A stretch of DNA of 64,000 nucleotides from Caldithrix abyssi DSM 13497. GTDB lineage: Bacteria; Calditrichota; Calditrichia; Calditrichales; Calditrichaceae. Positions 1 to 64,000 of this stretch are shown piece after piece. The stretch is from the NCBI RefSeq assembly GCF_001886815.1, contig NZ_CP018099.1, positions 806,001 through 870,000 on the forward strand, written 5' to 3'. The notes under the pieces are model-generated. The model was not told the origin of the DNA and did not search any database. It was given only the letters and a program-made list of their open reading frames with translations. Position 1 is the first letter of the stretch. Each line of letters opens with the position of its first letter. A program made the position numbers and the translations under genes.

Positions 1-636
1 GCGCAACATGCCTGGGCCACCATTGACCACAAGCTGCGTTACAAAACCACGGAAAAAATCCCCAAACTCATTTTGCGTCAGATTTTTCAATTAAGCGCTC
101 TGTTCGAACTGGCCGATATTCAATTTTCAAACATTAAAAAACAGCTCGAAGCTCAGGCCTCTGATGATTTAAAACGCTACCAGGCCGGAGACCTTTCTGC
201 AAAAATTAACGCCCTGACCCTTGGATATTTTTTGAAAACGCACCAGACAACCATTGATGTGCTGGTCAAAGAAGCAAAGAGAATCGGTTTTAATGAAACC
301 TCCATCCAGCAGGACCCTAACACCATTCGTTACCTGTTGATCCTTTTTAAACGCCTGGGCATTGAATCCATGGCCGAACTGGAACAACTCTTTGACGAAG
401 CGCTGCAAAAAAAGGAGATTATTCTCAAAAACATTTACCGGATTATTTCAAATTCCAGTTATGCGCCTATTGATTATCCGTTTCCGGTCATCTTGCTGAT
501 ATTGATAACTTTAAGACTGAAAATCATCGATTTTGACGCCATTGATGTTCAGGAGATCATCTTGAAATTAATGGGTAATCCGGAAGCGTCACTTGATGTT
601 CCACCTGCCGATCAGGCTCTGCCGATTCAACAGTGA
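1..636 (+). CDS. RelA/SpoT-domain (p)ppGpp synthetase-like protein, 3' part only
   Basis: The reading frame is open from base 1, so the gene begins upstream of the window; 211 residues are visible. The first residues read QHAWATIDHKLRYKT, followed by RQIFQLSALFELAD. This matches the end of the RelA/SpoT synthetase domain, where the QHAWA-E/T-IDH and R..RLSALFELADEEF motifs lie. Such enzymes transfer pyrophosphate from ATP to GTP/GDP to make the alarmone (p)ppGpp in the cytoplasm. About 160 residues of mainly helical sequence follow the domain, with no TGS or ACT domain, so a small alarmone synthetase or stand-alone RelA/SpoT-domain protein is more likely than full RelA. The mlaE start lies 7 bases after the stop, suggesting co-transcription with the lipid transporter. 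The catalytic half is not visible, so activity cannot be judged. Confidence 0.75.
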   Translation, partial: AQHAWATIDHKLRYKTTEKIPKLILRQIFQLSALFELADIQFSNIKKQLEAQASDDLKRYQAGDLSAKINALTLGYFLKTHQTTIDVLVKEAKRIGFNETSIQQDPNTIRYLLILFKRLGIESMAELEQLFDEALQKKEIILKNIYRIISNSSYAPIDYPFPVILLILITLRLKIIDFDAIDVQEIILKLMGNPEASLDVPPADQALPIQQ

Positions 637-643
637 GGTTAAG

Positions 644-1444
644 ATGCGTGTATCCAGCATAATAGAAAATTTGCATTCTCTGTTTGTAAAATCGCTTTTT
701 TTTGCTTTTTTCGCTGAAGTCAGGCGCCGCTTAAAATTTGCCTTTCGCGTACTTTCGTCCATGAACGCTGCTTTTCGTTACCGGCACGAAACCCTCTACC
801 AGTTTTACGTGATGGGCGTTCAGGCGCTTTTTTTGGTTGTTTTAGCCACATCGTTTACCAGTATGGTCATGTCTTTTGAATACGGGAAAAAACTGGAGCC
901 TTTTGGAGCCAAACTGCTTTTAGGGCGCATTATGGGCATTTCCATCATTCGCGAAATAGGCCCCATTGTAACGGGATTGATGATTGCTGGACGCACCGGC
1001 GCAAAAATTGTCTCCGAAATCGGTAATATGGTTTTGAGCCAGCAAACGGACGCGCTGCGGGCCTTTGGGCTTGATCCCATCAAACGTATTATTGTGCCGC
1101 GCGTTTTTGCCTCGGTTATGGTTATGATTCCTCTCACTGTGCTGGCTGATTCTGTGGGCATCATCGCCGGCTGGTTTGCGGCTGTGCGCTGGATTGGGGT
1201 GGACTCCGAGTTTTTCTGGCTTTCCATGCGCGGCGGATTGCTGGTAAAAGATTTGACGATAGGCCTGATTAAGCCGCCTTTTTATGGTTTGATTATTGGT
1301 TTGATCAGCAGTTACTATGGCTACACCATTCGCGGCGGCGCGGCAGGAATGGGGCGGGCCGCCACTCAGACGGTGGTCTTTGCCTCGGTCGGCGTTTTAT
1401 TTATCGACTTTCTTTTAACGCGCATTATACTTTCACTTTACTGA
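644..1444 (+). CDS. mlaE: MlaE-type ABC transporter permease (phospholipid/MCE transport)
   Basis: 266 residues, hydrophobic, with about five membrane segments. The MlaE/YrbE permease signature REIGPIVTGLMIAGRTGAK lies near residues 102-121, and the C-terminus is typical (GAAGMGRAATQTVVFASVGVL). It would form the inner-membrane core of an Mla-type complex that moves phospholipids between inner and outer membranes. I chose the ATG at 644, which follows GAGGTTAAG, rather than an upstream ATG at 593 lying inside the preceding gene. mlaF and mlaD follow directly, so the three core subunits form one operon. No gene for periplasmic MlaC or outer-membrane MlaA is visible nearby. Confidence 0.9.
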   Translation: MRVSSIIENLHSLFVKSLFFAFFAEVRRRLKFAFRVLSSMNAAFRYRHETLYQFYVMGVQALFLVVLATSFTSMVMSFEYGKKLEPFGAKLLLGRIMGISIIREIGPIVTGLMIAGRTGAKIVSEIGNMVLSQQTDALRAFGLDPIKRIIVPRVFASVMVMIPLTVLADSVGIIAGWFAAVRWIGVDSEFFWLSMRGGLLVKDLTIGLIKPPFYGLIIGLISSYYGYTIRGGAAGMGRAATQTVVFASVGVLFIDFLLTRIILSLY

Positions 1445-1454
1445 TTGAGGGAAT

Positions 1455-2180
1455 ATGGTTGAATTAGAAAAGGTATCGCTCACGCTGGGCAATCGTAAAA
1501 TTTTAGACAACGTTTCCTTTCACATCAATCCGGGAGAGATTGTTTTACTCAGCGGCGACAGCGGAGTTGGCAAAAGTACGATCCTTAAATTGATTTTGGG
1601 ATTGATTCGACCAACGGCGGGGAAGATTCACGTTCTGGGACATGACATTGGCGCCCTGAAGACCAGTGCGCTGATGCGCGTGCGTCAGCAGTGCGGGATT
1701 GTGTTTCAGGAGGGCGCATTGTTCGATTCGCTAACCGTGGAAGAAAACGTCAGTTTCTTTTTAAAAGAAGCGCTGCACCTGCCGCCGGATGAAATCAGAA
1801 AACGGGTTTCTGAAACGTTGAGCTATCTGGGCTTAATGGATTACCTTCATTACCTTCCGTCGCAATTGAGCGGCGGCATGAAAAAACGGGTGGCCATTGC
1901 CCGGGCCATTGTAACGCGCCCAAAGCTGTTGCTGTACGACGAGCCAACGGCCGGTCTGGACGCCCGCTCGGCAATTCGCGTGGTGGAGCTGATCCGTGAC
2001 TTGCAAAAACAATTTAATGTAACATCGTTAATTGTTACGCATGAACTGCACTATTTTGTGCGTGTGATCGATAAAATTTTCCACCTGGAAAACGGACGGA
2101 TTGAATTCGAAAAGTACAACGGCGCGGCGCTTTCTGCACTGCGGGAAAACAACTTTTTAAATCTTTTTGCACAGGAGTAA
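1455..2180 (+). CDS. mlaF: MlaF-type ABC transporter ATP-binding protein
   Basis: 241 residues, a complete ABC ATPase. Walker A GDSGVGKST is at residues 34-42, the Q-loop is in CGIVFQEGALFDSLT, the signature LSGGMKKR is near 138-145, and Walker B LLLYDEPTAGLD is near 158-169, followed by the switch histidine in VTHEL. EGALFDSLTVEENV after the Q-loop and the GGM form of the signature are characteristic of MlaF/Ttg2A rather than other ABC ATPases. It should power lipid movement through MlaE at the cytoplasmic face. The start is 10 bases after the mlaE stop, preceded by GAGGGAAT. No missing catalytic residue was seen. Confidence 0.92.
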   Translation: MVELEKVSLTLGNRKILDNVSFHINPGEIVLLSGDSGVGKSTILKLILGLIRPTAGKIHVLGHDIGALKTSALMRVRQQCGIVFQEGALFDSLTVEENVSFFLKEALHLPPDEIRKRVSETLSYLGLMDYLHYLPSQLSGGMKKRVAIARAIVTRPKLLLYDEPTAGLDARSAIRVVELIRDLQKQFNVTSLIVTHELHYFVRVIDKIFHLENGRIEFEKYNGAALSALRENNFLNLFAQE

Positions 2181-2187
2181 AACGTGT

Positions 2188-3150
2188 ATGGAATCGCTGA
2201 GGCAAAATAACAATTTTAAAATTAGCGTTTATTTGATGGTTATGCTTTCGGCTGTTTTGCTGGGAATTATCTTTTACATTGTCGGATCAAATCAAAAGTT
2301 ATTTGCCGATAAATATTCGCTGTACATGTTCAAGCCGCAGGCCGAATCGTTAGTGCCCGGAGCTTTTATTACCCTTTCCGGTTTAAAGGTCGGCGTGGTG
2401 GGCGAAATGAAATTGACCAACCGGGCTGAAAAGCCGGGCGTGCTTATTGAACTGAAAATTGACAAAAAATACCGGGAATTTATTACGCCTTCGTCGGTGG
2501 CGCAGATCAAGACCATGGGCATGTTAGGCGATCGTTACGTGGATATCTCGCTGGGTAAAGCCGCAGAAACGCCGCTGCGGGAAGGCGCGCTTATTGCCAG
2601 CAAAGATTCTCCCGATCTGGAGCAGGTTATGGTTGATGCGGCCGCTTCTGTGTCTCAGTTAAGGTCGGTGCTGAACAATGTGGATCTTTTGACGCGCCAG
2701 ATGGTGGAGGGGCCGGGCACCATGGCTTCATTGATCAACGATGGCGCCATGGCCGGTGATCTGAAACAGAGCCTGAACAATCTAAAAGAGATCAGCGGCG
2801 CTGCAAATAACGGTCGCGGAAATGCCGCTCGTTTTTTAAACGATTCCACGCTGTACCAGTCGCTTTTAGCCACCGCAAGGCAATTGCAAAAAATAACGGC
2901 GCAAATTGCAGAAGGGCAGGGAACGTTGGGCAAAATGGTTTTTGATTCAAGCGCCGCTGGCCACCTGCAAAACGTTGTTCAGAAATCCGATTCCTTGCTT
3001 GATGCCCTGAACGGCAATGGAACGGTGGGCGCCTTGCTTAAAGACCGGGCTTATTACGAAGAATTATTTACTCTTACGCGCGAACTGCGTACCTTAATCG
3101 AAGACATTAAAAAACATCCAAAAAAATATGGTTCGTTTAGCATTTTTTAA
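2188..3150 (+). CDS. mlaD: MlaD-type MCE domain protein (periplasmic lipid-binding subunit)
   Basis: 320 residues. A single N-terminal membrane anchor lies at about residues 10-33, followed by an MCE domain at about 40-130, including GAFITLSGLKVGVVGEM and the ITPSSVAQIKTMGMLGDRYVDI motif. The rest is a long, mostly helical tail with repeated GPGTMASLINDG / GQGTLGKMVFDS / GNGTVGALLKDR segments, a pattern common in MCE proteins of this type. MlaD homologues form hexamers that bind MlaEF and shuttle lipids across the periplasm. The ATG at 2188 has AGGAG 10 bases upstream; an in-frame upstream ATG at 2167 lies inside mlaF and is less likely. Confidence 0.9.
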   Translation: MESLRQNNNFKISVYLMVMLSAVLLGIIFYIVGSNQKLFADKYSLYMFKPQAESLVPGAFITLSGLKVGVVGEMKLTNRAEKPGVLIELKIDKKYREFITPSSVAQIKTMGMLGDRYVDISLGKAAETPLREGALIASKDSPDLEQVMVDAAASVSQLRSVLNNVDLLTRQMVEGPGTMASLINDGAMAGDLKQSLNNLKEISGAANNGRGNAARFLNDSTLYQSLLATARQLQKITAQIAEGQGTLGKMVFDSSAAGHLQNVVQKSDSLLDALNGNGTVGALLKDRAYYEELFTLTRELRTLIEDIKKHPKKYGSFSIF

Positions 3151-3182
3151 TTTGAACTCAATTAAATTAAGGAGGATAGATC

Positions 3183-3545
3183 ATGAGCAAGCTTGTTTAT
3201 TTACGCATAGTTGCGGTGGTGGCCGTGGTGATGGGCGCAATGGCCGTGATTGCCGGTGGGAAGGTGCTGGCTGGAATTTCACAACCCGATTACCACGTCC
3301 TTCCGTGGCTGGTGAAATACAATGTGCTGATGGGGGTGATATCTTTAATTACGGCCGGACTGTTGTGGTTTAAAAATTTCTGGGGAAAAATTGGCGCTGT
3401 GGTAATCACTGTTGGACACATTATTGTATTGCTATTGCTGCTGACAATTTTCAGCAACGAAGTAGCCCAACACAGCGTAAATGCCATGACAGTACGCGCG
3501 ACAGTGTGGATTTTGCTGTTTGCCTTTGTCCGAAAAAATTTATGA
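3183..3545 (+). CDS. small membrane protein, unknown function
   Basis: 120 residues with about four predicted membrane segments (near 7-27, 45-62, 70-92 and 100-116). No family is recognised. The ATG has a very strong ribosome binding site, AAGGAGG, at 3169-3175. The last codons overlap a possible ATG of the next gene (TATGA at 3541-3545), suggesting translational coupling. It lies 32 bases after mlaD and may belong to the same transcript, but nothing in it points to lipid transport specifically. Confidence 0.75.
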   Translation: MSKLVYLRIVAVVAVVMGAMAVIAGGKVLAGISQPDYHVLPWLVKYNVLMGVISLITAGLLWFKNFWGKIGAVVITVGHIIVLLLLLTIFSNEVAQHSVNAMTVRATVWILLFAFVRKNL

Positions 3546-3577
3546 TTTTACATCGCAGCAAAAATGAGAAGTTCTTC

Positions 3578-4936
3578 ATGAGTACACATAGTAGCGGCAG
3601 ATTCAAACGAATGGTCATCTTACTCATCTTCCTGGTCGTTGGAACCAGCTTAAGGGCGCAGCCGAGTGCGCGCGATTCTGTAAAAACCAACTACTGGCTG
3701 CCGGCAGCAGAAACCGTTGGCTTAAACGTCATGGTCTGGTCGTTTGACCGCTATGTGCAACAAGTGGACTGGGCGCGGATTTCCTGGGAAAGCATGCGCA
3801 ATAATTTGCGGCACGGTTTTGTGTGGGACGCCGATGGGTTTGAAACCAATCAGTTGTTTCATCCTTACAGCGGCGCGCTTTCTTTTACCATGGCCCGTTC
3901 TTCTGGTTTGGACTTCTGGAAATCGTTGCCTTATTCGTTTGGCGGCAGTTTGATGTGGGAACTGTTCATGGAAACCGAATATCCTTCCATGAACGATATC
4001 ATTACCACGCCCATGAGCGGAATTGTGCTGGGCGAAATCAGTTACCGAGTTTCCAATTTGATCCTGACGACAGGCGAACGCGGATTCTGGCGTAATCTTG
4101 CTTCGGCTTTTATTTCGCCCTCTAACGCCTTTAATCGGTTGTTGCGCGGCGGAAGCCTTGCGCCCGACGCCAGGCGTCATCCTGAGGCTTATCGTGTGGA
4201 TGTGGCGTTTGGGTTAAACGGGGTGTTCATCGATCAAAAGTTTTCGCAACGCGTGCCGCATGTTTACTTAAAGTATCGAATGGAGTACGGCGATCACACC
4301 CACCCTGGCAAAAACTACCGCCCGTTTGATTATTTTGTAACCGAAGCGGGCGCCAGCCTTTCCGACGCTAATAGCATTCTGGCAATTTTTGCCAACGGCA
4401 TGCTTTTCGGTAAAAAGGTAGATTTATTCGGCGCGCGCCAGGCTACCATTGGCCTGTTCAAAAATTTTAGCTTTCTTAATAACCGCGTTTACAAAATTTC
4501 GTCCAGCAGCGTGGGGGGCGCCCTGTTAACGCGCCACACTTTTGCAGATCGCAGCGCATGGAACAATACACTCATTGTCTCGGCGATTGTCATGGGCGGC
4601 GTGAATTCGCTTTACGCCATGGAGGTTGGGCGCGATTACAACCTGGGGCCGGGAATGAGCGTTAAGTACGAATCGTTCTACAGCATAAGGCAATCGGTTC
4701 AGTTTTACCTGCGCTACAAACACTACTGGATTCATCCCTTAAGCGGTGCAAAGGGCAATGAATATGTGGATATCCTGATGATGGGGGCGCGTGTATTTTT
4801 AAGCCAGAGACAAAGCCTGAACCTGGAATTCATCGAATACGACCGCTGGTCCCATTACCGCGATTATCCCAATTTGAAAGAAAACAATTTTGCCGTGCGC
4901 GTTTATTATTCATTTATTTTCGGAAAGCCCCGGTAA
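3578..4936 (+). CDS. DUF3943-type envelope protein
   Basis: 452 residues from this start. A signal peptide is seen at about residues 1-25 (RFKRMVILLIFLVVGTSLRA, cleavage before QPSA). The following segments GFVWDADGFETNQLFHPYSG, LPYSFGGSLMWELFMETEYP and SPSNAFNRLLRG resemble the DUF3943 family of outer-membrane-associated proteins known mainly from Bacteroidota and Proteobacteria. The C-terminal half has alternating aromatic strands ending in VRVYYSFIFGKPR, compatible with a small beta-barrel. An in-frame ATG at 3542 overlapping the previous stop is an alternative start that adds 12 residues. The function is unknown; the position between mlaD and a patatin-barrel protein fits an envelope role. 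Confidence 0.75.
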   Translation: MSTHSSGRFKRMVILLIFLVVGTSLRAQPSARDSVKTNYWLPAAETVGLNVMVWSFDRYVQQVDWARISWESMRNNLRHGFVWDADGFETNQLFHPYSGALSFTMARSSGLDFWKSLPYSFGGSLMWELFMETEYPSMNDIITTPMSGIVLGEISYRVSNLILTTGERGFWRNLASAFISPSNAFNRLLRGGSLAPDARRHPEAYRVDVAFGLNGVFIDQKFSQRVPHVYLKYRMEYGDHTHPGKNYRPFDYFVTEAGASLSDANSILAIFANGMLFGKKVDLFGARQATIGLFKNFSFLNNRVYKISSSSVGGALLTRHTFADRSAWNNTLIVSAIVMGGVNSLYAMEVGRDYNLGPGMSVKYESFYSIRQSVQFYLRYKHYWIHPLSGAKGNEYVDILMMGARVFLSQRQSLNLEFIEYDRWSHYRDYPNLKENNFAVRVYYSFIFGKPR

Positions 4937-4974
4937 GTAACGGAGAAATTTAAAAAACCAGAGAGAGCAGAGCC

Positions 4975-7164
4975 ATGGAATTAATAAAAAAAGTATTTAC
5001 ACCCGTATCGGCCACGCATTTAAAATATTTAAGCGGGATGCTGGCCCTTGTGCTGTGGCTTGGCATCCCCCTGTATGCCCAGAAACCTTTAAAAGTGGGG
5101 CTGGCTTTAAGCGGCGGCGGCGCACGCGGCATTGCCCATATTGGCGTAATTATGGCTCTGGAAGAAAACAACATCCCCATCGATCTTATCGCCGGAACCA
5201 GTATGGGCAGTATTGTGGGCGGGCTTTATGCCTGCGGATTTTCGGGCCATGAGATGCGCGATATCGTGCACCAGTTAGACTGGAATTCTATTTTTAATCA
5301 AGAACCGGATCCCAAACGCGTACTGGTTAGCAAACGCTATGGCATGCTGGAGCCGCTTTTACGCTTACGTTTTAAATTCTGGGATATTTACCTGCCATTC
5401 GGTCTGAATAACGGGCAGCGCATTAGCGAAGAGCTGTTTGCCTTAACTGCGGAGGCTAACTTTGCCGCGCAAAACAATTTTGACAGCCTGGTCGTTCCCC
5501 TGCGTGTAACGGCGGTGGATATTGCCACGGCTGAACTTCTGGCGCTGGGGCGGGGCGAACTGTCGCAGGCCATTCACGCCAGTATGTCCATTCCGCTGGT
5601 TTTTGCGCCGGCGCGCGTGGACGACCGCATGCTGGTGGACGGCGGCGTGCTGGACATGCTGCCCACCGATATCGCCAAACAGATGGGAGCTGATATTATT
5701 ATTGCCTCCGATCTGGAGGATCTTTTTCCTCTGGGCAAAGAACCCAAGCATTTTGCCGATGTGGCCTCACACACGCTGGATATTACTATTCGCGAGCTGA
5801 AAAAGAAGAATCTGAAACTGGCCGATGTGCTCATCGAGCCGGATCTGGGTAACCACCGTTCTTCCGACTACAGCAAACTGGATTCTTTAATTCAGGCCGG
5901 TTATGAGGCGGCCATGGCTAAAATGGTTGAAATCAAAAAAATGGTGCCTGCGGATTACCGCTCGGGTTCGAAAGGTAAAAGAAAGCTGGATCGCGGTTTG
6001 TTGAACCATGCGCGGATTGAATGGATTCAGGTTAAAGGCAGGGACAGAGTGCGGCTTTCGGTCATCGCCGGAGAATTTCCGTTAAAAAAAGGCGATCGTT
6101 TTGATAAAGTTAAGGCCCTGAATGGTGTAAAAAATATTTATGCCACCGGTCTATTTGAAAATGTGTGGCTGGAACTCAAAGCGCTCTCAAAAGAATCGGT
6201 GGGCGTTACCATTCATGTTATTGAAAAATATCCGCGAACCATCGGGTTTGGGCTTAATTACCGCTCTGAGGAAGGTTTGAGCGGTTTTGTGCAGATCGTG
6301 CATTTTAATTTTCTGGGCTGGGGCGAGCGCTTTATGCCGCTGGTGCGCTTTGGCGACTGGCATAATCGTGTAGGAATCGAAGTCATTAATGACCGTTTTT
6401 TTGCCACGCCTTTAGTGGTGCATAACGGTATTTATTACGAGCGCGATCGACCCATTGTTTATGCGAAAGGGGGCCGACAGTTAAGCCATCTGGAAACAGA
6501 ACGCGCGGTGGCTCAGTTTTCTGCGGGCATCCAGCCCAATCATTATTTGCTTTTTACCGCCGGATTGCGCCGTGAACGGGTGTGGCTCGAACAGAATCCG
6601 GTTTTAAGGCTTACCAATCAAACGTCGGACTACTGGGGTGTCTATGCTAAAATGGTTTTCGATAACACCAACGACCGTTATTTTCCAACCTCAGGCATCC
6701 GTTTGATTTTAGACGCCGTATCAGTCAGCGGTTTACAGAGTTCTGTCGGAGAAACTTTTGCTAAATTCTGCGGACGATTTAACGCCAATCTGACGGTTTT
6801 GAAACGCCACACTTTGGGGCTGGACCTTATGGCTGCCGGCTCGGCGGATGACTTGCCGGTTTACGAAAACTTTCGTCTGGGCGGTCCGGACGATCTGGCC
6901 GCCTTTCATCGGGAGGAACGCTGGGGGAAGTTTGCCTGGTATGTACGTCTAAACTACCGTTACAGGCTTGGCAAACGCTGGTATTTGAACACTGCGGGAA
7001 GCGTTGGCCAGGTGGCGCAAAATGCATTGCGGCTGGATGTCCCCTTGCGTACGGCTCTGGTGGGAGTGGCTGCCGATACGCCTGTGGGCCCTTTTAGAAT
7101 TGGCTACGGCTGGAACAACGAAGCCCGCGAGCAACTTTACTTTTCTTTTGGATATGCCTTTTAA
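4975..7164 (+). CDS. patatin-like phospholipase fused to POTRA and Omp85 barrel (PlpD/type Vd-like)
   Basis: 729 residues. A signal peptide (about 1-36, ending LYAQ) is followed by a patatin domain with the oxyanion-hole motif SGGGARG (about 47-53), nucleophile GTSMG with Ser76, and the catalytic Asp222 in VDGGVLD. After about residue 345 comes a POTRA-like segment (IEWIQVKGRDRVRLSVIAGEFPLKKGD), then a surface-antigen/Omp85 barrel to a terminal phenylalanine (YFSFGYAF). This architecture matches PlpD-like type Vd autotransporters, whose patatin domain is a phospholipase A1/A2-type lipase. Both catalytic residues are present. An enzyme attacking phospholipids, placed near mlaEFD, suggests a shared role in outer-membrane lipid handling, but co-transcription is an inference. 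Confidence 0.9.
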   Translation: MELIKKVFTPVSATHLKYLSGMLALVLWLGIPLYAQKPLKVGLALSGGGARGIAHIGVIMALEENNIPIDLIAGTSMGSIVGGLYACGFSGHEMRDIVHQLDWNSIFNQEPDPKRVLVSKRYGMLEPLLRLRFKFWDIYLPFGLNNGQRISEELFALTAEANFAAQNNFDSLVVPLRVTAVDIATAELLALGRGELSQAIHASMSIPLVFAPARVDDRMLVDGGVLDMLPTDIAKQMGADIIIASDLEDLFPLGKEPKHFADVASHTLDITIRELKKKNLKLADVLIEPDLGNHRSSDYSKLDSLIQAGYEAAMAKMVEIKKMVPADYRSGSKGKRKLDRGLLNHARIEWIQVKGRDRVRLSVIAGEFPLKKGDRFDKVKALNGVKNIYATGLFENVWLELKALSKESVGVTIHVIEKYPRTIGFGLNYRSEEGLSGFVQIVHFNFLGWGERFMPLVRFGDWHNRVGIEVINDRFFATPLVVHNGIYYERDRPIVYAKGGRQLSHLETERAVAQFSAGIQPNHYLLFTAGLRRERVWLEQNPVLRLTNQTSDYWGVYAKMVFDNTNDRYFPTSGIRLILDAVSVSGLQSSVGETFAKFCGRFNANLTVLKRHTLGLDLMAAGSADDLPVYENFRLGGPDDLAAFHREERWGKFAWYVRLNYRYRLGKRWYLNTAGSVGQVAQNALRLDVPLRTALVGVAADTPVGPFRIGYGWNNEAREQLYFSFGYAF

Positions 7165-7278
7165 ATCCAGGACGAAGCATAGACGGCACTATCCGCTAAA
7201 AAACATCCCGGCTCATTGTGCACTGCTGCCGGCAATATTCTTTCGCTTTTTAGTGAAAACGCCGTTTTCTGACAAAGC

Positions 7279-9333
7279 TTAATTCTTTTCCAGAATTTGT
7301 TTTAATCCGTCCACCGTTGTAACGGGTAACGAGCAGCTTTGCCCGTGGCAAACAAAGGCGGTGGTTTTGCCCTCCATGGATTCGCGTCCCTGCAGCAGAG
7401 GGCGTCCCATGGAAGCCTTTGAGCTAGCCGTTTGTACCAGAACCACCTTATTGGGCAAATACCGGCTAAAAATCAGTTTCTGAAAGGCGTCAAATCGTTG
7501 CTGATCCTTTTTTAAGATTAAAATCTCCAGCGGTTGCGACAGATAAAAGTCCAGCGCGTTTAAAAAACTGGCAAAAGCATAGGGATTTTCCAGCGCTTTC
7601 TGGCCGTATTTGCGCATCAACTGTTCGGCGGTTTGAAGATAAAGTTGTTCGCCAGTAAAATGAAACAAACGCAATTGATTGTGCAGCATTACGGCCGTGG
7701 GCGAAGGCTGTGATGCGTCGGTTTCGCTTTTGAAATGGCGCTTGGCCTGGTCTTTGCCGGTTGCTTCAAAAAAATAGCCGCCGTGGCGTTTATCCCAGAA
7801 AAGGTCGTTGGCGCGCCGCGTGAGCTCCACCGCCATTTGCAGGTAGTGTTCGTCAAAAAGAGCTTCGTAAGCATCCAGCAACCCCTGAATCAAATAAGCG
7901 TAATCATCCACAAAGGCGTCAATTTTGCTCTGACCTTTACTGTAAACGTGCAGCAAACGTCCGCTTTGGTACAGGTTGCGGCGCACAAAGTCGATGTTTT
8001 TATCGATAACTGCGGCGTAGGTGGGATTTAGAGTGACCTGGTAGGCCGCGGCAAAGGCGCTGAGCATCAAACCGTTCCAGGAGGTCAGCGCTTTGTAGTC
8101 CAGGCCGGGACGGATGCGTTGTTCACGCTCGGCAAGCATTTTTTTTCGGGCCTGCCTGATCAGGGCTTCAATTTCTTCCGGCGTTTTTTTAAATTCAGCG
8201 GCCAGTTCATCAAAGCTTTTACTAACGAACAGAATGTTGCTGCCTTCAAAATTCCCACCATCGGTTACGCCAAAACGCGCACAAAAAAGACGACCCGTTT
8301 CATCGCCCAGAATTTTTAAAATTTCATCTTTTGACCACAGGTAAAATTTACCCTCCTGGCCTTCGCTGTCGGCGTCCAGACTGGAGTAAAAACCGCCGTC
8401 GGGGTCGGTTAATTCTCGCCGAACAAATTCCAGTGTTTCGCGGGCAATTTGCAGGTAAAAGGGATTCTGCGTAAGTCGGTAGGCATCGATGTACAGGCTG
8501 GCGAGCTGGGCGTTGTCGTAAAGCATTTTTTCAAAATGGGGTACGCGCCATTTTTCATCGACGGCGTACCGGGCAAATCCGCCGCCCAGTTGATCGTAAA
8601 TGCCGCCGTTGGCCATGCGCTGCAGGGTGTGCTCCGCCATGCGTAAGAATTGTTTGTCTCCATGGTGAGCGAATTTTCGCAAAAAGAGGGAAAAGACCTG
8701 AACCGCCGGAAATTTAGGGGCCTGTCCCATTCCGCCGTTTAGCGCGTCGTAAAACTGAGTAAGCCGTTGCACTGCCTGGTTCCAGGCCTCGGTATCGGGA
8801 ATGTGGCGGCCTTTAATTTCGCGCCGTTGCCGGGCCATAATCTCACGAATTTTGTCCAGATTCTCTTCAAGTTGCTGGCGATTTTTGTGATAATATTCGG
8901 AAACCATGACCAGGAGTTTTTTAAAGGCGGGTTTTCCGTAGCGATCTTCAGGAGGGAAATAGGTTCCTCCGTAAAAAGGTTCGCCATCGGGCGTTAAAAA
9001 GACGGTTAACGGCCATCCGCCTGATCCGGTGAGCGTTTGCACAAATTCCATGTAATGCTGATCGATGTCCGGCCGCTCTTCCCGATCGACTTTAATGTTA
9101 ACGAACAGTCGATTCATCAACTGCGCGGTTTCTTCGTCTTCAAAGGATTCTTTTTCCATCACGTGGCACCAGTGGCAGGCCGAATAACCGATGCTCAACA
9201 AAATGGGTTTGTTTTGTTCTCTGGCAAGAGAAAGCGCTTCGCCTCCCCAGGGATACCAGTCCACAGGATTATGCGCGTGTTGTTGTAAATATGGGCTGGT
9301 TTCGTCAATTAAACGATTGGTGTATTTATGCAT
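7279..9333 (-). CDS. YyaL/SSP411-type thioredoxin-domain protein (DUF255)
   Basis: 684 residues. The N-terminus [20 protein letters not shown] and the CHWC motif at Cys53-Cys56 in [16 protein letters not shown] are the hallmark of the DUF255/spermatogenesis-associated protein 20 family. A thioredoxin-like domain (about 1-165) is followed by an alpha/alpha-barrel similar to N-acylglucosamine 2-epimerase folds. The biochemical role of the family is not established. The frame extends upstream to 9396, but the ATG at 9333 has a GGAG site 8 bases away and matches the family start. It converges with the patatin gene, 114 bases apart. Confidence 0.9.
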
Positions 9334-9900
9334 TGAAAAATCTCCGTTACAATTTAAAATGAAAATGAAGGGGATGTTCATTAAAATGAATTTCATACAA
9401 TCCTTTCGGATTACGATTCCTGATCCTATTCCGCACGCAGCAGGAATGATTTCTTCTTTTTAATAGCGGCTGCAAATTACTGCGCCGCTGTAATAATCGA
9501 CTATCACTTTTATTGATTCTTTAAATTAAACTTAATAATGTAATACTCAAATTTTCTTTTTAAAATTCCGCAACGTTACATGCGTAGTGAAAAATGCTTT
9601 AAAAAGGGTAGGATGTTGCAATACAACTTTAAATTACGAATGACGAATTACGAATGACGAATTATCGAAAGATGATGTGATAAAATGTAAAAAATTTGAA
9701 TCAATCAATCATACACAAGGCGTGTAAAGATGATTAAAAATAGAAAAATCTGAGTGAAAGCAAGCGTTATTTTCCAACGGTGGGCAGGTTAACCGTGCAG
9801 AAGCCACGACTTTACTCTGAAAAGCATAAAACGTTGAAACGGTTTCGCCTTCATTCCTGGGTGCGCCTCTTTGTTTTGTCAATTTGAGGGTCCCGCCCCT
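9334..9900. other. intergenic region between the YyaL-type gene and the IS1182-like element
   Basis: About 570 bases with no convincing gene, tRNA or terminator. It is AT-rich at first. It contains a 14-base tandem repeat (9632-9664) and, at its right end, the left part of a dispersed palindromic repeat starting at 9878 and interrupted by the IS at 9901. The upstream part probably holds the promoter of the leftward gene. Confidence 0.6.
9632..9664. repeat. 14-bp tandem repeat, 2.3 copies
   Basis: The unit AATTACGAATGACG occurs at 9632-9645 and 9646-9659, followed by AATTA. Both full copies are identical, suggesting a recent duplication. No gene overlaps it. Confidence 0.8.
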
Positions 9901-11609
9901 GAGGCTGTTGCATGGGGGGGGGAGGAATTAATGTTTATATTCTCCGATATTGATAATTTTTTCTCATTCTTAAACGTTGGGCAAAATATAGAATTAAAAA
10001 CGCCAAAATATTCTTTGAAAATAAAATTAATAGATCATCTTTTTCTTGTGATGCTGTTATAAACGCTGCTAAACGTTTCCCTAACATATTTTTAAATAGA
10101 ACATTAATATTATGCCCAATACACATTAACGTAAATTCACTACGAACATTATTAAGACCAGATAAGGAAAATCCACGATAGCCTAAATTATGCTTCAAAT
10201 TACCAAAAACAGGTTCAACTGTCGCCGAACGCTTCTTTAGTCGTTCCTGCGCCGCTGAAGTTTGTAACTTTTTCGCCATACGTTCGCAATAACTCTCATT
10301 AACTGAACGATGGATTTGCTTAACTTTCTTTTTACTGGAAATGCATAAATTAATTAAGGGACAGTCCTGACAATCATTGGAACGATATACGATCCGTTCG
10401 CTATTCCTCTCAACTGGAAAAAGCTTCTTACCCGCCGGACATTCATAGTAATCTCCCTGTTCATGATACACAAAATCACTTCGTTTTAGTTTTCTTTCTT
10501 CTTTTTGCAATTCTTCCTTGGAGGTCGGTGTCTCCTTTATCGAACGATTGGATAACTGGGGATCGGCTATTACGGCATCGATCTGCTTTTCTTCCAATTC
10601 TTTTAGGTCTGCGCTATTGTGATAACCGGAATCGGCTGTGTAAGATCGCTTATCATCTGAACCAAGATTCTTCTCTACTTGTTCTTGGATCGGTATGAAT
10701 TGACCCTGGTCGTTGGGCTGGCTTACGACTTCATGAGCTACTATTAAATGACTGGACATATCTACGCCTAATTGTGCGTTATAACCCGGTCCATCCACCG
10801 AAGGCATCATGCGGGCATCCGGCTCTTTTACATTTATTTGATGTCTTGAACGATGTTCTGATTTGAGCTGTTTCTTACGCTCTTTCAATTGGGCTTTACG
10901 TTCTAATATCTCTTTCTCTAAGCGCTCAAGCCGTTCTTTCTCCGCTCGAAGAGTTTCTAAATCTAATTCATCCGTGGCCCCCTGTTCTACAAAATTACAG
11001 CGCTGCATGTATTGCTTGATCTCTGCTCTTAACTTCTCTATACGTTTGTCTAATTGATCCTCAGTGTAGCCATGACGCTTACTGCTGTGCGCTTTGATTT
11101 TCGTGCCATCTATGGCTATCTGGTTGAAACTACTTATGCCTTCGGCCTGGGCAATTAAAAGTATCTCTACAAAATATTGGTCTAATAAATCCAAATGAGC
11201 CTTGCGAAAACGACTTAATGTACTATGATCTGGATGCTGATTCCCAGTGATATAAATGTAGCGCGTATCATATTTACACAATTCCTCCAGCTTACGGGTG
11301 CTGGTAATGCCGTTACTATAAGCATAAAACCATAAGGCAAGCATCATGTCTGGGGCATAAGAATCACCGCCTTGCGAACTATAACGGGAATAAAGTGCAC
11401 TTAAATCAAGGCGCGAAACCAACTCCACTACAAATCGACTCTTTGGATCGTCTCTGGCAAAATCTTCCACACTATAGCCAAAGAGATTCATTTGTGAGCG
11501 ATTATAAGTAATAAAACTCATGGAATTCCTTTGTTATTACTTGTTTTATCTGTCGCCCAGAATTTACAAATTTTTTGAATTTTACTCAAACTGAATTTGC
11601 AACAGCCTC
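9901..11609 (-). mobile_element. IS1182-like insertion sequence, complete, with 4-bp target duplication
   Basis: The 1709-bp element is bounded by perfect 12-bp terminal inverted repeats: GAGGCTGTTGCA at 9901-9912 and TGCAACAGCCTC at 11598-11609. It is flanked by a direct repeat CCCT at 9897-9900 and 11610-11613. It carries one intact transposase gene on the minus strand. It has landed inside a copy of a dispersed palindromic repeat, whose two halves lie at 9878-9900 and 11610-11693. Intact gene, perfect ends and visible target duplication suggest a fairly recent insertion. Confidence 0.9.
9935..11521 (-). CDS. IS1182-family DDE transposase
   Basis: 528 residues. The N-terminal region (YAPDMMLALWFYAYSNGITSTRKLEE, then GNQHPDHSTLSRFRK) is the typical IS1182-type N-terminal domain. 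The DDE core follows, with AIDGTKIKAHSSKRH, TADSGYHNSADLKELEEKQI and a C-terminal segment RSATVEPVFGNLKHNLGYRGF containing the catalytic Glu. A central coiled coil lies at about 170-225, and Cys pairs typical of the family are in YECPAGKKLF and CQDCPLINLC. The ATG at 11521 has AAGGAA 6 bases upstream. No frameshift is seen, so the enzyme may be active. Confidence 0.93.
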   Translation of the reverse strand: MSFITYNRSQMNLFGYSVEDFARDDPKSRFVVELVSRLDLSALYSRYSSQGGDSYAPDMMLALWFYAYSNGITSTRKLEELCKYDTRYIYITGNQHPDHSTLSRFRKAHLDLLDQYFVEILLIAQAEGISSFNQIAIDGTKIKAHSSKRHGYTEDQLDKRIEKLRAEIKQYMQRCNFVEQGATDELDLETLRAEKERLERLEKEILERKAQLKERKKQLKSEHRSRHQINVKEPDARMMPSVDGPGYNAQLGVDMSSHLIVAHEVVSQPNDQGQFIPIQEQVEKNLGSDDKRSYTADSGYHNSADLKELEEKQIDAVIADPQLSNRSIKETPTSKEELQKEERKLKRSDFVYHEQGDYYECPAGKKLFPVERNSERIVYRSNDCQDCPLINLCISSKKKVKQIHRSVNESYCERMAKKLQTSAAQERLKKRSATVEPVFGNLKHNLGYRGFSLSGLNNVRSEFTLMCIGHNINVLFKNMLGKRLAAFITASQEKDDLLILFSKNILAFLILYFAQRLRMRKNYQYRRI

Positions 11610-11716
11610 CCCTGCGGGAGACGAGAAATCTTTCTTTTGCTGTGTTTAGAGAAGATTTCTCCTCATCCGCCGGGGCGGATTCGTCGAAATGACAGGGGAG
11701 GGCACAGATTTTTCCC

Positions 11717-12667
11717 TCACGAGGCGCCGTTTTTAAAATCATCCAGAAATTTTTTAATGATCGATGCGCTTTGTTTCAATGCCTTGCGTTCTTCCTGGCT
11801 CAGCTTTAAAGGCAGGGGCATCATCCTTTTTTTTCCGTGAATCAGATGGGGCATGGAGAGCGTGACATCCGCAATGCCTTCTACCTCTTTTAACGGTTTG
11901 CAGATGGTTAAAATGGCTTTTTGACCATGAGCCACCACATCCACAATATTGGCCACGGCCGCGCCGATGCCGTAGTAAGTGGCGCCCTTACCTTCAATAA
12001 TCACATAAGCGGCCCGACGTACCTGTTCGTCAATTTGCTCTTTATCGGCGTCGGTAAAGGTGAGCTTTTGGGCAGCCACAAAATCATCTAATTGCAATCC
12101 GCCAATATCAACAATAGACCAGGTCAACACTTCCGAATCGCCGTGCTCGCCAATGACGTAGCCGTGCACATGCTGCGGAGCGACGCCAAGCTTTGCGCTT
12201 AACAAAGAACGAAAGCGGGCGGTGTCAAGTGTGGTTCCGCTGCCAAAGACAAGGTGTCCGTTGTAGCCCAGCTCTTCGGCCAGCTTGGCCGCTAAATGTG
12301 TCATCACGTCCACCGGATTGGTGGTCATTAAGATCATGGCCTCCGGAGCGTTTTCCAGAAGAGGCGGTAAAATCTGGCGTAAAACCGCTTCGTTTCTGCC
12401 CAGAAGCTGCAAACGCGTTTCGCCGGGCTTTTGATTAACGCCGGCGGCAATGATCACCAGTTCCGCACCTTTAAGATCGGAATAGTCGCCTGCGTAAATA
12501 TCGATGGCGTGCGAAAAAGGGATGGCATGACTGATGTCTGCGGCTTCGGCCACGGCGCGCTGGTGATTTTTATCTATTAAAACGATTTCAGTGGCGGCTT
12601 TTTTGAACAACACCGCATAGGCAACGGTGGAACCAACATAGCCACAACCGATGATTCCTATCTTCAT
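11717..12667 (-). CDS. ldh: L-lactate dehydrogenase
   Basis: 316 residues of the lactate/malate dehydrogenase family. The NAD-binding GCGYVG is at 7-12. The specificity loop reads NQKPGETR with Gln79 where lactate dehydrogenases have Gln and malate dehydrogenases have Arg, so lactate is the likely substrate. Arg151 (DTARFR) and the catalytic His175 in GEHGDSE are present. It interconverts pyruvate and L-lactate with NAD(H) in the cytoplasm, the expected end step of fermentation. The ATG is preceded by AAGGGGG. It is leftward and about 90 bases downstream of ftsX; it may have its own promoter. Confidence 0.92.
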   Translation of the reverse strand: MKIGIIGCGYVGSTVAYAVLFKKAATEIVLIDKNHQRAVAEAADISHAIPFSHAIDIYAGDYSDLKGAELVIIAAGVNQKPGETRLQLLGRNEAVLRQILPPLLENAPEAMILMTTNPVDVMTHLAAKLAEELGYNGHLVFGSGTTLDTARFRSLLSAKLGVAPQHVHGYVIGEHGDSEVLTWSIVDIGGLQLDDFVAAQKLTFTDADKEQIDEQVRRAAYVIIEGKGATYYGIGAAVANIVDVVAHGQKAILTICKPLKEVEGIADVTLSMPHLIHGKKRMMPLPLKLSQEERKALKQSASIIKKFLDDFKNGAS

Positions 12668-12758
12668 AATTTCCCCCTTATTTTATTTTTGAACATTTAA
12701 AATAGATTTTCAACAAATTTTTGTCAAATGGATGTTGGCACAGGCAATGCGGTAAGAA

Positions 12759-13619
12759 TCACAGCAGGCTGTCCAGATGTTTGTTAATGCTAACCTGGCT
12801 GGAAATAAATCCCACCGTTACGCCAAGCGCTAAAAGAATTCCGTAAATGACGTCGGGCATGTACATTTGTGGGTAAATAAAACTGCGAATCAAATAAACA
12901 GCTGCCCAAAGAGCGCCGTCGGCCAACATGCCGCCAACCAATCCGTAAAACAGGCCCTCAACTAAAAACGGCCGACGAATAAAGGCGCGCGTGGCGCCTA
13001 CCAGCTTCATAATTTCAATAATCTCTTTTCGGGCGTAAATAATCAGGCGGATGGAATTGTGAATTAGAATGATAATGATGACGATTAAAACCAGGCCCAG
13101 GCCGCCAAGGATTAAATAAATAATGGTGGTGTAACGATCGATCAGAGCCAGCGCGCCGGAGGCGTAAACCACTTCCGTTACGCCTTCGATTTTTTCGATG
13201 TTCCGGGAGATGGAGCGGATGGCCTGCGCATTGCGGTGGGCGGGACTTAAATGCAAAACAAAAGAAGGAGGAAGGGGGTTGGCGCCCAGCACCGCTTCCA
13301 CATCCTGCCCGAATTCCTTTTTAAAGCGTTCTGCCGCCGCTTTTTTTGAAATGAACTTAATTTGTTCAATCCCCGGCAGCGCTTTTAATTGCCCGGCAAT
13401 TTTTTGGGCTCGGGCTTCACTGATCAGCGGTTCCAGAAAGACTTCGATTTCGATGCTTTTACGTTTTTCGCCCACCCAGCGATCGATATTGATAAACAGG
13501 GCGATAAAAAAGCCGATGAGCACCAGAGCCAGGGTAACCGTGGTAATCGTTAAAAAAGTTGCCAGCCGCGCTCTGCCCAGTCCTTTAAGTCCTTCTTTGA
13601 CGGTAAACATAAAACTCAT
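12759..13619 (-). CDS. ftsX: cell division protein FtsX
   Basis: 286 residues with four membrane segments (near 22-44, 168-190, 220-240 and 258-278) and a periplasmic domain after the first. The domain contains the FtsX-type EVFLEPLISEARAQKIAGQL and FISKKAAAERFKKEFG stretches. C-terminal YARKEIIEIMKLVGATRAFIRRPFLVEG is a conserved coupling segment of FtsX. FtsX partners with FtsE to regulate septal peptidoglycan hydrolases. Its start codon overlaps the ftsE stop by four bases (ATGA at 13616-13619), indicating translational coupling. Confidence 0.93.
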   Translation of the reverse strand: MSFMFTVKEGLKGLGRARLATFLTITTVTLALVLIGFFIALFINIDRWVGEKRKSIEIEVFLEPLISEARAQKIAGQLKALPGIEQIKFISKKAAAERFKKEFGQDVEAVLGANPLPPSFVLHLSPAHRNAQAIRSISRNIEKIEGVTEVVYASGALALIDRYTTIIYLILGGLGLVLIVIIIILIHNSIRLIIYARKEIIEIMKLVGATRAFIRRPFLVEGLFYGLVGGMLADGALWAAVYLIRSFIYPQMYMPDVIYGILLALGVTVGFISSQVSINKHLDSLL

Positions 13620-14269
13620 TCGTCAACCAGTCTCCCGTTTTCAATTCGAATTACGCGATGCGGAAATCGTTCAATAAGAGATTGATCGTGTGTGGCCATC
13701 AACACCGCCGTGCCCTGACGGTTAATGCGTTCCAGTATTTCCATAATTTCCATGGAGATTTGCATGTCCAGATTGCCGGTCGGTTCATCAGCCAGAACGA
13801 TGAACGGTTCGTTGACAATGGCCCGGGCAATGGCCACACGCTGTTGTTCGCCGCCGGAGAGTTTTTCCGGCAACAAATTACGACGATGGGCGATGTTTAC
13901 TTCGCTGAGAACGCGCAAAACGCGACGTTTTATGGCCGAACCTTTAACGCCGGCCACGCGCAGGGCAAAGGCAACATTTTCGTAAACGTTACGATCCTGC
14001 AAAAGTTTAAAATCCTGGAAAATCACGCCTAATTCTCTGCGCAGGTAAGGGATTTCGTGGTCTTTGATCTTTGCCGAAGAATGATTGCCCACAATGACCA
14101 TGCCCTCGTCGGGGAATAGGTCCATGTAAATTAAACGCAGCACGGTCGATTTCCCGGCGCCGCTGGGGCCTACAATGTAGGCAAATTCTCCTTTAAAAAG
14201 TCGGAAAGAGATGTCTTTTAAGATTTCCTTCTGGCCGATCCTTAAGGTAACATTGTAAAATTCAATCAT
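13616..14269 (-). CDS. ftsE: cell division ATP-binding protein FtsE
   Basis: 217 residues, a complete ABC ATPase: Walker [10 protein letters not shown] near 34-42, Q-loop [20 protein letters not shown], signature [15 protein letters not shown], Walker [12 protein letters not shown], and switch His in MATHD. The FQDFKLL sequence and the neighbour FtsX identify it as FtsE rather than LolD. It acts at the cytoplasmic face of the division site. It overlaps the upstream coiled-coil gene by four bases, so three leftward genes are tightly coupled. Confidence 0.94.
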
Positions 14270-14928
14270 TCAGGCTTGGACCTTTTTCCTTTAAATTTGC
14301 GGTGCAGAATTTCAAACTCATCAATCAATTTTCTAAATTCGGCCGATTCGTCCAGTTCTTTGTCGTCGATATCACTATTAAAAATTTTAGTGATGCAATC
14401 TTCAAAAATTTCGTACTTTTTTTGCTCGGGCTGACCTTCGGCCAGTGAACGCGCCTGCATAACATAAAGACGGATGATTAAATTATCAATCTTTTTTAGG
14501 GGACTTTCCCGTAAAATTCCCTCCTTGATAAGCTGGCGCGCTTCAAAAAGCAGAGCAAGCTTGCGATTAATATCTTCGCTCTGGTGGTACTGTTTTAAGA
14601 GACCGTTTAATTTTTCCTGATAAATCGCCTGAATTTGCTGTAATCGCCAGTCGTTAAGATCTTTGAGCAATTTTTCGCACTTTACTTTTTCGGCCGGTTT
14701 TTTGGCCACGTTTTGCGCTTTTTTAAGGGTGTCGAGAATCAGGTTGTAGCGACGCTGAACATTTTCCAGCTCGAGTCTGCCCAGAGGCTGACTCATATCT
14801 TCAATGGCCAGATGCGTAAGCACCCGGAATAAAGCCAGGCGGTTTTTCTCTTTTGCTTTTAAGATAAAGTATGCCGCCACAAGGATTACAACAAAAAAGC
14901 CGGCCGCCCATCCCACCATACTTATCAT
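14266..14928 (-). CDS. membrane-anchored coiled-coil protein, unknown, coupled to ftsEX
   Basis: 220 residues. One N-terminal membrane segment (about 4-23) is followed by a charged, mainly helical cytoplasmic or periplasmic region rich in Lys, Glu and Leu with likely coiled coils. No family was recognised. Its stop overlaps the ftsE start (ATGA at 14266-14269), so it is co-translated with the FtsEX division module, and a role in septum formation is a fair guess. A second in-frame ATG at 14919 is possible; neither start has a strong ribosome binding site. Confidence 0.75.
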   Translation of the reverse strand: MISMVGWAAGFFVVILVAAYFILKAKEKNRLALFRVLTHLAIEDMSQPLGRLELENVQRRYNLILDTLKKAQNVAKKPAEKVKCEKLLKDLNDWRLQQIQAIYQEKLNGLLKQYHQSEDINRKLALLFEARQLIKEGILRESPLKKIDNLIIRLYVMQARSLAEGQPEQKKYEIFEDCITKIFNSDIDDKELDESAEFRKLIDEFEILHRKFKGKRSKPE

Positions 14929-14959
14929 TATTATGCCCGTAATTTTTATGTGAATTGAT

Positions 14960-15709
14960 CTATCGTCTTAAAACAAAATGAGCCCGGTCAGAAGTTTCCA
15001 TTACTGGTTTCATGCTAAAGTTACTAAAAATTTCAAGCAATTTAAAATTTGTTTGTTTTATTAACAGAATCCACTCTTTAACCTCTCTGATTTTTTGCCG
15101 ATGTTCTTCGTAATAACATTGACCGTTAACCCATATTTTAAATTGATTGATTTGCAGGTTTTCATTTTCATCAAAAAAGCTAAAGCGATCGTAGCGTAAG
15201 TTTTCGTTGATCACGGCGCTTTCCTGGTATTCTTTGAACGCTGTTTTGCACAAATAGGGAGTTACAATATCAAAAATGAGTAAACCGCCCGGACGTAATG
15301 TACGGTAGCATTCGTTAAAAAAACAGAGCGCGTCCCGGTCGGCATGCAGATAGTTGACCGAATCGTAAAGCGCAAGCGCCGCGTCGAGCGAATGTGTTTT
15401 AACCGGAAGCTGGCGGAAGTCGGCGCAAATCAAATGGCGCGCAGAAGATTTTCGGTTGGCGGTTTTAAGCATGGGCAGGGAGAGGTCAAAGCCCAGCGCT
15501 TTGCGTCGATAGCCGCGTAAATGGGGCAAAAGGCTGCCGGTGCCGCAGCTCAAATCGGCAATAACGGATATCCGCCGTCCGGCCAGTTTGAAAAGCGCCT
15601 TAATGTAATTGGCCCACATCGCGTAATTAACGTGGGACATTACATGGTCGTAAATACTGGCAAGGACAGAATAGGGCGCCACCTGTTGTAAACGATTAGT
15701 TTCTTTCAT
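14960..15709 (-). CDS. class I SAM-dependent methyltransferase
   Basis: 249 residues. The SAM-binding motif I is VIADLSCGTGSLLPHL (about 50-65), followed by motif II-like ALGFDLSLPMLKTA, a motif around LICADFRQLPV, and LALYDSVNYL with LRPGGLLIFDIVTP. These are typical of small-molecule methyltransferases of the Methyltransf_25/DUF-type families. The substrate cannot be read from sequence. It is transcribed leftward, 31 bases before the coiled-coil gene. A 101-base divergent region separates it from the BatA-like gene. Confidence 0.85.
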   Translation of the reverse strand: MKETNRLQQVAPYSVLASIYDHVMSHVNYAMWANYIKALFKLAGRRISVIADLSCGTGSLLPHLRGYRRKALGFDLSLPMLKTANRKSSARHLICADFRQLPVKTHSLDAALALYDSVNYLHADRDALCFFNECYRTLRPGGLLIFDIVTPYLCKTAFKEYQESAVINENLRYDRFSFFDENENLQINQFKIWVNGQCYYEEHRQKIREVKEWILLIKQTNFKLLEIFSNFSMKPVMETSDRAHFVLRR

Positions 15710-15810
15710 GCATCGCCTGAATTTTGCCCCTGTCTTTATGTTTGTAAAAAACCGATTAAAATGTTAATTTGACCCCTTGTAAAAGTAATATTAAAACCGG
15801 AATCAAACCC

Positions 15811-17859
15811 ATGTTTAACTTTATTAACGGTCTTGTGCTTCCTGTTATTGCGGCGGCTCTCATTCCCCTGATACTACATCTTTTAAACCGACAAAAATTA
15901 AAAACCCTGCCCTTTAGTTCCATTAAATTTTTAAAGGAACTGCAAAGCAAACGAATCCGGCAGGTAAAAATTTATCAGATTCTGATCATCCTCATTCGCA
16001 TGCTGTTTATTGTATTCCTGGTGTTGACCTTTGCCCGGCCGGCTCTGAACACCTTTTTTAGCGCTCCGTTAAGCGGAGCCAGAACGACCTCGGTTATTTT
16101 GCTTGACAATTCGCTCAGTATGCAAACGCGCAGCCATGTTCAGTCCCATTTTGAAAAGTCCGTGAATATTTTGCGAAAAATCCTGAACACGTTCAATGAG
16201 TCGGATCATGTGGCTGTCATCACCGGGGATCTGGACACCGGTGCGCCCTTGCAGTACAATTATAATGAATCTTTTGAATTTTCTCAATTAAAAGTCAGTA
16301 ATTTTTCGTTCGACCTGGGCCATGCCCTTTTGCTGGCCAGGCAATGGCTGGAGAAGTTTCCTAACTACAATAAAGAGATCATTATCATTAGCGATGGCAG
16401 AATTCCGCGGAATGTTTTGTCTGATTCTGCTTTAAGCATTTTAAAAAATGTAGCAGCCCGCGTTTATGAAATTAACGTGAGCTCCCCCGCTCAGGCTGAT
16501 ATTAATTTAAGCGTTGATACGGCCTATGTGGCTTCCAGGCTGATTGATTTACAGCAACCGGTGCGCGTGGCAGCGGTGGTGCAAAATCTGGGAGAAGAAG
16601 AAAAGGAAAGTTCGATTAGCCTGTACGATAAGCAAAATCGTCTGGCCATGCAGTTAGTCACCATTCCACCCCAGAGCGCGAAAAATGTGGAGTTGTTTTT
16701 TTCTCCCCATCGGGCCAGCCAATACGATCTTACGCTGGAGCTGGATGACGATCCCCTTTTAGCGGACAATCATTATTATTTATCGTTAAACATTCCGGCG
16801 GAAATCAGGGCGCTGTACGTGCAAAACCGCCCGGGCATTGAGATTTCGGCGGCGCTTCAGGCGCTGTCGGCCAGAACCAACCTGAAAATTACGGAAGTTT
16901 CCGCAGCCAACTGGCTGGCCGAGCCCCTTTCGGAGTACCAGTTGCTGGTTTTTGACGACCCGCTAAATATTAACGAAATGCAGCTGGGCATTTTAAGCCA
17001 ATTTTTAAATTCCGGCAAAAGCATCATTTTTATCCCGGGATTAAGCAGCTCGTTAAGCGATTACAATCACATTCTGGAACGTCTGGTTCAAAAAAAGCCG
17101 TTTTTAGAGCTGGTGAAAAGCGCCGCAGTGGGGCAATTTTTTACATTAAAGCAAACGCTGGCCGGCAATCAGTTATTGGAGCCGGTTTTTCGAAAAAAGA
17201 TGACAGAGGTGCAGTGGCCGCATTTTTATCAATACTTTAAATTGCGTAAAGCGGGCGATGTTTTATTTGAATTTTCCAATGGTGATCCGTTTGTGCAAAT
17301 GGTTAAAAAACGGGGCAGGGGGAACGTGTTTGTGTTGAGTAGCGGTCTGACAGGGCAGTGGAGCGATTTTCCTTTAAGGGGATTGTACATTCCCTTTTTA
17401 CACCAGCTTTTTGCCCTGGCCACGCACAACGCCGAAGAGGATAACCAATTTTTAATCGGCCAGCCAGTTACCATTACCGTGCCGCAAATCGAGCTGCAGC
17501 GCAATTTTCAATTGCAGAAGCCCGATGAAGAAGTAGTGTCTATTATTCCTGAACAGACCGATTTTGGCTTAATCTTTTCTTTTGATGGCTTTGCTCAGCC
17601 CGGCCATTACCGCATTTTACAGGACGGCAAATTGATCAAATCTTTTGCCGTTAATCTGAATGCCCGGGAATGGAAGAGGCCTTTTGTAAAGCTGGAAAGC
17701 ATTCGCCCGGATGTGGTACGTTTAAACGCAGAAGATTTTAGCGAAAAGAGTTTGCTAAAAGCGCGCCTGGGACGCGAACTGTGGCCCGTGTTTTTAACCC
17801 TGGCCTTACTCATGCTGGCTTTGGAGATGTGGTTAATCCGTAAGCTGGAACAGGGATGA
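15811..17859 (+). CDS. BatA-domain and von Willebrand factor A membrane protein
   Basis: 682 residues. The N-terminus MFNFINGLVLPVIAAALIPL-ILHLLNRQKLKTLPFSSIKFL is the BatA (PF07584) signature, with two membrane segments (about 8-28 and 54-75). A VWA-like domain follows, with the metal-binding-type motif LLDNSLSMQTRS near 96-107 (DxSxS). The middle carries a DUF-like glutamine amidotransferase-type fold, and one membrane helix lies at the C-terminus (LWPVFLTLALLMLALEMWLI). Such proteins are usually part of BatABCD/MoxR-type stress or aerotolerance modules, but no MoxR ATPase is nearby. The frame extends to 15769, but the ATG at 15811 matches the family start. Confidence 0.85.
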   Translation: MFNFINGLVLPVIAAALIPLILHLLNRQKLKTLPFSSIKFLKELQSKRIRQVKIYQILIILIRMLFIVFLVLTFARPALNTFFSAPLSGARTTSVILLDNSLSMQTRSHVQSHFEKSVNILRKILNTFNESDHVAVITGDLDTGAPLQYNYNESFEFSQLKVSNFSFDLGHALLLARQWLEKFPNYNKEIIIISDGRIPRNVLSDSALSILKNVAARVYEINVSSPAQADINLSVDTAYVASRLIDLQQPVRVAAVVQNLGEEEKESSISLYDKQNRLAMQLVTIPPQSAKNVELFFSPHRASQYDLTLELDDDPLLADNHYYLSLNIPAEIRALYVQNRPGIEISAALQALSARTNLKITEVSAANWLAEPLSEYQLLVFDDPLNINEMQLGILSQFLNSGKSIIFIPGLSSSLSDYNHILERLVQKKPFLELVKSAAVGQFFTLKQTLAGNQLLEPVFRKKMTEVQWPHFYQYFKLRKAGDVLFEFSNGDPFVQMVKKRGRGNVFVLSSGLTGQWSDFPLRGLYIPFLHQLFALATHNAEEDNQFLIGQPVTITVPQIELQRNFQLQKPDEEVVSIIPEQTDFGLIFSFDGFAQPGHYRILQDGKLIKSFAVNLNAREWKRPFVKLESIRPDVVRLNAEDFSEKSLLKARLGRELWPVFLTLALLMLALEMWLIRKLEQG

Positions 17860-17905
17860 AAATTTGCCCCTCGTTCAATCATGATTTAGGGATGGCGGAG
17901 GAAGC

Positions 17906-19657
17906 ATGTTAACGGCAAACGATCTTCATAAAAGATTGCAGCAAATCGATGGCAAAGGATACAAAGCTTACAAAGAATTAAAAGGCGCTTACCGCTACGA
18001 AAAGTTCATGCTTTTTATCGACCACGTGCAGGGCGATCCTTTTGCCGCGCCTTCTAAAGTTCGTGTGCGCGTATCTCAAAAGCTGGCGCAAATTCCGCTG
18101 CCCTTGCTGCGCACCACAGAGAGGCGATTGGGCGCCGGCGACGCCCTGATTCGCATCATCCACCAGAATATTCGACGATTTGCTCGTTTACAACGCGGAA
18201 CCGGCAAAAGCGGATTGATTACCATTGATGTGGGCGGTCAGGAAATTTTACCGCGCAGCGCCCTTATCTTAAACGAAGATTTTGTGGAAGCGCGCATGGA
18301 AATGGGCCTGCCGGCGCGGGGGCGGACGATTCTGGCGCGCCAGGCGCAGGAAATGTTTTTTGATGAACTGCCCCAGATCATCCACCATGCGCTGTTTTTC
18401 GAAAAATTGGATCGGCAATATGTGACGCGTTTTGCCCATTACACCGAAAATTTTTTTGGACTGCAAAAACAATTAAAAGAAAAAGGTCTGGCGGCTTTTG
18501 TGGCCGAAAATGCCATCTTGCCGCGGGAGAGCGGTATTTCGCAAAAACCGTTGCCAGCAGAACAGGCCGTGCCCTTTAAAGCGCCTGAATCTTTAAAAGT
18601 ACGATTAAAACTGATCAACCCGCTAAACGGCAAGGATTTTATCGAGGGCTGTGGTATTCCGCGAGGAATTACGCTCATTGTGGGCGGCGGTTTCCATGGC
18701 AAATCCACTCTGCTCAATGCGCTGGAACGGGGCGTTTATGCGCATATTCCCGGAGACGGCCGCGAATATGTGGTAACCGATCCTACGGCTGTTAAAATCC
18801 GCGCCGAGGACGGGCGCCGCGTGGAAAAGGTGGATATCAGACCGTTCATCAATCATTTGCCGGGCGAAAAAGACGCGGCGCAATTTTCCACCGATGACGC
18901 CTCGGGCAGCACCAGTCAGGCGGCCAATATTCTGGAAGCGCTGGAGGTGGGCGCGCAGACGCTTTTGGTGGATGAAGACACTTCGGCCACCAATTTTATG
19001 ATTCGCGACGCGCGCATGCAGGCGCTGGTGCACAAAGAATTTGAGCCCATCACACCCTTTATCGACCGTGTTCGCGAAATGTACGAACGATTTGCCGTTT
19101 CCACCATTCTGGTCATGGGCGGCAGCGGCGATTACTTTCAGGTGGCGGACACGGTGATCATGATGAAAGAGTACTGCCCGTACGTTGCAACCGAAGAAGC
19201 GCGCCAGATCGCCCAAAAAATAAACGCCGCCCGCAATTTTGAACGGGAATTCGAATGGCGCTCCGTGACCGAACGCATTCCCCTGCCCGAAAGTTTTGAC
19301 GCTTCCAGAGGGAAAAAAGAGGTGAAGATAGAAGCGCGGGGGATACACACCATCCAGTTTGGCCGAGAAACGATCGACCTGCATCATGTGGAACAGCTGG
19401 TCGATGTCAGTCAAACCAGAGCCGTCGGCTTTGCGCTTAATTTTTTAAGCCGGCGCTGGATGGATGGCCGACGCACGATCAAAGAGCTGATGCAGTTACT
19501 GGAAGAGTTCTGGCGAGAAAATGGGCTGGATCGATTAAATCCCTTTCAGAAAGGCGATGAACATCCGGGCAGTTTTGCTCAACCACGTCTTTTTGAGATG
19601 GCCGCCGCCCTGAATCGTTACCGGCGGCTTAAAGTAAAACAAAAAAAATCAGTTTGA
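17906..19657 (+). CDS. predicted ATPase of the ABC class (ABC_ATPase, PF09818)
   Basis: 583 residues. The P-loop is in PRGITLIVGGGFHGKSTLLN (about 253-272), followed by HIPGDGREYVVTDPTAVKIRAEDGR and the conserved FSTDDASGSTSQAANILEALE and TLLVDEDTSATNFMIRD segments. These identify the Predicted ATPase of the ABC class family (related to trypanosome MRB1590), an RNA- or DNA-associated ABC-like ATPase. Unlike transporters it has no membrane partner. The molecular role is not settled. The ATG follows GGAGGAAGC. It lies 46 bases after the BatA-like gene in the same direction. Confidence 0.88.
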   Translation: MLTANDLHKRLQQIDGKGYKAYKELKGAYRYEKFMLFIDHVQGDPFAAPSKVRVRVSQKLAQIPLPLLRTTERRLGAGDALIRIIHQNIRRFARLQRGTGKSGLITIDVGGQEILPRSALILNEDFVEARMEMGLPARGRTILARQAQEMFFDELPQIIHHALFFEKLDRQYVTRFAHYTENFFGLQKQLKEKGLAAFVAENAILPRESGISQKPLPAEQAVPFKAPESLKVRLKLINPLNGKDFIEGCGIPRGITLIVGGGFHGKSTLLNALERGVYAHIPGDGREYVVTDPTAVKIRAEDGRRVEKVDIRPFINHLPGEKDAAQFSTDDASGSTSQAANILEALEVGAQTLLVDEDTSATNFMIRDARMQALVHKEFEPITPFIDRVREMYERFAVSTILVMGGSGDYFQVADTVIMMKEYCPYVATEEARQIAQKINAARNFEREFEWRSVTERIPLPESFDASRGKKEVKIEARGIHTIQFGRETIDLHHVEQLVDVSQTRAVGFALNFLSRRWMDGRRTIKELMQLLEEFWRENGLDRLNPFQKGDEHPGSFAQPRLFEMAAALNRYRRLKVKQKKSV

Positions 19658-19682
19658 CAAAGGGCTTTGGTGTTTGTAAATA
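19654..19682 (+). promoter_or_regulatory. possible sigma70-type promoter upstream of the acid phosphatase gene
   Basis: TTGACA at 19654-19659 overlaps the stop codon of the previous gene. TAAATA at 19677-19682 follows after 17 bases. The -35 is perfect; the -10 matches TATAAT at 4 of 6. The gene start is 83 bases further on. Seen in sequence only; promoter preference of this organism is unknown. Confidence 0.3.
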
Positions 19683-19764
19683 TTATTGATTAAAGAGCTT
19701 AATTTTCAAAGATTTCTTTTAAAATAAAAGCCCTGGGCATCCCATAAAGGTGAAAGGGAATATT

Positions 19765-20565
19765 ATGAGACGCATTATGATTATTTTTTCCGGGTTGTTG
19801 ATTTTATTGGCTTCCTGTCAGATTAAAACCAAAACCAACCCCAATGAGCATCTGGTAATGGCTACTTTGTACCAGCAAACTGCCGCCGAATACCGCGCTT
19901 TGTGCTACCAGGCGTTCAATTTAGGACGCTGGCAGTTGCAGGCCATGTTAGATACCCTCCAGAGCAAAAAGAAGCCGGCCGTGATTGTAGATATTGACGA
20001 AACGGTGCTGGATAACAGCCCTTATGAAGGCTATGTAATCAAAACCGGGTACTCCTATCCTGCGGGGTGGAAAGAGTGGGTCAAAGCCGCGCAGGCAGAG
20101 CCGGTGCCTGGCGCGCTGGAATTTTTAACCTTTGCCGATCGACAGGGCGTGGACATTTTTTATGTATCCAACCGTAGGGCAGAAAATCAGGCCTGGACCA
20201 TGAAAAATCTGAAAAAGGTCGGCTTTCCTCAGGTGACGGATGACCACATGTTCTTACGTACGATCACTTCCAGCAAAGAGGAAAGACGGCAGGCCATTCA
20301 AAAAACGCACACCATTCTGCTGCTGTTTGGCGACAATCTGAACGACTTTGCGTCTGTTTTCGAAAACAAGTCGATTGATGATCGCTTTAAGGCCGCGGAT
20401 GAGTTTCGCTCGCAGTTTGGCAGGCGATTTATCGTACTGCCCAACGCCATGTATGGCGAATGGGAAGGCGCCATTTACAACTACAACTGGAGCGCAAAAC
20501 CGGCGAAAAAAAGCCAGATGCGCTTAAACGCCCTGCGCTATTTTAAAATGCACGACCTTCAGTAA
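19765..20565 (+). CDS. 5'-nucleotidase, lipoprotein e(P4)-type acid phosphatase (HAD family)
   Basis: 266 residues. The lipoprotein signal ends in LLILLASC (Cys20 region), so the protein should be lipid-anchored. The HAD catalytic motif VDIDETVLDNSPY lies near residues 76-88, with Asp nucleophile and acid/base Asp. FYVSNRR (motif II) and LLLFGDNLNDFA (motif IV) follow. This order is typical of the class B/C acid phosphatase e(P4) family, which dephosphorylates nucleotides such as NMN and AMP outside the inner membrane. The ATG at 19765 follows GAAAGGG; an in-frame GTG at 19750 is a less likely alternative. Confidence 0.9.
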   Translation: MRRIMIIFSGLLILLASCQIKTKTNPNEHLVMATLYQQTAAEYRALCYQAFNLGRWQLQAMLDTLQSKKKPAVIVDIDETVLDNSPYEGYVIKTGYSYPAGWKEWVKAAQAEPVPGALEFLTFADRQGVDIFYVSNRRAENQAWTMKNLKKVGFPQVTDDHMFLRTITSSKEERRQAIQKTHTILLLFGDNLNDFASVFENKSIDDRFKAADEFRSQFGRRFIVLPNAMYGEWEGAIYNYNWSAKPAKKSQMRLNALRYFKMHDLQ

Positions 20566-20706
20566 AACGTGCGGTTAAAACGGTCTGCCTGGATAAAGCC
20601 ATTGCAGTATTCCGGACGCTGGTTTTGCCGTGTACCTCGTGGCGGAATTTGGCGCTATGCCATCCTTATGCGCGGGTGAGAGAAAAAAGAAAATAAAGGC
20701 CGTGAT

Positions 20707-21474
20707 TCAAAATGCCAGTTCAATGCCCAGCGGGCAGTGGTCGGAGCCCATGACTTCTGGCAAAATAAAAGCCTGTTTTAGATGTGGCAGCAGGTTTTCC
20801 GAGTTCATGAAATAATCGATCCGCCAGCCGATGTTGCGCTGACGTGCGTTAAAGCGGTAACTCCACCAGGTGTACTGATCTTTAAGCTGCGGGTAAAAGT
20901 GGCGGAAGGTGTCGATCCATCCTTCCTGAAGATAGCGGTCGATCCAGGCCCGTTCTTCCGGTAAAAAACCGGACGTTTTTTGGTTGCTTTTCGGGTTCTT
21001 TAAGTCGATTTCGCGGTGCGCGGTGTTAAAATCGCCGGTAATGATGACCTTGTTGCCGGCATCGCGCAGGGCATTGGCCATTTTGAGCAATTCGGCGTAA
21101 AACTCCAGCTTGTACGCCACCCGTCCGTGATCGCGCTGACCGTTGGGAAAGTAGACGTTAAAGAGCACAAACGAGTCGTAGTGCGTGATTAACACCCTTC
21201 CTTCACTGTCAAATTTTTCAATTCCAAGCTCTCTTTCGATTTTAGCAGGTTCCTGTCTCGAAAAGGTCGCCACGCCGCTGTAACCTTTACGCTGGGCAAA
21301 GTTCCAGTACTGATGATAATCGGTTAAGCGTAATATCTCTTCCGGGATTTGTTCGTTTTGTAATTTGGTTTCCTGCAAACAGATGATATCTGCGTCCAAT
21401 TTTTTTACCTGGTCGATGAATCCGTTGCGTGTAACAGCTCTTAATCCGTTAACATTCCAGGATATTAATTTCAT
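20707..21474 (-). CDS. xth: exodeoxyribonuclease III (AP endonuclease)
   Basis: 255 residues of the exonuclease III family. Visible motifs: KLISWNVNGLRAV (Asn7), ICLQETKL (metal-binding Glu), GYSGVATFSR, ITGDFNTAH (Asp/Asn), and the C-terminal GSDHCPLGIEL with catalytic His. It cuts at abasic sites in DNA and acts in base excision repair. The frame extends to 21537, but the ATG at 21474 has GAGGAAG just upstream and matches the family start. It converges on the acid phosphatase gene. Confidence 0.95.
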   Translation of the reverse strand: MKLISWNVNGLRAVTRNGFIDQVKKLDADIICLQETKLQNEQIPEEILRLTDYHQYWNFAQRKGYSGVATFSRQEPAKIERELGIEKFDSEGRVLITHYDSFVLFNVYFPNGQRDHGRVAYKLEFYAELLKMANALRDAGNKVIITGDFNTAHREIDLKNPKSNQKTSGFLPEERAWIDRYLQEGWIDTFRHFYPQLKDQYTWWSYRFNARQRNIGWRIDYFMNSENLLPHLKQAFILPEVMGSDHCPLGIELAF

Positions 21475-21640
21475 GAACTTCCTCTTTTTTCTTGATTCCA
21501 ACATAAAACGTAGTTTGTGGAAAAAAAAATTCCGCAAAAATTAAAATTTTAGGGAAAAAGATCACTAATTTTTTTTATAATTTACGAATTTTTGTTTATA
21601 TTTGTAAAAACTACATTAGAAGACGAGTAAATAAATATAG

Positions 21641-22741
21641 ATGGAATACTTTAATAGAGTTGTAGTACAGGAGCGCGTAAAAAAGCTATTCGCAAACTCG
21701 CTTCAGAACGGACGTTTGGCGCATGCCTATTTGTTTTATGGAGATGAAGGGCGAGGGAAAGAGGCCTTTGCTTTGCATCTTGCTCGCGCCTTGAATTGTA
21801 CTTCCGAAGAAGAAAGGCCCTGTGGCGAATGCCCCAATTGTAAGCGAATCACCCATTTTAATCATCCGGACATCAAGTTCATTTTTCCCGCTCCTAAAAA
21901 CATTAAGCACGAGCAGGTAAAACAGATTATTCAGGTAAAAGCAAACAATCCATACGCGGCTCTGCCTCTGACGGACAGTAAAAATATTTCCATTGACGCC
22001 ATTCGTGAGTTAAAAGAAGAAGCGAAGTTCGGCGCTTTTGAGGGCGGATATCGGGTAATAATAATCACCGGCGCGGAGTATTTTTCGCGCGAAGCCGCCA
22101 ACTCTTTTCTAAAACTGCTGGAAGAGCCGCCAGATAAGTTTTTGATCATTTTAATCACCCCGGCTCTGCATGCCATGTTAGATACCATTCGCTCCCGTTG
22201 CCAGCCGGTGTACTTCCCGGAGTTTGACGACGAGCAGATTGAACAGATAGTCCGTCAGTATGAAGAGGTAAAACAGGACATCCGTCCATTGACGCGCATG
22301 GCGCATTACAATCTTAAACGTATTTTTCAAATGTTGCATACGGATTATTCCGAACAAAAGAAGTGGGTTCTGGAATTTATTCGAGCCGTTGCCGTGGAAA
22401 ATTATTTTCATGTTAATGAACTGCTCGAGTCCATTCAATCCAGAAGGGGGCAGCAAGCGCACCTGGAGTTGTTGAATCTTTTAACCGGTTGGTTTACCGA
22501 TACATTGCATCTGCAGCTTGATGAAAATTTTGATCGGCTGATCAATATTGATTTTGCCGAACCGCTTCGTAAGTTCTCTAAATCGTATCCGCAAATTAAG
22601 GTAAGTGAAATCATTGAACGTATTGAAAAAGCGCACAAGGCGATTGAAGGCAATGCACATCCCGTGATAACCTGGATGAATCTGGCGATTGACATCCATG
22701 GTTTGCTGGGGCCCATACGAGAACTTAAGGAGGCAATATAA
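21641..22741 (+). CDS. holB: DNA polymerase III subunit delta'
   Basis: 366 residues. N-terminal GRLAHAYLFYGDEGRGKEAFA resembles the Walker-A-like segment of clamp-loader AAA+ proteins, and a zinc-binding cysteine group lies in LNC(x8)CGECPNC. SREAANSFLKLLEEPPD and TIRSRCQPVYF (sensor 1/SRC motif) are diagnostic of delta'/tau proteins. The P-loop lacks the final Thr/Ser (GRGKEA), as is usual in non-catalytic delta'. It loads the beta clamp within the replisome. It is followed within 2 bases by ricT, a common bacterial gene pair. Confidence 0.92.
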   Translation: MEYFNRVVVQERVKKLFANSLQNGRLAHAYLFYGDEGRGKEAFALHLARALNCTSEEERPCGECPNCKRITHFNHPDIKFIFPAPKNIKHEQVKQIIQVKANNPYAALPLTDSKNISIDAIRELKEEAKFGAFEGGYRVIIITGAEYFSREAANSFLKLLEEPPDKFLIILITPALHAMLDTIRSRCQPVYFPEFDDEQIEQIVRQYEEVKQDIRPLTRMAHYNLKRIFQMLHTDYSEQKKWVLEFIRAVAVENYFHVNELLESIQSRRGQQAHLELLNLLTGWFTDTLHLQLDENFDRLINIDFAEPLRKFSKSYPQIKVSEIIERIEKAHKAIEGNAHPVITWMNLAIDIHGLLGPIRELKEAI

Positions 22742-22742
22742 T

Positions 22743-23579
22743 ATGACACCAGAGATCATAGAGATAGAGTTTAAAGGGAACAAACGCGTTCCTTACTTCA
22801 ACCCCAAAGAAATTAAGGTAAAACCAGGCGATTACGTTATTGTGGAAGCGGATAAAGGAATTGATCTGGGCCGCGTGAACAAGATAGGACGTCTGGTTGC
22901 TTTGACAAACATTAAAGGCGAACCCAAAAATATTATTCGTAAGGCCGTACCGGAAGATCTGCAAAAGCTGAAGGAAAACCGAAAAAAGGAAGCGGAAGCT
23001 TTTGTAGTGGGTCGCGAAAAGATAAAAAAACACAATTTAAATATGAAACTGGTTGACGTGGAATACCAGTTCGACAACAACAAGTTGACCTTCTATTTTA
23101 CCAGCGATAAACGTGTGGACTTCCGTGCGCTGGTGCGCGATCTGGCGGCCAAATATCGCACCAGAATTGAATTACGGCAGATCGGCGTGCGCGATGAAGC
23201 GCGGCGTTTGGGCGGACTGGGCGTTTGTGGCAAACCGTTGTGTTGTTCCTGTTTTATGCAGGAGTTTGAACCGGTAACGACGCAATACGCGCGTTTGCAA
23301 AACCTGCCTTTAAACACCTGCAAGTTAACCGGCGTTTGCGGGCGTTTAAAGTGCTGCCTGGTGTACGAAAAGGCTTTTTACGAAGAAAATTTACAAAAAT
23401 ACCCGCACATCGACAGCAAAATCCAGACCGTGCGCGGCGAGGCAATCGTGGAAAAGATCGACATCTTCAAAGAATTAATCTATTTAAGATTTAAAAACGA
23501 GGAAGAAGCGGACGCCATTCCCCTTGAAAAATTTCAGCAAATAACGCGGGAAACGTACTATGCAGCAGCAGAACTTTGA
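22743..23579 (+). CDS. ricT: RicT/YaaT-type PSP1 domain protein
   Basis: 278 residues. The PSP1 domain occupies most of the N-terminal two thirds. The cysteine-rich motifs GVCGKPLCCSCFMQEF and LTGVCGRLKCCLVYE match RicT, which in Bacillus forms an iron-sulfur RicAFT complex influencing mRNA processing; stand-alone homologues are widespread. The ATG at 22743 is preceded by AAGGAGG at 22729-22735. It lies just after holB, as in many genomes. No RicA or RicF homologue is seen in the window. Confidence 0.92.
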   Translation: MTPEIIEIEFKGNKRVPYFNPKEIKVKPGDYVIVEADKGIDLGRVNKIGRLVALTNIKGEPKNIIRKAVPEDLQKLKENRKKEAEAFVVGREKIKKHNLNMKLVDVEYQFDNNKLTFYFTSDKRVDFRALVRDLAAKYRTRIELRQIGVRDEARRLGGLGVCGKPLCCSCFMQEFEPVTTQYARLQNLPLNTCKLTGVCGRLKCCLVYEKAFYEENLQKYPHIDSKIQTVRGEAIVEKIDIFKELIYLRFKNEEEADAIPLEKFQQITRETYYAAAEL

Positions 23580-24774
23580 TTATGATATTGTAATCATCGG
23601 CGGCGGAATCGTTGGCCTGGCCACCGCTTACCGCTTAACGCAAATGACAAAAGCCAGGCTGGCCGTGATCGAGGCCGAAGAACGACTGGCAGCCCATCAA
23701 ACCGGCAACAACAGCGGCGTGATTCACTCCGGCCTTTATTACAAGCCGGGTTCGCTTAAAGCCAAAAATTGCGTGGAAGGGCGCGAAGCGCTGTACCAGT
23801 TTTGCGCCGAACACGATATCCCACACGAACGCTGCGGAAAACTGGTAGTGGCAACCGCCGAAGAAGAAATCCCGCGTTTAAAAGATTTACACCAGCGGGG
23901 GGAGGCCAATGGGTTAAAAGGTTTAATGTGGTTAGAAAAAGATGACTTGAAGCAATATGAGCCCTATGTGGAAGGAGTAGCCGGCTTACGAGTTCCGGAA
24001 ACGGGCATTGTGGATTACACCGTGGTCACGGAAAAGCTGGCTGAACTGGTTCGGGCTGCCGGACACGACGTTTTTTTGGGCCATCGTTTTTCGGGGCTGG
24101 AACAACACCATTCCGGATTAATCGTAAAAACCAATCGACAAAATTTTAAAACGCGTTATTTGATCAACTGCGGCGGCCTCCATTCCGATCGCATTGCGCG
24201 CAAATGTGGTTTAAAACCGGACGTCAGAATCATCCCCTTCCGCGGCGAATACTACAAAATTAAACCCGAAAAACGCCACCTGGTTAAGAATTTGATCTAT
24301 CCTGTGCCCGATCCGGAATTCCCCTTTTTAGGAGTGCACTTTACGCGTATGATCGACGGAGGGGTGGAGGCTGGGCCCAATGCCGTGCTGGCCTTTAAAC
24401 GCGAAGGGTACCGGAAGACCAGCTTTTCTTTGCGCGATACCATTGAGACCTTTACCTATCCCGGATTTTTACGCCTGGCCGGAAAGTATTTAAAAACCGG
24501 GCTGGCTGAATATTACCGCTCGTTTAATAAAAAGGCTTTTGTAAAAGCCCTGCAACGTTTAATCCCAATGGTGCAGATGGGTGACCTGGAGCCCGGCGGC
24601 GCCGGCGTGCGCGCCCAGGCGCTGGAAAAATCGGGCATGCTGGTGGATGATTTCAGAATCATCGAAGCGCCGGCCATGATACACGTTTTGAATGCCCCTT
24701 CGCCGGCGGCCACGGCCTCGTTGAGTATTGGCAAAACAATTGCACAGATGGCGAAGAAGAATTTTGACGTGTAG
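23560..24774 (+). CDS. lhgO: L-2-hydroxyglutarate oxidase/dehydrogenase (FAD-dependent)
   Basis: 404 residues. The FAD-binding GxGxxG is in DYDIVIIGGGIVGLATAYRL. The motifs HQTGNNSGVIHSGLYYKPGSLKAKNC and PFRGEYYKIKPEKRHLVKNLIYPVPDPEFPFLGVH are characteristic of LhgO and its L2HGDH relatives. It oxidises L-2-hydroxyglutarate to 2-oxoglutarate, a metabolite-repair or lysine-degradation step, probably passing electrons to the quinone pool. Its start overlaps the end of ricT by 20 bases, implying translational coupling. No missing key residue is seen. Confidence 0.9.
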   Translation: MQQQNFDYDIVIIGGGIVGLATAYRLTQMTKARLAVIEAEERLAAHQTGNNSGVIHSGLYYKPGSLKAKNCVEGREALYQFCAEHDIPHERCGKLVVATAEEEIPRLKDLHQRGEANGLKGLMWLEKDDLKQYEPYVEGVAGLRVPETGIVDYTVVTEKLAELVRAAGHDVFLGHRFSGLEQHHSGLIVKTNRQNFKTRYLINCGGLHSDRIARKCGLKPDVRIIPFRGEYYKIKPEKRHLVKNLIYPVPDPEFPFLGVHFTRMIDGGVEAGPNAVLAFKREGYRKTSFSLRDTIETFTYPGFLRLAGKYLKTGLAEYYRSFNKKAFVKALQRLIPMVQMGDLEPGGAGVRAQALEKSGMLVDDFRIIEAPAMIHVLNAPSPAATASLSIGKTIAQMAKKNFDV

Positions 24775-24917
24775 CGGCGTGATCAATTAAAAATTATCCC
24801 ACCAGAGCGGGCTGTTTAAGGCACGAATTAGAAATTAATGATTATGGCCGGGGGATTTAGAGTCTCCATCCGCGAAGTACCTCCTTCCCGGGCCATTCAG
24901 AGCTCTCCCCTTTCTTT

Positions 24918-25020
24918 GTCATTTCAAGGATCCAGCTCCGGCGGGAGACGAGAAATCTTTTTCCCTGCCACGTTTGGAGAAGATTTCTCCTCGCCCGTAG
25001 GACGGGCTCGTCGAAAAGAC
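24918..25020. repeat. palindromic dispersed repeat (family P), intact copy
   Basis: 103 bp. Termini GTCATTTCAA and TCGAAAAGAC are near-inverse of each other. Inner arms GAGAAATCTTT (about 24950-24960) and AGATTTCTCC (24981-24990) can fold into a stem. Very similar in layout to the copies at 9878/11610-11693 and 48581-48677. Confidence 0.85.
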
Positions 25021-25107
25021 GGGCGGGGGCGCCCACAGGACGGGCTGGTCGAAAGGACGGGCGGGAAGTGCCCGTAGGACGGGCTGGTCGAAAGGACGGG
25101 CGGGAGA
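24992..25107. repeat. 38-39 bp tandem array, three units
   Basis: Units at 24992-25029, 25030-25068 and 25069-25107 share the core GTAGGACGGGCTCGTCGAAA (with CACAGG and GGTCG variants), followed by a G/C-rich tail. The first unit is the right end of the palindromic repeat at 24918-25020, so the array looks like amplification of that repeat end. A partial fourth unit continues to about 25116. Confidence 0.8.
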
Positions 25108-25174
25108 GCCCACAGGCGTGCACGCCGTAATAACAGGCCGGTCGACATTAAACCAATTAACCAATCTCCCCCCC

Positions 25175-25331
25175 AGCAGCAAAAAATTTTCGCATCCCGC
25201 CATGGTGGAATAGAAGTTTTGAAGGAAGTATTCTATTCAACCATTCAACTAATCAACCATTCAACCAATCTAGCAGCAAAAAATTTTCGCACCGCGCTAT
25301 GGCGGAATAAGCCTTTCGAAAGAAGTAATCC
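25175..25331. repeat. direct repeat of a 60-bp module with octamer spacer
   Basis: Two copies start at 25175 and 25272 with AGCAGCAAAAAATTTTCGCA, then a CCCGCCATGGTGGAATA-like stretch and GAAGGAAGTA or GAAAGAAGTA. Between them lies an octamer array (25238-25269). Reverse-strand relatives appear at about 48112-48170. Confidence 0.75.
25238..25269. repeat. octamer array (CAACCATT family)
   Basis: Four 8-bp units: CAACCATT, CAACTAAT, CAACCATT, CAACCAAT. The same period and sequence recur at 48188-48227 (reverse orientation), 59390-59429 and 63837-63868, always in intergenic DNA. Confidence 0.8.
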
Positions 25332-25353
25332 AAGCGATGTTTGATAAAACCAG

Positions 25354-25611
25354 TCAAAACAGATAAAAATATTCGGGAGAACGCGGCTCGGACTTCTGGT
25401 AAATGATTTTTCGGATGGTTTCGTACTGCAAGTAGGGATACTCTTCCTGTAAAATTTCTAACGCCTCCTGCGTGGAATACGTGCGTTTTAATTCGCGAAA
25501 CCTGTTGCGAATTTTGAAATCACGCACGCCTTTTTCGCGCAAAAGATTATGTTCAATCAGGAATTGAAAGACCGAATCCGGGATATGGGGCTTAAGAGGG
25601 TTCTTCACCAT
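25354..25611 (-). CDS. small protein, unknown function
   Basis: 85 residues from the ATG at 25611, which has a strong CAGGAGG site 9-10 bases upstream. The frame itself is open to 25653. Composition is helical and charged (IRNRFRELKRTYSTQEALEILQEEYP), and the C-terminus is YETIRKIIYQKSEPR. The shape suggests a small helical DNA- or protein-binding protein, but no family is recognised. Gene-like codon use and a clear ribosome binding site support it as real. Confidence 0.65.
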   Translation of the reverse strand: MVKNPLKPHIPDSVFQFLIEHNLLREKGVRDFKIRNRFRELKRTYSTQEALEILQEEYPYLQYETIRKIIYQKSEPRSPEYFYLF

Positions 25612-25847
25612 TGTTACGCCTCCTGTTTTTGTTAAATAATACTGCGGTAACAATGTGAAGTCGAATCCCCCTCCTTCTATAAGTGTTAAAATTTTCTTAC
25701 AACCACTTAATACAAATTTAAAAAGATTTGGTTCCCGGGCAAGAGAAAAATTTTTCCCTAAAAGGGATCGGCTTGCTATGGATTAACGCCTTCTGTAAAT
25801 TTGTGGGCAATTTAAAAGCAGAGCCACAGCAAATAGAGGAAAGTTTT

Positions 25848-27131
25848 ATGTTAGATTTAAAATTCATCCGCGAGAATCCGGAAACGGTTAAGAAAGGGAT
25901 TCAGGCCAAAGGCGAAATGGGCGATGTGGATCGCATTCTGGAGCTGGATCAGCGCCGCCGGCAGATTATTCAGGAAGTAGAAAACTTAAAAAAGCAGCGT
26001 AATGAAAATTCAAAGAAAGTTGCCCAATACAAAAAAGAAGGTAAAGATGCGGCGGAAATCATCGAACATACCCGGCAAATCAGCGAAACCATCAAGGGAC
26101 TGGATGAGGAGCTGAAAGAGCTTGAAGAACAACTAAGCGAACAGTTAAGCCGCATTCCCAACCTGCCCCATCCATCCACGCCCATCGGTACGGATGCCAG
26201 CGAAAACGTGGAGGTCAATCAGTGGGGCGAACTTCCGCAGTTTGAGTTTACTCCTCGCAATCATCTGGAAATTGGCGAACGACTGGATATTCTGGATTTT
26301 AAACGCGGCGGCAAGGTCACCGGAAGCGGATTTCCGGTTTACAAAGGGGACGGGGCGCGTCTGGAGCGGGCGCTTATCAATTTTATGCTCGACTTTCACA
26401 TCGAAAAGCACGGCTACACCGAAATATTTCCGCCCTTTCTGGCCAATCGTGAAAGCATGTATGGCACCGGCCAGTTGCCTAAATTAGAAGAGGACATGTA
26501 TCTGGCTGAGAAAGACGATCTGTTTTTAATTCCTACCGCCGAAGTGCCGGTAACCAATCTGCATCGCGGCGAAATTTTAGATGGCGCCGATCTGCCCATC
26601 AAGTACGTGGCCTATTCGGCCTGTTTTCGGCGCGAGGCCGGTTCTTACGGAAAAGAAACGCGCGGCTTCTTACGCGTCCATCAGTTTAACAAAGTAGAAA
26701 TGGTTAACTTTGTCCATCCGGATAAGTCTTACGAATTTCATGAACAACTATTGAGAGAAGCGTGCGAAATTTTAGAAGCGCTGGAGCTTCCCTACCGCGT
26801 GCTTTTGCTCTGCTCCGGCGATTTGAGTTTTGCCGCGGCCAAGTGTTACGACATTGAAACCTGGTCGCCGGCCGAACAAAAGTGGTTAGAGACCTCCAGC
26901 GTCAGCAATTTTGAAGATTTTCAGGCGCGCCGGGCTAACATTCGCTTCAGGCCGGAAAAAGGCGCCAAGCCCATGTTTGTCCATACCTTAAATGGTTCGG
27001 GATTGGCCACGTCACGGCTCATGGTTTCTTTGCTGGAAACGTACCAGACCGATGAAGGAACGGTCATCATTCCGGAAGTACTGCGCAAATACATGGGCGG
27101 CCAGGATGTAATCAAACGTAAGTACAAATAA
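25848..27131 (+). CDS. serS: seryl-tRNA synthetase
   Basis: 427 residues. The N-terminal coiled-coil arm (about 1-110, MLDLKFIRENPETVKKG onward) is followed by the class II core: motif 1 region LDFKRGGKVTGSGFPVYKGDGARLERAL, motif 2 FRREAGSYGKETRGFLRVHQFNKVE, and motif 3 NGSGLATSRLMVSLLETYQ. It charges tRNA-Ser with serine. The ATG at 25848 follows GAGGAAAG and matches the family start; the longer frame from 25728 has no family support. plsC follows 15 bases later. Confidence 0.97.
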   Translation: MLDLKFIRENPETVKKGIQAKGEMGDVDRILELDQRRRQIIQEVENLKKQRNENSKKVAQYKKEGKDAAEIIEHTRQISETIKGLDEELKELEEQLSEQLSRIPNLPHPSTPIGTDASENVEVNQWGELPQFEFTPRNHLEIGERLDILDFKRGGKVTGSGFPVYKGDGARLERALINFMLDFHIEKHGYTEIFPPFLANRESMYGTGQLPKLEEDMYLAEKDDLFLIPTAEVPVTNLHRGEILDGADLPIKYVAYSACFRREAGSYGKETRGFLRVHQFNKVEMVNFVHPDKSYEFHEQLLREACEILEALELPYRVLLLCSGDLSFAAAKCYDIETWSPAEQKWLETSSVSNFEDFQARRANIRFRPEKGAKPMFVHTLNGSGLATSRLMVSLLETYQTDEGTVIIPEVLRKYMGGQDVIKRKYK

Positions 27132-27146
27132 CCGACAGGATGTAGA

Positions 27147-27860
27147 ATGTTACGGACGTTGCTGGCTTATGTCTTTGCTGTTCTGCACACGCTTTTTTGT
27201 TCTCTGGCGGCCATTGTTTTTGGACTTTTTAATCCCTATTCTAAAATTGTGGACAAAATCATCCGCCTGTGGGCCAGGGGACTTTTAAAAGCAGCCGGCG
27301 TTAAAGTGGTTGTTCATGGGCAGGAAAAGCTACGGAAAGATCAGCCTTACATTTTTATGTCCAACCATCAGGGAGCTTTTGATATTTTAGCCGGAGTGGT
27401 AGCCATTCCGGTGACCATGCGTTTTATTGCCAAAAAGGAGTTGTTTCGTATTCCCATTTTTGCCCACAGCATGCGCACGGTGGGTATGATCCCCATCGAT
27501 CGCGGCAACAGCGCAGAAGCCCGAAAATCGCTGGAAGAGGCGGCCAGAACCTTACAAAACGGTGTTTCGGTTTTGATCTTTCCGGAGGGAACGCGCACCA
27601 GAGACGGCAATATTAAACCGTTTAAAAAGGGCGGATTTGTGCTCGCCTTAAAATCGGGGTTGCCCATCATGCCCATGGTCTTTACCGGCTCATTAAATAT
27701 CATGCGCAAAAATTCGCTTAAACTTCATAAAGGAACCATCCACGTCTATTTTTTAGATGAAGTGGATACCTCGCAATACAGTTTTGAACAGCGAAACGAA
27801 TTGTTAAAAGAGGTAAGAAAACGCATCGTTGATTTTTACGAAACGGTAAGATTGGAATAA
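27147..27860 (+). CDS. plsC: 1-acyl-sn-glycerol-3-phosphate acyltransferase
   Basis: 237 residues. The acyltransferase block I is SNHQGAFDIL (HX4D: His and Asp present). Block II and III motifs follow, with GMIPIDR and the substrate-binding FPEGTRTRDG. One or two N-terminal membrane helices (about 1-28) are seen. It adds the second acyl chain to lysophosphatidic acid, making phosphatidic acid at the inner membrane. It lies 15 bases after serS and may share its transcript. It ends 21 bases before the convergent response-regulator gene. Confidence 0.92.
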   Translation: MLRTLLAYVFAVLHTLFCSLAAIVFGLFNPYSKIVDKIIRLWARGLLKAAGVKVVVHGQEKLRKDQPYIFMSNHQGAFDILAGVVAIPVTMRFIAKKELFRIPIFAHSMRTVGMIPIDRGNSAEARKSLEEAARTLQNGVSVLIFPEGTRTRDGNIKPFKKGGFVLALKSGLPIMPMVFTGSLNIMRKNSLKLHKGTIHVYFLDEVDTSQYSFEQRNELLKEVRKRIVDFYETVRLE

Positions 27861-27881
27861 ACGGGCAAACGCACCTCTGCG

Positions 27882-29516
27882 CTACACAACACACACCTGA
27901 TCGCGGCCCTGTTGTTTGGCCTGGTAAAGCGCCTGATCGGCCAGTCTTACCAGATTAACCGGATCGTCGCTGTCTTCCGGGCAGGAGGCAACGCCCAGGC
28001 TAATGGTCAGCGAACAGGGCACGATGTGCACCTTATCCGGGAACTGATAATCTTTGATAAGCCGGCGCAACTTTTCGGCAAAGGTAACGGCCTCTTTCTT
28101 TTTAATGCCCGGAAGGATAATGACAAATTCTTCACCGCCGTAGCGCGCCACGATGTCTGTCGAGCGGGTATTTAAAATCAACAGGCGACTGATGGCCCGC
28201 AACACTTCGTCGCCCTCCAGATGACCGTGCAAATCGTTGTACGTTTTAAAAAAGTCGATATCCAGCATAATCAGGCTGAAAGGCGTTTTGTAGCGCTTGG
28301 TGCGCGCCACTTCCTTGCGCAGCTCACGCACAAAATAACGATAGTTGTAAACGTTGGTCAGGCCGTCACGAATGGCCTCTTCCGATTTGATCTTGTACAG
28401 TTTTTTTAATTGATTAAAAAGCAGCATGTTTTCAAAGATTACAGCCACCGTGTGCAGAAAGGAACGCAGGATGCGAATTTCGTAAGTGGCAAACTTTTTG
28501 TTGGTCTGGCATTTGTCAAAATAAATCAAAAATCGTTCATCAATGTCAAAAATGGCGTCTAACTCTTCTGTTTCGCCCTCGATGACAAACGAATCGGAGA
28601 TGTCTTTACGACCGAATTCTTTTAAATAGCCCACCACAAAACTGACGCTGTTGAGTGTGTCGGCAATTTTTTTTAGTAAAGGGTTTTTGATTTGATGGGC
28701 ATCTTTTACCCATAGCAAACCACGTTCTTCTTTTAAAAGGGCCAGTAAATCACGGCCCATTTTAAAGTTTAAATTTTCACTGTCCGTATTAAAATTGCCA
28801 TGCAAAGAAAAGGGGGAAATCACGAATTCTTCTGAATCGTAGCGAAACACAATACATCGATCGATGGCAAAACCTTCCACGATTTTCGCAGGCAGGATGC
28901 GCAACATTTTTTCTGGGTCTTCCAGACTCCGCAATTCATTGGCCAGCGCGTTCAGATAAAAGAGTAAATCGTTGTAACGGGCCAGCTCTTCACGGGAGGC
29001 GATTAAATCCTGATTAAGCTTGGTAAGGTTTTTATTCAGTTGTTCCAGCTCGGAGACCTTGCGTTTTAAGCGTTCAACCAGATTAATATTGTAGCGTTGC
29101 AGCAATTCGCGTTCAAACTCAGGCGAAACAGATTCGCGTTTTCCGGCCAGGAACTCTTCTATTTTAAAGACAAATTCATTGATGTTAATCGGTTTGCTGA
29201 TGTAGCCGTCGCAACCTGCAGCCAGAACGTACTCGCGAATGTCCTCTTCTTCCGCGGCCGTCAGGGCAATAATGGGGATGGACTTTAAATCCGGCTGGCT
29301 TTTTAAGTGGGTGGTAACCTCCGAACCTTGCATGTCGGGAAGCATCAGGTCAATGATGATCAAATCCGGTTTGTGTTTTTTGGCCAGCCGAATGCCCTCC
29401 AGCCCACGGCTGGCTTCATAATAGGCATAACCCTGATAGCGCAAAATGTCGCCCATCAAGGCCCGGGCATCAGGGTCATCCTCAATGTAGAGGATTTTAA
29501 TCTTGTTTTTGTTCAT
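27882..29516 (-). CDS. response regulator with GGDEF (diguanylate cyclase) domain
   Basis: 544 residues. The receiver domain (about 5-122) has the phospho-acceptor Asp in DLIIIDLMLPDMQGS and the conserved Lys in GYISKPIN. A coiled coil follows (about 145-185), then a GAF-like region (about 190-375) and a GGDEF domain (about 385-540). The active-site motif is GGEEF, and an inhibitory-site RxxD (RSTD) lies five residues before it. All features point to an active cyclase making c-di-GMP, switched by phosphorylation and subject to product inhibition. It is 9 bases downstream of the PP2C phosphatase gene in the same direction. Confidence 0.92.
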   Translation of the reverse strand: MNKNKIKILYIEDDPDARALMGDILRYQGYAYYEASRGLEGIRLAKKHKPDLIIIDLMLPDMQGSEVTTHLKSQPDLKSIPIIALTAAEEEDIREYVLAAGCDGYISKPININEFVFKIEEFLAGKRESVSPEFERELLQRYNINLVERLKRKVSELEQLNKNLTKLNQDLIASREELARYNDLLFYLNALANELRSLEDPEKMLRILPAKIVEGFAIDRCIVFRYDSEEFVISPFSLHGNFNTDSENLNFKMGRDLLALLKEERGLLWVKDAHQIKNPLLKKIADTLNSVSFVVGYLKEFGRKDISDSFVIEGETEELDAIFDIDERFLIYFDKCQTNKKFATYEIRILRSFLHTVAVIFENMLLFNQLKKLYKIKSEEAIRDGLTNVYNYRYFVRELRKEVARTKRYKTPFSLIMLDIDFFKTYNDLHGHLEGDEVLRAISRLLILNTRSTDIVARYGGEEFVIILPGIKKKEAVTFAEKLRRLIKDYQFPDKVHIVPCSLTISLGVASCPEDSDDPVNLVRLADQALYQAKQQGRDQVCVV

Positions 29517-29525
29517 AAACTTCTT

Positions 29526-31487
29526 TTATTCAAATTTACAAAGAACCAGGGTTATATCGTCTTCATGTTCTCTTTTCCCGCTAAAATTCTGCACAGCGTC
29601 AATAATTTTTTGGCGCAATTCATAAACAGGTAAATGGCGGTTTTCTTTCAGCAATTTAATTAAACGTTCTTCTCCGAACTCTTCTTCCAGGGCATTCATG
29701 GCTTCAGTAATGCCGTCGGTGTACATTAAGATAATATCTCCGTGTTCAAATTCAAGTTCCTGTTGTTTAAATTGAATATCGGGCTGAAAACCAAGCACGA
29801 TGCCCCCATCTTTTAGCCACACAATTTGCCCGTCATTTTTGAGCAGAATAGGCGGATTGTGGCCGGCATTGGTGAAGATAATCTTCTTTTTTTGCGTAGA
29901 AACCAGGGCGTAAAAAAATGAGACATAATTGCCTTCAACACTGCTCTCGTAAAGCAAGTTATTCAAACGATAAACAATGTCACAACTTGTCATGAAAAAC
30001 TGACGCTGGCTCCGCAAGCCAGCCAGCGCAAGAGCCATTGTAATGGCGGCAGGCGCTCCTTTGCCCGATACATCCCCTATGGCCAGCCCTACGGTGAACT
30101 CGTCGTATTGAATGATATCGTACAGATCGCCGCTTACTATTTTACTGGGAATATTTACGGCAGAAATGTCCAGTCCTTTAATGCGCGGGAATCTTTGCAC
30201 CAGTAATGCCTTTTGAATATGACCGGCGTTAATCAGTTCATGCTCCAGAGCCTGTTTTTCCAGCATTACTTTAAATTGATTGGCGTTATGGATGGCAATG
30301 GCCGCCATTTGTCCGAAAAGCTGAAGCAATTCCACCAGATGCTCGTTAAAAAAGGACAGGCGGTCGCTTTCCAGGCAGATGACTCCCAGCACTTTATCAT
30401 CGAAAATTAACGGAATGGCGCACTGGGACAGTGTTTCGTCGCGCAGACGATAGTAATGGTCTGATTTGCGAACATCGTCAATGACATCGATGGTTTTATT
30501 AGCCACCACCCAGCCAATGGAACCCTCGCCTATTTTGAGGTGCAGATTTTCTATGATGGCCGGATCGTAGCCATCGTAACTGATGTTCTTTAGCTCGCCG
30601 GAATGTTCGTCAAACAAAAAGATAGCGGCGGCATCGTAATGGGCAACCTGACGCGAAACACTAAGAATAAAATCCAGAATTTGTTTAATATCAAAAGAAG
30701 AGAGAATTTTATGTCCGACCTCAAGCAGTTTGCGCATCTGATAGTTCCGATTCCGCAGATCCACAATGAGCGCCGTGTTCTCTAAAATCAGTCCCGCTTT
30801 TTTCTGAATCTTTTCAAAGATTTTCCAGGCTTCCGCTTCATGGAAGAAGAAAATCTGCTCCGGATTAATCAACAAAAAGGCGAAAATTTGATTGTGTCCG
30901 CGGAAGGCAAATAAGCTGTTCAGATTGTTCTCATGGGCAATACGGATAAATTCGCGGGGTAATTGGGTTTTTTCCAGTTTTCTGATGTGTAAGGTTTGTA
31001 AAGGAATTCCCTCCAGATGCTCGCTTTTTAAATCAAAAGCCAGCAGTTCTTTATCCGTAACATTGTGATAATGGGCCGGATAGTATTTGTCTTCTTCAAC
31101 GATGTAAAAAATAAATGCCTGCTCTGAAAACAATTCGTCAAAGGCCTGGTAGAGAAGCGATGCCACTTCGTTAAAGTGTGTGGCATGGTTGAGGTCGTTG
31201 TTCAATTTTTCTAAAATACGCTGCGCTTTGGTGGTTAAAAAATAAGTTTTAGGTAAAAGTATTTTTTTTAGAAAACGTAATAAATACGGTTGAAAGAGCA
31301 GCAAAAGAATAATGGTCACCGTAAAGGTTAAAAAAGGAGATTCTGTAAAGCGGTTCAGCAATAAATCGAAAACGACAAACAGAATTAACGCAATCGTATA
31401 GACAAAGACAGTTTCTAAAATTTTACGTGTACTCAAGTTGCCCCCACTATTTTGGCCGAATTTAGACAAAAACGAGGAAAGATTCAA
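29526..31487 (-). CDS. membrane PP2C-type (SpoIIE/RsbU-like) serine phosphatase with GAF domain
   Basis: 653 residues. Two N-terminal membrane segments (about 26-46 and 52-72) are followed by GAF-like regions (about 80-235 and 245-410) and a PP2C SpoIIE domain (about 430-653). Metal-binding and catalytic motifs are present: VSGDLYD, GDVSGKGAPAA, NAGHNPP, YTDGITEA, DDITLVLC. These proteins usually dephosphorylate anti-sigma-factor antagonists. No anti-sigma partner is nearby. The start is a TTG at 31487 with AGGAGG upstream; there is no better ATG. Pairing with the diguanylate cyclase gene suggests a shared signalling module. Confidence 0.9.
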   Translation of the reverse strand: MNLSSFLSKFGQNSGGNLSTRKILETVFVYTIALILFVVFDLLLNRFTESPFLTFTVTIILLLLFQPYLLRFLKKILLPKTYFLTTKAQRILEKLNNDLNHATHFNEVASLLYQAFDELFSEQAFIFYIVEEDKYYPAHYHNVTDKELLAFDLKSEHLEGIPLQTLHIRKLEKTQLPREFIRIAHENNLNSLFAFRGHNQIFAFLLINPEQIFFFHEAEAWKIFEKIQKKAGLILENTALIVDLRNRNYQMRKLLEVGHKILSSFDIKQILDFILSVSRQVAHYDAAAIFLFDEHSGELKNISYDGYDPAIIENLHLKIGEGSIGWVVANKTIDVIDDVRKSDHYYRLRDETLSQCAIPLIFDDKVLGVICLESDRLSFFNEHLVELLQLFGQMAAIAIHNANQFKVMLEKQALEHELINAGHIQKALLVQRFPRIKGLDISAVNIPSKIVSGDLYDIIQYDEFTVGLAIGDVSGKGAPAAITMALALAGLRSQRQFFMTSCDIVYRLNNLLYESSVEGNYVSFFYALVSTQKKKIIFTNAGHNPPILLKNDGQIVWLKDGGIVLGFQPDIQFKQQELEFEHGDIILMYTDGITEAMNALEEEFGEERLIKLLKENRHLPVYELRQKIIDAVQNFSGKREHEDDITLVLCKFE

Positions 31488-31635
31488 TTAAGTTTCGCCT
31501 CCTGACAAACAGAAAGCGCCCGGCCGGCGAAACAACTTTATGGCAGAAAGAGAGTTTAGTAGGGAAAAATTGAAGGGACGTAATATCTTGCGTCAACGCC
31601 GACATTTCTTTAGCCTCAGGAAAAATTTATATATT

Positions 31636-32370
31636 TTAACGGATGGCTCTGCCGCCGTCCACATTAATGCATGCTCCGGTAATGTAATCGGAATCTTCAA
31701 CTAAAAAGCGCACCGTTCGGGCGATATCGTACGCGCTGCCTTCCCTTTTTAAAAGCGTTTGGTCAATGGCGTATTGTTTTTCCGCCTGCGGAAAGGACGC
31801 CGGCATTAAAACCGGTCCGGGGTTAATGCAGTTTACCTGCACATACGGGGCCAGCGCTTTGGCCAGCGCAGTGGTCAAAGCCATTACGCCCGCCTTGCTA
31901 ATACTGTACGGAATGTAAGAAGGAAAGGGATGAATGGCGCCGCTGTCGCCGATATTGATTATTTTTCCGGACTTCTGGGCAAGCATACGCATTCCGATTT
32001 TTTGTGACAGGAAGAATACGCTTTTCAGATTCAGATTAAAAAATTGATCCCACTCCGCTTCTGTTACCTTACCAAAGGGCGTTTTAAAAAAGAGGGCCGC
32101 GTTGTTTACCAGTACATCGATGCGGCCTGTTTTTTGCCAAACCGCTTCCGCCAGCTCTTCTGCTTCCTTAGCCTGTTCAAGATCAGCCCGAAACAACCGT
32201 ATCTTTCCGCCCTTGTTTTCAATCTCCTTTTTTAACTCTTCGGCCGCTGCGGCGCTTTGGTGGTAGTGACAGCAAATTATGGCGCCTCTGGCCGCCAGTT
32301 CCAGCGCAATAGCCCGTCCTACTCGCACCGCGCCGCCTGTAATCAAAACGATTTTCTCATTAATATCCAT
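31636..32370 (-). CDS. SDR-family oxidoreductase, pteridine-reductase-like
   Basis: 244 residues of the short-chain dehydrogenase family. The nucleotide motif is TGGAVRVGRAIALEL, whose TGxxxRxG form is typical of pteridine reductase/FolM-like enzymes. The catalytic Tyr and Lys are in PYSISKAGV and the Ser is in INIGDSGAI. The end is GACINVDGGRAIR. It probably reduces a pteridine or related carbonyl with NADPH, but the exact substrate is unknown. It starts 3 bases after the metallo-beta-lactamase gene, as the last gene of a three-gene leftward operon. Confidence 0.85.
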   Translation of the reverse strand: MDINEKIVLITGGAVRVGRAIALELAARGAIICCHYHQSAAAAEELKKEIENKGGKIRLFRADLEQAKEAEELAEAVWQKTGRIDVLVNNAALFFKTPFGKVTEAEWDQFFNLNLKSVFFLSQKIGMRMLAQKSGKIINIGDSGAIHPFPSYIPYSISKAGVMALTTALAKALAPYVQVNCINPGPVLMPASFPQAEKQYAIDQTLLKREGSAYDIARTVRFLVEDSDYITGACINVDGGRAIR

Positions 32371-32373
32371 AGC

Positions 32374-33000
32374 TTACATGGTTCTTAAAAAAGGATTGTT
32401 TCTTTTTTCGTCGCCAATGGTTGTGTCCTCTCCGTGGCCGGCATGTACCACCGTTGCTTCCGGAAGGGTTAATAACTTGTTTTTTATGGATTCCAGCAGC
32501 ACATTGTAGTTGCCGCCGTAAAGATCGGTGCGGCCAATCGAGCCTTTAAACAACACATCGCCCACAAAGACATGGCCATCGAGATAAACGCTAACACTAC
32601 CGGGACTATGCCCCGGAGTGTGCAATATTTTCACCGATTGATTGCCAAACTCGAACTCTTCGCCATCTTCCAAAAAACCATCCACTTCCGGAACGGAAGA
32701 ACAGTTAAGACCAAAAAATAGGGCCTGTTCTTTAAGAGCTTCTAATAAAGGCAAGTCTGCCTCGTGGATGTAAAAAGGTATCTTAAATTGCTGTTTTATC
32801 TCATAAAGATGGCGGGCATGATCGATATGATTGTGCGTATTAATCACACGCGTAGGGGTTAAATGGTGTTCTTCTATCGCTTTAATTATTTTTTCCGGTT
32901 CATCGCCGGGATCGATTAAAAAGCAGCGATTTGATTCTTCATCGACAACAATGTAACAATTGACTTCAAACGGCCCGACAGGAATTTTGATGATCCGCAT
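32374..33000 (-). CDS. metallo-beta-lactamase-fold hydrolase (glyoxalase II-like)
   Basis: 208 residues. Zinc-binding motif NTHNHIDHARHL (HxHxDH), then HTPGHSPGSVSVY and FVGDVLF, and a C-terminal VVHAGHGEDTTIGDE supplying the final histidine. Short proteins of this layout hydrolyse thioesters or related small substrates; the glyoxalase II label is approximate. The ATG at 33000 has AAGGAG at 33006-33011; a GTG at 33006 is less likely. The gene lies between the 2-hydroxyacid dehydrogenase and SDR genes in one operon. Confidence 0.9.
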   Translation of the reverse strand: MRIIKIPVGPFEVNCYIVVDEESNRCFLIDPGDEPEKIIKAIEEHHLTPTRVINTHNHIDHARHLYEIKQQFKIPFYIHEADLPLLEALKEQALFFGLNCSSVPEVDGFLEDGEEFEFGNQSVKILHTPGHSPGSVSVYLDGHVFVGDVLFKGSIGRTDLYGGNYNVLLESIKNKLLTLPEATVVHAGHGEDTTIGDEKRNNPFLRTM

Positions 33001-33022
33001 AAACACTCCTTAATTAAACAGA

Positions 33023-33994
33023 TTAAAAGAAATTTACCGGATTAACGGCCTCATTCTTTTCCAGAACTGATATCACATTTCTGGCAGCCATGCGCGCCAT
33101 TTCATCCCTTGTTTCCACAGTTGCGCTGCCAATATGTGGTAATAGTACTACGTTGTTCAGCTTTAAGAGTTCCGGATGGACTTCCGGTTCATGTTCAAAA
33201 ACATCAAGGCCGGCGCCAAATAGATGGCCTTTTTTAAGGGCGGCAACCAGGGCCTCTTCATCCACAACGGGGCCGCGGGCCGTATTGATTAAAATGGCGC
33301 CTTTTTTCATGGCGAAAATGCGTTCTTTGTTGAGCAGGTGAACCGTTTGCGGCGTTAACGGGCAATGTAAAGACACAATATCCGCTACTGTTACCAGCTC
33401 ATCCAGGGACAGGTAGCGGGCGTTCGTTTCTTCTTCAAAGGCGGGTTTGGATTGCGTGGAATAGTACACAATGTTCATCTCAAAGCCAACAGCCCTTCTG
33501 GCCACAGCCTGTCCGATGCGACCGGCGCCTACAATGCCGAGCGTTTTCCCCTTGATTTCCATTCCCAACAGCAGCTCCGGTTCCCAACCCTTAAACCGAC
33601 CTTTTCGTAAAAAGCGATCGGCTTCCACCACACGACGGCTGACGGCCAGAATCAATGCCCAGGTCAGGTCAGCGGTGGCAGCGGTCAAAACATCCGGCGT
33701 GTTCGTAACAAAGATTTTTCGTTTGGCGGCTTCCTGCACATCAATATTGTTGTATCCCACGGCGTAATTAGCAATAACTTTTAACTTACGCGCTTTGCTT
33801 AATATTTCTTTATCGATGGTATCGGAGAGCAAACAAATCAGGGCGTCGTATTCGGCCACGGCTTTTTCTAACTCCGTCCGTGAGATGGGAATATCTCCGT
33901 GATGCACGGTAACCTGGTAACCCTTTTGTTTTAAAAGCTGAATTCCGGCCTGCGGAATTTTTTTGGTAACAAAGACTTTAAATCTGTTGTTCAT
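33023..33994 (-). CDS. D-2-hydroxyacid dehydrogenase, glyoxylate reductase type
   Basis: 323 residues of the D-isomer 2-hydroxyacid dehydrogenase family. The substrate-binding ANYAVGYNNIDV, Rossmann motif GIVGAGRIGQAVARRA, catalytic Arg in NTARGPVVDE, Glu in LDVFEHEPEVHP and His in LLPHIGSAT are all present. The NYAVGYNNID form and the DVFE..P pattern match glyoxylate/hydroxypyruvate reductases of the GyaR type. It would reduce glyoxylate or hydroxypyruvate with NAD(P)H. It is the first gene of a leftward operon with the MBL and SDR genes. Confidence 0.9.
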   Translation of the reverse strand: MNNRFKVFVTKKIPQAGIQLLKQKGYQVTVHHGDIPISRTELEKAVAEYDALICLLSDTIDKEILSKARKLKVIANYAVGYNNIDVQEAAKRKIFVTNTPDVLTAATADLTWALILAVSRRVVEADRFLRKGRFKGWEPELLLGMEIKGKTLGIVGAGRIGQAVARRAVGFEMNIVYYSTQSKPAFEEETNARYLSLDELVTVADIVSLHCPLTPQTVHLLNKERIFAMKKGAILINTARGPVVDEEALVAALKKGHLFGAGLDVFEHEPEVHPELLKLNNVVLLPHIGSATVETRDEMARMAARNVISVLEKNEAVNPVNFF

Positions 33995-34137
33995 GCTTTT
34001 TCACCCTAAAATCCACACCCAATAAACAGTCGATAAATAAGATAATGTAGAATAAGTTGAGGATCAAAGAAAACTTTTCTTTGTTTATTATTTATCAATT
34101 TATTATAATTGGAGCTTTTACAACTCAGGATCGAATA

Positions 34138-34704
34138 ATGTTAATTGTTTCCGTTTTAGTAGCAATAATTTGGGGCATTTTTGCGTTATACGGCAGTAAA
34201 GAATCATTAACAGGAACAGGCAACGTCCGGAGGCTCTGGTACCTGTTGTTTTACTTGCTGTCCGGAATCGTTTGTCTATTTTTACTGCAATGGCAAAAGT
34301 CGCTCTTTTCCATAGCGCTGGGCGGTTTCATTCTGCTGACGGGATTGCATTTCCTGTCGATCATGGAATTCCGCGTTTTGCAAAAGTTAATTAACAGGGC
34401 AAAGCACGAAACGGAAAACTGGATCGAAGGCTTTCCACTTTATCTTGTATGGCTAATGTATTTAGCTGAGAGCAAAAACAATTTTACAGAAAAAAACCTG
34501 ATTCTCTCATTGTTTATTTTATTTATGGCAGGATTTTTGCAGGCGCTATTTAAGTTAAGGAGGCGGATGTCGATTCTTAAATGGCAGAATGAATTAACCG
34601 TAACACTGACCGGTATGTTTTTGATTATCAATGGTTTGATTGCGATAAGCGGCAATGTGTCATTCTTTTTAGTGATTTTTGAGAAAATTTTACGCATTTT
34701 ATAG
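34138..34704 (+). CDS. membrane protein, unknown function
   Basis: 188 residues from the ATG at 34138, which has an AGGA site about 8 bases upstream. The frame is open to 34057 with a TTG start. Six hydrophobic segments are seen across the length (for example IVSVLVAIIWGIFALYG and FILLTGLHFLSIM). No family is recognised. It precedes a TlpA-like thioredoxin gene by 11 bases in the same direction, so a role in redox or cytochrome biogenesis is possible but unproven. Confidence 0.7.
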   Translation: MLIVSVLVAIIWGIFALYGSKESLTGTGNVRRLWYLLFYLLSGIVCLFLLQWQKSLFSIALGGFILLTGLHFLSIMEFRVLQKLINRAKHETENWIEGFPLYLVWLMYLAESKNNFTEKNLILSLFILFMAGFLQALFKLRRRMSILKWQNELTVTLTGMFLIINGLIAISGNVSFFLVIFEKILRIL

Positions 34705-34715
34705 GAGATAATCAC

Positions 34716-35249
34716 ATGAGCCAAAATAAAGCACTGAGGATTCAATTTTTATTATTGCTTTTGATTTCACTTTCGTTTGCCCAGAATGGCAATAAAATAG
34801 AAGTTTTTTCTGTTAAGAACTTATCCGATGACAACACGGTTTTTGAAGAATATAAAGGCAAAATTACGATTATAAATTTTTGGGCAACATGGTGCGCAGC
34901 CTGTTTAAAGGAGATGCCCCAGCTCGAAAAAATTTACAACGAATTTAAACGGGACCAGGTTGAAGTAATTGGAGTTGCTGTCATGTCTGACAGCAACAAA
35001 ATCGAAAAAATGATAGAAGTTACCGGCGTAACCTACCCCATTTTAACCGGCGATCGTAAGTTGTTGCAAAAAATCAGCAACAGCTTGATCATTCCACAAA
35101 CCATTATCTTAAATAAAGAAGGAAAAATTGTGGCCCGCTTTTTTGGTGATCAGAGCTATAAAACCTATCGAGAGACGATCCTTCACTATCTTGAACAATC
35201 TCAACTAACCGGCGCTCCACGAACTTCCTTGAATTATTCGCAGGAATAA
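34716..35249 (+). CDS. TlpA/ResA-like periplasmic thioredoxin
   Basis: 177 residues. An N-terminal signal peptide (about 1-23, ending LSFAQ) precedes a thioredoxin fold with the active-site CAAC in NFWATWCAACLKEMPQLEKIY (Cys about 62 and 65) and the cis-Pro region SLIIPQTIILNKEGKIV. It should reduce disulfides or reactivate apocytochromes in the periplasm. ATG with AGGAG at 34704-34708. It follows the unknown membrane protein gene at 11 bases. Confidence 0.88.
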   Translation: MSQNKALRIQFLLLLLISLSFAQNGNKIEVFSVKNLSDDNTVFEEYKGKITIINFWATWCAACLKEMPQLEKIYNEFKRDQVEVIGVAVMSDSNKIEKMIEVTGVTYPILTGDRKLLQKISNSLIIPQTIILNKEGKIVARFFGDQSYKTYRETILHYLEQSQLTGAPRTSLNYSQE

Positions 35250-35265
35250 TTTAATTTAATCGATT

Positions 35266-35937
35266 ATGAAAATAATCATAAGTGCTTCGGAGATTATTAA
35301 ACAACGTATTCCCGGTTTGAAATTGGGAATGGTTTATGGTTGCGGCGCATCCGTAAGCAAGGCCTGTCCGGAGTTTGAGGCCGGTTTTGATGAACTGCAA
35401 TCCTATTTAAACCGCCATTACTCAACCGCGCCCCTGTCATCAAACCCGGTGATCGGCCATGTAAGGCGTATGTACCGTAAAATCGGCTGGGAGCCCACTC
35501 GATATCGCCCCTCTTCCGAAGCGCTGGCCCGGCGCATTTTACAGGGGAAGGGACTTTATCGAATTTTTAATCTGGTCGATCTGGGGAATCTGGTCTCGGC
35601 ACGCTACCACCTGCCCATGGGCCTTTACGATGCCGATAAAATATCTGGAGATATTCTGCTCGACGTGGGCCGCGCCGGCGAATCCTATCAAGGGATCGGT
35701 AAAGGAGAAATCCACGCCGAAGGAAAATTGATTTTACGCGATGATCTGGGAATCTTTGGCAATCCTACGGCCGATTCAAAACGCACGGCGTTGGATCAGG
35801 CCACGAAATCCATTCTGGCCATTTTTTTTACGCCGCCTGAAGTGGAGGCACCCTACCTACAGCAGGCGCTCGATGACCTGACAACGTATTACCGGCCGTA
35901 CGTAAAAGATCTGGAAAAAGAAATAATCAGCTTTTAA
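35266..35937 (+). CDS. B3/B4 tRNA-binding domain protein
   Basis: 223 residues. The sequence IIKQRIPGLKLGMVYGCGA, then NPVIGHVRRMYRKIGWEPTRYRPSSEAL and LVDLGNLVSARYHLPMGLYDADKI matches the stand-alone B3/B4 domain family, derived from the phenylalanyl-tRNA synthetase beta subunit. Family members are thought to bind or deacylate aminoacylated substrates; the exact role is not established. It follows the TlpA-like gene by 16 bases. The ATG has only a weak ribosome binding site. Confidence 0.85.
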   Translation: MKIIISASEIIKQRIPGLKLGMVYGCGASVSKACPEFEAGFDELQSYLNRHYSTAPLSSNPVIGHVRRMYRKIGWEPTRYRPSSEALARRILQGKGLYRIFNLVDLGNLVSARYHLPMGLYDADKISGDILLDVGRAGESYQGIGKGEIHAEGKLILRDDLGIFGNPTADSKRTALDQATKSILAIFFTPPEVEAPYLQQALDDLTTYYRPYVKDLEKEIISF

Positions 35938-36126
35938 AATGGTTTGCTTCCCGGGATAGCCGTAAGGGCAAAGGGGGCCCTGATTAATGCTGTCCAGGGA
36001 AGAAAGAATCGTTGTACAAAGAAAAGATTTTGATGGAAATCCTGCGCCCCGGGGCTGTCCCAAAAGTCAGAGAAAATGTATTTTTATAAAGTTTTTCTTT
36101 CCCTCACCCCCTTTAATTCCCCCTCT

Positions 36127-36136
36127 CCCGAAATCG
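36127..36136. repeat. target duplication left of the IS4/Tn5-like element
   Basis: CCCGAAATC (36127-36135; identity extends to 36136) is repeated at 38478-38487, directly flanking the element. A 9-base duplication is typical of Tn5/IS50-type transposition. Confidence 0.8.
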
Positions 36137-38477
36137 CTGACCTTTACCCACACATAGCACCGTGGGTTATGGGCCGTCTCGGCTTGAAGTAAAAATAATA
36201 TACATCTCGGTTGCCGTATCTAATCGCTGTATCCCTCGCCAGAGCGTTACTGTGCCAGGCTCGCCATCACTCTTTCTGCCTAAATGGCCTCCGATCTGAC
36301 CTACCATACGGATGGCTTCTCGTAAACTCATCGGCTCCTCCGGCGCTATGGGCGTCTTATGCACATAGCAATACAACGCTTTCCATTCCTCTTCTTTGAA
36401 AAATACGCTCGCCGGCGAATCCGGTACTTCACGACCCAACATGGTCATATGATAAATGCGCCAGGCTACTACCATATCGACGGCTAAGGCCGTCTCTAAA
36501 CGATCCGCACTACCTAATTGGCGATCCTTTATGCGACAGCCGCTCTTTAAGGTTCGATGATATATCTCTATACCCCAACGACGCGTGTACCACTGCACTC
36601 TTTGATAAGCTTCAGAAAAATTATCTACCGAGACCGTGGTCAATAACATCCACTCTATTGGGCTCTTAATATCAGGTGGTGGATTAATCTCTCGGATATA
36701 AACAGCCCAGACCTTTATTGGATCAGAGGACGAAAATCGTTTCGGAGGCTCTAAATCTATCGACGAATAACGCAAAGACATCTGGGCTTCACGCGCCCTG
36801 ATATTGCCCCTTCGAGGTACATGAATTTGAAATTGACCGCGCTCTTCTTGACTGGACATGTAATCCCACAGATCGATTCCGGCCACTTTGCGATTGCGGC
36901 GCTTGCCCACGCGTACCAAAAGACCAGCCTTGCTATCTTTCCTTTGAGCTTCATGAAATAATTCGTAGATATCCGCCTCGCGATCGCCAATGCTTACGAT
37001 AAGCGTCTCCGGACATAACTTAGCTATCTCGTTGACCCGGCGATAACTACGTAACCATTTCATACTCTCTTTTTGCTCAATGGGTAATTCCTTACGACGA
37101 CGCGTCTTGCCTCGATCCTTCGGATCACGAGCCCATACCTGGGCATCCAATACGCCTAACGGCGTGCCATCCTCACTAAAGGCCAATGTATCATGTAAAA
37201 TCAAGCCAATGCTCTGGTGATCTAAATGGCTTGTCGGCCCCAAGTCTTTGGTCATGGGATGCGTGCTGTAGTCTAAAATGGTCGTGTCCTGAGGCGCTAA
37301 AACCACCTTGTGTTCTTTTATGCGATCTATCGTCGCCTCGGTATGTGCATCTAAAATAATATCCATGGTTACCTTCTCGTTTTGAAAAAATCGATAGGCG
37401 CCCATCGTGCGCGCCTTACCACCACAGGCCTCCGGTATGTTGGCCTGCGGCTTGTTGTAAAAATCATCCGCAATGGCGTACAAACGCTGTTTGAGACGAT
37501 TGTCATATAAGCGAATGCTGCCAAATTCCCGCTCCGCCCAATTCGATGAGTCTTTGATTAATCGTCCATGGCCTAAACCGTCCGCACTCTCCTGACATAA
37601 AATCTTTCGCCAGTTCCTTTGCAATGGATAAAGAAATACCTTTTTGGCGATACCGTCACGACGACCGCTGGTATTTCCTACATAAAGCCAGTTGGAAGCC
37701 AGGTAACCGATGCCTTTGAAAACACTAGAATCCACATAACTTTCTACCAAAACCGGGCGATAACCATAACGACTCTCCCAATCGGTTCCAATACGCTGCA
37801 AGGCTTTACTCAACAGAAATGAAGCCAGATTCTTGACCTTAACCGTAGGTACGATCAAAAAACGATCATTACTGATCACATACTGGATATTCTCCCTTCG
37901 CGCCTTTTCGCTCCAGCCAATATAGGCATCCCTGGCTCGTAACTTATAAGTCGCTGAACTAAAGCCTAAAGCGCCAATATAGCCATACTTCTCGCTTTTT
38001 ACAATATAGCGAATCTGAGCGCCACAAAGTTTTGCGCTTTTAAGGTAATGGAAATTCTCTATTAACTGAAACCATGCGCGCGAATCCTTGCTGTAGCGGC
38101 TTTTGATCGGCTCGATTACAATTTCGCCCAAAACCGATAAATGGCCTTCAATGGAGGCGATTGGAACATCAAGCTTACGCTTTTTCTTTTTTTCAAAAGC
38201 ATAGCTTTTTTTTCTTTCTGGTAATTTTATTAAACCTCGTCGATCCAGCTCTAGCAAGGCTTTACGGCAGCTCATCTCCTGCAGTTTACCATTGGGAGAT
38301 TTCCAGTCCATCAGTTCGCATACCTCTCGCGATAATTTCCTGCGAGATATCTGCGGCTGCCGGGCAATGATCGCATTAATACTCTTAAGTATTGGTTCGC
38401 TAAAAATTTTCCCATATATTTGCATGTAGAAAATTTAACAAATTATTCCCCCTGTGTCAAGTGTGTGCCAGGTCCAG
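36136..38477 (-). mobile_element. IS4/Tn5-like insertion sequence with DruA-domain transposase
   Basis: 2342 bp between target duplications. Ends read GCTGACCTTTACCCACACA at the left and the inverse CTGGACCTGGCACACACTT at the right. These share GACCT and CACACA blocks and form imperfect inverted repeats. One long leftward transposase gene fills it. It sits in the centre of a palindromic element that also hosts an IS110-like element. Confidence 0.8.
36167..38425 (-). CDS. Tn5/IS4-type DDE transposase with N-terminal DruA-like (DUF4338) domain
   Basis: 752 residues, longer than ordinary IS4 transposases (about 400-480). Residues about 100-285 match the DUF4338/DruA family: FHYLKSAKLCGAQIRYIV, GALGFSSATYKLRARDAYIGW, ISNDRFLIVPTVKVKNLASFLL, GTDWESRYGYRPVLVESYVD, GIGYLASNWLYVGNTSGR. 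From about 290 the Tn5-like core begins (WAEREFGSIRLYDNRLKQRL), with catalytic Asp380 (APQDTT), Asp481 (GDREAD) and Glu620 (GIEIYHRTLKSGCRI, the Y-R-E-K signature). The catalytic triad is intact. DruA is the core protein of the Druantia phage-defence systems; here the domain is part of a mobile element and probably binds DNA, an inference. ATG at 38425. Confidence 0.9.
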   Translation of the reverse strand: MQIYGKIFSEPILKSINAIIARQPQISRRKLSREVCELMDWKSPNGKLQEMSCRKALLELDRRGLIKLPERKKSYAFEKKKKRKLDVPIASIEGHLSVLGEIVIEPIKSRYSKDSRAWFQLIENFHYLKSAKLCGAQIRYIVKSEKYGYIGALGFSSATYKLRARDAYIGWSEKARRENIQYVISNDRFLIVPTVKVKNLASFLLSKALQRIGTDWESRYGYRPVLVESYVDSSVFKGIGYLASNWLYVGNTSGRRDGIAKKVFLYPLQRNWRKILCQESADGLGHGRLIKDSSNWAEREFGSIRLYDNRLKQRLYAIADDFYNKPQANIPEACGGKARTMGAYRFFQNEKVTMDIILDAHTEATIDRIKEHKVVLAPQDTTILDYSTHPMTKDLGPTSHLDHQSIGLILHDTLAFSEDGTPLGVLDAQVWARDPKDRGKTRRRKELPIEQKESMKWLRSYRRVNEIAKLCPETLIVSIGDREADIYELFHEAQRKDSKAGLLVRVGKRRNRKVAGIDLWDYMSSQEERGQFQIHVPRRGNIRAREAQMSLRYSSIDLEPPKRFSSSDPIKVWAVYIREINPPPDIKSPIEWMLLTTVSVDNFSEAYQRVQWYTRRWGIEIYHRTLKSGCRIKDRQLGSADRLETALAVDMVVAWRIYHMTMLGREVPDSPASVFFKEEEWKALYCYVHKTPIAPEEPMSLREAIRMVGQIGGHLGRKSDGEPGTVTLWRGIQRLDTATEMYIIFTSSRDGP

Positions 38478-38533
38478 CCCGAAATCGGGAGAGCTTACTA
38501 TATTATAGTTGTCAACAAAAGGATGAAAGAAAA

Positions 38534-38587
38534 GACTATACTCCTTAAATTGTAAGCTGATTTAAAAAAAAAGAAAGGAGCATAGTC
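38534..38587 (+). promoter_or_regulatory. hairpin sequestering the ribosome binding site of the IS110 transposase
   Basis: GACTATACTCCTT (38534-38546) and AAGGAGCATAGTC (38575-38587) can pair at 12 of 13 positions around a 28-base loop. The AAGGAG of the right arm is the ribosome binding site of the ATG at 38588, so the fold would block translation until opened. This resembles protection of IS transposases against outside transcription. Confidence 0.7.
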
Positions 38588-39829
38588 ATGGGGAAAATAA
38601 ACAAAAAAGAGAGAAAATTCAACGAAGAAACCTTATTAGTTACAGTGGATATAGGCAAAAAATTTAATTACGGTTATGCACGTACAAAAGATGGTCAGGA
38701 GTTAGAAGTGTTTAAGTTTTTTAACACAGGTAAAGGATTCGAATATTTTTTAAAAAAAGTAGAAAGCTTCAGAGCAAAGACCGGTCTTAAGAATTGTTTA
38801 TTTGGCCTGGAATCCACTGGCAGCTATGGGCTTGCGCTCATTCATTATCTACATCGAAGGGGCTATGAGATTGTACAAATAAATCCGATGCATACCAAGC
38901 GCCTGAAAGAATTAACGGACAATAGTCCCAATAAGACAGATAAAAAAGACCCAAAGGTCATAGCAGATATAATAGAATTAAACAAATATTTAACAGTAAT
39001 CATCCCAGAGGGAATTTTTGCGGAATTACGCGAATTGGTTCATTTAAGAGAGAAAATACTTGAAGATCTACGAAGGAGTTATAATCGAATTGAGGGACAG
39101 TTATTTAAGATATTTCCGGAATTCTCTCAGGTCATGAGAGATTTAACTACAAAGACTTCACGTTATCTTTTGGCTCATTATACTTTACCTCAATTCATAT
39201 TGGATTTAGGCTTAACAAAGCTAACAGAGCTAATAAAGTCAGTAAGTAAAAACCGATTAGGTGAAGAAAAGGCCCTTGCTTTATATGAAGCTGCTAAGAT
39301 GAGCGGAGGCATCAAAGAAGGAACCCGGTCCATTGTAATGGAGATCAAGATACATCTTGATCAGATAGATCGTTTAGAATCTTATCAAAAGTCACTAAAG
39401 GATGAGATAGAGAATTATTTAAAAGAAGTGCCATACAGCAGGAACATATTATCCATAAAAGGGATAGGACCCATAATCGCAGCCATTTTAATAGGAGAGT
39501 TAGGAGATATCCGCAGATATAAAAGTTATCGTGAGTTAGAGAAGATAGCGGGATTAAACCTGTATGAAGTCAGTTCTGGCCAACATAAAGGTAAACATCA
39601 CATAAGCAAACGCGGTCGGAGTTTATTAAGAAAAGCTCTTTTTTATATAGCCATCAATGCAAGTAGAGGTATCTTACAAGAAGTTTATCAGGTACATAAG
39701 GAGAAAGGGATGGCCAGCGCCAAGGCTTTAACGGCGTTATCCAGAAAGATATTAGCCATTATTTTTGCATTAGTAAGAGATGATAGTTTCTACATAGAAG
39801 GCTATAAAAAATCAAATAAAGCAGCCTAA
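38588..39829 (+). CDS. IS110-family transposase (DEDD recombinase)
   Basis: 413 residues. The RuvC-like N-terminal domain has the catalytic set Asp21 (VTVDIG), Glu75 (GLESTGSYG), Asp118 and Asp121 (TDKKDPKVIADI). The C-terminal Transposase_20 domain contains ILSIKGIGPIIAAILIGELG, GQHKGKHHISKRGRSLLRKALF with the conserved serine, and the tail KALTALSRKILAIIFALVRD. IS110-family enzymes cut and paste or recombine using a bridge RNA encoded by the element. The long 3' noncoding region suggests the IS1111 subgroup layout. No frameshift is seen. The AAGGAG site is embedded in a hairpin. Confidence 0.93.
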   Translation: MGKINKKERKFNEETLLVTVDIGKKFNYGYARTKDGQELEVFKFFNTGKGFEYFLKKVESFRAKTGLKNCLFGLESTGSYGLALIHYLHRRGYEIVQINPMHTKRLKELTDNSPNKTDKKDPKVIADIIELNKYLTVIIPEGIFAELRELVHLREKILEDLRRSYNRIEGQLFKIFPEFSQVMRDLTTKTSRYLLAHYTLPQFILDLGLTKLTELIKSVSKNRLGEEKALALYEAAKMSGGIKEGTRSIVMEIKIHLDQIDRLESYQKSLKDEIENYLKEVPYSRNILSIKGIGPIIAAILIGELGDIRRYKSYRELEKIAGLNLYEVSSGQHKGKHHISKRGRSLLRKALFYIAINASRGILQEVYQVHKEKGMASAKALTALSRKILAIIFALVRDDSFYIEGYKKSNKAA

Positions 39830-39838
39830 AAGCAACAA

Positions 39839-40019
39839 TTTGAGATATGGCGGGAAGACCTTCGGCCCCCCCATAAAGGCATACAGATAGTATGACCTTC
39901 GGTAAGAGAGCAAAAAAAGGCTTCCCGTCATATTTACCTTAGTTCCGATTAAGTAAGATAAGAGCTGTTAAAATACAGACTCTCGAATATCAGGGTAGAA
40001 CAAGGTAAAATATCTCAAA
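39839..40019 (+). ncRNA. candidate IS110 bridge RNA (three-way junction fold)
   Basis: Closing stem P1: TTTGAGATAT (39839-39848) with ATATCTCAAA (40010-40019), perfect, 10 bp. P2: GGCGGGAAG (39849-39857) with CTTCCCGTC (39921-39929), 9 bp including one G-U pair. P3: TTTACCTT (39933-39940) with AAGGTAAA (40002-40009), perfect. P3 contains an apical stem AGAGCTGT/ACAGACTCT (39961-39968/39975-39983, one bulged base). P2 encloses CATAC/GTATG (39880-39894) and two direct copies of GACCTTCGG (39857-39865 and 39894-39902). Position directly 3' of the transposase, the length and two large internal loops match the known design of IS110 bridge RNAs. That it is transcribed and guides recombination is an inference. 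Confidence 0.7.
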
Positions 40020-40034
40020 AAATAGGCGAAAAAG

Positions 40035-40139
40035 TTATCCACAATAATTAACATATTAAAAAGAAAGGAGTTAGGTGTGTAAAAAATGAGTTATCCACAT
40101 ATCCACACCCTCTACAGTTATTAACATATTGTTAATAAC
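40035..40139. other. cluster of DnaA-box-like sites with adjacent palindrome
   Basis: TTATCCACA (the consensus DnaA box TTATNCACA) occurs at 40035-40043 and 40091-40099. Near-matches lie at 40099-40107 (ATATCCACA) and, inverted, at 40076-40084 (TGTGTAAAA). A perfect inverted repeat GTTATTAACA (40117-40126) / TGTTAATAAC (40130-40139) follows in very AT-rich DNA. ATTAACATATT is directly repeated at 40047-40057 and 40120-40130. The cluster lies near the inferred right end of the IS110 element. Confidence 0.55.
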
Positions 40140-40458
40140 TTTATTATTAAAATATTTGACTATAATAAATCAGGGGGGCAGGGGGTGAGGGCTACTGTAA
40201 GCTTTTTCCAATCTTTGTATAATTATACATTAGATGTCGCTTTTGAGACACCCTCCTGAACCATTGATGGCAGGCGATGGTATCAGTCAATGTAAGGCAT
40301 TTCAAGCTTTTATTGAAGCATGCAACCATTCAACCAAATTTTCCCCTGCAGCATAACAGTGTGCAAACGGTCGGCGGGTTGAGGAAAAATCGTGCCAGAA
40401 GAAATATCATTTGAGGGGCCTCCTGGCGTATTTTAGGACAGGCCGCGAGTTTCAACAA

Positions 40459-41160
40459 TTACAAAAGAAAGAACAACAAGCTGGCGCCGATTAAAGGCAC
40501 AAATAAATTGTCCGTGCCAAAAGGTGAAATGGCTTCAACGCCGGTTAAAATAAAGGACACGATCAGGCTTTTACCGAGCAGAGATAGGGGCTTTACCTGC
40601 GAAAAAGCCGAATTTATTTCAAAGTACTGTAAAAAGAGTAACGTCCCCCAGATGGCCAGCGTACTAAAAATAAACATGGCCACCGATCCTTCAAGGCTTC
40701 TTTCCAGACCGCGGAGCTGAAAACGATGTTTGCCAAAATATTTGCCCAATAAGCTGGCCATGGCGTCGCCCCAGGTCATGGCCATGATGGCTGGCAAAAT
40801 TAAATGGAGCTGATCATCTGGCTGATTACGCCAGCCCAACAAAAAAAGAAGGGTAATGGAAAAGGCGAAAAACACCGTGCCCGGGCTCTCTTTTTCGCCG
40901 TCCATGGCGCTAAAGGTTCGCTGTCGATAAAAAATGTAATTCAATACGATAAAGGTGGCAAAAGGTACAACGCCCCAATACCAGTGGTCAAACAACAAAA
41001 CAATGGCCCACGTCCACATGCCCGCGCCAATATGGATAATTTTACGGCTGACAAACTGCGGCCAGTTTAATTTTTTGGCAACCTGTTCCACAATAATGAG
41101 TAGCCCAAAAGCGTAAACATAAGAGAGAACAAGCCCCCACACATCATTTGAACTCATCAT
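40459..41160 (-). CDS. diacylglycerol/polyprenol kinase-like membrane protein
   Basis: 233 residues, with about seven membrane segments. The motif FVSRKIIHIGAGMWTW near the N-terminus, then AIMAMTWGDAMASLLGKYFGKHRF and LRGLERSLEGSVAMF, are typical of the SEC59/VTE5/DGK-like family of CTP-dependent lipid kinases (dolichol kinase, phytol kinase). It should phosphorylate an isoprenoid or diacylglycerol alcohol. The ATG at 41160 is preceded by AGGAGAATCC; an in-frame ATG at 41181 is an alternative. It is isolated by about 160 bases from the next gene. Confidence 0.85.
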   Translation of the reverse strand: MMSSNDVWGLVLSYVYAFGLLIIVEQVAKKLNWPQFVSRKIIHIGAGMWTWAIVLLFDHWYWGVVPFATFIVLNYIFYRQRTFSAMDGEKESPGTVFFAFSITLLFLLGWRNQPDDQLHLILPAIMAMTWGDAMASLLGKYFGKHRFQLRGLERSLEGSVAMFIFSTLAIWGTLLFLQYFEINSAFSQVKPLSLLGKSLIVSFILTGVEAISPFGTDNLFVPLIGASLLFFLL

Positions 41161-41322
41161 GGATTCTCCTGAGATGATCATTCCATTCTACTTTAATAAA
41201 ATAACAAAAGGAGGTTGCCGGGGCAACTTAAATTAATCTGGCATTGTTTTTAGGCCGGGATAACGGCTCAATACACGCGATTTCGTGCCGGTATTTCTGA
41301 ACGAGGCGCGATACGTTATTGA

Positions 41323-41919
41323 TTAATGGCCCGTTATTTTCGTTCTGTAAAGCTCCGGCTGGATAACCTGTTGTATCTGCTTTGTATTAAAAGCGATGTT
41401 CAAAAAGTCGGAAAGAATCGCAAGTTCCGTTTGCGGCTTTTCAAACAGGTGATGAAAGTTGATTTGCCGCACCTCCATATTTTTTTGATGGGTCAGCCAT
41501 CGGCCAATGTCAAATAGATGAGCCGCATAGTGTCGTTTTAGCGTATCATCATCGATTTCGGAAACCTTCCCCACATTTTTGAGCATCCTGTTTTGCGAAG
41601 CTATGATTTCATCCAGATTCCGATTCATGAAAATAACTTTGTACTGGAACTCCGCAGGGAGATGGTAGAGCAAATGGGAAATTATCTTAACGGCCTTTCC
41701 TTTTGCGTATTTAAGCCATTGATTATCGTTTTTAAGATTTTTGACCGCCTGATACTCAAAATAGCCTCTGGGATTATTGACGTCGCTCTGGCGAACGTTA
41801 TCGACCAGCAACGGCACTCCCGCAGCCTGCAAAATTTGCATCATTAACGAAGTCCCGCTGCGCGGCAATCCGCTGACCACAATAATCAAATCTTTATTTT
41901 TTTTCGTTAAGGCAACCAA
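41323..41919 (-). CDS. sulfotransferase family protein
   Basis: 198 residues. The N-terminal GLPRSGTSLMMQILQAAGV is the 5'-phosphosulfate-binding loop of PAPS sulfotransferases, and VIFMNRNLDEIIASQNRML resembles the second (3'-phosphate-binding) motif with conserved Arg and Ser. It is shorter than the classical family (about 250-300), as are many bacterial members. The acceptor is unknown. It is leftward. A divergent gene starts 58 bases away. Confidence 0.8.
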   Translation of the reverse strand: MVALTKKNKDLIIVVSGLPRSGTSLMMQILQAAGVPLLVDNVRQSDVNNPRGYFEYQAVKNLKNDNQWLKYAKGKAVKIISHLLYHLPAEFQYKVIFMNRNLDEIIASQNRMLKNVGKVSEIDDDTLKRHYAAHLFDIGRWLTHQKNMEVRQINFHHLFEKPQTELAILSDFLNIAFNTKQIQQVIQPELYRTKITGH

Positions 41920-41976
41920 TGGGTGGATCTTCCGTATTTTATATTAACCGTTCAAATCACCTTCAGGAGGTTTATC

Positions 41977-42390
41977 ATGTCACAACGTAACATTCGTCTA
42001 TTTTTTACAACAGGTTTACTCTTACTGAGTATGTTTGCTTTTGGCTTTGCCGGAGACAGAGCCAGGCCAAATTGGGATTCTTTCGGCAAACAACTGGTCA
42101 TTGCTCTGAATACGCCCAATACCGGTCTGCAAGTTTCGGCCATGCAAAGGATTATTCAATATGCAGACAGCCTTGATATTTACGGCGCGCGTTATGCCGT
42201 GATGGACATTTTTCTTAAATCAGAAAACGCGCACATTCGCCGCCTGGCGCTGGTCACGCTGAACAAGATTAACAGTCGTTTTGACCTGGGCTATCTGCAA
42301 TTACACTATCCTTACGAAAAAGATACAATGATTAAAAAGCACATCGCCGCTGTTTTACTCGATGCCGGCTGGAATGTGCCCGGCCAATAA
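41977..42390 (+). CDS. secreted protein, unknown function, HEAT-like helices
   Basis: 137 residues from the ATG at 41977, which has a strong CAGGAGG site. A signal peptide (about 1-24, ending FGFAG) is followed by a helical region with patterns such as MQRIIQYADSLDIYGARYAVMDIFLKSENAHIRRLALVTLNKI, reminiscent of HEAT-type repeats. No family is recognised. A clear rho-independent terminator follows at 42410-42446, so it is probably a single-gene unit. Confidence 0.75.
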   Translation: MSQRNIRLFFTTGLLLLSMFAFGFAGDRARPNWDSFGKQLVIALNTPNTGLQVSAMQRIIQYADSLDIYGARYAVMDIFLKSENAHIRRLALVTLNKINSRFDLGYLQLHYPYEKDTMIKKHIAAVLLDAGWNVPGQ

Positions 42391-42409
42391 TTTGCCTTCG
42401 TCTGAATGC

Positions 42410-42446
42410 ACGTTTTGCGGGTTGAAAAATCCGCAAAACGTTTTTT
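42410..42446 (+). terminator. rho-independent terminator
   Basis: ACGTTTTGCGG (42410-42420) and CCGCAAAACGT (42431-42441) form a perfect 11-bp stem with a 10-base loop, followed by a T run at 42441-42446. It closes the secreted-protein gene and lies just before the end of the convergent HD-domain gene. Confidence 0.9.
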
Positions 42447-42460
42447 AATCATAACGACTT

Positions 42461-43012
42461 TTAAGGATTCAAACCCAGTTCCGGGGCAATGGCGCTCAGG
42501 GCTTTGAGCGTAAATTCCACATGTTCTTCGAACGGCACGCCCAGTTCTTCGAAGCCCTGTTTTATTTCATCACGATTTACTTTTGCGGCAAAGCTTTTAT
42601 CTTTTAATTTCTTTTTAACGGATTTTACCTTCACCTCGCCAATGGACTTATTGGGACGCACAAGCGTTACGGCCACTAAAAAGCCGCAGAGCTCATCCAC
42701 GGCAAAAAGAGCGCGGGCCATCAGTGTTTCGCGCGGCACGCCGGTGTAGCTGGCGTGCCCCAGAATGGCTGTGCGAATCTCTTCTGGAACGCCTTTGTCT
42801 TTTAAAATTTCGTTTCCTTTCATGGGGTGTTCATCGGGGAATTTTTCATAGTCAAAATCATGCAGCAATCCCACCACGCCCCACAGCTCTTCATCTTCGC
42901 CGAATTTTCTGGCGTAGGCGCGCATGGCCGCTTCAACAGCAAAAGCGTGTTTGAGCAAACTCTCACTTTTGGTATATTCCTTTAAAATGGATAGCGCCTC
43001 TTCCCGTGTCAT
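42461..43012 (-). CDS. HD-domain (HDIG) phosphohydrolase-like protein
   Basis: 183 residues. The metal-binding HD motif is in VVGLLHDFDYEKFPDEHPMKGNEIL, with an earlier His (LLKHAFAVEAAMRAY) and a later conserved His (ILGHASYTGVPRETLMARALFAVDELCGF). This fits the HDIG-type hydrolases of small size seen in many bacteria. Substrate unknown. The ATG has AAGGAGG upstream. It is 13 bases downstream of an SDR gene in the same direction, suggesting an operon. Confidence 0.88.
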   Translation of the reverse strand: MTREEALSILKEYTKSESLLKHAFAVEAAMRAYARKFGEDEELWGVVGLLHDFDYEKFPDEHPMKGNEILKDKGVPEEIRTAILGHASYTGVPRETLMARALFAVDELCGFLVAVTLVRPNKSIGEVKVKSVKKKLKDKSFAAKVNRDEIKQGFEELGVPFEEHVEFTLKALSAIAPELGLNP

Positions 43013-43025
43013 TGTTCATACCTCC

Positions 43026-43781
43026 TTATCCACATAAAACATTTCCTCCATTGACATTTAAAATTTCGCCATTAATGTAGCGGGCAAGGTTGGAAGCCAA
43101 AAAGATTACCGGGCCGGCAATATCATCTGCCTCGCCCACAAATCCCAGCGGAATTCCTTTAACGATTTCCTTCTCCTGTTGAGCCATGGCTTTTTCGGTC
43201 ATATCTGTTTTTACCCAGCCCGGCGCAACGCAGTTTACATGGATGCCTCTGGGCCCCAGCTCGGCTGCCAGCGATTTGGTAAAACTGATCAGCGCGCCTT
43301 TGGTCGCGGCATAATGGGAATAATAAGGTTCGCCCCGTTGCCCCGCGGTGGAGGCAATATTAATAATATGTCCTGCGATGGATTGCTCGAGCATGTGGGC
43401 TACAACCTCTCTGGTAAAATAGAAAGTACCGTCCAGGTTGGTTTGCATGGTTTTGCGCCACTGGTCAACGCTCATTTTATCGATGGGACCATACTCCCAG
43501 ATGCCGGCGTTGTTTACCAGAATGTGGATGGTTCCCAGCTTTTCGATCGCATTCCGCACAAAGCTCCGTACCTCTCTAAAATCGCGTACGTCACAGTCGG
43601 CAAAATACACATCGGTTCCGTATTTTTGCAACTCGGTTTGCAGGCGTTCGGCGGCGTGCAAATTTTTGTGATAGTTGTAGGCAACGCCCGCCCCTAATTT
43701 ACTGAACATGCGAACAATGGCTGCGCCAATGCCCCGGCTTCCCCCGGTTACAATGACGTTTTTGCCTTCAAAACTGATCAT
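43026..43781 (-). CDS. SDR-family oxidoreductase, FabG-like
   Basis: 251 residues, a classical short-chain dehydrogenase. The motif TGGSRGIGAAIVRMF binds the coenzyme, NNAGIW is the second motif, Ser is in INIASTAGQ, and the catalytic YSHYAATKGAL contains Tyr and Lys. The end is NGEILNVNGGNVLCG. Sequence alone cannot tell ketoacyl-ACP reductase from other substrates. It is preceded by AGAGAGGT and followed 13 bases later by the HD gene. A 111-base divergent region lies before the FKBP gene. Confidence 0.9.
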   Translation of the reverse strand: MISFEGKNVIVTGGSRGIGAAIVRMFSKLGAGVAYNYHKNLHAAERLQTELQKYGTDVYFADCDVRDFREVRSFVRNAIEKLGTIHILVNNAGIWEYGPIDKMSVDQWRKTMQTNLDGTFYFTREVVAHMLEQSIAGHIINIASTAGQRGEPYYSHYAATKGALISFTKSLAAELGPRGIHVNCVAPGWVKTDMTEKAMAQQEKEIVKGIPLGFVGEADDIAGPVIFLASNLARYINGEILNVNGGNVLCG

Positions 43782-43892
43782 TATTACCTCTCTTTACGTT
43801 TGTTTTATTTGTATTTTATTTTTACTTCTCCTAACTTTGTACAATTTGTTTAAATTTGGGTAAAGAATCAATGCTAAATTTAAGGAGGATAG

Positions 43893-44345
43893 ATGAAAGT
43901 TCTTAAAATATTTTTATTGACCGCTCTTTTGAGCCTTACCTTTTGCTCAAAAGATAAACAGGGCCAGGCCATTAAAGAGGGCGCGCCCATTGCCATACCG
44001 TCAAATGTCGTTACAACCAATTCCGGTCTTAAATATCTTGATCTGGTCAAAGGCGATGGCCCCGTACCTCAGCCCGGACAAACAGTTGTGGTTCATTACA
44101 CCGGCTGGCTGATGAATGGTAAAAAGTTCGATAGTTCGCTGGATCGCAATAAACCGTTTCGCTTTGCGTTGGGGCAGGGACAGGTCATCCCCGGCTGGGA
44201 CGAAGGCTTAAGCACCATGCATGTGGGCGGCAAACGACGTCTGTTCATTCCCTATCAGCTGGCTTACGGAGAAAGGGGCTATCCGCCGGTTATTCCGCCC
44301 AAAGCCATGCTCGTTTTTGATGTTGAATTATTATCCATAGAATAA
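43893..44345 (+). CDS. FKBP-type peptidyl-prolyl isomerase lipoprotein
   Basis: 150 residues. A lipoprotein signal ends in LSLTFC (Cys18), so it should be anchored to a membrane. The FKBP domain follows: [45 protein letters not shown], then [35 protein letters not shown]. All aromatic and Asp residues of the active pocket are visible. It assists folding of exported proteins. ATG with AAGGAGGATAG. A stem-loop (44366-44401) follows. Confidence 0.93.
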
Positions 44346-44365
44346 AAAACGTGGTTCTGTAAAAG

Positions 44366-44401
44366 GGCCCATTCTCCGAATTAAGCGCACCAGAATGGGC
44401 C
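44366..44401 (+). terminator. possible terminator after the FKBP gene
   Basis: GGCCCATTCT (44366-44375) and AGAATGGGCC (44392-44401) form a perfect 10-bp stem with a 16-base loop. The T run after it is weak (TGTACTTTC), so the call as terminator is uncertain. Confidence 0.55.
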
Positions 44402-44533
44402 TGTACTTTCATGTTTAATAAATTCTGAGCAAATTTTATGAAAAACAAAAGATTCAGGTCACTTTCGCTAAACTTCCAGCTTAATTTGCCGAAAATTTTA
44501 AAAAATGTAAAACAATAAAAAAGATGAGGTTTC

Positions 44534-47500
44534 ATGATGAGCATCAGATACCATGTTTTTTTAATCATCTTCGCACTCACGATTTTCTCAACCTCCCTGC
44601 AGGCAACCATTTACTATTCCGTTGCGTCAGGCAATTTTGGCACATTGAGTAACTGGAATACGGATCCTGCCGGGAACGGCACTCAACCTGGTTCAATTAA
44701 CAGCGCGGATGATTTTGTGATTCAAAACGGCTATACCATAACCAACGACGGCACCTACACCATTAATAGCTTAACCATTGAGAGCGGGGGAACTTACGAC
44801 GGCAACGCTAATACTATCACACTGAATGGCGATTTTACACAAGATGGAACGTTTACCGATGGAGTTAACGGCGCGGCCAGCATGACTTTTGCCGGTTCCG
44901 CCACGCAAAGCATTAGCGGCAGTGGTTCGCTGGAGTTTAATGTTTTAACATTTAGCGGTACCGGCACCTACAATCTTAATACCAGCTTTGCCGCCTCGTT
45001 CCTGAATCTTTCCGGCGGCACGTTAAACGCGGGCAGCGCTACCATAACGTTAGTCGGAGTTGGAACAGGCAACACATTTGACAAAACCGGGGGCAGTTTT
45101 AATGCCGGTACGTCGCTATTCATTTTCTCAACCACAGCAACCGGGTCGCAAGTCATCTCCAGCAATGACAATATCAGCTTTTACAATTTGGAACACTCCC
45201 CGGGTCTTAATCGCAGCTTGACCTTTGCCGGAAATGTTCAGATCAGCATAACCAATCAGTTTACACGGGGCGGTAGTAGTTCCAGCGTTATTCTGGACGG
45301 AACCACGACGGTCAACCTTAACGGGGCAACCCTCATTTACACTGGCAGCGCCAGCAAAACCATTGCCGCCGAGTGGCCTATCGATGCTTTACTTGCCCCT
45401 AATGAAGTTCAGATTAATTCTGGCATCACGGTTACAGCCGATCCGGGAGTGGGCAACACATTACAGACAAACTATTTATCCCTTACCACATCGGGTTCCA
45501 GTTTAAGCATTGCTTCGGGCACGGTGCAGGTCAATACCAAAGTTACCTTAACCGACGGCACCATTGTTGAAAGCGGCGGCGCCTTTGCCTGGGGTACGGG
45601 CACGACCACCTTGCTTTACAACGGAGCCAGCCAGCAAACGGTGGGCGCTGAATGGACTACCAGCAAAGCGCCGACTCATGTTCAAATCAATAACTCCTCC
45701 GCAACTTCTCCGGCGCTCAGTCTTGGCGCTTCCAACTTGAGCAGTTTGGCTGGAGATTTAACATTGACTCAGGGCTCCGTGGATTATTCCGCTTCGTCGC
45801 TCTCTTTGAGCGTGGCCGGGAATGTGGTGGGCGGCTCCGGTTCTTTTGGGATTGTAAACGCCAATACGCTGATCGTAACCGGCGCAACCAGTCAGGTTAC
45901 CTCTTCTGGTCAGGCCACTCTTCATAACCTGACTATTACCTCCTCAGGCGCCACGTTGTCCGATATTGTCATCGCAGGCACATTAACCGTTAATCCGGGC
46001 AGCGGCAACACCACCACGCTTGCCGGCGCTATTACCCTGCAAAGCGGCGCTGCCATTAATGTTGCCAGCGGCACCCTGAATTTAAACGGTTTTGGCATCA
46101 CAAAGGTCGGGTCTAACACACTGACTCTGGCGGCCAGCAGCCAGTTGACCACTGGCGGCACATCCATCAGTGGCTTTTCAACTTATTCTTTAGATCCTAC
46201 CAGCACCATTTTGTTTAACGGCGCCATCAGCGAAGACATCCCTGCCGGCGTAAGCTATGGCAATATTCAAATCAATAAATCCGGCGCGACCGCAACCGTA
46301 AACGGAACGGGTAGCGTTGTTTTACAGGATGGCGGCGATCTTACCGTATTGGCCGGCACCTTCAATTTAAACGCTTTTACACTGCAGTTAGGTAATAATA
46401 GCGATTTAATTGTTCAGGGGGGAATCGCTGACCTGGCCGGCGGCACGCTGAGTATTACGGCAACCAATATCAACGCCTTTACCGTGGCCAGTGGCGCAAC
46501 GCTCAGAACGGGCGGAACCAGCATTGATGGCTTTGATAGCTACACGGCCGACGGAACTCTGGTCTTTAATGGCTCAGCCGCTGAAACCATTCCGGCCGGC
46601 CTGACCAGCGTAAATAATTTAACCATTGACAACAGCTCCGGCGTCAGCGCATCTGCCGATATGCAGGTAAGCGGCGCTTTAACCTTAACTTCAGGAACCT
46701 TTACGCCGCAAGTCCTGACTTTAACCGGCAGCCTGACGGTGAACGGCGGTACCTTTAGCACTGCCAGCGGAAGCGTGGTCTTCCAGGGCTCCAGTCAGCA
46801 AACCATCGCCGGCACGGCGGCCGTTGATTTTTACAACTTAACCATTAACAATTCCAACGGCGTTGTGCTTAGCAATAACGCCACAGTTTACGGCGTAATG
46901 ACTTTTTCCAGCGGCGTATTCAATACCAATGGCAATCTGCTCTCACTGACTACTTCCGGAAGTTTTTCGGGAGCCAGTTCATCGAGCTATATCGAAGGAA
47001 AGGCGGCAAAGTCGTTTGCCGTTGGAACCTCGGCTAATTTCACTTTTCCAACCGCTAAAGACGGTCAGTACTTACCTGTAACCGTTACCTTTACAGATGT
47101 AGCCACCAGCACGTACACCGTAACCGTGGAACAATTTAATGCGGATCCTCACACTGCCGTTAGCAGCGCTATTGATGCCGCCACGCTCAGCGCCATTTCC
47201 TCCGTCCGCTACTGGAGCATTGACGGCGCAGGTGGAACGCCTTCCAATTTGCAAATCACCCTTAGCTGGAATTCCTCTGACGGTATTTCAAACTTAACAG
47301 CGCTGGATGTGGCCCAGTACAACGGCACGCAGTGGATAAGCGCCGGAGGCGATGGGTCTGGCACCGCAAGCAGCGGGACGATTCAATCGGATGTTATTAC
47401 CAGCAGCGGAAGTTTTTTTACCTTTGGCGATGATGCCGCCGGAGGTCAGGATAACTCGCTGCCCGTCACGCTTTCTACCTTTAATGTAACGGCTTCGTTT

Positions 47501-48055
47501 GAACAGGTAAGCATCGAATGGGCTACCGAGTCGGAAGTTAATAATAGCGGTTTTAATCTCTACCGCCGAACGGCAGAAAACGATAACTGGACTAAGATAA
47601 ATGATCAATTAATCCCCGGCGCCGGCAATTCAAGCGTTCGGCATCAATACTCCTTTGTTGACGATCAGGTTGTTCCGGGCGAAACCTATTCTTACAGGCT
47701 GGAAAGCGTTGCTTTTAATGGGCAGGTAGAAGTTTTCAACAACCTGGTAAAAACCGTTACGGTTCCGTTACCGACCGATTTTATGGTCTATCAAAATTAT
47801 CCGAATCCGTTTAACCCCAAAACGACCATCAAATTCCAGCTGCCGGAACAACAGCGTATTTCGGTGCTCATTTACGATATTAACGGTAATCTGATCAAAC
47901 GACTGATCGATAACGAGGTCTTCAATCCGGGCGAGCATCAGGTGGAATGGGATGCCCTTGACGACAATCATCAACCTGTTTCCAGCGGCACCTATTTTTA
48001 CCGCTTTGTCTCTTCCGGCTATTCAAAGATGTTAAAAATGATCTACTTAAAATAA
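44534..48055 (+). CDS. large secreted beta-helix surface protein with FlgD-like/T9SS-type C-terminal tail
   Basis: 1173 residues. Signal peptide about 1-24 (ending SLQA). The body (about 30-900) consists of many repeated short strands rich in Gly, Ser, Thr and Asn (LTLTSGTFTPQVLTLTGSL, NLTINNSNGVVLSNNATV), the pattern of a right-handed beta-helix. A region with LPVTLSTFNVTASFEQVSIEW follows near 980. The C-terminal about 90 residues (VYQNYPNPFNPKTTIKFQLP, then LPEQQRISVLIYDINGNLIKRL and YFYRFVSSGYSKMLKMIYLK) form a FlgD-like Ig domain used as a type IX-style sorting signal. It probably sits on the cell surface or is released; the ligand is unknown. Confidence 0.88.
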   Translation: MMSIRYHVFLIIFALTIFSTSLQATIYYSVASGNFGTLSNWNTDPAGNGTQPGSINSADDFVIQNGYTITNDGTYTINSLTIESGGTYDGNANTITLNGDFTQDGTFTDGVNGAASMTFAGSATQSISGSGSLEFNVLTFSGTGTYNLNTSFAASFLNLSGGTLNAGSATITLVGVGTGNTFDKTGGSFNAGTSLFIFSTTATGSQVISSNDNISFYNLEHSPGLNRSLTFAGNVQISITNQFTRGGSSSSVILDGTTTVNLNGATLIYTGSASKTIAAEWPIDALLAPNEVQINSGITVTADPGVGNTLQTNYLSLTTSGSSLSIASGTVQVNTKVTLTDGTIVESGGAFAWGTGTTTLLYNGASQQTVGAEWTTSKAPTHVQINNSSATSPALSLGASNLSSLAGDLTLTQGSVDYSASSLSLSVAGNVVGGSGSFGIVNANTLIVTGATSQVTSSGQATLHNLTITSSGATLSDIVIAGTLTVNPGSGNTTTLAGAITLQSGAAINVASGTLNLNGFGITKVGSNTLTLAASSQLTTGGTSISGFSTYSLDPTSTILFNGAISEDIPAGVSYGNIQINKSGATATVNGTGSVVLQDGGDLTVLAGTFNLNAFTLQLGNNSDLIVQGGIADLAGGTLSITATNINAFTVASGATLRTGGTSIDGFDSYTADGTLVFNGSAAETIPAGLTSVNNLTIDNSSGVSASADMQVSGALTLTSGTFTPQVLTLTGSLTVNGGTFSTASGSVVFQGSSQQTIAGTAAVDFYNLTINNSNGVVLSNNATVYGVMTFSSGVFNTNGNLLSLTTSGSFSGASSSSYIEGKAAKSFAVGTSANFTFPTAKDGQYLPVTVTFTDVATSTYTVTVEQFNADPHTAVSSAIDAATLSAISSVRYWSIDGAGGTPSNLQITLSWNSSDGISNLTALDVAQYNGTQWISAGGDGSGTASSGTIQSDVITSSGSFFTFGDDAAGGQDNSLPVTLSTFNVTASFEQVSIEWATESEVNNSGFNLYRRTAENDNWTKINDQLIPGAGNSSVRHQYSFVDDQVVPGETYSYRLESVAFNGQVEVFNNLVKTVTVPLPTDFMVYQNYPNPFNPKTTIKFQLPEQQRISVLIYDINGNLIKRLIDNEVFNPGEHQVEWDALDDNHQPVSSGTYFYRFVSSGYSKMLKMIYLK

Positions 48056-48067
48056 TATGATTACTAC

Positions 48068-48100
48068 AAAGCCCTGGTCTTTTGATCGGGGCTTTTTTTT
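48068..48100 (+). terminator. rho-independent terminator of the beta-helix gene
   Basis: AAAGCCC (48068-48074) pairs with GGGCTTT (48089-48095), with further weak pairing inside, followed by a run of nine T. It lies 13 bases after the stop codon. Confidence 0.85.
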
Positions 48101-48187
48101 TGGATACTTCCTCTGAAAGATCTAGTCCCGTCCTGGCGGGATTAGAAAATTTTTGTGCTGTTTTAAAAACTCATCCCCCGTCCATGG

Positions 48188-48227
48188 ATTGGTTGAATAG
48201 TTGATTAGTTGAATGGTTGAATAGTTA
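48188..48227. repeat. octamer array, reverse orientation
   Basis: Five 8-bp units: ATTGGTTG, AATAGTTG, ATTAGTTG, AATGGTTG, AATAGTTA. These are the reverse complement of the CAACCATT family. Confidence 0.8.
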
Positions 48228-48281
48228 GCCTGTCATTTCAAACCTGTTTCTGCAAATGTGGTGAATTCCTGCCACCGTTTA

Positions 48282-48393
48282 TGTAGGGGCGAAGGATTTC
48301 CAAGAACAATTCAGCGATGGTAAGCATTAATCTTTAGTCATATAAAAAAAAGCGCTCTGGATAAAGTAGGGTTGGAAATCCTTCGCCCTTACA
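48282..48393. repeat. 112-bp inverted-repeat element
   Basis: Arms of 22 bp at 48282-48303 and 48372-48393 match at 21 of 22 positions; their core is GTAGGGGCGAAGGATTT. The 68 bases between them are AT-rich with no gene. The structure is MITE-like; no target duplication was evident. Confidence 0.75.
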
Positions 48394-48580
48394 AGTACGT
48401 TCATTCCTGATCTTTTGTCTGGGAGTGAGGATCGAGCGAGCAAGGGTAATTTAATTTAAAACATTATTTGCGCACGTTGCTGTTGATTTTGGTTGCGGCT
48501 ATGCTGCCTTAGGATACTTCCTTCGTAGCATCTGTCCCGCCATGGCAAAATTGGTTGATTGGTTGATTGGGCTCCGGCCG

Positions 48581-48677
48581 GTCATTCTCAACGGAGCGCA
48601 GAGACGAGAAATCTTTTTTTAGGGGCACGTTTTGAGAAGATTTCTCCTCGCCCGTAGGACGGGCTCGTCGAAATGAC
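48581..48677. repeat. palindromic dispersed repeat (family P), third copy
   Basis: 97 bp from GTCATTCTCA to TCGAAATGAC. Inner arms GAGAAATCTTT (about 48606-48616) and AGATTTCTCC (about 48637-48646). Its right end GGGCTCGTCGAAATGAC continues into the tandem array to 48899. Confidence 0.85.
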
Positions 48678-48899
48678 AAAAGGGGAGAGGGAGTAGAACG
48701 GGCTTGTGGAAAGGACTGGGGAGTTGGAGTAGGGCGGGCTTGTCGAAATGACAAAAGGGGAGAGGGAGTAGAACGGGCTTGTGGAAAGGACAAGGGGAGA
48801 GGAGTTGGACGGGCTTGTGGAAAGGACAGGAGAGTTGGAGTAGGGCGGGCTTGTGGAAAGGACGGGGGAGCGCCCGCGGAAAGGGCTCGTCGAATTGAC
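48650..48899. repeat. degenerate tandem array of repeat ends, about six to seven units
   Basis: Units of about 33-43 bp share the core GGGCTTGTGGAAAGGAC or GGGCTTGTCGAAATGAC, separated by GGGGAGAGGGAGTAGAAC-like spacers. The array starts with the end of the palindromic repeat and ends at TCGAATTGAC. The same module is amplified more regularly at 24992-25107. Confidence 0.75.
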
Positions 48900-48926
48900 A
48901 GTGTTGCCCATTAATTAAGCATTCAA

Positions 48927-50135
48927 TTATTTATTCTCTTCGTCAACCACCTGTTTAAGCGTGGGCATAAAATCCGGCAGGGCCGATTCGATGCGCGTCC
49001 ATCCCGGAATCATGGGCAGTTCCATGGGATTGGCCAAAAACTGATCGCCGGCGATGATGATGCTCTTCAGAAAGACCTCAATCGTCTTTTCTTCCGAATG
49101 GCGGTCATATTTTAATCCGTTGAGCATGGCGTCCACATAGTATTTATCCAGAAAATCCAGGGCGGTACGTAAATAGGTGGCCTTAATGGTTCGGAAGAAT
49201 TGATCGGAAAAGACTACACCCATACTGGCCAGCATCCGATAAAACGATTTGGCAATATCGATGGACATTTTAGCCAGTCCGGCGTTGGGGTTATCTTCCG
49301 ACAGCGTCTGATGTTTGTGGTCATAACGATCGATAATATCCACCTGACAGATCTGATTTTTGGCGTAATTGCGGTAAATTTCATTTAACGTTCCGATTTC
49401 CAGCCCCCAGTCGGTGGGCAGGCGCAGGCGAACGGCCACGTCTCGAATCATGGCCATCTCTCCGGAAAGAGGATAGCGAAAAGAGTCGATGTAATCCAGA
49501 TAGTCGTTGGTTCCCAGGATCTTTTTTAAGGAACGGATTAAAGGCGTGATAAAAAGACGCGACACACGGCCGTGCATCCTGTCGGAAACTCGGCTGTAAT
49601 AGCCTTTGGCAAATCTGAAATTTAGAGTGGGATTGGTCACCGGATACACCAGACGGTCTAAAAGCGAACGGTTGTAGGTCAGAATATCGCAGTCGTGAAT
49701 GGCGAAAACGCGCGACGTATTGGAAGCAATAAGATAGCCCATGCACAACCAGACGTTGCGGCCCTTGCCTTCGGTACCGATGTACAGGTTATTTTTATCC
49801 AGCAAATCGTACAAATCCTGAATGCGCGGACTTCTTTGCCAGATCACTTTAACATTCTGGGGTAACTGTGCAAAGAACTCTTTGGCTTTTTCAAACTCCT
49901 CTTTTGTGGCCCGGTCCAGTCCGACCACAATTTCGGATAAATAGGGCACATGTTTTAACTCTTCGATGATGCGCGGCAGGGCCTGCCCCTGAATTTCACT
50001 GTATAACGAAGGTAAAATAAGGGCGATGGGCCTTCGACGGGCATATTGTAAAATTTCTTCTTCCAGTTGTTCTGCCGGATAATCGGTTAGTTTATGTAAA
50101 GTTGTAATTACTCCGTTTTGAAAAAAATCGGCCAT
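48927..50135 (-). CDS. glucosyl-3-phosphoglycerate synthase-like glycosyltransferase (GT81/GT2-like)
   Basis: 402 residues. It belongs to the GT-A group: HDCDILTYNRSLLDRLVYPV contains the metal-binding D-x-D motif, and the sugar-donor region SFRYPLSGEMAMIRDVAVRLRLPTDWGLEIGTLNEIY is characteristic of glucosyl-3-phosphoglycerate synthases. These use an NDP-sugar and 3-phosphoglycerate to make glucosyl- (or mannosyl-) 3-phosphoglycerate. The upstream neighbour is a matching phosphatase, so together they should make the compatible solute glucosylglycerate or mannosylglycerate. The spacing between the genes is 15 bases. ATG with AAAGAGGT upstream. Confidence 0.85.
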   Translation of the reverse strand: MADFFQNGVITTLHKLTDYPAEQLEEEILQYARRRPIALILPSLYSEIQGQALPRIIEELKHVPYLSEIVVGLDRATKEEFEKAKEFFAQLPQNVKVIWQRSPRIQDLYDLLDKNNLYIGTEGKGRNVWLCMGYLIASNTSRVFAIHDCDILTYNRSLLDRLVYPVTNPTLNFRFAKGYYSRVSDRMHGRVSRLFITPLIRSLKKILGTNDYLDYIDSFRYPLSGEMAMIRDVAVRLRLPTDWGLEIGTLNEIYRNYAKNQICQVDIIDRYDHKHQTLSEDNPNAGLAKMSIDIAKSFYRMLASMGVVFSDQFFRTIKATYLRTALDFLDKYYVDAMLNGLKYDRHSEEKTIEVFLKSIIIAGDQFLANPMELPMIPGWTRIESALPDFMPTLKQVVDEENK

Positions 50136-50150
50136 GCTAACCTCTTTACT

Positions 50151-50969
50151 TTATTTTCCAACAAACTTATAAATTGCTTCTGCCCAACCTGCCGGGCCCG
50201 CTTCGTTTGTAATGTACACATTGTCAATGGCGTTTAAATGTACAAAACTGCCATCTTTTTTGCGAATGATAATGGGCTGGTGTACTGCGGCCAGCATCTC
50301 CAGGTCGTTTTTGCTGTCTCCCAAACCCATGGTTTTGAATGTTTTTCCGTATTCGTCCTCAAATAATTGAACCAGCTTTTGGGTGGCCAACCCTTTATCG
50401 CAGCGGCCTATTAAATGATAGAACCGATTCCCTTTCAGCAGGCGGAAGCCATTTTCTTGAATAAAATCAAGCAATCCGTCCATTTCGGATAAATCGTTTT
50501 TTTCAAAACTAACCATCGGCTCGCTGAACATCCGATTTTGGGCAAGCTCGGCTTCCGCTTTTTTTAAGCCGGTGTGTTTTTGAATTTCGGAAATGGTCAT
50601 TTCCGAAAAGCCTTTTATGTTCAAAGAAAAGCGCGCTTGTAAAGCTTTAAAAAAAGCAAGGATTTCATTGCGCGCTTTGCCGAGCACGATCACCGGAAAA
50701 CCTTCGATTTCGCCGCCGCCGTGTACCTTCTTAAAATAATTCCGTTCAAAGAAAATGGCGCTGCCGTTTTCCACGATAAAGGGATCGTTGATTCCCAGTC
50801 TTTTTCTTAAATCTAATACTTCAGAAAAGGTTTTGCTGGTACAGGGAATAACGGGTATCCCTTTGTTTTTTAGCAAGCGAAGCGCAGGAACAGCGTCGCT
50901 GAAATCGTATGTATCAAAATCCAGCAACGTTCCATCTAAATCCGTGAAGATCAGCCAATTATTTTTCAT
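50151..50969 (-). CDS. mannosyl/glucosyl-3-phosphoglycerate phosphatase (HAD-IIB)
   Basis: 272 residues. HAD motif I is in IFTDLDGTLLDFDTYD. The MPGP-type sequence IPVIPCTSKTFSEVLDLRKRLGINDPFIVENGSAIFF follows, and motif IV is GLGDSKNDLEMLAAV. These mark the mannosyl-3-phosphoglycerate phosphatase branch of HAD-IIB. It would remove the phosphate from the product of the downstream glycosyltransferase. The sugar (glucose or mannose) cannot be decided here. It is the first gene of a two-gene leftward unit. Confidence 0.87.
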   Translation of the reverse strand: MKNNWLIFTDLDGTLLDFDTYDFSDAVPALRLLKNKGIPVIPCTSKTFSEVLDLRKRLGINDPFIVENGSAIFFERNYFKKVHGGGEIEGFPVIVLGKARNEILAFFKALQARFSLNIKGFSEMTISEIQKHTGLKKAEAELAQNRMFSEPMVSFEKNDLSEMDGLLDFIQENGFRLLKGNRFYHLIGRCDKGLATQKLVQLFEDEYGKTFKTMGLGDSKNDLEMLAAVHQPIIIRKKDGSFVHLNAIDNVYITNEAGPAGWAEAIYKFVGK

Positions 50970-51098
50970 AAAAGAAAAATGCCACGAATTATTGAAAAAG
51001 TCAAGAAATAAATATCGGCGGTTTGCTGTTTAGTGTATTGAATTTCAATGAAGCCATGGCTATCTTGTAAAGCATTGCAAAAAGAAGAAGAGAGTAGC

Positions 51099-52835
51099 AT
51101 GGATAAAAAAGAGATCGTAAAAATTCTGGAAGAAATTGGTCGTCTTCTTGAAATTAAAGGCGAAAATCCGTTTAAAGCGCGCGCCTATTACAATGCCGCG
51201 CGGCGCATCGAAGTTTTGCAAGAAGATTTAACGCGTCTGGTGGAGGAAGGCCGGCTGAAAGAACTAAAGGGAGTGGGAGACGCCCTGGCCCAGAAGATTG
51301 AAACCCTGGTAAAAACCGGCCGCCTGCCCTATTATGAAGAATTGAAGGCCTCCGTGCCGCAAGGCCTGCTCGAAATGTTAAAGATTCCCGGCATGGGGCC
51401 TAAAAAAGTGAAAACCGTTTATGAAAAACTGGAAATCACCACCATAGGCGAGCTGGAATACGCCTGCCATGAAAACCGCCTTAGAGACCTGCCCGGCTTT
51501 GGATTAAAAACCCAGCAAAAAATACTTAAAGGGATTGAACTCAGAAAAAAATACACAGAGCGCTTTCATTTGCCGGTAGCCCTCGAAGAAGCCGCCAAAA
51601 TAAAACGCTACATGGAAGCGCACCCCGCAGCCCAAAAGATCGAAATTGCCGGCAGTCTGCGGCGGCGGAAAGAAACCATCAAGGATATCGATCTGTTGAT
51701 CGCCTGCCGGCAGCAGGACAGGGAAGCGCTGGTCAAACACTTTGTGAGCTATTCCGAAGTGGACGCCATTACCAATCAGGGACACACCAAAGCCAGTGTG
51801 GTTTTAAAGTCGGGTCTGGCCTGTGATTTGCGCCTGGTTGAGGAGGGGCAGTTTCCCTTTGCTCTGCAATATTTTACGGGAAGCGCAGCCCACAACACGG
51901 CTCTGCGTCACCGCGCCAGAGTACAGAAATTAACGCTCAATGAGTACGGTCTCTTTCCGGAAAACGCAGAACAATCCATCCCCTGCGCCAGCGAAAGCGA
52001 TGTTTACCGTCATCTGGGCTTAGCCTTTATTCCACCGGAATTGCGAGAAGATTTCGGGGAAATCGAAGCCGCAGAAAAAGGTGCTCTTCCGCAGTTAATC
52101 GAAAAAAAGGATTTAAAAGGCCTGTTTCACGTGCACACCACCTACAGCGATGGCGCCAGCAGCATTGAAGAAATGGCGCGCAGGGCAATGGAGCTGGGCT
52201 TTGATTATATTGGAATATGCGACCACAGTAAGGCGGCCTACTACGCCAACGGCCTTTCCGAGGAACGGATTAAAATGCAACATCAGGAAATTGAGCGTTT
52301 AAATGAAATGCTTGATCCTTTTGTCATTCTAAAAGGCATCGAAGTCGATATTTTACCCGACGGCACGCTTGATTACAGCGACGACGTCCTCGAAACATTT
52401 GATTTTGTGATTGCTTCGGTGCACTCCTCTTTTAATCTTGAAGAGGAGGCGATGACCGAACGAATCTGTCGGGCGTTAAGACATCCGCTGGTCAATATGC
52501 TTGGCCATCCGACCGGCCGGCTGCTGCTCGGACGTGAGCCGTATGCCGTCAATATGGATAAGGTGCTGGAGGTGGCGGCCAGGTTTAACAAGGTCATCGA
52601 GATAAACGCCAATCCCTACCGCCTGGACCTGGACTGGCGCCAGGGTATCAAAGCGGCAAAGATGGGGATTAAAGTGGCCGTCAATCCGGACGCTCACAGC
52701 CTGGACGGTTTGAATGATTTCGAATACGGCCTGGCCATTGCCCGAAAATCGTGGTTTACGGCTTCCGAGGTTTTAAACAGTTATTCGGTAGAAAAGTTAA
52801 AATCCTTTTTCAAAGCGCAGCAAAATGCCATGTAG
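51099..52835 (+). CDS. polX: DNA polymerase X family with PHP domain
   Basis: 578 residues. N-terminal helix-hairpin-helix and 8-kDa-like domain (about 1-160; NPFKARAYYNAARRIEVLQ, LLEMLKIPGMGPKKVKTVYE), polymerase nucleotidyltransferase core (about 165-320) with KIEIAGSLRRRKETIKDIDLLIAC containing the catalytic Asp pair, and a C-terminal PHP domain (about 335-575; HVHTTYSDGASSIEEMA, ICDHSKAAYYANGL, NPDAHSLDGL). Bacterial PolX acts in base-excision and gap repair with 3'-5' exonuclease activity from PHP. The ATG at 51099 matches the family start. It is divergent from the compatible-solute genes. Confidence 0.93.
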   Translation: MDKKEIVKILEEIGRLLEIKGENPFKARAYYNAARRIEVLQEDLTRLVEEGRLKELKGVGDALAQKIETLVKTGRLPYYEELKASVPQGLLEMLKIPGMGPKKVKTVYEKLEITTIGELEYACHENRLRDLPGFGLKTQQKILKGIELRKKYTERFHLPVALEEAAKIKRYMEAHPAAQKIEIAGSLRRRKETIKDIDLLIACRQQDREALVKHFVSYSEVDAITNQGHTKASVVLKSGLACDLRLVEEGQFPFALQYFTGSAAHNTALRHRARVQKLTLNEYGLFPENAEQSIPCASESDVYRHLGLAFIPPELREDFGEIEAAEKGALPQLIEKKDLKGLFHVHTTYSDGASSIEEMARRAMELGFDYIGICDHSKAAYYANGLSEERIKMQHQEIERLNEMLDPFVILKGIEVDILPDGTLDYSDDVLETFDFVIASVHSSFNLEEEAMTERICRALRHPLVNMLGHPTGRLLLGREPYAVNMDKVLEVAARFNKVIEINANPYRLDLDWRQGIKAAKMGIKVAVNPDAHSLDGLNDFEYGLAIARKSWFTASEVLNSYSVEKLKSFFKAQQNAM

Positions 52836-52913
52836 AGAAATAATGCCGACGCCTTTGCGTTATTTAAAATATATGGTTATTTTAAGGTATTGAAAAAAGT
52901 AGATGGAGTTATT

Positions 52914-53963
52914 ATGGAAATAAAGATCATTGTCGATGCCATGGGAGGCGATTTTGCCCCCAAAGAAATTGTTCTGGGCGCTATTAAAGCGCTTAAAAAA
53001 GACAGGAATTTAAAAATAATTCTGGTTGGCGATGAAAAGCTGATCAATCCGCTGCTGGAACAGGAATCAAGCGATTTGAATGTTGAGGTGGTGCACACCG
53101 ATCAGTTTATCACCATGGAAGAGTCTCCCAAAGCAGCCATAAAAGAAAAATCCAAAGCCAGCATAAACCTGGCCATGCAACTTTTGGCGGAAAATCAGGG
53201 TGACGCGCTGGTATCGGCCGGATCCACTGGCGCTACCATTTTGTCTGCCGCAAAATTCCTGCCCGTTATTCCAGGGATTGAACGGTCGGCTCTGGCAACT
53301 GTTTTGCCCACCGCACGACTCCACCCTGGTAATCATGGTATTTCGTTGTTGATTGATGTGGGCGCCACACTGCACTGCACGGCCAAACAACTGGTGCATT
53401 TTGCCTATATGGGCAGTTACTATGTCTCTCATGTGCTTGAAATCCCGCGGCCGCGTGTTGCGCTATTAAACAACGGCACGGAAGAAACCAAAGGCGGCGA
53501 GGTGCTGGTTAAAACTTACCGCTATCTGAAGGAAGCTCCCAATTTAAACTTCATCGGCAATATTGAAGGCACCGACATTTTAAAAGGGACGGCCGACGTT
53601 ATTGTTACAGAAGGATTTGTGGGCAACATTGTGCTTAAAACTCTGGAAGGCGCCAGCGAAATCCTGAAACACGCCGGACGCTATGCCTACCGTAAACGGC
53701 TTACCTGGAAGGTGGGATTGGCGCTGCTCAGCTCCGGCGTTCGGCAGTTGAAAAAAAGAACCGATTATTCGGAATACGGCGGCGCGCCGATTCTTGGTTT
53801 TAAAAAACTGGTAATTAAAGCGCACGGCCGCTCCAACGCTAAAGCCATCGCCAACGCCATCGGCGTGGCCCGTCAATCGGTGGAACAAAATATAGCCGAA
53901 CATATTGGCGATTCGATCATTGAGTTTAATAAACAACATCGGCTCGATTTTATTGATATTTAA
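52914..53963 (+). CDS. plsX: phosphate acyltransferase PlsX
   Basis: 349 residues. The family start IIVDAMGGDFAPKEIVLGA and the motifs ALVSAGSTGATILSA, LLIDVGATLHCTAKQLVHFAYMG, VALLNNGTEETKGG and DVIVTEGFVGNIVLKTLEG are all present. PlsX converts acyl-ACP to acyl-phosphate for phospholipid synthesis. ATG at 52914 with GGAG nearby; a longer frame begins with TTG at 52890. It is not followed by fabD or fabH as in many genomes, but by a repeat-containing gap. Confidence 0.95.
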   Translation: MEIKIIVDAMGGDFAPKEIVLGAIKALKKDRNLKIILVGDEKLINPLLEQESSDLNVEVVHTDQFITMEESPKAAIKEKSKASINLAMQLLAENQGDALVSAGSTGATILSAAKFLPVIPGIERSALATVLPTARLHPGNHGISLLIDVGATLHCTAKQLVHFAYMGSYYVSHVLEIPRPRVALLNNGTEETKGGEVLVKTYRYLKEAPNLNFIGNIEGTDILKGTADVIVTEGFVGNIVLKTLEGASEILKHAGRYAYRKRLTWKVGLALLSSGVRQLKKRTDYSEYGGAPILGFKKLVIKAHGRSNAKAIANAIGVARQSVEQNIAEHIGDSIIEFNKQHRLDFIDI

Positions 53964-54286
53964 ACAAGTAACCTGTGTTTGGTTTGTTCAAGGGAATCCT
54001 TTGCACCCACGCAAACGGTGGGCGGCATTTCCTTTACTGGCCTCTTTTTCGCCGGGGTGGGCTTTTGAATGAAATGGACGTTTGTTAAATGGGATTCCTC
54101 ACCCGACAAATCGGGATTCGGACCGACAGACTGATGACCAATTAACTCTTTAACTCTTACACTCCAGCGGCGTAAAACTTCCTCTGTTCAAGCATTCATT
54201 TTATTGATGAATATTGTTTTTTACCTAAAATAATGGGGTTTATTGCCGATACTAATTCTCACGAGTCTATAAACGGTAAAAAAATA
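53964..54286. other. intergenic region after plsX
   Basis: 323 bases. No gene was found, although an in-frame extension of the next gene runs to 54233. It holds a short hairpin-like stretch (CACCCACGCAAACGGTGGG near 54004) and sequences resembling repeat ends (CTCCAGCGGCGTAAAACTTC near 54163). It must include the promoter of the regulator gene. Confidence 0.5.
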
Positions 54287-55636
54287 ATGCAAATTAAAAT
54301 AGCCTTTATTTCAGACAGGTTGGTGGAATTCCAGCCTTTTTTAAAAAAGACCTTGCACGGCGAGTACCGGCTGGATTTATACGAACATATCGAAGCCATT
54401 CGCAAATCCATACAAATGATCTACTACGATCTGTTTATTATCGATTTAAAAGAAGAATGGCTAACCGTTCCGGGCTGGTTACTGGAGCAGGCCAATCACC
54501 AGTACTTTTATCAGGTCGTCTTTATTACGGACCATCCTCTGCCTGCAACGTTAAAGAAAAAAATGGGCGATAAAATCTATCAGGTGCTTGATTTTTCTAA
54601 CGCCAGAATCTCTCTCTCCGAAGTATTTAAGGACGCCTTAACCGCCATGGAAAAGCGCCAGTATCGGGACTTTAAGCTGCCCTCTACCGTGCGCTGGAGG
54701 CCGGATCGCCTAATCGGAAACGACGAAAACATTAAACGTGTTAACGAATTTGTCGAGATAATCAGCAGAACTTCGTTTACGCCCTGCCTGATCCGGGGCG
54801 AATCCGGAACGGGTAAAGACCTGGTGTCGTACATTATTCATTCTGAAAACGAAAAACAACAAAATCCTTTTATCGTCAAAGATTGCGAATTTGCCACGAC
54901 CAATGAACTGCTTTCCGATATTTTTGGCGTGATTTCGGATAACGGTCGTTTGAATCCGGCCAAAAAGGGATTAATAGAGCAGGCAGCAGGAGGAACGCTT
55001 GTTCTGAAAAATATCGAACGGCTGCCGGCCGAGGTTCAAAACAAATTACTGCTTTATCTGGACAGCCACATCATTAAACCCATCGGCGGAGAAAAGCCCA
55101 TTCGTGTGGATACAAGAATTATTGCCCAGACGCGCTTTGATCTGGAAACCTTTGTTCAAAACGGCAGTTTTAATCCGGAGCTCTATTTTCACTTAAAGAG
55201 TTTTGAGATCTATCTGCCGCCTTTGCGCGAAAGAAGGCGAGATATTTCTTTGTTGGTGCGCTACTTTTTGCAACACTTCAGCTTTCTTTACGCCAAACCC
55301 ATGCCCAAAATTTCGCCAATGGCTCTTAATCTTTTAAAAGATTACTACTGGCCGGGCAACGTACAGGAGCTGAGAGAAGTCATTGAATTCAGCGTGCTGA
55401 GCAATCCCACCAATGAGATTCATTTAAAAAACCTGCCCGAGTATTTGAGCAATTCAAAAAACATTCCGGATGATGTGGACTTATTGGGGAATTGTTCTTT
55501 AAAAGAAATCGAACGTGTTCACATTGAGCGTGTGCTGGCCAGGACCAAAGGCAACAAATCGAAAGCCGCCGATTTTCTGCAGATTTCCAGAACCACTCTC
55601 AGAGAAAAATTAAAAACCTACGGGCTGGATAAATAG
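54287..55636 (+). CDS. degenerate NtrC-like AAA+ transcriptional regulator (no GAFTGA motif)
   Basis: 449 residues. A receiver-like N-terminal region (about 1-130), an AAA+ domain (about 140-385) and a Fis-type HTH at the C-terminus (NKSKAADFLQISRTTLREKLKTYG). Walker A GESGTGKD is intact (about 170-178). The GAFTGA sigma54-contacting loop is absent: the region reads LLSDIFGVISDNGRLNPAKKGLIEQA. Walker B is altered, with LVLKNIERLP in place of the usual LFLDEIGEL, losing the acidic pair. An arginine-finger-like PPLRERRRDISLL is present. It therefore probably binds DNA as a non-sigma54 regulator. ATG at 54287 has a weak site; an ATG at 54233 is the alternative. Confidence 0.82.
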   Translation: MQIKIAFISDRLVEFQPFLKKTLHGEYRLDLYEHIEAIRKSIQMIYYDLFIIDLKEEWLTVPGWLLEQANHQYFYQVVFITDHPLPATLKKKMGDKIYQVLDFSNARISLSEVFKDALTAMEKRQYRDFKLPSTVRWRPDRLIGNDENIKRVNEFVEIISRTSFTPCLIRGESGTGKDLVSYIIHSENEKQQNPFIVKDCEFATTNELLSDIFGVISDNGRLNPAKKGLIEQAAGGTLVLKNIERLPAEVQNKLLLYLDSHIIKPIGGEKPIRVDTRIIAQTRFDLETFVQNGSFNPELYFHLKSFEIYLPPLRERRRDISLLVRYFLQHFSFLYAKPMPKISPMALNLLKDYYWPGNVQELREVIEFSVLSNPTNEIHLKNLPEYLSNSKNIPDDVDLLGNCSLKEIERVHIERVLARTKGNKSKAADFLQISRTTLREKLKTYGLDK

Positions 55637-55725
55637 ACCGCATACTCCACTTGCTAACAATTCAAGTATTTCTTAAGTTAATTAATTAACAGAACAAACT
55701 GCTGAACGTTAAAGGGATTTTCTGA

Positions 55726-56982
55726 ATGGAAAAGAATTTTTATTTTAGCGAAAACATTCTCCATGCCGAAAACCTGAACTTACAGGAATTTGCCGCGAAT
55801 CATCCCACGCCCTTTTATCTTTACTCGCAATCCAGAATCGAGCAAAATTGCCAGGCGGTAATCAACGCCGGCAAAGGGTTAGATTTTTTACCCTGCTTTG
55901 CTTTAAAGGCCAACTACAATCCGGCCCTTTTAAAGCTGATTAAAAACATGGGTTTTGGCGCCGATGTGGTTTCCGGAGGAGAACTGGTATTTGCCTTAAA
56001 GGCCGGTTTTGCGCCTTCCAAAATTGTTTTTGCCGGAGTGGGAAAAACGGCAGAAGAGATTCGCCTGGCCATTGAATCCCGCATTCATTCCATCAATATC
56101 GAATCCATCGAAGAATTCAAGGTCGTGCAAAAAATCGCCGAAGAGCTGGAAATTCCCACCGGCATCGCCTTTCGCATTAATCCGGATATCGAAGCGCCCA
56201 CGCACGATTACATTGCAACTGGCAAACATATTAACAAATTCGGGATTACTTTCGAAGACGCGCTGCCCCTGTACCGGGCCGCCGCTAAACATCCCTGGTT
56301 AAAGCCGGTCGGCTTACATATTCACATCGGTTCCCAGATTCTGGAAGCAGAACCGTTTTTAAAAGCGGCCGATTATCTGATTGAAAAAGTCGATTTTCTG
56401 CGAGATCAGGGTCTGCCGGTTACGGTTTTAGATCTGGGGGGCGGCATAGGAATCGACTATACGGAAGATTTTTTTGAAACAACGCGCTGGCCTTTGCCGC
56501 AAATTTTGTCTGCTTTTGTGGCCAGGTTTAAAGGGCTGGAGATTAAACTACTGGCCGAACTGGGACGGGCCATTGTGGGCGACGCCGGCCTTTTGATTAC
56601 TAAAGTGCTGTACAAAAAACAAACGCCCCTGAAAAAGTTTGTTATTGTTGATGCCGGCATGAACAACCTGCTGCGCCCCAGTTTGTACCGAGCGTACCAC
56701 CCGATCGTTCCCCTGCAAAGGCGTAATGCGCCCGCTGAAATAGTGGATGTTGTCGGTCCGGTGTGTGAAAGCGGGGATTTTTTTGCTCAGGACAGAAAGT
56801 TGCAGGCCGTAGAGCAGGGCGATTTCCTGGCCATTGGCGGGGCTGGCGCTTACGGCCAGGCTCTGGCTTCCAACTATAATTTGCGTCCGCTCATTCCGGA
56901 ATATCTGGTTAAAGACACCAAAGTAAAAACCATTTTTAAAGGTGAACGTATTGAGCAAATAGCACAAAAATTCGAGTGGTAA
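55726..56982 (+). CDS. lysA: diaminopimelate decarboxylase
   Basis: 418 residues, fold type III PLP enzyme. The PLP lysine is Lys61 in FALKANYN. HIGSQI, LDLGGGIGI and the C-terminal CESGDFFA and GAYGQALASNYNLRP motifs are typical of LysA. It converts meso-diaminopimelate to L-lysine in the last step of lysine synthesis. The gene is followed one base later by alr, so a cell-wall amino-acid operon is likely. The start is an ATG after GGGATTTTCTGA; no strong ribosome binding site. Confidence 0.94.
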   Translation: MEKNFYFSENILHAENLNLQEFAANHPTPFYLYSQSRIEQNCQAVINAGKGLDFLPCFALKANYNPALLKLIKNMGFGADVVSGGELVFALKAGFAPSKIVFAGVGKTAEEIRLAIESRIHSINIESIEEFKVVQKIAEELEIPTGIAFRINPDIEAPTHDYIATGKHINKFGITFEDALPLYRAAAKHPWLKPVGLHIHIGSQILEAEPFLKAADYLIEKVDFLRDQGLPVTVLDLGGGIGIDYTEDFFETTRWPLPQILSAFVARFKGLEIKLLAELGRAIVGDAGLLITKVLYKKQTPLKKFVIVDAGMNNLLRPSLYRAYHPIVPLQRRNAPAEIVDVVGPVCESGDFFAQDRKLQAVEQGDFLAIGGAGAYGQALASNYNLRPLIPEYLVKDTKVKTIFKGERIEQIAQKFEW

Positions 56983-56983
56983 A

Positions 56984-58099
56984 ATGGGACCAACCAGAGC
57001 TTATATCGATCATCGTAACTTGATTCACAATTTAACTTTGATTCAAAAGGCGGTGGCTCCGGCGACTGTGATGGGCGTGGTTAAAGCCGAGGCTTACGGC
57101 CATGGCAGCATTGAAGCGGCCAGAACCCTGCTGGCTAACGGCGTTAACTATTTAGGCGTTGCCTTTCCGGAAGAAGGCATCAAATTGCGCAAAGCCGGCA
57201 TTGACGTGCCCATTCTTGTTTTTGGCGCTCATCTGCCTCATTTCTTTCCGCAGTTTCTGGATTACAAGCTGGACATTACGTTAACAGACGTGGAACAACT
57301 GGAACCCTTACGCGCCCTGTGTCGCAAATACGGCCTGCGGCCGCGCGTGCAAATTAAAATAGATACCGGCATGGGCCGCGTGGGATTTCTTTTTGACCGG
57401 CAACAGGATTTGATTTTTAAAATTATTGAAGAGCCCGCCTGGCAAGTGGTGGGCGTTTATTCTCATCTTTCCAGCGCCGACGAAGAAGATACAACGTTTA
57501 CGCTCCAGCAGATCAAAGAATTCAGCAGGATTAAAAGCGTCATTCAACAAAAATACCCCGAATTGAATGCGCTGTTTCATCTGGCCAATTCGGCGGCCAT
57601 CATGCGCTTTAAAGAAAGTTATTTTGACATGGTTCGTCCGGGCGTGATGCTTTACGGCAATCCGCCTTCTCCTGCTTTTAACCTGCAGTGGCCCTTAAAA
57701 GAGGTGATGGCTTTTAAGTCTAAACTAACGCTGATAAAAAAATTGGACGCCCATCAACCGGTGAGTTACAATCGGCGCTACTACACGCCGCGGCCGACCT
57801 ATATTGGCCTGGTGCCGGCTGGTTATGCCGACGGCTACAACCGAAAATTCACCAATCGAGGACAGGTATTGATTCGCGGAAAGCGTTACCCGGTGGTGGG
57901 CACCGTTTGCATGGATCAGTTTTTAGTTGATCTGGGGCCGCGTTTAAATGGCGTTAAGGTGGGCGACGAGGTGGTGCTTTTTGGAAAACAGGAAAACGCG
58001 CACATTAAAATCATCGAAATTTCTGAAAAACTTGAGACCATCCCTTACGAGGTGACCTGTTGGGTTTCGGGACGCGTGCCGCGCATCCATCTGAAATAG
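56984..58099 (+). CDS. alr: alanine racemase
   Basis: 371 residues. PLP lysine Lys34 in MGVVKAEAYGHG, catalytic Tyr in PVSYNRRYYTPRPTYIGLVPAGYADGY, and VGTVCMDQFLVDL near the C-terminus. It supplies D-alanine for peptidoglycan. It starts one base after the lysA stop, implying coupled translation. Length and motifs are normal for the family. Confidence 0.94.
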   Translation: MGPTRAYIDHRNLIHNLTLIQKAVAPATVMGVVKAEAYGHGSIEAARTLLANGVNYLGVAFPEEGIKLRKAGIDVPILVFGAHLPHFFPQFLDYKLDITLTDVEQLEPLRALCRKYGLRPRVQIKIDTGMGRVGFLFDRQQDLIFKIIEEPAWQVVGVYSHLSSADEEDTTFTLQQIKEFSRIKSVIQQKYPELNALFHLANSAAIMRFKESYFDMVRPGVMLYGNPPSPAFNLQWPLKEVMAFKSKLTLIKKLDAHQPVSYNRRYYTPRPTYIGLVPAGYADGYNRKFTNRGQVLIRGKRYPVVGTVCMDQFLVDLGPRLNGVKVGDEVVLFGKQENAHIKIIEISEKLETIPYEVTCWVSGRVPRIHLK

Positions 58100-58196
58100 G
58101 ATATTCATTTTTCACTTGCGGCTTTATTTTGTTTTAGTAGATTTTATTCGCTTTCATTGTTATATTCAAACAGTTTAATGAAAAACTGGAGTAGCT

Positions 58197-59033
58197 ATGA
58201 AACGGTTAACGTACGCCCTGAGTATAATCCTGGCTTTGGCATTGACGGTTCACAGTCAGGTGTTAAAAGTCAATGTCACGCTCGATCCCACCAATCTGCC
58301 CACCGACGAGGTGAACAAACTGGCGGATTTCCCCGATAAGGTTGAACAATATATTAACTCCTACGAATGGGTGGAAGACGTTTATGAATACGATGTGAAT
58401 TGCAACGTTCGCATCATCATTCAATCCGTTCAACAAAAATCGCACGAAAAATTGTACCTGGCGCAGTTTGTCATTACCAGTGAATCCGGAGAATATTTTT
58501 ACGACAAAACATGGGAGTTCCCTTACGACCAGGGGACGCCTTTTAGTCATTTTAAGGGGCAATTCGATCCCTTAACCCATTTCCTCGATTTTTACGCTTA
58601 CATGATATTAGCCGGCGAGCTGGATACCAACGATTATTTAAAGGGAAATCCTCTTTATGAAAAAGCGCGGGATATCGCCAATCGCGGGCAACTTTCGCGC
58701 TACCCGCGCGGCTGGACATATAGGATGAATCTGGTATTTGCCATAACCGATGCCCGTACCCGTCCTCTGCGCGAAATAAAACCCGATTTCTTTGAAGCGC
58801 TTTATTTGTTAGATGAAGGAAAACGGGGCGAGGCCTACGCTTACGCTAAAAAGGTATTAGAGGGCCTTAAAAAGGTTTATAAAGTTCAACCCAACAATCT
58901 CTATTTACAATACTTTTTCAATTCGCATTATCAGGAACTGGCGGATCTGTTCAGAGGCCATAATGCGGATTTGAATCAGTTAATAGAAATGGATAGCCGG
59001 CATCGGCAGGCCTATCGCGATGTAATGGAGTAA
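58197..59033 (+). CDS. DUF4835 family secreted protein
   Basis: 278 residues. Signal peptide about 1-20 (ending TVHS). The following sequence (VNVTLDPTNLPTDEVNKLADF, YINSYEWVEDVYEYDVNCNVRIIIQ, YDKTWEFPYDQGTPFSHFKG, FLDFYAYMILAGELDTND) matches the DUF4835 family known from Bacteroidota. It is probably periplasmic or outer-membrane associated, with function unknown. ATG with CTGGAG upstream. A good terminator follows (59110-59148). Confidence 0.85.
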   Translation: MKRLTYALSIILALALTVHSQVLKVNVTLDPTNLPTDEVNKLADFPDKVEQYINSYEWVEDVYEYDVNCNVRIIIQSVQQKSHEKLYLAQFVITSESGEYFYDKTWEFPYDQGTPFSHFKGQFDPLTHFLDFYAYMILAGELDTNDYLKGNPLYEKARDIANRGQLSRYPRGWTYRMNLVFAITDARTRPLREIKPDFFEALYLLDEGKRGEAYAYAKKVLEGLKKVYKVQPNNLYLQYFFNSHYQELADLFRGHNADLNQLIEMDSRHRQAYRDVME

Positions 59034-59109
59034 TACGTTTTTAGATTCCAAAAATGGTTTTAGCCTTAAAAGTTCTGTTAGTGTAAGGTAAATATGTTTA
59101 ACGAATGAA

Positions 59110-59148
59110 ACGGGAAGCAGGCGTACAAACGCGCTTCCCGTTTTTTTT
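59110..59148 (+). terminator. rho-independent terminator
   Basis: ACGGGAAGC (59110-59118) and GCTTCCCGT (59133-59141) form a perfect stem, with GCGT/ACGC pairing inside, followed by eight T. It closes the DUF4835 gene. Confidence 0.92.
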
Positions 59149-59275
59149 ATCGCGTGTAGGCGCGGCGATGAATTTTGAAGCAGATGTCTGGTCGATGGAG
59201 TGGGCAGGGCTTTAAGCAACCACAGAGAAATCACAAAGAGCGCAAAGAATGTTTTAAGAAATAGTTTGAATTGCC

Positions 59276-59341
59276 CTCACCCCCCTCGATTCCCTTTTCT
59301 CAGAATAAAAATCTGGTAGAGGGGGTTGATTTGCGGGTGAG
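59276..59341. repeat. 66-bp palindromic repeat (CTCACCC family)
   Basis: CTCACCC at 59276-59282 and GGGTGAG at 59335-59341 close the repeat; the tip is CAGA(ATAAAAA)TCTG. A related copy lies at 63728-63774 with tip CCCAGA/TCTGGG, and the CCCTCACCCCCT arms of the MITE-like element at 36101 and 40180 look related. Confidence 0.7.
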
Positions 59342-59389
59342 AATTTTCTCCGACGGTGTGCTGGGCGCCAACGCCTGCTTATTTTGATT

Positions 59390-59429
59390 CAACCATTCAA
59401 CCATTCAACTAATCAACCATTCAACCATT
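59390..59429. repeat. octamer array (CAACCATT family)
   Basis: Five 8-bp units: CAACCATT, CAACCATT, CAACTAAT, CAACCATT, CAACCATT. The most regular array in the window. Confidence 0.85.
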
Positions 59430-59511
59430 TTGCCACGCTAAAGAGCCAGAATTTTTGAAAGAAATATTCTTATCTGCCGCATTTTAGTTTACGGCGGAGG
59501 CGCAGTAGTTC

Positions 59512-59973
59512 TCAGTATTTAAGTTTCTTGAGGCGATCCATCTCTCTTTTTTGATCTCTTTCGGCAATGGCCGCCCGTTTATCATATTGTCTTTTTCCTT
59601 TGGCAATGCCCAGTTCAATTTTTACCAGGTGCTTTTTAAAATAGATCTTGAGCGGAACGATGGTGACGCCCTTTTCCTCCGTCTGGCGGAAAAGACGCTT
59701 CAACTCGCGTTTGTGCAGCAGTAATTTCCGGTCTCTCACCGGATCGGGCTGTTCAAAGGCCGCCTGTTTGTAGGGAGAGATATGCATGCCCACCAGCCAT
59801 AATTCACCTTTTTTAAAACGGGCGTAAGCATCCTGCAGGTTGACGCGTCCTTCGCGAATGGACTTAACTTCGCTTCCTTTTAAAGCGATACCCGCTTCCA
59901 GGGTATCAATAATATGATAATCGTGCCGCGCCTTGCGATTGGTTGTAACAACGCGTATTTGACCATTTGCCAT
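59512..59973 (-). CDS. smpB: SsrA-binding protein SmpB
   Basis: 153 residues. TTNRKARHDYHIIDTLEAGIALKGSEVKSIREGRVNLQDAYARFKKGELWLVGMHISPY and the C-terminal GKRQYDKRAAIAERDQKREMDR are diagnostic of SmpB, which escorts tmRNA to stalled ribosomes. It is complete. No tmRNA gene was recognised in the window. It is leftward, 155 bases downstream of an unknown gene. Confidence 0.96.
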   Translation of the reverse strand: MANGQIRVVTTNRKARHDYHIIDTLEAGIALKGSEVKSIREGRVNLQDAYARFKKGELWLVGMHISPYKQAAFEQPDPVRDRKLLLHKRELKRLFRQTEEKGVTIVPLKIYFKKHLVKIELGIAKGKRQYDKRAAIAERDQKREMDRLKKLKY

Positions 59974-60127
59974 TTTGATTCCAGAATTTTATTTAGTGAT
60001 CAATTTAATATTGAAACCTTTGAAAAAAACAGGGGCTCCCGCAGATCTTTACCCCATAGTGACCGAAATTACAATGTTACTGATTTTTTTCAAAGGCTTC
60101 CTGTTGAATGTAGCAAAATGAAAGATA

Positions 60128-61450
60128 TTAAACAAGGTAATATTTGGATCGGGGGGCAAAAACACATTCCACCCACACCGCTCGCCACTGCCCTTTGTTT
60201 TGCGGAATAATTTGCATGTTAATAATATCGCCCGCTTCGATAAAGCGCCCGTCTAACAGGGAGAGATCTACATCCTGATACCGTTCCTTAAGGTGAATGT
60301 CTTCCACTACGAAAAAACCGTCTTCGTAATCAACCACTTCAAAAAAGCCATCGAGGATGGCAGGGTCTTCCTTTTCCGGGGAAAGCTGATATTCAACATA
60401 CGAATGCGTCTGATGAAAATTCTGGCTGAGTTTGAAAGTCCGCCTGAGCTCCAGCAATGAGGCCGTTTTCAGTTCGTTCCAGTACACATAAAAGTTTTTT
60501 TCGTAATTGTAGTCAACGAATTTAATGAACCGTTCAAAACGCTCAATTTCGCCATCAAATTGAATACGCTCTTCCGGGGCAAATTCCGTCGGAAAGACAA
60601 TCAAAAAGAATTCTTCAAAATCTTCATACACCAGATCATTAATGTTCAAAGGCCCGATAAAATTGATTACAAACTTTTTGAACAAGTTGATGACATGGTT
60701 GTCGCCAGAAGTAGAGGTTAACGTCTCGAATTCTTCAAGTACGGTTACCAGATCGTTTTCTGCCCGTTTCCAGGGTTCATCCATTTCAAAGTCGTCTGGA
60801 TCGTCCAGAGAAGAAAAATCGAGTTCCGTCCACGAGTTATCGTCAAATTCAATTAAACGATCGAAAAGGTCCGAGGCGTTTTCGTCTGGCGTTTTTAACA
60901 ACGGATCGCCTTCTTTTTTAATCAGGTCAACAATTTTTTCGTTAATGAACTGAATCAGCTTTTGTAAAACCGGATGTCCATCAGTAGCCGAAGTTTTTAG
61001 ATCGTAGCGGTAAAAATCCAGCACCGCATCGATAACCACATAGTTCAATAAATCATATTTAAGACAATGTTCCTTGATGGTACAGGAGTAAATTCCAAAT
61101 TCGGCGCTTTCGGGGACTTTGCCCGCTTTAACCAGGTCTTCTTGTGAAATTTTTTGTTGCAGTTGATTCGGACAATCCAATGGGCAGCCGCCAAAACAGT
61201 TTTTATCGAAAAAGAGCTGCACACTGTCGCCCAGATGAAAAGCCAGATTGGTAATTTCGTCGCTGTTTAAAACGAATTCCTCATCAGCGTTGTACAACGC
61301 AGGAAAAAACGAAGTTTCAATTTGCCCGGCAAGGGAGTTCATCAACAAGTAAATAAAATAATCCAGGTTGGTAAGTTCGTAAACTTCCTTTTCCCAGGCC
61401 TTAATAAAATCCGATGCAGAGATATATATTTTATGAAATTGTTCTGCCAA
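60128..61450 (-). CDS. unknown 440-residue acidic protein, TTG start
   Basis: 440 residues. No family is recognised. It is very acidic and aromatic, with a cysteine cluster NCFGGCPLDCPNQ near residues 90-105 and two more Cys in YSCTIKEHCLKYD (about 130-140) that could bind a metal or iron-sulfur cluster. Long helical Asp/Glu-rich parts (SSLDDPDDFEMDEPWKRAENDL) suggest a soluble cytoplasmic protein. The frame is open to 61474, but the only AAGGAGG (61457-61463) stands 6 bases before a TTG at 61448-61450, which I take as the start. The promoter region is shared with the divergent DJ-1/PfpI gene. Confidence 0.75.
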   Translation of the reverse strand: MAEQFHKIYISASDFIKAWEKEVYELTNLDYFIYLLMNSLAGQIETSFFPALYNADEEFVLNSDEITNLAFHLGDSVQLFFDKNCFGGCPLDCPNQLQQKISQEDLVKAGKVPESAEFGIYSCTIKEHCLKYDLLNYVVIDAVLDFYRYDLKTSATDGHPVLQKLIQFINEKIVDLIKKEGDPLLKTPDENASDLFDRLIEFDDNSWTELDFSSLDDPDDFEMDEPWKRAENDLVTVLEEFETLTSTSGDNHVINLFKKFVINFIGPLNINDLVYEDFEEFFLIVFPTEFAPEERIQFDGEIERFERFIKFVDYNYEKNFYVYWNELKTASLLELRRTFKLSQNFHQTHSYVEYQLSPEKEDPAILDGFFEVVDYEDGFFVVEDIHLKERYQDVDLSLLDGRFIEAGDIINMQIIPQNKGQWRAVWVECVFAPRSKYYLV

Positions 61451-61855
61451 AATAATCCTCCTTACACCACCCAAATTTATGGCAACGTCCGCTCATTATC
61501 AAATAAAACTGCCTCCTATCTTACCGTTATTTTTAAGTTAAATGGAATGATAAAAATTATCGCAACGCCATGTCCATTATTCTGCAGCGTTTTTTGCCGC
61601 ACATGGCCTATTAAATATTTCCATTGAACATTTTTCTCTGTATATTTGTTTCACCTAAATCGGACATCAGAAAGCAGTAAGTGGTTTTGTTGTTTTCTTA
61701 CCGGTTGAACAGATCAGTTTGCAGAAAAATTAAACGCTTCGAAAAGAGCAATAATTCCCGGAAGATTGACCAGGTTTTTTACAAAACTTCTGCTCGAAAA
61801 GATTTTACTTTTTTAAGCCATTTTCATGTTTAACCAAAAAGGGAGGACCTTTATC
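61451..61855. other. divergent intergenic region
   Basis: 405 bases between the unknown leftward gene and the rightward DJ-1/PfpI gene. AT-rich; no gene, RNA or clear repeat was found. Promoters for both directions must lie here but cannot be pinned down. Confidence 0.5.
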
Positions 61856-62443
61856 ATGTCTAAAAAGAAAATTTTAATGTTAGTGGGCGATTTTGCGGAA
61901 GATTACGAAACCATGGTTCCTTTTCAAATACTGACCATGGTGGGCCATGAAGTGCACGCCGTGTGCCCTGGTAAAAAGAAGGGACAAACCGTTAAAACAG
62001 CCATTCACGATTTTGAAGGCGACCAGACCTATACCGAAAAACCGGGGCACAATTTTATGCTCAATGCGGATTTTGATTCTGTCAATGAAGCGGATTATGA
62101 CGCTCTGGTCATTCCGGGCGGAAGGGCTCCGGAATATTTACGCCTGACCGACCGCGTACTGGAGATCGTAAAGCACTTTGCGCAAAACAACAAGCCCATT
62201 GCCGCCATTTGTCATGGACCGCAAATTTTAGCGGCCGCGGGCGTGTTAAAAGGAAAACAGTGCTCGTCGTATCCGGCGGTTAAAACAGAGGTGGAATTGG
62301 CCGGCGGAACCTGGATCGCTAACAATGAAACTTTTTCTAACGCGCACACCGACGGCAATCTGGTTTCGGCGCCCGCCTGGCCAGCCCATCCGGAGTGGAT
62401 GAAACAGTTTTTGCAGGTACTGGGCTCAAAAATCGAGGCCTGA
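61856..62443 (+). CDS. DJ-1/PfpI family protein
   Basis: 195 residues. The conserved Cys nucleophile is in [14 protein letters not shown], with the catalytic Glu in [16 protein letters not shown] and the [10 protein letters not shown] motif. The family contains proteases, glyoxalases and deglycases that protect against carbonyl stress. Pyrococcus-type PfpI and the YhbO group are close in layout. The ATG at 61856 follows GGGAGGA; the frame extends to 61826. A strong terminator follows at 62483-62526. Confidence 0.9.
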
Positions 62444-62482
62444 TTCAGGCTAAATTTTGCAGCCAAAACAGCAATGGTTAAT

Positions 62483-62526
62483 GCGACCTCCCCAACACAC
62501 TTGGCTTACCGGAGGTCGCTTTTTTA
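62483..62526 (+). terminator. rho-independent terminator
   Basis: GCGACCTCC (62483-62491) and GGAGGTCGC (62511-62519) form a perfect 9-bp stem, followed by a run of seven T. It closes the DJ-1/PfpI gene. Confidence 0.92.
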
Positions 62527-62597
62527 CGGCGCCGGCCAAACAGGGTTAAAAAGCGGCCTTTTCGATTTTGAACCAGAATAAAACAGGATGCTTTGCC

Positions 62598-63605
62598 ATG
62601 ACGATTTATCACTGGCTTTTAGGCCAACCTTACCAGGACAATGCGCTTTTTGTCAAAATTGACGAAGGCCAGAGCATCTATCGTTTACTTTTCGATTGCG
62701 GAGAGAACACGATCTCTAATCTGCCGCAAACGGAGATAATGCGCATTGATCATTTGTTTTTTTCGCATTTTCATCTGGATCACGTGGCCGATTTAGACCG
62801 CTTCATCCGTCTGAATTACAATCGTCCGGAAAAGCCGGTTCACATCTGGGGACCGCCGGGAACGCTGGAAAAAATCTTTAACCGCTTAAATAGTTTTACG
62901 TGGAATTTACTTTCCGATGCCGGAGCCCGCTGGTTTATCCACGAAGCAGGGGAAGGTTCGCTGAAACATTTTTTACTGTTGGCGAGAGATCAATTCAAGA
63001 AAGCGTACTTACAAAAGAAAGAACCAGTTGCCGACGCCATTTTGAGCCTGCCGGCGTTTAAGGTATTTGCCGCCACGCTCGACCACAAAATACCTGTACT
63101 CGGCTTTAAAGTGACAGAAACGCCAAGAAAAAAAATCAATGTGGCCCAACTGGAACAACTACGTTTGCCTCCCGGCCCCTGGATTAAAACCTTAAAAGAT
63201 GATGCGGTTGCCGATGAAAAAGAGCTAAAAATCAACGGTAGGCGCTATAATGTCGGTTTTTTAAGAAAGGAATTGCTGACCATTTTACGCGGCAATTCCT
63301 TGTGCTATTTAACCGATTTCATCTTTCCGCAAAATGACGGTGGACGTTTGATTCAGTGGATAAAAAATTGCGATGTATTGTATTGCGAGTCGCAGTATCT
63401 GGCGGAAGATTTGCCTCTTGCCGAAAAAAATTTTCATTTAACGGTACAGCAGGCGGCCCGGTTGGCTAACCAGGCAAACGTCGGCAAACTTTTTATCTTT
63501 CATTTTTCTCAACGCTACAAAGATTTACCTCCTCTTACATTTTTAAAGCAGGCGCAAATGACGTTTCGCCGCAGCTTTCTGCCCGGCCCCTGGGAAAAGA
63601 TTTAA
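62598..63605 (+). CDS. ribonuclease Z-like metallo-beta-lactamase-fold protein
   Basis: 335 residues. The zinc motif FFSHFHLDHVADLDRFIRL (HxHxDH) is present, followed by the RNase-Z-like WGPPGTLEKIFNRLNSF, and the C-terminal FIFHFSQRYKDL supplies the last His. The TLDHKIPVLGFKVTE segment (HxxPxLGF) matches tRNase Z. It resembles RNase Z enzymes that trim tRNA 3' ends, but sequence detail allows other MBL hydrolases. ATG at 62598 with AGGA nearby; the frame extends to 62568. Confidence 0.82.
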   Translation: MTIYHWLLGQPYQDNALFVKIDEGQSIYRLLFDCGENTISNLPQTEIMRIDHLFFSHFHLDHVADLDRFIRLNYNRPEKPVHIWGPPGTLEKIFNRLNSFTWNLLSDAGARWFIHEAGEGSLKHFLLLARDQFKKAYLQKKEPVADAILSLPAFKVFAATLDHKIPVLGFKVTETPRKKINVAQLEQLRLPPGPWIKTLKDDAVADEKELKINGRRYNVGFLRKELLTILRGNSLCYLTDFIFPQNDGGRLIQWIKNCDVLYCESQYLAEDLPLAEKNFHLTVQQAARLANQANVGKLFIFHFSQRYKDLPPLTFLKQAQMTFRRSFLPGPWEKI

Positions 63606-63727
63606 CGTACAGACAAAATGTGGGCGCAATGAACCAGGGCAGCGCAGCCGCAAGCAAAATCAACCGCGACGCGCGCAAAGTAATTTTCTCGCAGATTACG
63701 ACAATAATCTTTTGTTACCCATAATTG

Positions 63728-63774
63728 CTCTCACCCCTCGATCCTCTTTGCCCAGAATAAAAGTCTGGGAGAGT
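63728..63774. repeat. palindromic repeat, CTCACC family, second copy
   Basis: Starts CTCTCACCCCTCGAT and ends GGGAGAGTG; the tip is CCCAGA(ATAAAAG)TCTGGG. Related to 59276-59341. Confidence 0.65.
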
Positions 63775-63836
63775 GATCTTTGTTTTACATTGGAGGGCAA
63801 TCTCTTCGCTGCGTCATGACAGGCCGGCTCCCATTC

Positions 63837-63868
63837 AACCGATTAACCATTCAACCAATCAACCACTC
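63837..63868. repeat. octamer array (CAACCATT family)
   Basis: Four units with variation: CAACCGAT, TAACCATT, CAACCAAT, CAACCACT. Confidence 0.7.
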
Positions 63869-63908
63869 CAGCGGCATATAAACTTTCAAATCCCGCCAGG
63901 GCAGGGCG

Positions 63909-64000
63909 CTAAGCGTTAATCATTTGAAGCATATACTCATTAAGATCGATTTTGTAAAGAGAAGGTTCGGCTATTCCCACAATGGTGTGCAATTCACCCA
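63909..64000 (-). CDS. C-terminal end of a leftward gene, unidentified
   Basis: The minus strand is open from the window edge to a stop at 63909-63911. It encodes about 29 residues ending PSLYKIDLNEYMLQMINA. Too short to name. The gene continues beyond the window. Confidence 0.4.
   Translation of the reverse strand, partial: GELHTIVGIAEPSLYKIDLNEYMLQMINA

Follow-up and report, generated by a model that had tools for sequence, protein, structure and literature searches.

Several regulators of the sigma54-activator family have been described that lack the GAFTGA loop. The accounts excerpted here report that Caulobacter NtrC carries an L1 deletion covering GAFTGA and acts as both activator and repressor at sigma70 promoters (PMC10274813, PMC12421884). 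Its Walker A and Walker B motifs are nevertheless needed for growth on ammonium (PMC10274813), and its mutants show unexpected effects on sigma54 genes, some of which are raised (PMC12421884). Rhodobacter capsulatus NtrC, also without GAFTGA, requires ATP binding, not hydrolysis, acts with sigma70 polymerase and has a receiver that must be phosphorylated (PMC10274813). Vibrio cholerae VpsR, of receiver-AAA+ build and again without GAFTGA, needs no ATP and regulates sigma70 promoters (PMC10274813). Among the matches listed in the open-licence literature for GAFTGA-less regulators or Calditrich* bEBPs, none concerned the group studied here.

In this study, we examined a regulator encoded in a 64,000-nucleotide stretch of the Caldithrix abyssi DSM 13497 genome, the whole of which is called the window and supplies the coordinates below. 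Judged by its sequence, this regulator is a more degenerate variant of the known GAFTGA-less bEBPs, conserved over an order.

Domain layout and predicted structure

The gene and its domains are as follows.

54287-55636, + strand: pseudo-bEBP regulator, 449 aa, ATG at 54287, stop at 55636 (ORF, Pfam and orthologue alignment)
54287-54658, + strand: pseudo-receiver domain, residues 1-124, with Asp53 kept, acid pair reduced and beta5 Lys lost (model, alignment)
54458-54505, + strand: conserved patch W58..P62.W64..E67 Q68..Y73 of the pseudo-receiver (orthologue alignment)
54710-55210, + strand: degenerate AAA+ core, Sigma54_activat (Pfam)
55226-55462, + strand: AAA+ lid, with Gln360 in place of the sensor II Arg (Pfam, alignment)
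55499-55621, + strand: Fis-type HTH (HTH_8), the domain with the highest conservation (Pfam, identity per domain)

A second in-frame ATG lies upstream, at 54233, and falls within the spacer of the predicted promoter described below; the start at 54287 was therefore preferred. The sequence-only reading had proposed an NtrC-like protein, and the receiver, AAA+ and Fis-type HTH build is borne out by Pfam together with the predicted structure. Pfam matched Sigma54_activat (PF00158, 127.6 bits against a cut-off of 20.2), the AAA lid and the Fis HTH (PF02954, E 2.4e-15), the last having rightly been read as retained; PF00158 and HTH_8 were each found in all 17 orthologues scanned. When the complete genome (4,978,541 bp, one contig) was searched with Sigma54_activat, the regulator reached 129.4 bits, as against 225.6 to 259.4 bits for 30 canonical proteins; four weak matches (E 1.3e-7 to 1.1e-4) stand outside the 30 that were read. 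The canonical bEBPs of this genome (best match G000:2070925-2072175, 35% identity) belong to the same AAA+ family and have a similar domain order.

An AlphaFold2 model built from 17 of the 19 orthologues described below, leaving out a near-identical one and one cut by a contig end, had a pLDDT of 84.8 and comprised receiver, AAA+ and HTH. In VIA-align, NtrC1, NtrC4, NtrX and FleQ came out on top (Z 27.4 to 25.0), with rmsd near 16 for two-domain alignments and about 2 to 3 for AAA+ alone; the Foldseek structural search agreed. VpsR (7v2b) aligned over 351 residues with Z 24.1 and rmsd 16.4.

Modelled alone, the N-terminal domain (pLDDT 88.5) adopted a (beta-alpha)5 receiver fold, its best PDB match being 3cfy (Z 12.3, rmsd 3.0, 116 aligned), and Pfam receiver models gave no match at E<=0.1 in the 17 orthologues scanned. 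The phospho-acceptor Asp53 is present in 18 of 19 orthologues and replaced by Glu in one. The first acid of the acid pair is Ser in all 19 (Ser-Asp in 17, Ser-Asn in 2), and none has the receiver Lys at the aligned column, although seven carry a Lys within two columns of it. P62, W64, E67, Q68 and Y73 are invariant and W58 nearly so, which suggests that the patch from W58 to Y73 may be another input surface, perhaps for a partner or ligand.

Losses in the AAA+ domain

Residues were compared by aligning the orthologues with eight canonical paralogues of the same genome, in which the ATPase residues are all kept. The relevant positions are the following.

54797-54820, + strand: Walker A GESGTGKD, Lys177 kept in 19/19 orthologues
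54923-54955, + strand: L1 region without GAFTGA (alignment)
54992-55018, + strand: Walker B position GTLVLKNIE, Asp-Glu replaced by Lys-Asn (alignment)
55115-55135, + strand: sensor I, Asn replaced by Arg283 (alignment)
55169-55195, + strand: Arg-finger region, with Asn296 and His302 in place of the two Arg (alignment)

Walker A, noted earlier as kept, was located where listed, and Gly171 and Gly176 are as constant as Lys177 (19/19 orthologues). The loss of the sigma54-contacting loop, also part of the sequence-only reading, was confirmed: the L1 loop reads FGVISDNGRLN where the canonical counterpart reads FGHEKGAFTGAI, and the alignment contains no GAFTGA in any of the 19 orthologues. At the Walker B position, described earlier as altered, canonical relatives have GTLFLDEIG; the Asp is lost from every orthologue and the Glu from 18 of 19. 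Neither an intact GAFTGA nor an acidic pair was seen elsewhere in the domain, in comparison with 18 orthologues and the eight canonical paralogues.

The losses extend further than that reading had listed, to sensor I Asn (lost in 18/19 orthologues, kept in one), both Arg fingers (the first lost in 19/19, the second in 14/19 and kept in 5) and sensor II Arg (lost in 15 of the 18 orthologues with sequence at that site, kept in 3). All 19 orthologues carry Glu244 (55016-55018), two residues past the missing Walker B pair, at a position where the eight canonical paralogues have Gly. In contrast to the regulator, the AAA+ cores of all 30 canonical proteins read contain GAFTGA itself or a form departing from it at one or two letters (GSYTGA, GSFTGA, GAFTDA, GTFTGA, GAFSGA). 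The Walker B search pattern was unmatched in nine of these 30, besides L199, and L205 reads LNEI there. The genome does contain rpoN, a point that had been raised as a check; lack of sigma54 is thus not the cause of the losses.

A second degenerate NtrC-like protein, a further match to PF00158, was noticed in the same genome at about 1,801,788-1,803,008 (L103:5789-7009, - strand). It has 406 aa, a Walker A reading GEKGTGK, no GAFTGA and LREI at Walker B, and by eye seems to end before any HTH; its gene overlaps a kinase-like gene by a few bases, and the flagellar sigma gene is about 17 kb away.

Conservation across the order

Our sample comprised 40 genomes of the phylum, 21 of them in the order (Calditrichales-like, the order name being our assignment) and 19 in other families. 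An orthologue (E<=1e-90, 541.9 to 758.1 bits) occurs in 19 of the 21 order genomes, exactly one in each, and is missing from G013 (73% complete) and G015 (96% complete). None of the 19 genomes of other families has one; only three of them match at E<=1e-90, with about 308 bits, and these three proteins keep a GAFTDA loop and LDEI. The lowest orthologue score, 541.9 bits, belongs to the contig-cut copy (G014), as against about 308 for the next-best proteins.

The orthologues are 40-79% identical, and since the same kinds of loss recur over this range, the losses are neither chance nor a sequencing fault. Mean pairwise identity in 17 of the 19 was 0.69 for the HTH, 0.56 for the AAA core and 0.43 for the receiver. 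In four within-genus pairs pN/pS was about 0.17 to 0.25, with synonymous sites saturated, and pN was lowest in the HTH in all four. Purifying selection keeps the Fis HTH and the Walker A Lys, and the orthologues have the look not of debris but of a protein that was maintained while hydrolysis and the contact with sigma54 were given up. In three orthologous loci of one genus, about 200 bp upstream of the gene are strongly conserved by eye, perhaps as a leader or small RNA.

A candidate FliA/WhiG-type promoter

The FliA/WhiG consensus is given as TAAA / GCCGATAA (PMC8325347), and CTAAAAT...TGCCGATACT is seen upstream of many orthologues. In the window, the predicted site is placed as follows.

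54226-54251, + strand: predicted FliA/WhiG-type promoter TAAA-N15-GCCGATA, matching 11/11 consensus letters, its end 35 bp upstream of the ATG

For each gene, the 220 bp upstream were searched with the spacer set at 15, the score being the number of consensus letters matched, and compared with 300 shuffles. At least 10/11 was reached before nine of the 19 orthologues, all of family f1, with the site beginning 58 to 87 bp upstream of the ATG and a shuffle frequency of <=0.003 each. At least 9/11 was reached by 16 of the 19, some at other positions and with shuffle frequencies up to 0.067, and the remaining three have 8/11 at best, a score often met by shuffles. Among 170 other upstream regions of the same loci, taken from ORFs of at least 200 aa that are not all real genes, 6 reached at least 10 and 13 at least 9; the resulting Fisher value of 5e-7 is overstated, since related sequences are not independent. 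Genome-wide, the exact pattern is not enriched (7 matches, 8 for the backwards control), so that the pattern by itself proves nothing and the argument depends on how it recurs upstream of orthologous genes. A FliA/WhiG-type sigma factor probably drives transcription of the regulator gene.

Flagellar genes are reported for C. abyssi in the excerpted text of PMC5317091. Two FliA/WhiG-type sigma genes exceed the cut-off in its genome. The first belongs to a flagellar cluster; the second (L101:7523-8281) lies outside it and has a receiver-kinase-like gene after it, gene recognition being partly by eye. Matches above the cut-off, flagellar and non-flagellar types pooled, occur in 36 of the 40 genomes, the present one included. 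When 23 upstream regions of the 34 flagellin-family matches were examined with spacers of 14 to 16, one reached at least 10/11, in a genome outside the order. Several flagellin genes (in L104, L105 and L168-L185) share by eye an upstream block like TTTAAAAA...CCCACGACCTATGNAGTA, which may perhaps be an unusual flagellar promoter. That flagellin upstream regions mostly lack the site, many sharing, by eye, another block, points away from the flagellar sigma factor for the regulator gene. G005 and G007 (87% and 76% complete) have no FliA/WhiG match above the cut-off and only weak sites (9/11 oddly placed, and 8/11). Two genomes count on the other side: G002 has a 10/11 site although its sole sigma match above the cut-off is apparently flagellar, and G010 has a strong sigma match (243 bits) and yet a site of just 8/11. 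A search for an operator in 14 upstream regions of family f1 brought none to the fore: the top inverted repeat was present in 3/14, equalled by 14/100 shuffles.

Neighbouring genes and a possible link to type IX secretion

Three further features of the window bear on the surroundings of the regulator.

55726-58099, + strand: lysA and alr, downstream of the regulator (neighbour annotation)
58197-59033, + strand: porD-like gene (DUF4835 passes its Pfam cut-off; the NCBIfam PorD match has 94.9 bits, under its cut-off of 170)
44469-44494, + strand: second FliA/WhiG-type promoter-like site, 10/11, its end 39 bp upstream of a type IX cargo gene at 44534-48055

Downstream of the regulator, alr and porD are found in 12 of the 19 loci; three contigs end too early and four loci have other genes. 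Among 22 loci viewed, four f2 genomes and one f4 genome have lysA, alr and porD side by side with no regulator next to them; the f4 genome and one of the f2 genomes, G015, lack an orthologue altogether. An operon logic running through porD is weakened, as the cluster stands without the regulator too.

Type IX sorting-like tails gave 140 matches in the C. abyssi genome, a very large possible secretome; the excerpted text of PMC5317091 reports no Bacteroidetes-type gliding machinery for this organism. Among the 170 control upstream regions, at least 9/11 was reached by 9 of the 17 ORFs that carry a type IX tail and by 4 of the 153 others, a post hoc contrast noticed in the same table, several of the 17 being homologous neighbours. 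One cargo family, traced over 20 genomes, was present in nine; five of these reach at least 9/11, and in four the site lies at -62 to -70 bp. Of these four cargo genes, those of G006 and G010 adjoin the regulator and had already been seen, and those of G000 (at 508776) and G005 are copies elsewhere in the genome; the remaining non-adjacent copies score 8 (G001) and 7 (G002). The idea that type IX cargo at large forms a sigma28-type regulon was rejected: in a set of 60, the best-scoring 67 of the 140 minus seven whose frames were short or whose tails were partial, 8 upstream regions reached 9/11, compared with 4/60 on the reverse strand. A type IX secretion link of the regulator is a lead and not a result.

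Discussion

The regulator belongs by sequence to the sigma54-activator family, but judged by the features tested it does not function as a sigma54 activator. We consider it probable that it is a sigma54-independent DNA-binding regulator of sigma54-activator descent, with a pseudo-receiver and an AAA+ domain that binds nucleotide but is hydrolysis-dead, working in the manner of VpsR or Rhodobacter NtrC. The AAA+ domain would bind nucleotide, or serve as an oligomerisation scaffold, without turnover; the pseudo-receiver would sense its signal without normal two-component phosphorylation, possibly through a partner at W58-Y73; and the HTH would then repress or activate promoters of sigma70-family polymerase. 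The earlier prediction that ATP-driven sigma54 activation has been lost fits the order-wide loss of the checked hydrolysis residues, and that of a repressor or sigma70-type regulator is consistent with the retained Walker A Lys and HTH and with published precedents (PMC10274813).

The precedents differ from the regulator in several respects. R. capsulatus NtrC depends on phosphorylation of its receiver (PMC10274813), while the receiver described here lacks one acid of the pair and the Lys. The Walker B Asp is present and needed in Caulobacter NtrC (PMC10274813), whereas it is gone from all 19 orthologues; this need in a GAFTGA-less protein was counted against our main reading, as were the effects of Caulobacter NtrC mutants on sigma54 genes (PMC12421884). 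VpsR differs in that the title of entry 7v2b reports c-di-GMP binding. The five orthologues that keep the second Arg finger and the three that keep sensor II Arg were also counted against the main reading, as was the operator search, in which no inverted repeat exceeded the shuffles, and the retained Walker A could have a structural role alone.

That mutants of the GAFTGA-less Caulobacter NtrC raise some sigma54 genes (PMC12421884) would agree with another role, in which the regulator is a partner or antagonist of a canonical sigma54 activator, entering mixed rings and dampening or tuning them. The model preserves both the AAA+ and the lid fold, aligning with active-state NtrC1 over 245 residues (Z 24.7, rmsd 2.0), and 30 canonical paralogues are on hand in the same genome. 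Arg fingers of AAA+ rings, however, act in trans, and because they are gone from the regulator it would poison such rings, not help them, which makes this role less likely; moreover, the HTH, as the most conserved domain, points to DNA targets of its own. We regard a mixed-ring partner as unlikely.

Control by c-di-GMP, with the dinucleotide at the AAA+ domain as in FleQ or VpsR, appears quite improbable. Both proteins are among the structural matches of the predicted model (FleQ Z 25.4, VpsR Z 24.1), and VpsR likewise has no GAFTGA loop, but the FleQ binding residues, which we take to be LFRS and Arg-Asn after Walker A, seem not to be kept in the regulator. The view of a decaying, functionless ex-activator, for which the many missing catalytic residues and the few residues lost from the end of the G004 frame might be cited, is scarcely credible and already contradicted by the present evidence: frames of 445-451 aa in 17/19 orthologues (G004 having 442 aa and G014 being contig-cut), pN/pS of about 0.2, and a single orthologue per genome across an order.

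Returning to the sigma54-independent, non-hydrolysing regulator, a wider Calditrichales circuit may be envisaged, though we hold it to be doubtful: a non-flagellar FliA/WhiG-type sigma factor would transcribe the regulator, whose AAA+ domain would sense nucleotide without hydrolysing it, and together the two would set selected type IX-secreted surface proteins, perhaps with porD.

The GAFTGA-less bEBPs described so far, to the extent of the excerpted accounts (PMC10274813, PMC12421884), are proteobacterial; here such a protein is fixed in an order of another phylum, with an ATPase site more degraded than that of Caulobacter NtrC. The regulator offers a natural test of what an AAA+ domain does in a transcription factor after the loss of hydrolysis, and it provides a testable promoter and regulon lead for a phylum in which gene regulation has seemingly received little attention.
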